Assembly: GCA_031259195.1 (NCBI GenBank) | Contig: JAIRLR010000120.1 | Coordinates: 1 to 7,209, forward strand | DNA length: 7,209 nucleotides | Direction of reading: 5' to 3' | From: Streptococcaceae bacterium | Lineage (GTDB): Bacteria > Bacillota > Bacilli > Lactobacillales > Streptococcaceae | Shown here: positions 1 through 7,209 of the stretch, piece by piece | Layout of the letters: every line of letters starts with the position of its first letter | Position numbering within the stretch: the stretch's first letter is position 1 | Position numbers and translations under genes: made by a program | The notes under the pieces: model-generated | The model's database searches: none | Seen by the model: the letters and a program-made list of their open reading frames with translations, nothing else | Told to the model about the DNA's origin: nothing

Positions 1-48
1 TAATCAAGCAAAGCTTGAAACAACTTGTAATAACCCGACAGGTTTTTT
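1..48 (-). repeat. Perfect 48-bp inverted repeat, left arm
   Basis: Bases 1-48 are the exact reverse complement of 7145-7192 (checked base by base; the match breaks after the T-run at 43-48, where this side has one extra T). Because it begins at base 1, the identity may extend outside the window. Confidence 0.92.
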
Positions 49-73
49 TGAGAAATTTTTGTGCATTTTTAGG

Positions 74-101
74 AAAAAAACGTAGGTTTAGCGGTGCTAA
101 A
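74..101 (-). terminator. Terminator-like hairpin within left repeat
   Basis: On the minus strand the stem TTTAGC / GCTAAA (plus positions 96-101 and 87-92, 3-base loop) is followed after six bases by seven T (plus 74-80). This is the shape of an intrinsic terminator, although the stem is short and only moderately GC-rich. The equivalent hairpin in the right copy keeps pairing with different bases, so the structure seems to matter. It lies downstream of the dead IS5 transposase. Confidence 0.45.
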
Positions 102-471
102 TCGAGGCTTTTTGACGAAAAAAGGCACAAAATGACCAGAAAAGCTGCAATTATGGAGATCATTAACAGGCTCTTATAAGAATACCTAAAAACGCCAGTA
201 CCACCATCTGCTTAACTTGTGGAAAGTTTTCGCTTGAGCGCTTAACGATTTCCACAGGACAATCCAAAATGTTCCTAATCTTACCCGCAAAAGGTTGCCC
301 AATATAGCTGCCATCACAAAGAATATTTTTCACGTTAGGCAGAAAAGCTTGATCGTGATCAAACATTTCGATTGCTCCTGCTTTGTCGCTAATGTTCGCT
401 GTTGTCACATGAATTGCATGAGGAAAACCGTTGGTGTCAACGGCAATATGACGTTTAATTCCTGACACTTT

Positions 472-537
472 TGCGAACTGCCTTAACGATTGGCAAGCGT
501 TAGCTTGGCAGAGTTTAGGCAGGACGTACCTACTCGG
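472..537 (-). repeat. Palindromic insertion unit A (66 bp, in frame)
   Basis: Unit A ends next to unit B and shares with it the flanks TGCGAA(C/T)TGCCTTA at one side and TACCTACTCGG at the other (plus strand). It folds: CTGCCT (478-483) pairs with AGGCAG (517-522), and inside it CAAGC (494-498) pairs with GCTTG (503-507) across a GTTA loop. Its length is 22 codons, and in the transposase frame it has no stop, encoding a peptide that starts PSRYVLPKLC and ends SLRQFA. It resembles in behaviour the Rickettsia palindromic elements that insert in frame into genes; I do not claim it belongs to that family. Confidence 0.75.
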
Positions 538-609
538 TGCGAATTGCCTTAGCGAGTGCCTTACGAAGCTTGACAGAGCTTAGACCTTAGGCAAGATGTA
601 CCTACTCGG
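538..609 (-). repeat. Palindromic insertion unit B (72 bp, in frame)
   Basis: Tandem neighbour of unit A, 24 codons long. TTGCCT (544-549) pairs with AGGCAA (589-594) and AAGC (566-569) with GCTT (578-581). In comparison with unit A the outer C-G pair is replaced by T-A, a compensatory change. In the transposase frame it reads PSRYILPKV, then a TAA stop, and ends SLRQFA like unit A. The stop lies near the 6 bases by which B is longer than A, so it may have arisen after insertion. Confidence 0.75.
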
Positions 610-851
610 TTTACCGCCATCATATCCCTTTTCTTCGGCAGTGTCGGCATTTTTTACGCTCTGTGCGCGGGCGTACAAAAGGTATTTTCATCGCGACCGT
701 CCGCTTGACGAAGGTGTGCTATACTTTTTTTAAAAGTCTTTCCAGCAGAGTTGTTTTATCTTTTGTGGTGTACTCCACTGTTTGAAGTATGTATAAACAG
801 ACTTCCATTTGGGATAATCGTGAGGAAGAGCGCGCCACTGGCAAGTAAGTT

Positions 852-881
852 TTGACAACAGAGTACTACACAAAAGATATC
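852..881 (+). promoter_or_regulatory. Weak candidate promoter upstream of rnc
   Basis: A perfect -35 word TTGACA (852-857) is followed after 18 bases by GATATC (876-881), which matches the -10 consensus at only three of six positions. It lies inside the IS5 remnant, reads toward rnc, and would give a leader of roughly 110 bases. It is the only consensus -35 that I see ahead of the operon. The poor -10 makes this tentative; transcription may also enter from outside the window. Confidence 0.2.
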
Positions 882-990
882 GTATAAGTCATACTGTCTA
901 GGGTTGGTTCGTTTTTTAAAGTTTTTTAACTTTGGACGGATCGCATCAAAGTCTTCGCGTTTCTGAAATCGTAGACAGGTTCTTAGAAAG

Positions 991-997
991 AAAGGTG
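991..997 (+). promoter_or_regulatory. Ribosome binding site of rnc
   Basis: AAAGGTG lies 4 bases before the ATG at 1002, a partial match to AGGAGGTG. It lies in the short stretch between the IS5 end (about 982) and the start codon, and supports this ATG as the start. Confidence 0.6.
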
Positions 998-1001
998 TTG
1001 A

Positions 1002-1697
1002 ATGTATACAGAACTTTTTGAAAAACTTAGAAGTAACTATGGAATTGTTTTTAAAAATATAAGTTTACTAGAAGAAGCGTTTACACATTCAAGTTATGCA
1101 AATGAACACTTGCGTCCTAGAAATAATGAGCGATTAGAGTTTTTAGGTGATGCAATTTTACAGTTTTTAATTTCAAGGTATATTTTTATGAAATATCCTG
1201 AAATACCTGAAGGGAAGTTATCTTCATTGCGTTCGCTAATTGTGCGAGAGGATAGCTTAGCTCAATTTGCTAGAGAATGTCATTTTGATCGATATATTTT
1301 GCTTGGTAAAGGCGAGGAAATAAGTGGTGGGCGTAAGCGTCCTTCTTTGCTTTGTGATTTATTTGAAGCTTTTATTGGTGCACTAGAGCAAGACCAGGGA
1401 TTGGAACAAGTGAAAAAATTTATTGATAAAATGATGATTCCAAAAATTAATAGTAGGCACTTTCTAAAAGATAAAGACTTTAAAACCTCCTTACAAGAAA
1501 AGCTGCAAAAGGAAGGCAATGTTTCAATAGAATATCGCTTGACAAAAGAAGAAGGACTTGCTCATGAACGAACGTTTTATATGTCTATTTATTTTAAAGG
1601 CAAAAAAATCGGCGATGGTGTAGGAAAATCAAAGAAACAGGCTGAGCAAAAAGCAGCTGAAGTAGCATTGCTCAAGATGAAAGGAAAAGTAAAGTAA
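1002..1697 (+). CDS. rnc: Ribonuclease III
   Basis: Endoribonuclease that cuts double-stranded RNA, including rRNA precursors and structured mRNAs, as a homodimer in the cytoplasm. The 231 residues match the usual length (about 226-235). The catalytic domain occupies about 1-150 with the family signature NERLEFLGDA at 42-51. The metal-binding acidic residues expected from E. coli RNase III (E38, E41, D45, D114, E117) correspond to E43, E46, D50, D119 and E122, all present. A double-stranded RNA binding domain spans about 159-227, from DFKTSLQEKLQ to the GVGKSKKQAEQKAAEVAL helix. The ATG is supported by AAAGGTG just upstream and by the family N-terminus. It is first in the operon; smc starts one base after its stop. 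No frameshift or missing key residue is seen. Confidence 0.97.
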   Translation: MYTELFEKLRSNYGIVFKNISLLEEAFTHSSYANEHLRPRNNERLEFLGDAILQFLISRYIFMKYPEIPEGKLSSLRSLIVREDSLAQFARECHFDRYILLGKGEEISGGRKRPSLLCDLFEAFIGALEQDQGLEQVKKFIDKMMIPKINSRHFLKDKDFKTSLQEKLQKEGNVSIEYRLTKEEGLAHERTFYMSIYFKGKKIGDGVGKSKKQAEQKAAEVALLKMKGKVK

Positions 1698-1698
1698 C

Positions 1699-4600
1699 AT
1701 GCATTTGAAACGAATGGAGATCTTGGGTTTTAAATCTTTTGCTGATAAGACGGTAATTGACTTTGAGCCGGGAATTACGGCAGTGGTGGGGCCTAATGGT
1801 TCAGGAAAGTCTAATATTACAGAAGCACTGCGTTGGGTCTTAGGAGAACAATCAGCAAAAAATCTTCGTGGTGGAAAGATGTTTGATATTATCTTTGCTG
1901 GTTCCAACTCTCGTAAAGCTTTAAATGTGGCCGAAGTAACGATTGTTTTAGATAATGAGGACGGATATCTGCCACTGGATTTTCAGGAGGTTTCTTTAAC
2001 TAGACGACTACTTCGAGCAGGCGAGAGTGATATTTATATTAATAAAAAAACCTGTCGACTTAAGGATATTGTTGATTTATTAATGGACTCTGGCTTAGGT
2101 AAAGAGTCGTTTTCCATTATTTCTCAAGGAAAGGTTGAGGCAATTTTTCAGTCCAAACCTGAAGAGCGCCGCGGAATTTTTGAAGAGGCTGCGGGGATTT
2201 TAAAGTATAAAACAAGGAAAAGGCAGGCTGAACAAAAGTTAGTCGATACTGAAGAAAATCTTTCGCGTTTGCAAGATATTATTTATGAGTTAGAAGAGCA
2301 GCTAACTCCTTTAGCTAAGCAAAAAAAGACCGCCGAAGAGTTTATTAGCCTGCGTGAGCAGCTAACGCAGGTGGATATTAGCTTAACGGTGTATCAAATC
2401 CAGGAAAATAAGGAGCTTTGGGAGAGTAATAAAGAGTTCCTAAAGCAGGCAAAAGATACTCTTAACCTTAAACAAGACGAAGTTGTGAAGTTAGAAAGCA
2501 AACTGCAAATGCTGCGTGATAAACGCAATCTTTTGGATACGGAGCTTGAGACAATCAACAAAGATCTGCTGACAATCATCAAAGAAGAAAAAAGTGCAGA
2601 AGGCAAGTGCAACCTTTTGCTTGAACGCTCTCTTAACTCAGAAAAAAATGCCGAAGATTTAAGACAGTCTATCACTGATACTGAGAAAGAGTTAACACAA
2701 GCAAAAAGAAATGTTGAAGAAGTAGCAGAGGAGCTTGCCAAGAAAAATCAGCAAGTTAAATGTTTGGAAGAAGAACTACTTGAGGTTAGTGAGCTGGTGA
2801 GTTCACTAAGTCTATCGGTTAAAGAGCAGCTAGATCAGCTTCGCAGTAAGTATTTGATAGCGCATGAAGAAGAGATCCAAACAAAAAGCAAGCTTGAACA
2901 TCTAGAAATAAAATATGCACAAGAAACAGAAAAAAATCAGCAAACTATAGAGCGTTTTAAAGCTTTAAATCAGCAAATAGAAGCTGAAAAGCAAAAGTTA
3001 GCAAAAGAAAAAAAAGAATTCTCTCTTATTCAGAATGAATTGCAAAGTCAGCTTAATGAGTATGCTAAGCAGGCCGAAGAAATTAAAAATGCAGAAGAAA
3101 ATATTCATACAAGTGAAAGCAAATGGCAACAGATGCTAAGCGTTCTGCAAACTAAACAAGCACGCTTTAAAAGTTTGTGCGAAATTGAAGAGAGCTATCA
3201 AGGTTATTTTCATGGGGTGAAAGCTATTTTGCAGCAAAGAGAAAGTCTTGAAGGCATTGTTGGCACAATTGCTGAATTGCTAACGCTCAAGCCTTCATAC
3301 CACTTAGCAGTGGAGACGGCTTTAGGGCAAATGATGCAAAATATTGTTGTTGAGGATGAAGAAAGCGGAAGACGTGCGGTTCAGTTTTTAAAAAAGAAAC
3401 GTGTGGGGCGCGCGACTTTTTTGCCTTTAACAACTATTCGTGCGCGTTTGATTAATGAAAATCATAGACGTGTTTTGGAAGGATTTCCTGGTTTTATCGG
3501 CATTGTTAGCGAGTTAGTAGAGTGTTCTGCCAAGGTTAAGCCGATAATTCAAAATATTTTGGGCAAAACATTGTTGGCAAAAGATTTAAAAAGCGCGAAT
3601 GATCTTGCCCGAAAGATGAATTTTCAGTATCGTGTGGTTTCTTTGGAAGGAGATGTGATGAATGCCGGCGGCTCGATGACTGGTGGTGCCAATAAGCATG
3701 GCAGTCGCTCACCACTTTTTGCTGGAAAACAGGAGTTACAAGCTTTAACAAAAGAGATAGCTGTTTTAGAAAAAGAGTGCCAAATGTTAGAAGCTGCATT
3801 TAATGCTGCCAAAGATCAAGCTCAAACTTCTCAAGCACAGTTAGAAAACTTGCGAGAAACCGGGGAAAAAATCAGAATTCAGAAAAACAATCAACAACAC
3901 TTGCTGCAAAATATTCAAACACAACTAGAGCATTTGCAAAAAGAGCGTGGAAAGCTTAAGGAAGAAGCGCAGGATGTGGAAGAGTTTCTGCAGCGCTATC
4001 AAGAACAAAAGCTAAAGCTTACCCAAAAAATCCAAGAAGCTGATGAAGCAGCTCAAGAGATGCAAAAGCATATGCAGCAAGTGGAAGAGAAAAAAGAGAC
4101 ACAAGAAAGCAAACGAGTTCAAGCTCAGGCTAAAGAGCAAGAAAAGAAAGAAGCGCTAGCAGTGATTTCTGAGCAGATTCGCTCTCTTGAGAAAACATTA
4201 CAAGAAAAAAGTGAGCGAGTATCTGTCTTGTCAAACAGCTTAACGGAGTTTTCTACCAATCTAGAAAACTTAAGCAAAACCAGCAGCGAGCAAACAATAG
4301 ATCAAGAAATGTTGACAACAAGGCTAGCTGAGTTGGTTGAAAAACGAGAGTTTTTGGCAAACTCAGAGAAAGAAAAACGAAAAGCACGCAGCGAAATTGT
4401 TGAGCAACTTGCAAGAGATGAAATTATCTTTGCTGATCAAAATAAAGAAGTGCAAGAGATACAAGAGAAGTTTTCCGCCATAGAGTTGGTATTAGATCGC
4501 GCAGGCAATAAGCTGGATAATTTATTAGAATACTTGCAAGAAGAGTATAGTAAAACCTTTGAACATGCGATGTCAGTCAGCATCGAGATTGAAGATATCG

Positions 4601-5277
4601 GTCAAGCTAAAGCCAATGTCAGTCGGCTGAAACGTGAAATGGATGCTTTAGGTTCTGTTAATATGGCTGCTATTGAACAGCATCAACAAGTAAGTAAGCG
4701 TTTTGCTTTTCTACAAACTCAGCAGGAGGATTTGCTTAAAGCCAAGACTTCTTTACATGAAACGATGAAAGAGATGGATGAGGAAGTTAAAACACGCTTT
4801 TCAGAAACGTTTGAAGTTATTAAAGAGAGATTTAGTAAAACCTTCCCAAGTATGTTTGGTGGGGGAAAAGCGGAATTAATTTTAACGCAACCAGAAGATT
4901 TGCTTAATACAGGAGTTGAAATTATTGCGCAGCCTCCAGGTAAAAAGTTACAAAGTCTAAGTTTGCTTTCAGGCGGAGAAAGAGCGCTAACAGCGTTGGC
5001 ATTGCTATTTGCGATTATTGAAGTACGTCCTGTGCCTTTTGCTGTTTTGGATGAGGTGGAAGCAGCCCTTGATGAGGCAAATGTTGTGCGTTTTGCTCAG
5101 TATTTATCACATTTTGAAAAGGAGATGCAGTTTATTGTGGTTACTCACCGTAAGGGCACAATGGAGGCGGCTAATGTGCTTTACGGGATCACGATGCAAG
5201 GCTCAGGAGTTTCTAAAATGGTCTCAGTGCGTTTAGAAGATGTAGCTGAAGGCGGCAAATTGAAAGCGAAGGTGTAA
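1699..5277 (+). CDS. smc: Chromosome partition protein Smc
   Basis: SMC ATPase that with ScpA and ScpB forms the bacterial condensin, loading onto DNA and extruding loops to organise and segregate the chromosome. At 1192 residues it has the normal length. The N-terminal head has FGFKSFADKT-type sequence at 10-18, Walker A GPNGSGKS at 31-38 and the Q-loop SQGKVE (Q143). Long Glu/Lys/Gln-rich coiled coils run about 165-490 and 665-1000. Between them lies the hinge, about 495-662, ending in the Gly-rich GGSMTGG. The C-terminal head has the signature LSGGE at 1090-1094, Walker B with D1118 and catalytic E1119, and the D-loop ALDEANV at 1123-1129. All ATPase motifs are intact. MHLKRMEI is the expected start; ATG at 1714 (M6) would cut the conserved first strand. 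The nearest Shine-Dalgarno word, AAAGGA at 1679-1684, is 14 bases away, so coupling to rnc translation is likely. ScpA and ScpB genes are not here. Confidence 0.98.
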   Translation: MHLKRMEILGFKSFADKTVIDFEPGITAVVGPNGSGKSNITEALRWVLGEQSAKNLRGGKMFDIIFAGSNSRKALNVAEVTIVLDNEDGYLPLDFQEVSLTRRLLRAGESDIYINKKTCRLKDIVDLLMDSGLGKESFSIISQGKVEAIFQSKPEERRGIFEEAAGILKYKTRKRQAEQKLVDTEENLSRLQDIIYELEEQLTPLAKQKKTAEEFISLREQLTQVDISLTVYQIQENKELWESNKEFLKQAKDTLNLKQDEVVKLESKLQMLRDKRNLLDTELETINKDLLTIIKEEKSAEGKCNLLLERSLNSEKNAEDLRQSITDTEKELTQAKRNVEEVAEELAKKNQQVKCLEEELLEVSELVSSLSLSVKEQLDQLRSKYLIAHEEEIQTKSKLEHLEIKYAQETEKNQQTIERFKALNQQIEAEKQKLAKEKKEFSLIQNELQSQLNEYAKQAEEIKNAEENIHTSESKWQQMLSVLQTKQARFKSLCEIEESYQGYFHGVKAILQQRESLEGIVGTIAELLTLKPSYHLAVETALGQMMQNIVVEDEESGRRAVQFLKKKRVGRATFLPLTTIRARLINENHRRVLEGFPGFIGIVSELVECSAKVKPIIQNILGKTLLAKDLKSANDLARKMNFQYRVVSLEGDVMNAGGSMTGGANKHGSRSPLFAGKQELQALTKEIAVLEKECQMLEAAFNAAKDQAQTSQAQLENLRETGEKIRIQKNNQQHLLQNIQTQLEHLQKERGKLKEEAQDVEEFLQRYQEQKLKLTQKIQEADEAAQEMQKHMQQVEEKKETQESKRVQAQAKEQEKKEALAVISEQIRSLEKTLQEKSERVSVLSNSLTEFSTNLENLSKTSSEQTIDQEMLTTRLAELVEKREFLANSEKEKRKARSEIVEQLARDEIIFADQNKEVQEIQEKFSAIELVLDRAGNKLDNLLEYLQEEYSKTFEHAMSVSIEIEDIGQAKANVSRLKREMDALGSVNMAAIEQHQQVSKRFAFLQTQQEDLLKAKTSLHETMKEMDEEVKTRFSETFEVIKERFSKTFPSMFGGGKAELILTQPEDLLNTGVEIIAQPPGKKLQSLSLLSGGERALTALALLFAIIEVRPVPFAVLDEVEAALDEANVVRFAQYLSHFEKEMQFIVVTHRKGTMEAANVLYGITMQGSGVSKMVSVRLEDVAEGGKLKAKV
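5269..5274 (+). promoter_or_regulatory. Ribosome binding site of ftsY, inside smc
   Basis: AAGGTG overlaps the last codons of smc and lies 4 bases before GTG at 5279. It decides the GTG start: the overlapping ATG at 5277 is in another frame and closes after seven codons. Confidence 0.6.
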
Positions 5278-5278
5278 T

Positions 5279-6424
5279 GTGGGATTATTCGACAAAATAA
5301 AGCAAGCATTTAAAAAATCGACGAGTGAAGAAAAGGAATTACCTAAAAAATTTCAGCAGGAAAATAAACCGGTAGTTGAAAGCAAAAAGGAAGCGTCAGT
5401 TGAGCTTGCGCAAGAGATAGATGGTGAGGTAGTCCAAAAAAATTCAGTAGAATCAGAAGTTTCTCAGATACCTACCGGAGATACTCAAACAAAATATACT
5501 AAAGGACTTATTAAAACAAGAAAAACTTTTAGTCAGCGAATGAATGAATTATTTGCCAATTTTAGGCGCGTCGATGAAGATTTTTTTGAAGAAGTTGAGG
5601 AGGCGTTGATTGGAGCAGATATTGGCTTTGAAACATCGATGAAGATTGCGCAAGAGCTGCGCCAAGAAGTGAAGCTAAAAAATGCCAAAAATCCAGCTGC
5701 AGTTCAGAATATTATTATTGAAAAAATGGTTAATCTGTATGAAGTTGAAGGTTTATTAGATGAGCAAAATGAGTTAAATCTTCAGCAGGGTGAACTTTCG
5801 GTTCTTTTATTTGTTGGAGTCAACGGTGTTGGCAAGACGACAACGATTGGGAAGCTAGCCAATCAATTTAGACTAAAGGGTAAAAAAGTAATTTTAGCCG
5901 CAGCTGATACTTTTCGTGCAGGCGCGATTCGTCAGTTAGTTGTATGGGGGGAAAGATCTGGCGTAGAAGTAGTTGCAGGAGCTGAAGGCGGAGATCCCGC
6001 AGCAGTTGTTTATGACGGGATCAAGCGCGCTAAAAAGACAAGCGCTGATGTTTTATTAGTCGACACTGCAGGACGTCTGCAAAATAAAGAAAACCTTATG
6101 CGCGAACTATCAAAGATTAAACGAGTGATTACACGTGAAATTCCAGATGCTCCACATGAAGTGCTCCTGGTTTTAGATGCAACAACAGGGCAAAATGCAA
6201 TGCAGCAAGCAAAACAATTCCAAGAAACTACAGATGTTACTGGCTTAGTCTTGACCAAACTTGATGGCACAGCCAAAGGCGGGATTGTCTTAGCTATTCG
6301 TGGTGAACTTCACTTGCCGGTTAAACTGGTCGGCCTTGGCGAAGGAATCAACGATCTACAAGTGTTTAATCCTGAAGAATTTGTCATTGGCTTGTTTAAA
6401 GAACTGTTGCAGAAAGATTGGTAA
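5279..6424 (+). CDS. ftsY: Signal recognition particle receptor FtsY
   Basis: SRP-type GTPase that docks the SRP-ribosome complex at the membrane and passes nascent membrane proteins to SecYEG. It has 381 residues. The N-terminus MGLFDKIKQAFKK is a short amphipathic helix of the kind that contacts the membrane. Residues about 15-70 form a Glu/Lys-rich variable A region. The N domain starts near 73 (KYTKGLIKTRKTFSQ) and the G domain near 172. GTPase motifs: P-loop GVNGVGKTTT at 180-189, DTFRAGA 210-216, DTAGR 262-266, TKLDG 326-330 and VGLGEG 351-356, all intact. It starts at GTG, one base after the smc stop, with AAGGTG upstream. It is the last gene of the operon. The length is greater than the roughly 330 residues of B. 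subtilis FtsY because of the longer A region, as is common in Lactobacillales. Confidence 0.97.
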   Translation: MGLFDKIKQAFKKSTSEEKELPKKFQQENKPVVESKKEASVELAQEIDGEVVQKNSVESEVSQIPTGDTQTKYTKGLIKTRKTFSQRMNELFANFRRVDEDFFEEVEEALIGADIGFETSMKIAQELRQEVKLKNAKNPAAVQNIIIEKMVNLYEVEGLLDEQNELNLQQGELSVLLFVGVNGVGKTTTIGKLANQFRLKGKKVILAAADTFRAGAIRQLVVWGERSGVEVVAGAEGGDPAAVVYDGIKRAKKTSADVLLVDTAGRLQNKENLMRELSKIKRVITREIPDAPHEVLLVLDATTGQNAMQQAKQFQETTDVTGLVLTKLDGTAKGGIVLAIRGELHLPVKLVGLGEGINDLQVFNPEEFVIGLFKELLQKDW

Positions 6425-6438
6425 ATAAAGAATTAAAA

Positions 6439-6580
6439 GCACATATACTCCTCTAAATTGAAAATATGGTTTTTTAAAAAAACTGGAAATTGTCATTGAT
6501 ACGGCTTCTCACGCTCAAGGAAATATCCTTCAAAGTCTCTTTAAAAAAACCGTATTTTCAATTTAAAGGAGTATATGTGC
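6439..6580. repeat. 142-bp MITE-like inverted repeat after ftsY
   Basis: Arms 6439-6475 and 6544-6580 are complementary over 37 positions with one mismatch (C6453 opposite A6566) and one T-G pair (6467/6552), enclosing a 68-base centre. The left arm begins 15 bases after the ftsY stop, so ftsY mRNA reading through would form a very long hairpin. The arms begin GCACATATACTCCT and contain AAATTGAAAATA. The right arm runs into the first recognisable residues of the ISAs1 transposase remnant, so a boundary is hard to set. It may be a miniature IS derivative with terminal inverted repeats, or an inversion-duplication of an IS end. No convincing target duplication was found. It could also act as the 3' end of the operon transcript, but it lacks a classical GC-rich stem plus T-tract. 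Confidence 0.8.
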
Positions 6581-6973
6581 AGTTATTAGCTGAGTGTGAG
6601 GCTTGGTACCAAATAGATCACTATTGTCGTTTTAAAGAACTATGGTTTAAACAAAAATTAAAGCTCAAACTCGAAAACGGGATACCTTCACACGATACGA
6701 TGCAAAGAGTTTTTAAACTTATCGATCCAAACAAACTTGAGGCCTCTTTAGAAGCTGGATACTAGATGTTGCAGGTTCGCCTAAAAGCGGCATCGTTAGT
6801 AGCTGGAAAGACTATAAGGTTTAGTAAACCTATGACAAAAAAGCAGCGCACATGGGAAGTGCGTGCTCTAGCAACTTAGCTCTTGTTATCGCTCAAGTAA
6901 AAACTTATGAAAAATCCAATGAATTAAAGCAACTCCCGAGCTCCTTAATCTTTTGGATGTAAGAACCTGTTAA
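6570..6973 (+). pseudogene. ISAs1-family transposase pseudogene
   Basis: Fragments in order: SICAVIS (6570-6590), then in another frame CEAWYQIDHYCRFKELW and NGIPSHDTMQRVFKLIDP (6595-6732), then WILDVAGSPKSGIV, AGKTIR, YDKKAAHMGSA, LALVIAQVKTYEKSNEL and PELLNLLDVRTC with a stop at 6971-6973. These are the ordered blocks of ISAs1-type transposases (IPSHDTF.RVF..LDP; DGKT; QVK..EKSNE; IPELL..LD). At least four frame changes separate them. The N-terminal DPR region and everything after the LLDV block are missing. The Asp of the DGKT motif is replaced (VAGKT). A stretch open from TTG at 6490 to 6765 covers part of this, but its start lies in the centre of the neighbouring inverted repeat, so it is not a real gene. 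Confidence 0.85.
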
Positions 6974-7034
6974 CTTGTCTCCAGAATTGCGCAATTTTGT
7001 TTAATTTTTAGCACTTTTTTGTCAAATTCCTTAA

Positions 7035-7065
7035 GATTTGTTTTGAGTTTACTTGATTACAAATC
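7035..7065 (+). other. Hairpin in first tandem unit
   Basis: GATTTGT (7035-7041) pairs with ACAAATC (7059-7065). It occupies the same place in the repeat as the hairpin at 7164-7201, and two pairs differ in a compensated way (T-A versus G-C, and G-C versus A-T). Confidence 0.55.
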
Positions 7066-7082
7066 GTTGGAACGGGATCCTC

Positions 7083-7120
7083 GAAATAGCACCACCGCTA
7101 CGCTATTTCTGCGTTTTTTT
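7083..7120 (+). terminator. Terminator-like hairpin within right repeat
   Basis: GAAATAGC (7083-7090) pairs perfectly with GCTATTTC (7102-7109) around an 11-base loop, followed by TGCG and seven T (7114-7120). It would stop plus-strand transcription coming from the ftsY/ISAs1 side. Stem bases differ from the left copy while pairing is kept. The stem is AT-rich, so efficiency is uncertain. Confidence 0.5.
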
Positions 7121-7144
7121 CTGCAAATTGCTTAAAAATTAACC

Positions 7145-7192
7145 AAAAAACCTGTCGGGTTATTACAAGTTGTTTCAAGCTTTGCTTGATTA
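7145..7192 (+). repeat. Perfect 48-bp inverted repeat, right arm
   Basis: Exact reverse complement of bases 1-48. It includes the motif AACCTGTCGGGTT and most of the hairpin at 7164-7201. Confidence 0.92.
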
Positions 7193-7201
7193 CAACTTGT
7201 A
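7164..7201 (+). other. Terminal two-part hairpin of the repeat
   Basis: Outer stem TACAAGTTGT (7164-7173) pairs with ACAACTTGTA (7192-7201); inner stem TCAAGC (7175-7180) pairs with GCTTGA (7184-7189) around a TTT loop, with a small internal bulge. Nearly the whole segment is palindromic. On the left side of the window the same hairpin is cut by the window start. Confidence 0.7.
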
Positions 7202-7209
7202 TAACGGGA

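Follow-up and report, generated by a model that had tools for sequence, protein, structure and literature searches.

A likely mobile repeat of about 65 bp, predicted to form a double hairpin and mostly housed in IS5-type miniature transposons, in a genus of the Streptococcaceae

The palindromic insert located in a transposase gene of the window (the whole stretch of 7,209 bp analysed, from a Streptococcaceae genome) belongs to a dispersed palindromic repeat, of which 125 distinct arrays were found in five genomes of one genus (G000–G004). The repeat is likely to be a mobile DNA element of very small size, which resides mostly inside transposons and is rarely part of a protein. The account to which we give slightly better than even chances is that of a non-autonomous, precisely inserting hairpin module of about 65 bp, which spreads mainly by hitchhiking in IS5-type miniature transposons. 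Empty sites, which the sequence-only reading had proposed to look for along with further copies in the genome and its relatives, were found in exact form at three unrelated places, namely the transposase gene and two miniature transposons (carrier 1 and carrier 2). The presence or absence of the unit is exact to the base at all three, and therefore the unit likely moves as a non-autonomous mobile module.

In the window, positions 472–609 are occupied by a 138-bp insert made up of a 66-bp and a 72-bp unit in tandem, inside an IS5-type transposase gene on the minus strand. Unit A (472–537, plus strand, 66 bp) has the form TGCGAA...CTCGG, and unit B (538–609, plus strand, 72 bp) is a diverged copy, whose best matches show 84.7% identity. 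The insert sits exactly between two lysine codons of the transposase, and the target (469–612) reads TTT at 469–471 and TTT at 610–612, that is AAA on the transposase strand. The minus-strand reading across the insert is KGYDGGK / PSRYILPKV*ALSSFVRHSLRQFA PSRYVLPKLCQANACQSLRQFA / KVSGIK. Both units are closed by SLRQFA, and in the transposase frame unit A has no stop and unit B has a TAA. The coordinates, the unit lengths, the flanking AAA codons, the resumed transposase reading, the open unit A and the shared SLRQFA end had all been claimed from the letters alone, and they were confirmed. The C-terminal part of the transposase past the insert lies at 163–468 (minus strand; DDE_Tnp_1 in the homologous ORF of locus L113), and the frame-broken part of the element upstream of the insert (610–986, minus strand) extends as far as an end with the sequence CTAAGAACCTGTCT. 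An empty carrier-1 site, TCTCCATAAT^TGCAGCTTTTCTGG, lies at 136–159 on the minus strand in a second element that adjoins the transposase, with 0 mismatches to the pattern. Elsewhere in the window, a 46-nt inverted repeat (6434–6585, arms 6434–6479 and 6540–6585, 89%) overlaps a transposase-associated ORF fragment at 6490–6765 (PF13808, E 4.5e-13), and inverted copies of one repeat (79 nt, 85%) are situated at the contig ends, at 1–79 and 7114–7192, probably marking an assembly break.

The unit is predicted to form a double hairpin with stem covariation. Its conserved ends, TGCGAAC...GTACCT(A)CTCGG, surround an imperfect hairpin with a variable middle, and full units are 51–72 or 100–108 bp long, typically about 65 bp. 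The main predicted hairpin of unit A is located at 478–522 (plus strand), with outer arms CTGCCT at 478–483 and AGGCAG at 517–522. The outer arms of unit B (544–594, plus strand) read TTGCCT at 544–549 and AGGCAA at 589–594, so the covariation proposed for the two pairs of arms was borne out. In 34 aligned units, 93.1% of the cells in named stems pair, compared with 22–56% when the partners are slid by 1–3 columns. Two-sided changes were found in 13 cells (shuffled mean 3.3, with 0 of 500 shuffles as high) and in 5 stem pairs (shuffled mean 2.6, 14 of 500 as high). They hit 3 of the 5 outer-stem pairs and, in the next stem, 2 of 4; the small second hairpin shows good pairing and zero two-sided changes. 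Further pair types in the stems of these 34 units were not in excess (13 versus 12.5 in shuffles). Folded as DNA, the plus strand of unit A beat all 200 shuffles (z −4.6), and the minus strand reached z −2.1. The folding energies of unit B (plus strand, z −0.9) and of the 101-bp sister unit (z −0.6) were not outstanding relative to shuffles. Rfam gave 0 matches above the gathering score within the window.

In the genome from which it comes, the 138-bp query had at least 42 matches (of 77 first-look candidates, 40 were scored), and therefore the repeat is not a product of chance. Of 58 genomes searched with this DNA query, its own included, the five of the genus were the only ones matched. A covariance model based on 34 units, with 150 candidates scored per genome of up to 403, gave at least 84 matches in G000 and 6, 8, 3 and 51 in G001–G004 (E ≤ 0.01). 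Under stricter filters, the model matched only these five and G069 among 245 family genomes, the G069 match being weak (E 3.1e-5 per genome, across 245 genomes). The 125 arrays were obtained by an HMM search of the fetched loci, copies with identical surroundings being entered once, and comprise 72 in G000, 35 in G004, 8 in G002, 6 in G001 and 4 in G003. Within Lactobacillales, the host is placed close to Enterococcaceae on the strength of its FtsY, whose nearest match in the named records scanned is from a Lactobacillales metagenome genome (71%), with Tetragenococcus and Enterococcus next. One unit is present in 103 arrays, two in 20, three in 1 and four in 1, and the 22 tandem arrays have the same start at each joint. 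Plasmid and phage records held no match to the repeat, and viral contigs gave 0 matches to one 28-base pattern of it.

Hairpin units were also observed in the sister genus g9 (L322, L324, L327, L328, L329, L330), some of them in tandem arrays of about 98 bp. With their end, (A/G)GGAGT(A/T)GCY, these units immediately adjoin the start codon (ATG) in five different genes, and therefore a ribosome-binding site would lie in the 3′ strand of the hairpin. The downstream proteins are presumably AlsS-, NadR-, LysR- and RecN-like. The g9 hairpin core, CCTTARYGATTG..AGAGYTTAGG, bears a resemblance to the unit of the window. Genomes of the genera g5 and g9 (L331–L335, L338–L341) also contain dispersed copies of a second hairpin module, which is close to CAACGTGCCTTAGCGG..CCGCTTAGGCGTTG, and a DNA query holding it matched 10 of the 245 family genomes.

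At the transposase site, copies without the unit were found at the DNA level in G001 (contig C29), G003 (C17) and G002 (C13). They read AAR^AAR, compared with AAR-unit-AAA in the filled copies, which agrees with the short A-run suggested earlier as the target; no target base is gained or lost, and there is no duplication. In the alignment of the L113 ORF, which took 14 of the best 120 of 5954 homologues, K45 is directly followed by K68 in 13 of the 14, as (G/S)K-K(V/I)SGIKRH, and L113 has 22 residues between them. The insert is also present in the fourteenth homologue, P0001, whose record is very probably the one behind L113 (G003). Single units at this site measure 66 bp in L113, 65 bp in L116, L147, L148 and L149, and about 65 bp, with an altered end, in L120; the window has its 66 + 72 bp, and the copies in L122 and L130 are truncated. 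The frame is broken by four of the five complete single units (those of 65 bp), and among the transposase-site copies only L113 is open and in frame. The translated transposase copies are mostly broken by stops or frame breaks. The coding region upstream in L113 is frame-broken as well, and one break is common to the window copy; therefore, such copies probably moved with help in trans. The AlphaFold2 model of the L113 transposase ORF had a mean pLDDT of 50.7.

Most of the arrays sit within IS5-type miniature transposons (carriers), in each of which the units occupy a fixed place. Most G000 arrays come after TTAGAACCTGTTAACTTGTCTCC..AAT (carrier 1) or AGACCTC..GATCCATGAAAAT (carrier 2), and many G004 arrays are flanked by ends like TAAGARYCTGTTAAC and GTTAACARRYTCTTA. 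The end of the IS5-type element in L113 and L116, GTTAACAGGTTCTTAG, agrees with the carrier ends, and this resemblance suggests that the carriers are mobilised by the IS5 transposase. Empty carrier-1 sites (at most 2 mismatches) numbered 31, 24, 5, 21 and 1 in G000–G004, with 28 of the 82 free of mismatches and 0 hits for the reversed control pattern. Empty carrier-2 sites were detected 13 times in G000 (10 without mismatch), with none in the other four genus genomes and 0 in the control. A search for empty sites of the main G004 carrier found none in G004, and its hits elsewhere were one in G000 and one in G002, each with 2 mismatches. For carrier 1, the rows compared numbered 31 filled and 30 empty, each having a right flank of 150 bp or more; the flank criteria excluded 94 of the 125 arrays, and 20 of the 31 empty sites of G000 were fetched. 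The filled rows belong to the TTG-type end in 30 cases and to the GAT-type end in 1, and the empty rows to the GAT-type end in 25 and to the TTG-type end in 5. Therefore, only 5 empty rows represent the same end as most filled ones, and the unit favours one end of carrier 1. The right-flank trees of the carriers gave 15 occupancy changes on 61 rows (shuffled mean 20.6, lowest 14), which is weak evidence. L182 and L191 are mosaics joining two carriers at a unit and show that recombination also shuffles units.

Unit A of the window has 98.5% identity (one base) to the carrier units L009, L010 and L002, which span both carriers, and at most 90.9% to the six other transposase-site units compared with it. 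Because it is nearer to carrier units than to those of its own site, unit A was probably imported into the transposase site. On a tree of 52 units, the sequences do not group by carrier: there are 14 changes, against a mean of 15.9 and a minimum of 10 in shuffles, although the approximately 65 columns resolve little. The mixing of carriers and the mosaics fit either mobility of the unit or recombination, and mobility is favoured by the exactness of the joint at the transposase site, which is unrelated to the carriers. The joint at the sites with empty copies reads AAT^TGCG (twice) and TTT^TTT. In the 92 arrays with both ends, the left flank ends in AAT in 79 and the right flank starts with TGCG in 40, counts that are not independent because carriers are shared. 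A TGCG duplication is possible at carriers 1 and 2, because the target TGCG equals the start of the unit itself; it is excluded at the transposase site only.

We attribute the insertion or excision of the unit, as a single-stranded or circular form, to a putative recombinase acting in trans, with hitchhiking to follow. Such an enzyme could cut single-stranded DNA at T^T (AAT^TGC, TTT^TTT) or could act by exchange across a 4-bp TGCG core with a circular form. The exchange would yield the two carrier sites, the tandem joints and, given mismatched cores, the transposase site, and the T^T cut would do likewise. Afterwards, the carriers would be amplified by the IS5-family transposase, whose element shares its ends with them. 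A unit whose carrier enters a gene in the right phase can remain free of stops and would then be part of the protein, which is the prediction for one acyltransferase. The search for a candidate enzyme found none: Y1_Tnp is present in three of the five genus genomes, nearly full length only in G001, and is absent from G002, which is rated 100% complete; no unit lies beside Y1_Tnp in three loci (L136–L138). Mobilisation of the IS110 type (bridge RNA) was rejected, the Transposase_20 domain (PF02371) being found in 0 of 5 genus genomes and in 4 of 14 control genomes, and a likeness to integron attC sites was dropped on comparison by eye with their core boxes. The fruitless search for an enzyme, the possible TGCG duplication at carriers 1 and 2, the small number of empty carrier-1 rows of the TTG-type end, the lack of empty sites of the G004 carrier, the mosaics and the unremarkable folds of unit B and the 101-bp unit all weigh against the favoured account. 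Tentatively, and at somewhat less than even chances, the repeat may constitute a self-standing class of mobile double hairpins of about 65 bp, inserting with base precision and lacking target duplication, stacking head to tail at the TGCG joint, parasitic on miniature transposons and a transposase gene, supplying in-frame protein segments through their carriers, and having as relatives in the sister genus the hairpin arrays that hold the ribosome-binding sites of unrelated genes.

Other small repeats are dispersed in cyanobacterial genomes, and E. faecalis has the EFAR family. A published description of the present unit was not found among the top results of the open-access literature. The BOX elements of Streptococcus are of composite build, their tandem boxB modules being optional, and S. 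suis has identical modules between two different pairs of ends (PMC3049150). BOX and the present repeat are both composite short repeats with an optional and tandem internal module; the filled and empty carriers likewise show an optional module of 1–4 units between fixed ends. Unlike BOX, the unit also occurs by itself within a transposase gene, and three places unrelated to one another provide exact empty sites for it. The palindromic elements of Rickettsia (PMC10969869, PMC3733652), noted for in-frame insertion (PMC10969869), are palindromic and dispersed like the present unit, which in two open frames is in phase with its host gene. It differs from those elements in that its lengths are not generally multiples of three, it lies mostly outside genes and a CGTC tag is not general among its copies. 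PMC3733652 describes RAYTs along with the GTAG and CGTC repeats; GTAG REPs resemble the unit as short hairpins, thought to move as single strands, with tandem or grouped copies; the present units are longer than these, GTAG is not at the hairpin foot and is missing from many units, and no RAYT-type gene adjoins. A CGTC- or GTAG-tagged REP was rejected (of 116 units, 27 have CGTC next to the stem and 68 have GTAG within the initial 16 nt of the minus strand), as was a GTAG REP with RAYT, since no unit flanks the Y1 transposase genes at the loci named above. The carriers resemble IS5-family miniature transposons in their IS5-type ends and, in L132, in a duplicated TTA. The unit itself, in contrast, has no such ends and no target duplication at the transposase site, and was rejected on that count as a miniature transposon in its own right; at carriers 1 and 2, where the target reads TGCG, a duplication is possible. 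The GC clusters of yeast mitochondria, judged mobile and associated with putative short duplications (PMC4478555), are likewise very short hairpin DNA whose mobility was judged from present and absent sites and which show merger and shuffling; they differ in the putative AG or ACT duplications and in the compartment, and no sequence kinship is claimed.

The sequence-only reading had proposed a protein-coding palindromic element inserting in multiples of three, but only 39 of 116 full units are divisible by three (remainders 0, 1 and 2 in 39, 32 and 45), which speaks against that claim and is a refuting outcome that the same reading had named. In the transposase strand and frame 45 of the 116 units are stop-free, the top of the six frames, the next having 38. 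Among the G000 units divisible by three, 24 of 31 are open in this frame though only unit A of the window lies at the transposase site, and therefore openness is a property of the repeat. The open-frame scan covered 111 arrays, leaving out 14 too near an end; in 13 of them the frame is open for 20 codons or more to either side, and in 2 for at least 45 (L132 and L113); in the next array, L115 (44 codons), carrier DNA is read in another frame. In L113 (G003, IS5 transposase) and L132 (G004, acyltransferase), the unit is read on the same strand, as RYILxKLCQ ... QSxxQFA. The open frame of L132 (786–2132; contig C50 of G004, a sister species) has 449 codons and belongs to the OafA-like acyltransferase 3 family (PF01757, E 2.6e-17). 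It contains a 168-bp carrier with one 101-bp unit, equal to 56 in-frame codons, with the duplicated TTA, and the gene is otherwise intact. The closest homologue, P0122, reads RNSR-HFLENFGM where L132 has 56 more residues, and lacks 9 further residues present near the insert. In the AlphaFold2 model of L132 (60 sequences; mean pLDDT 80.7), block means are 39–63 over the insert (about residues 228–283), with confident helices on either side. The acyltransferase gene has thus taken in a whole miniature transposon as 56 in-frame codons of a predicted protein. An in-frame copy in an otherwise intact gene is present in this one case, and the other well-flanked frame is the L113 transposase. A Rickettsia-like element kept for its in-frame insertion is very unlikely and already largely refuted: its support lies in the 22 residues in the L113 ORF and the 56 in the acyltransferase, and against it stand the lengths, the 2 of 111 well-flanked frames, the position of most arrays in non-coding carriers and the frame-breaking units at the transposase site. 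A generally protein-coding element is not supported.

It is possible, although we consider it rather unlikely, that composite miniature transposons contain the unit as an internal module, similar to boxB, which was lost from them or multiplied within them through slippage and homologous recombination. It would then have come to the transposase gene through recombination too, without ever transposing by itself. The fixed place in each carrier, the 22 tandem arrays of 125 and the mosaics L182 and L191 agree with such a module, as do the variable number of boxB in BOX and the modules placed between two different end pairs in S. suis (PMC3049150). However, the unit at the transposase site is joined exactly and has no carrier sequence beside it, and many empty carriers lack the unit to the base. 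A structured RNA or a regulatory element, such as a leader hairpin, which is mobile by accident only, would explain the stem covariation, the G069 arrays abutting start codons (that weak model match in 1 of 245 genomes) and the ribosome-binding sites held by the related g9 hairpins; since the genus units lie mainly in transposon ends and the window has no Rfam match, we regard it as highly improbable. The fragmentation of the metagenome genome into 186 contigs, the several arrays at contig ends and the inverted copies of one repeat at the window ends might raise the suspicion of an assembly artefact arising from repeats, but the same type of joint recurs in five genomes, one of which has 30 contigs and is rated 100% complete, and also in a long open gene, which makes an artefact extremely unlikely.

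The hairpin repeat offers, in exact pairs of filled and empty copies at three unrelated sites and in a unit so small, good material for studying the movement of very short palindromic repeats, a standing question for REP, BOX and mitochondrial hairpins as well. The five genus genomes form a ready comparative set for it. Moreover, the acyltransferase case indicates that in this group of Lactobacillales, too, such a repeat can enter a predicted protein without breaking the gene.
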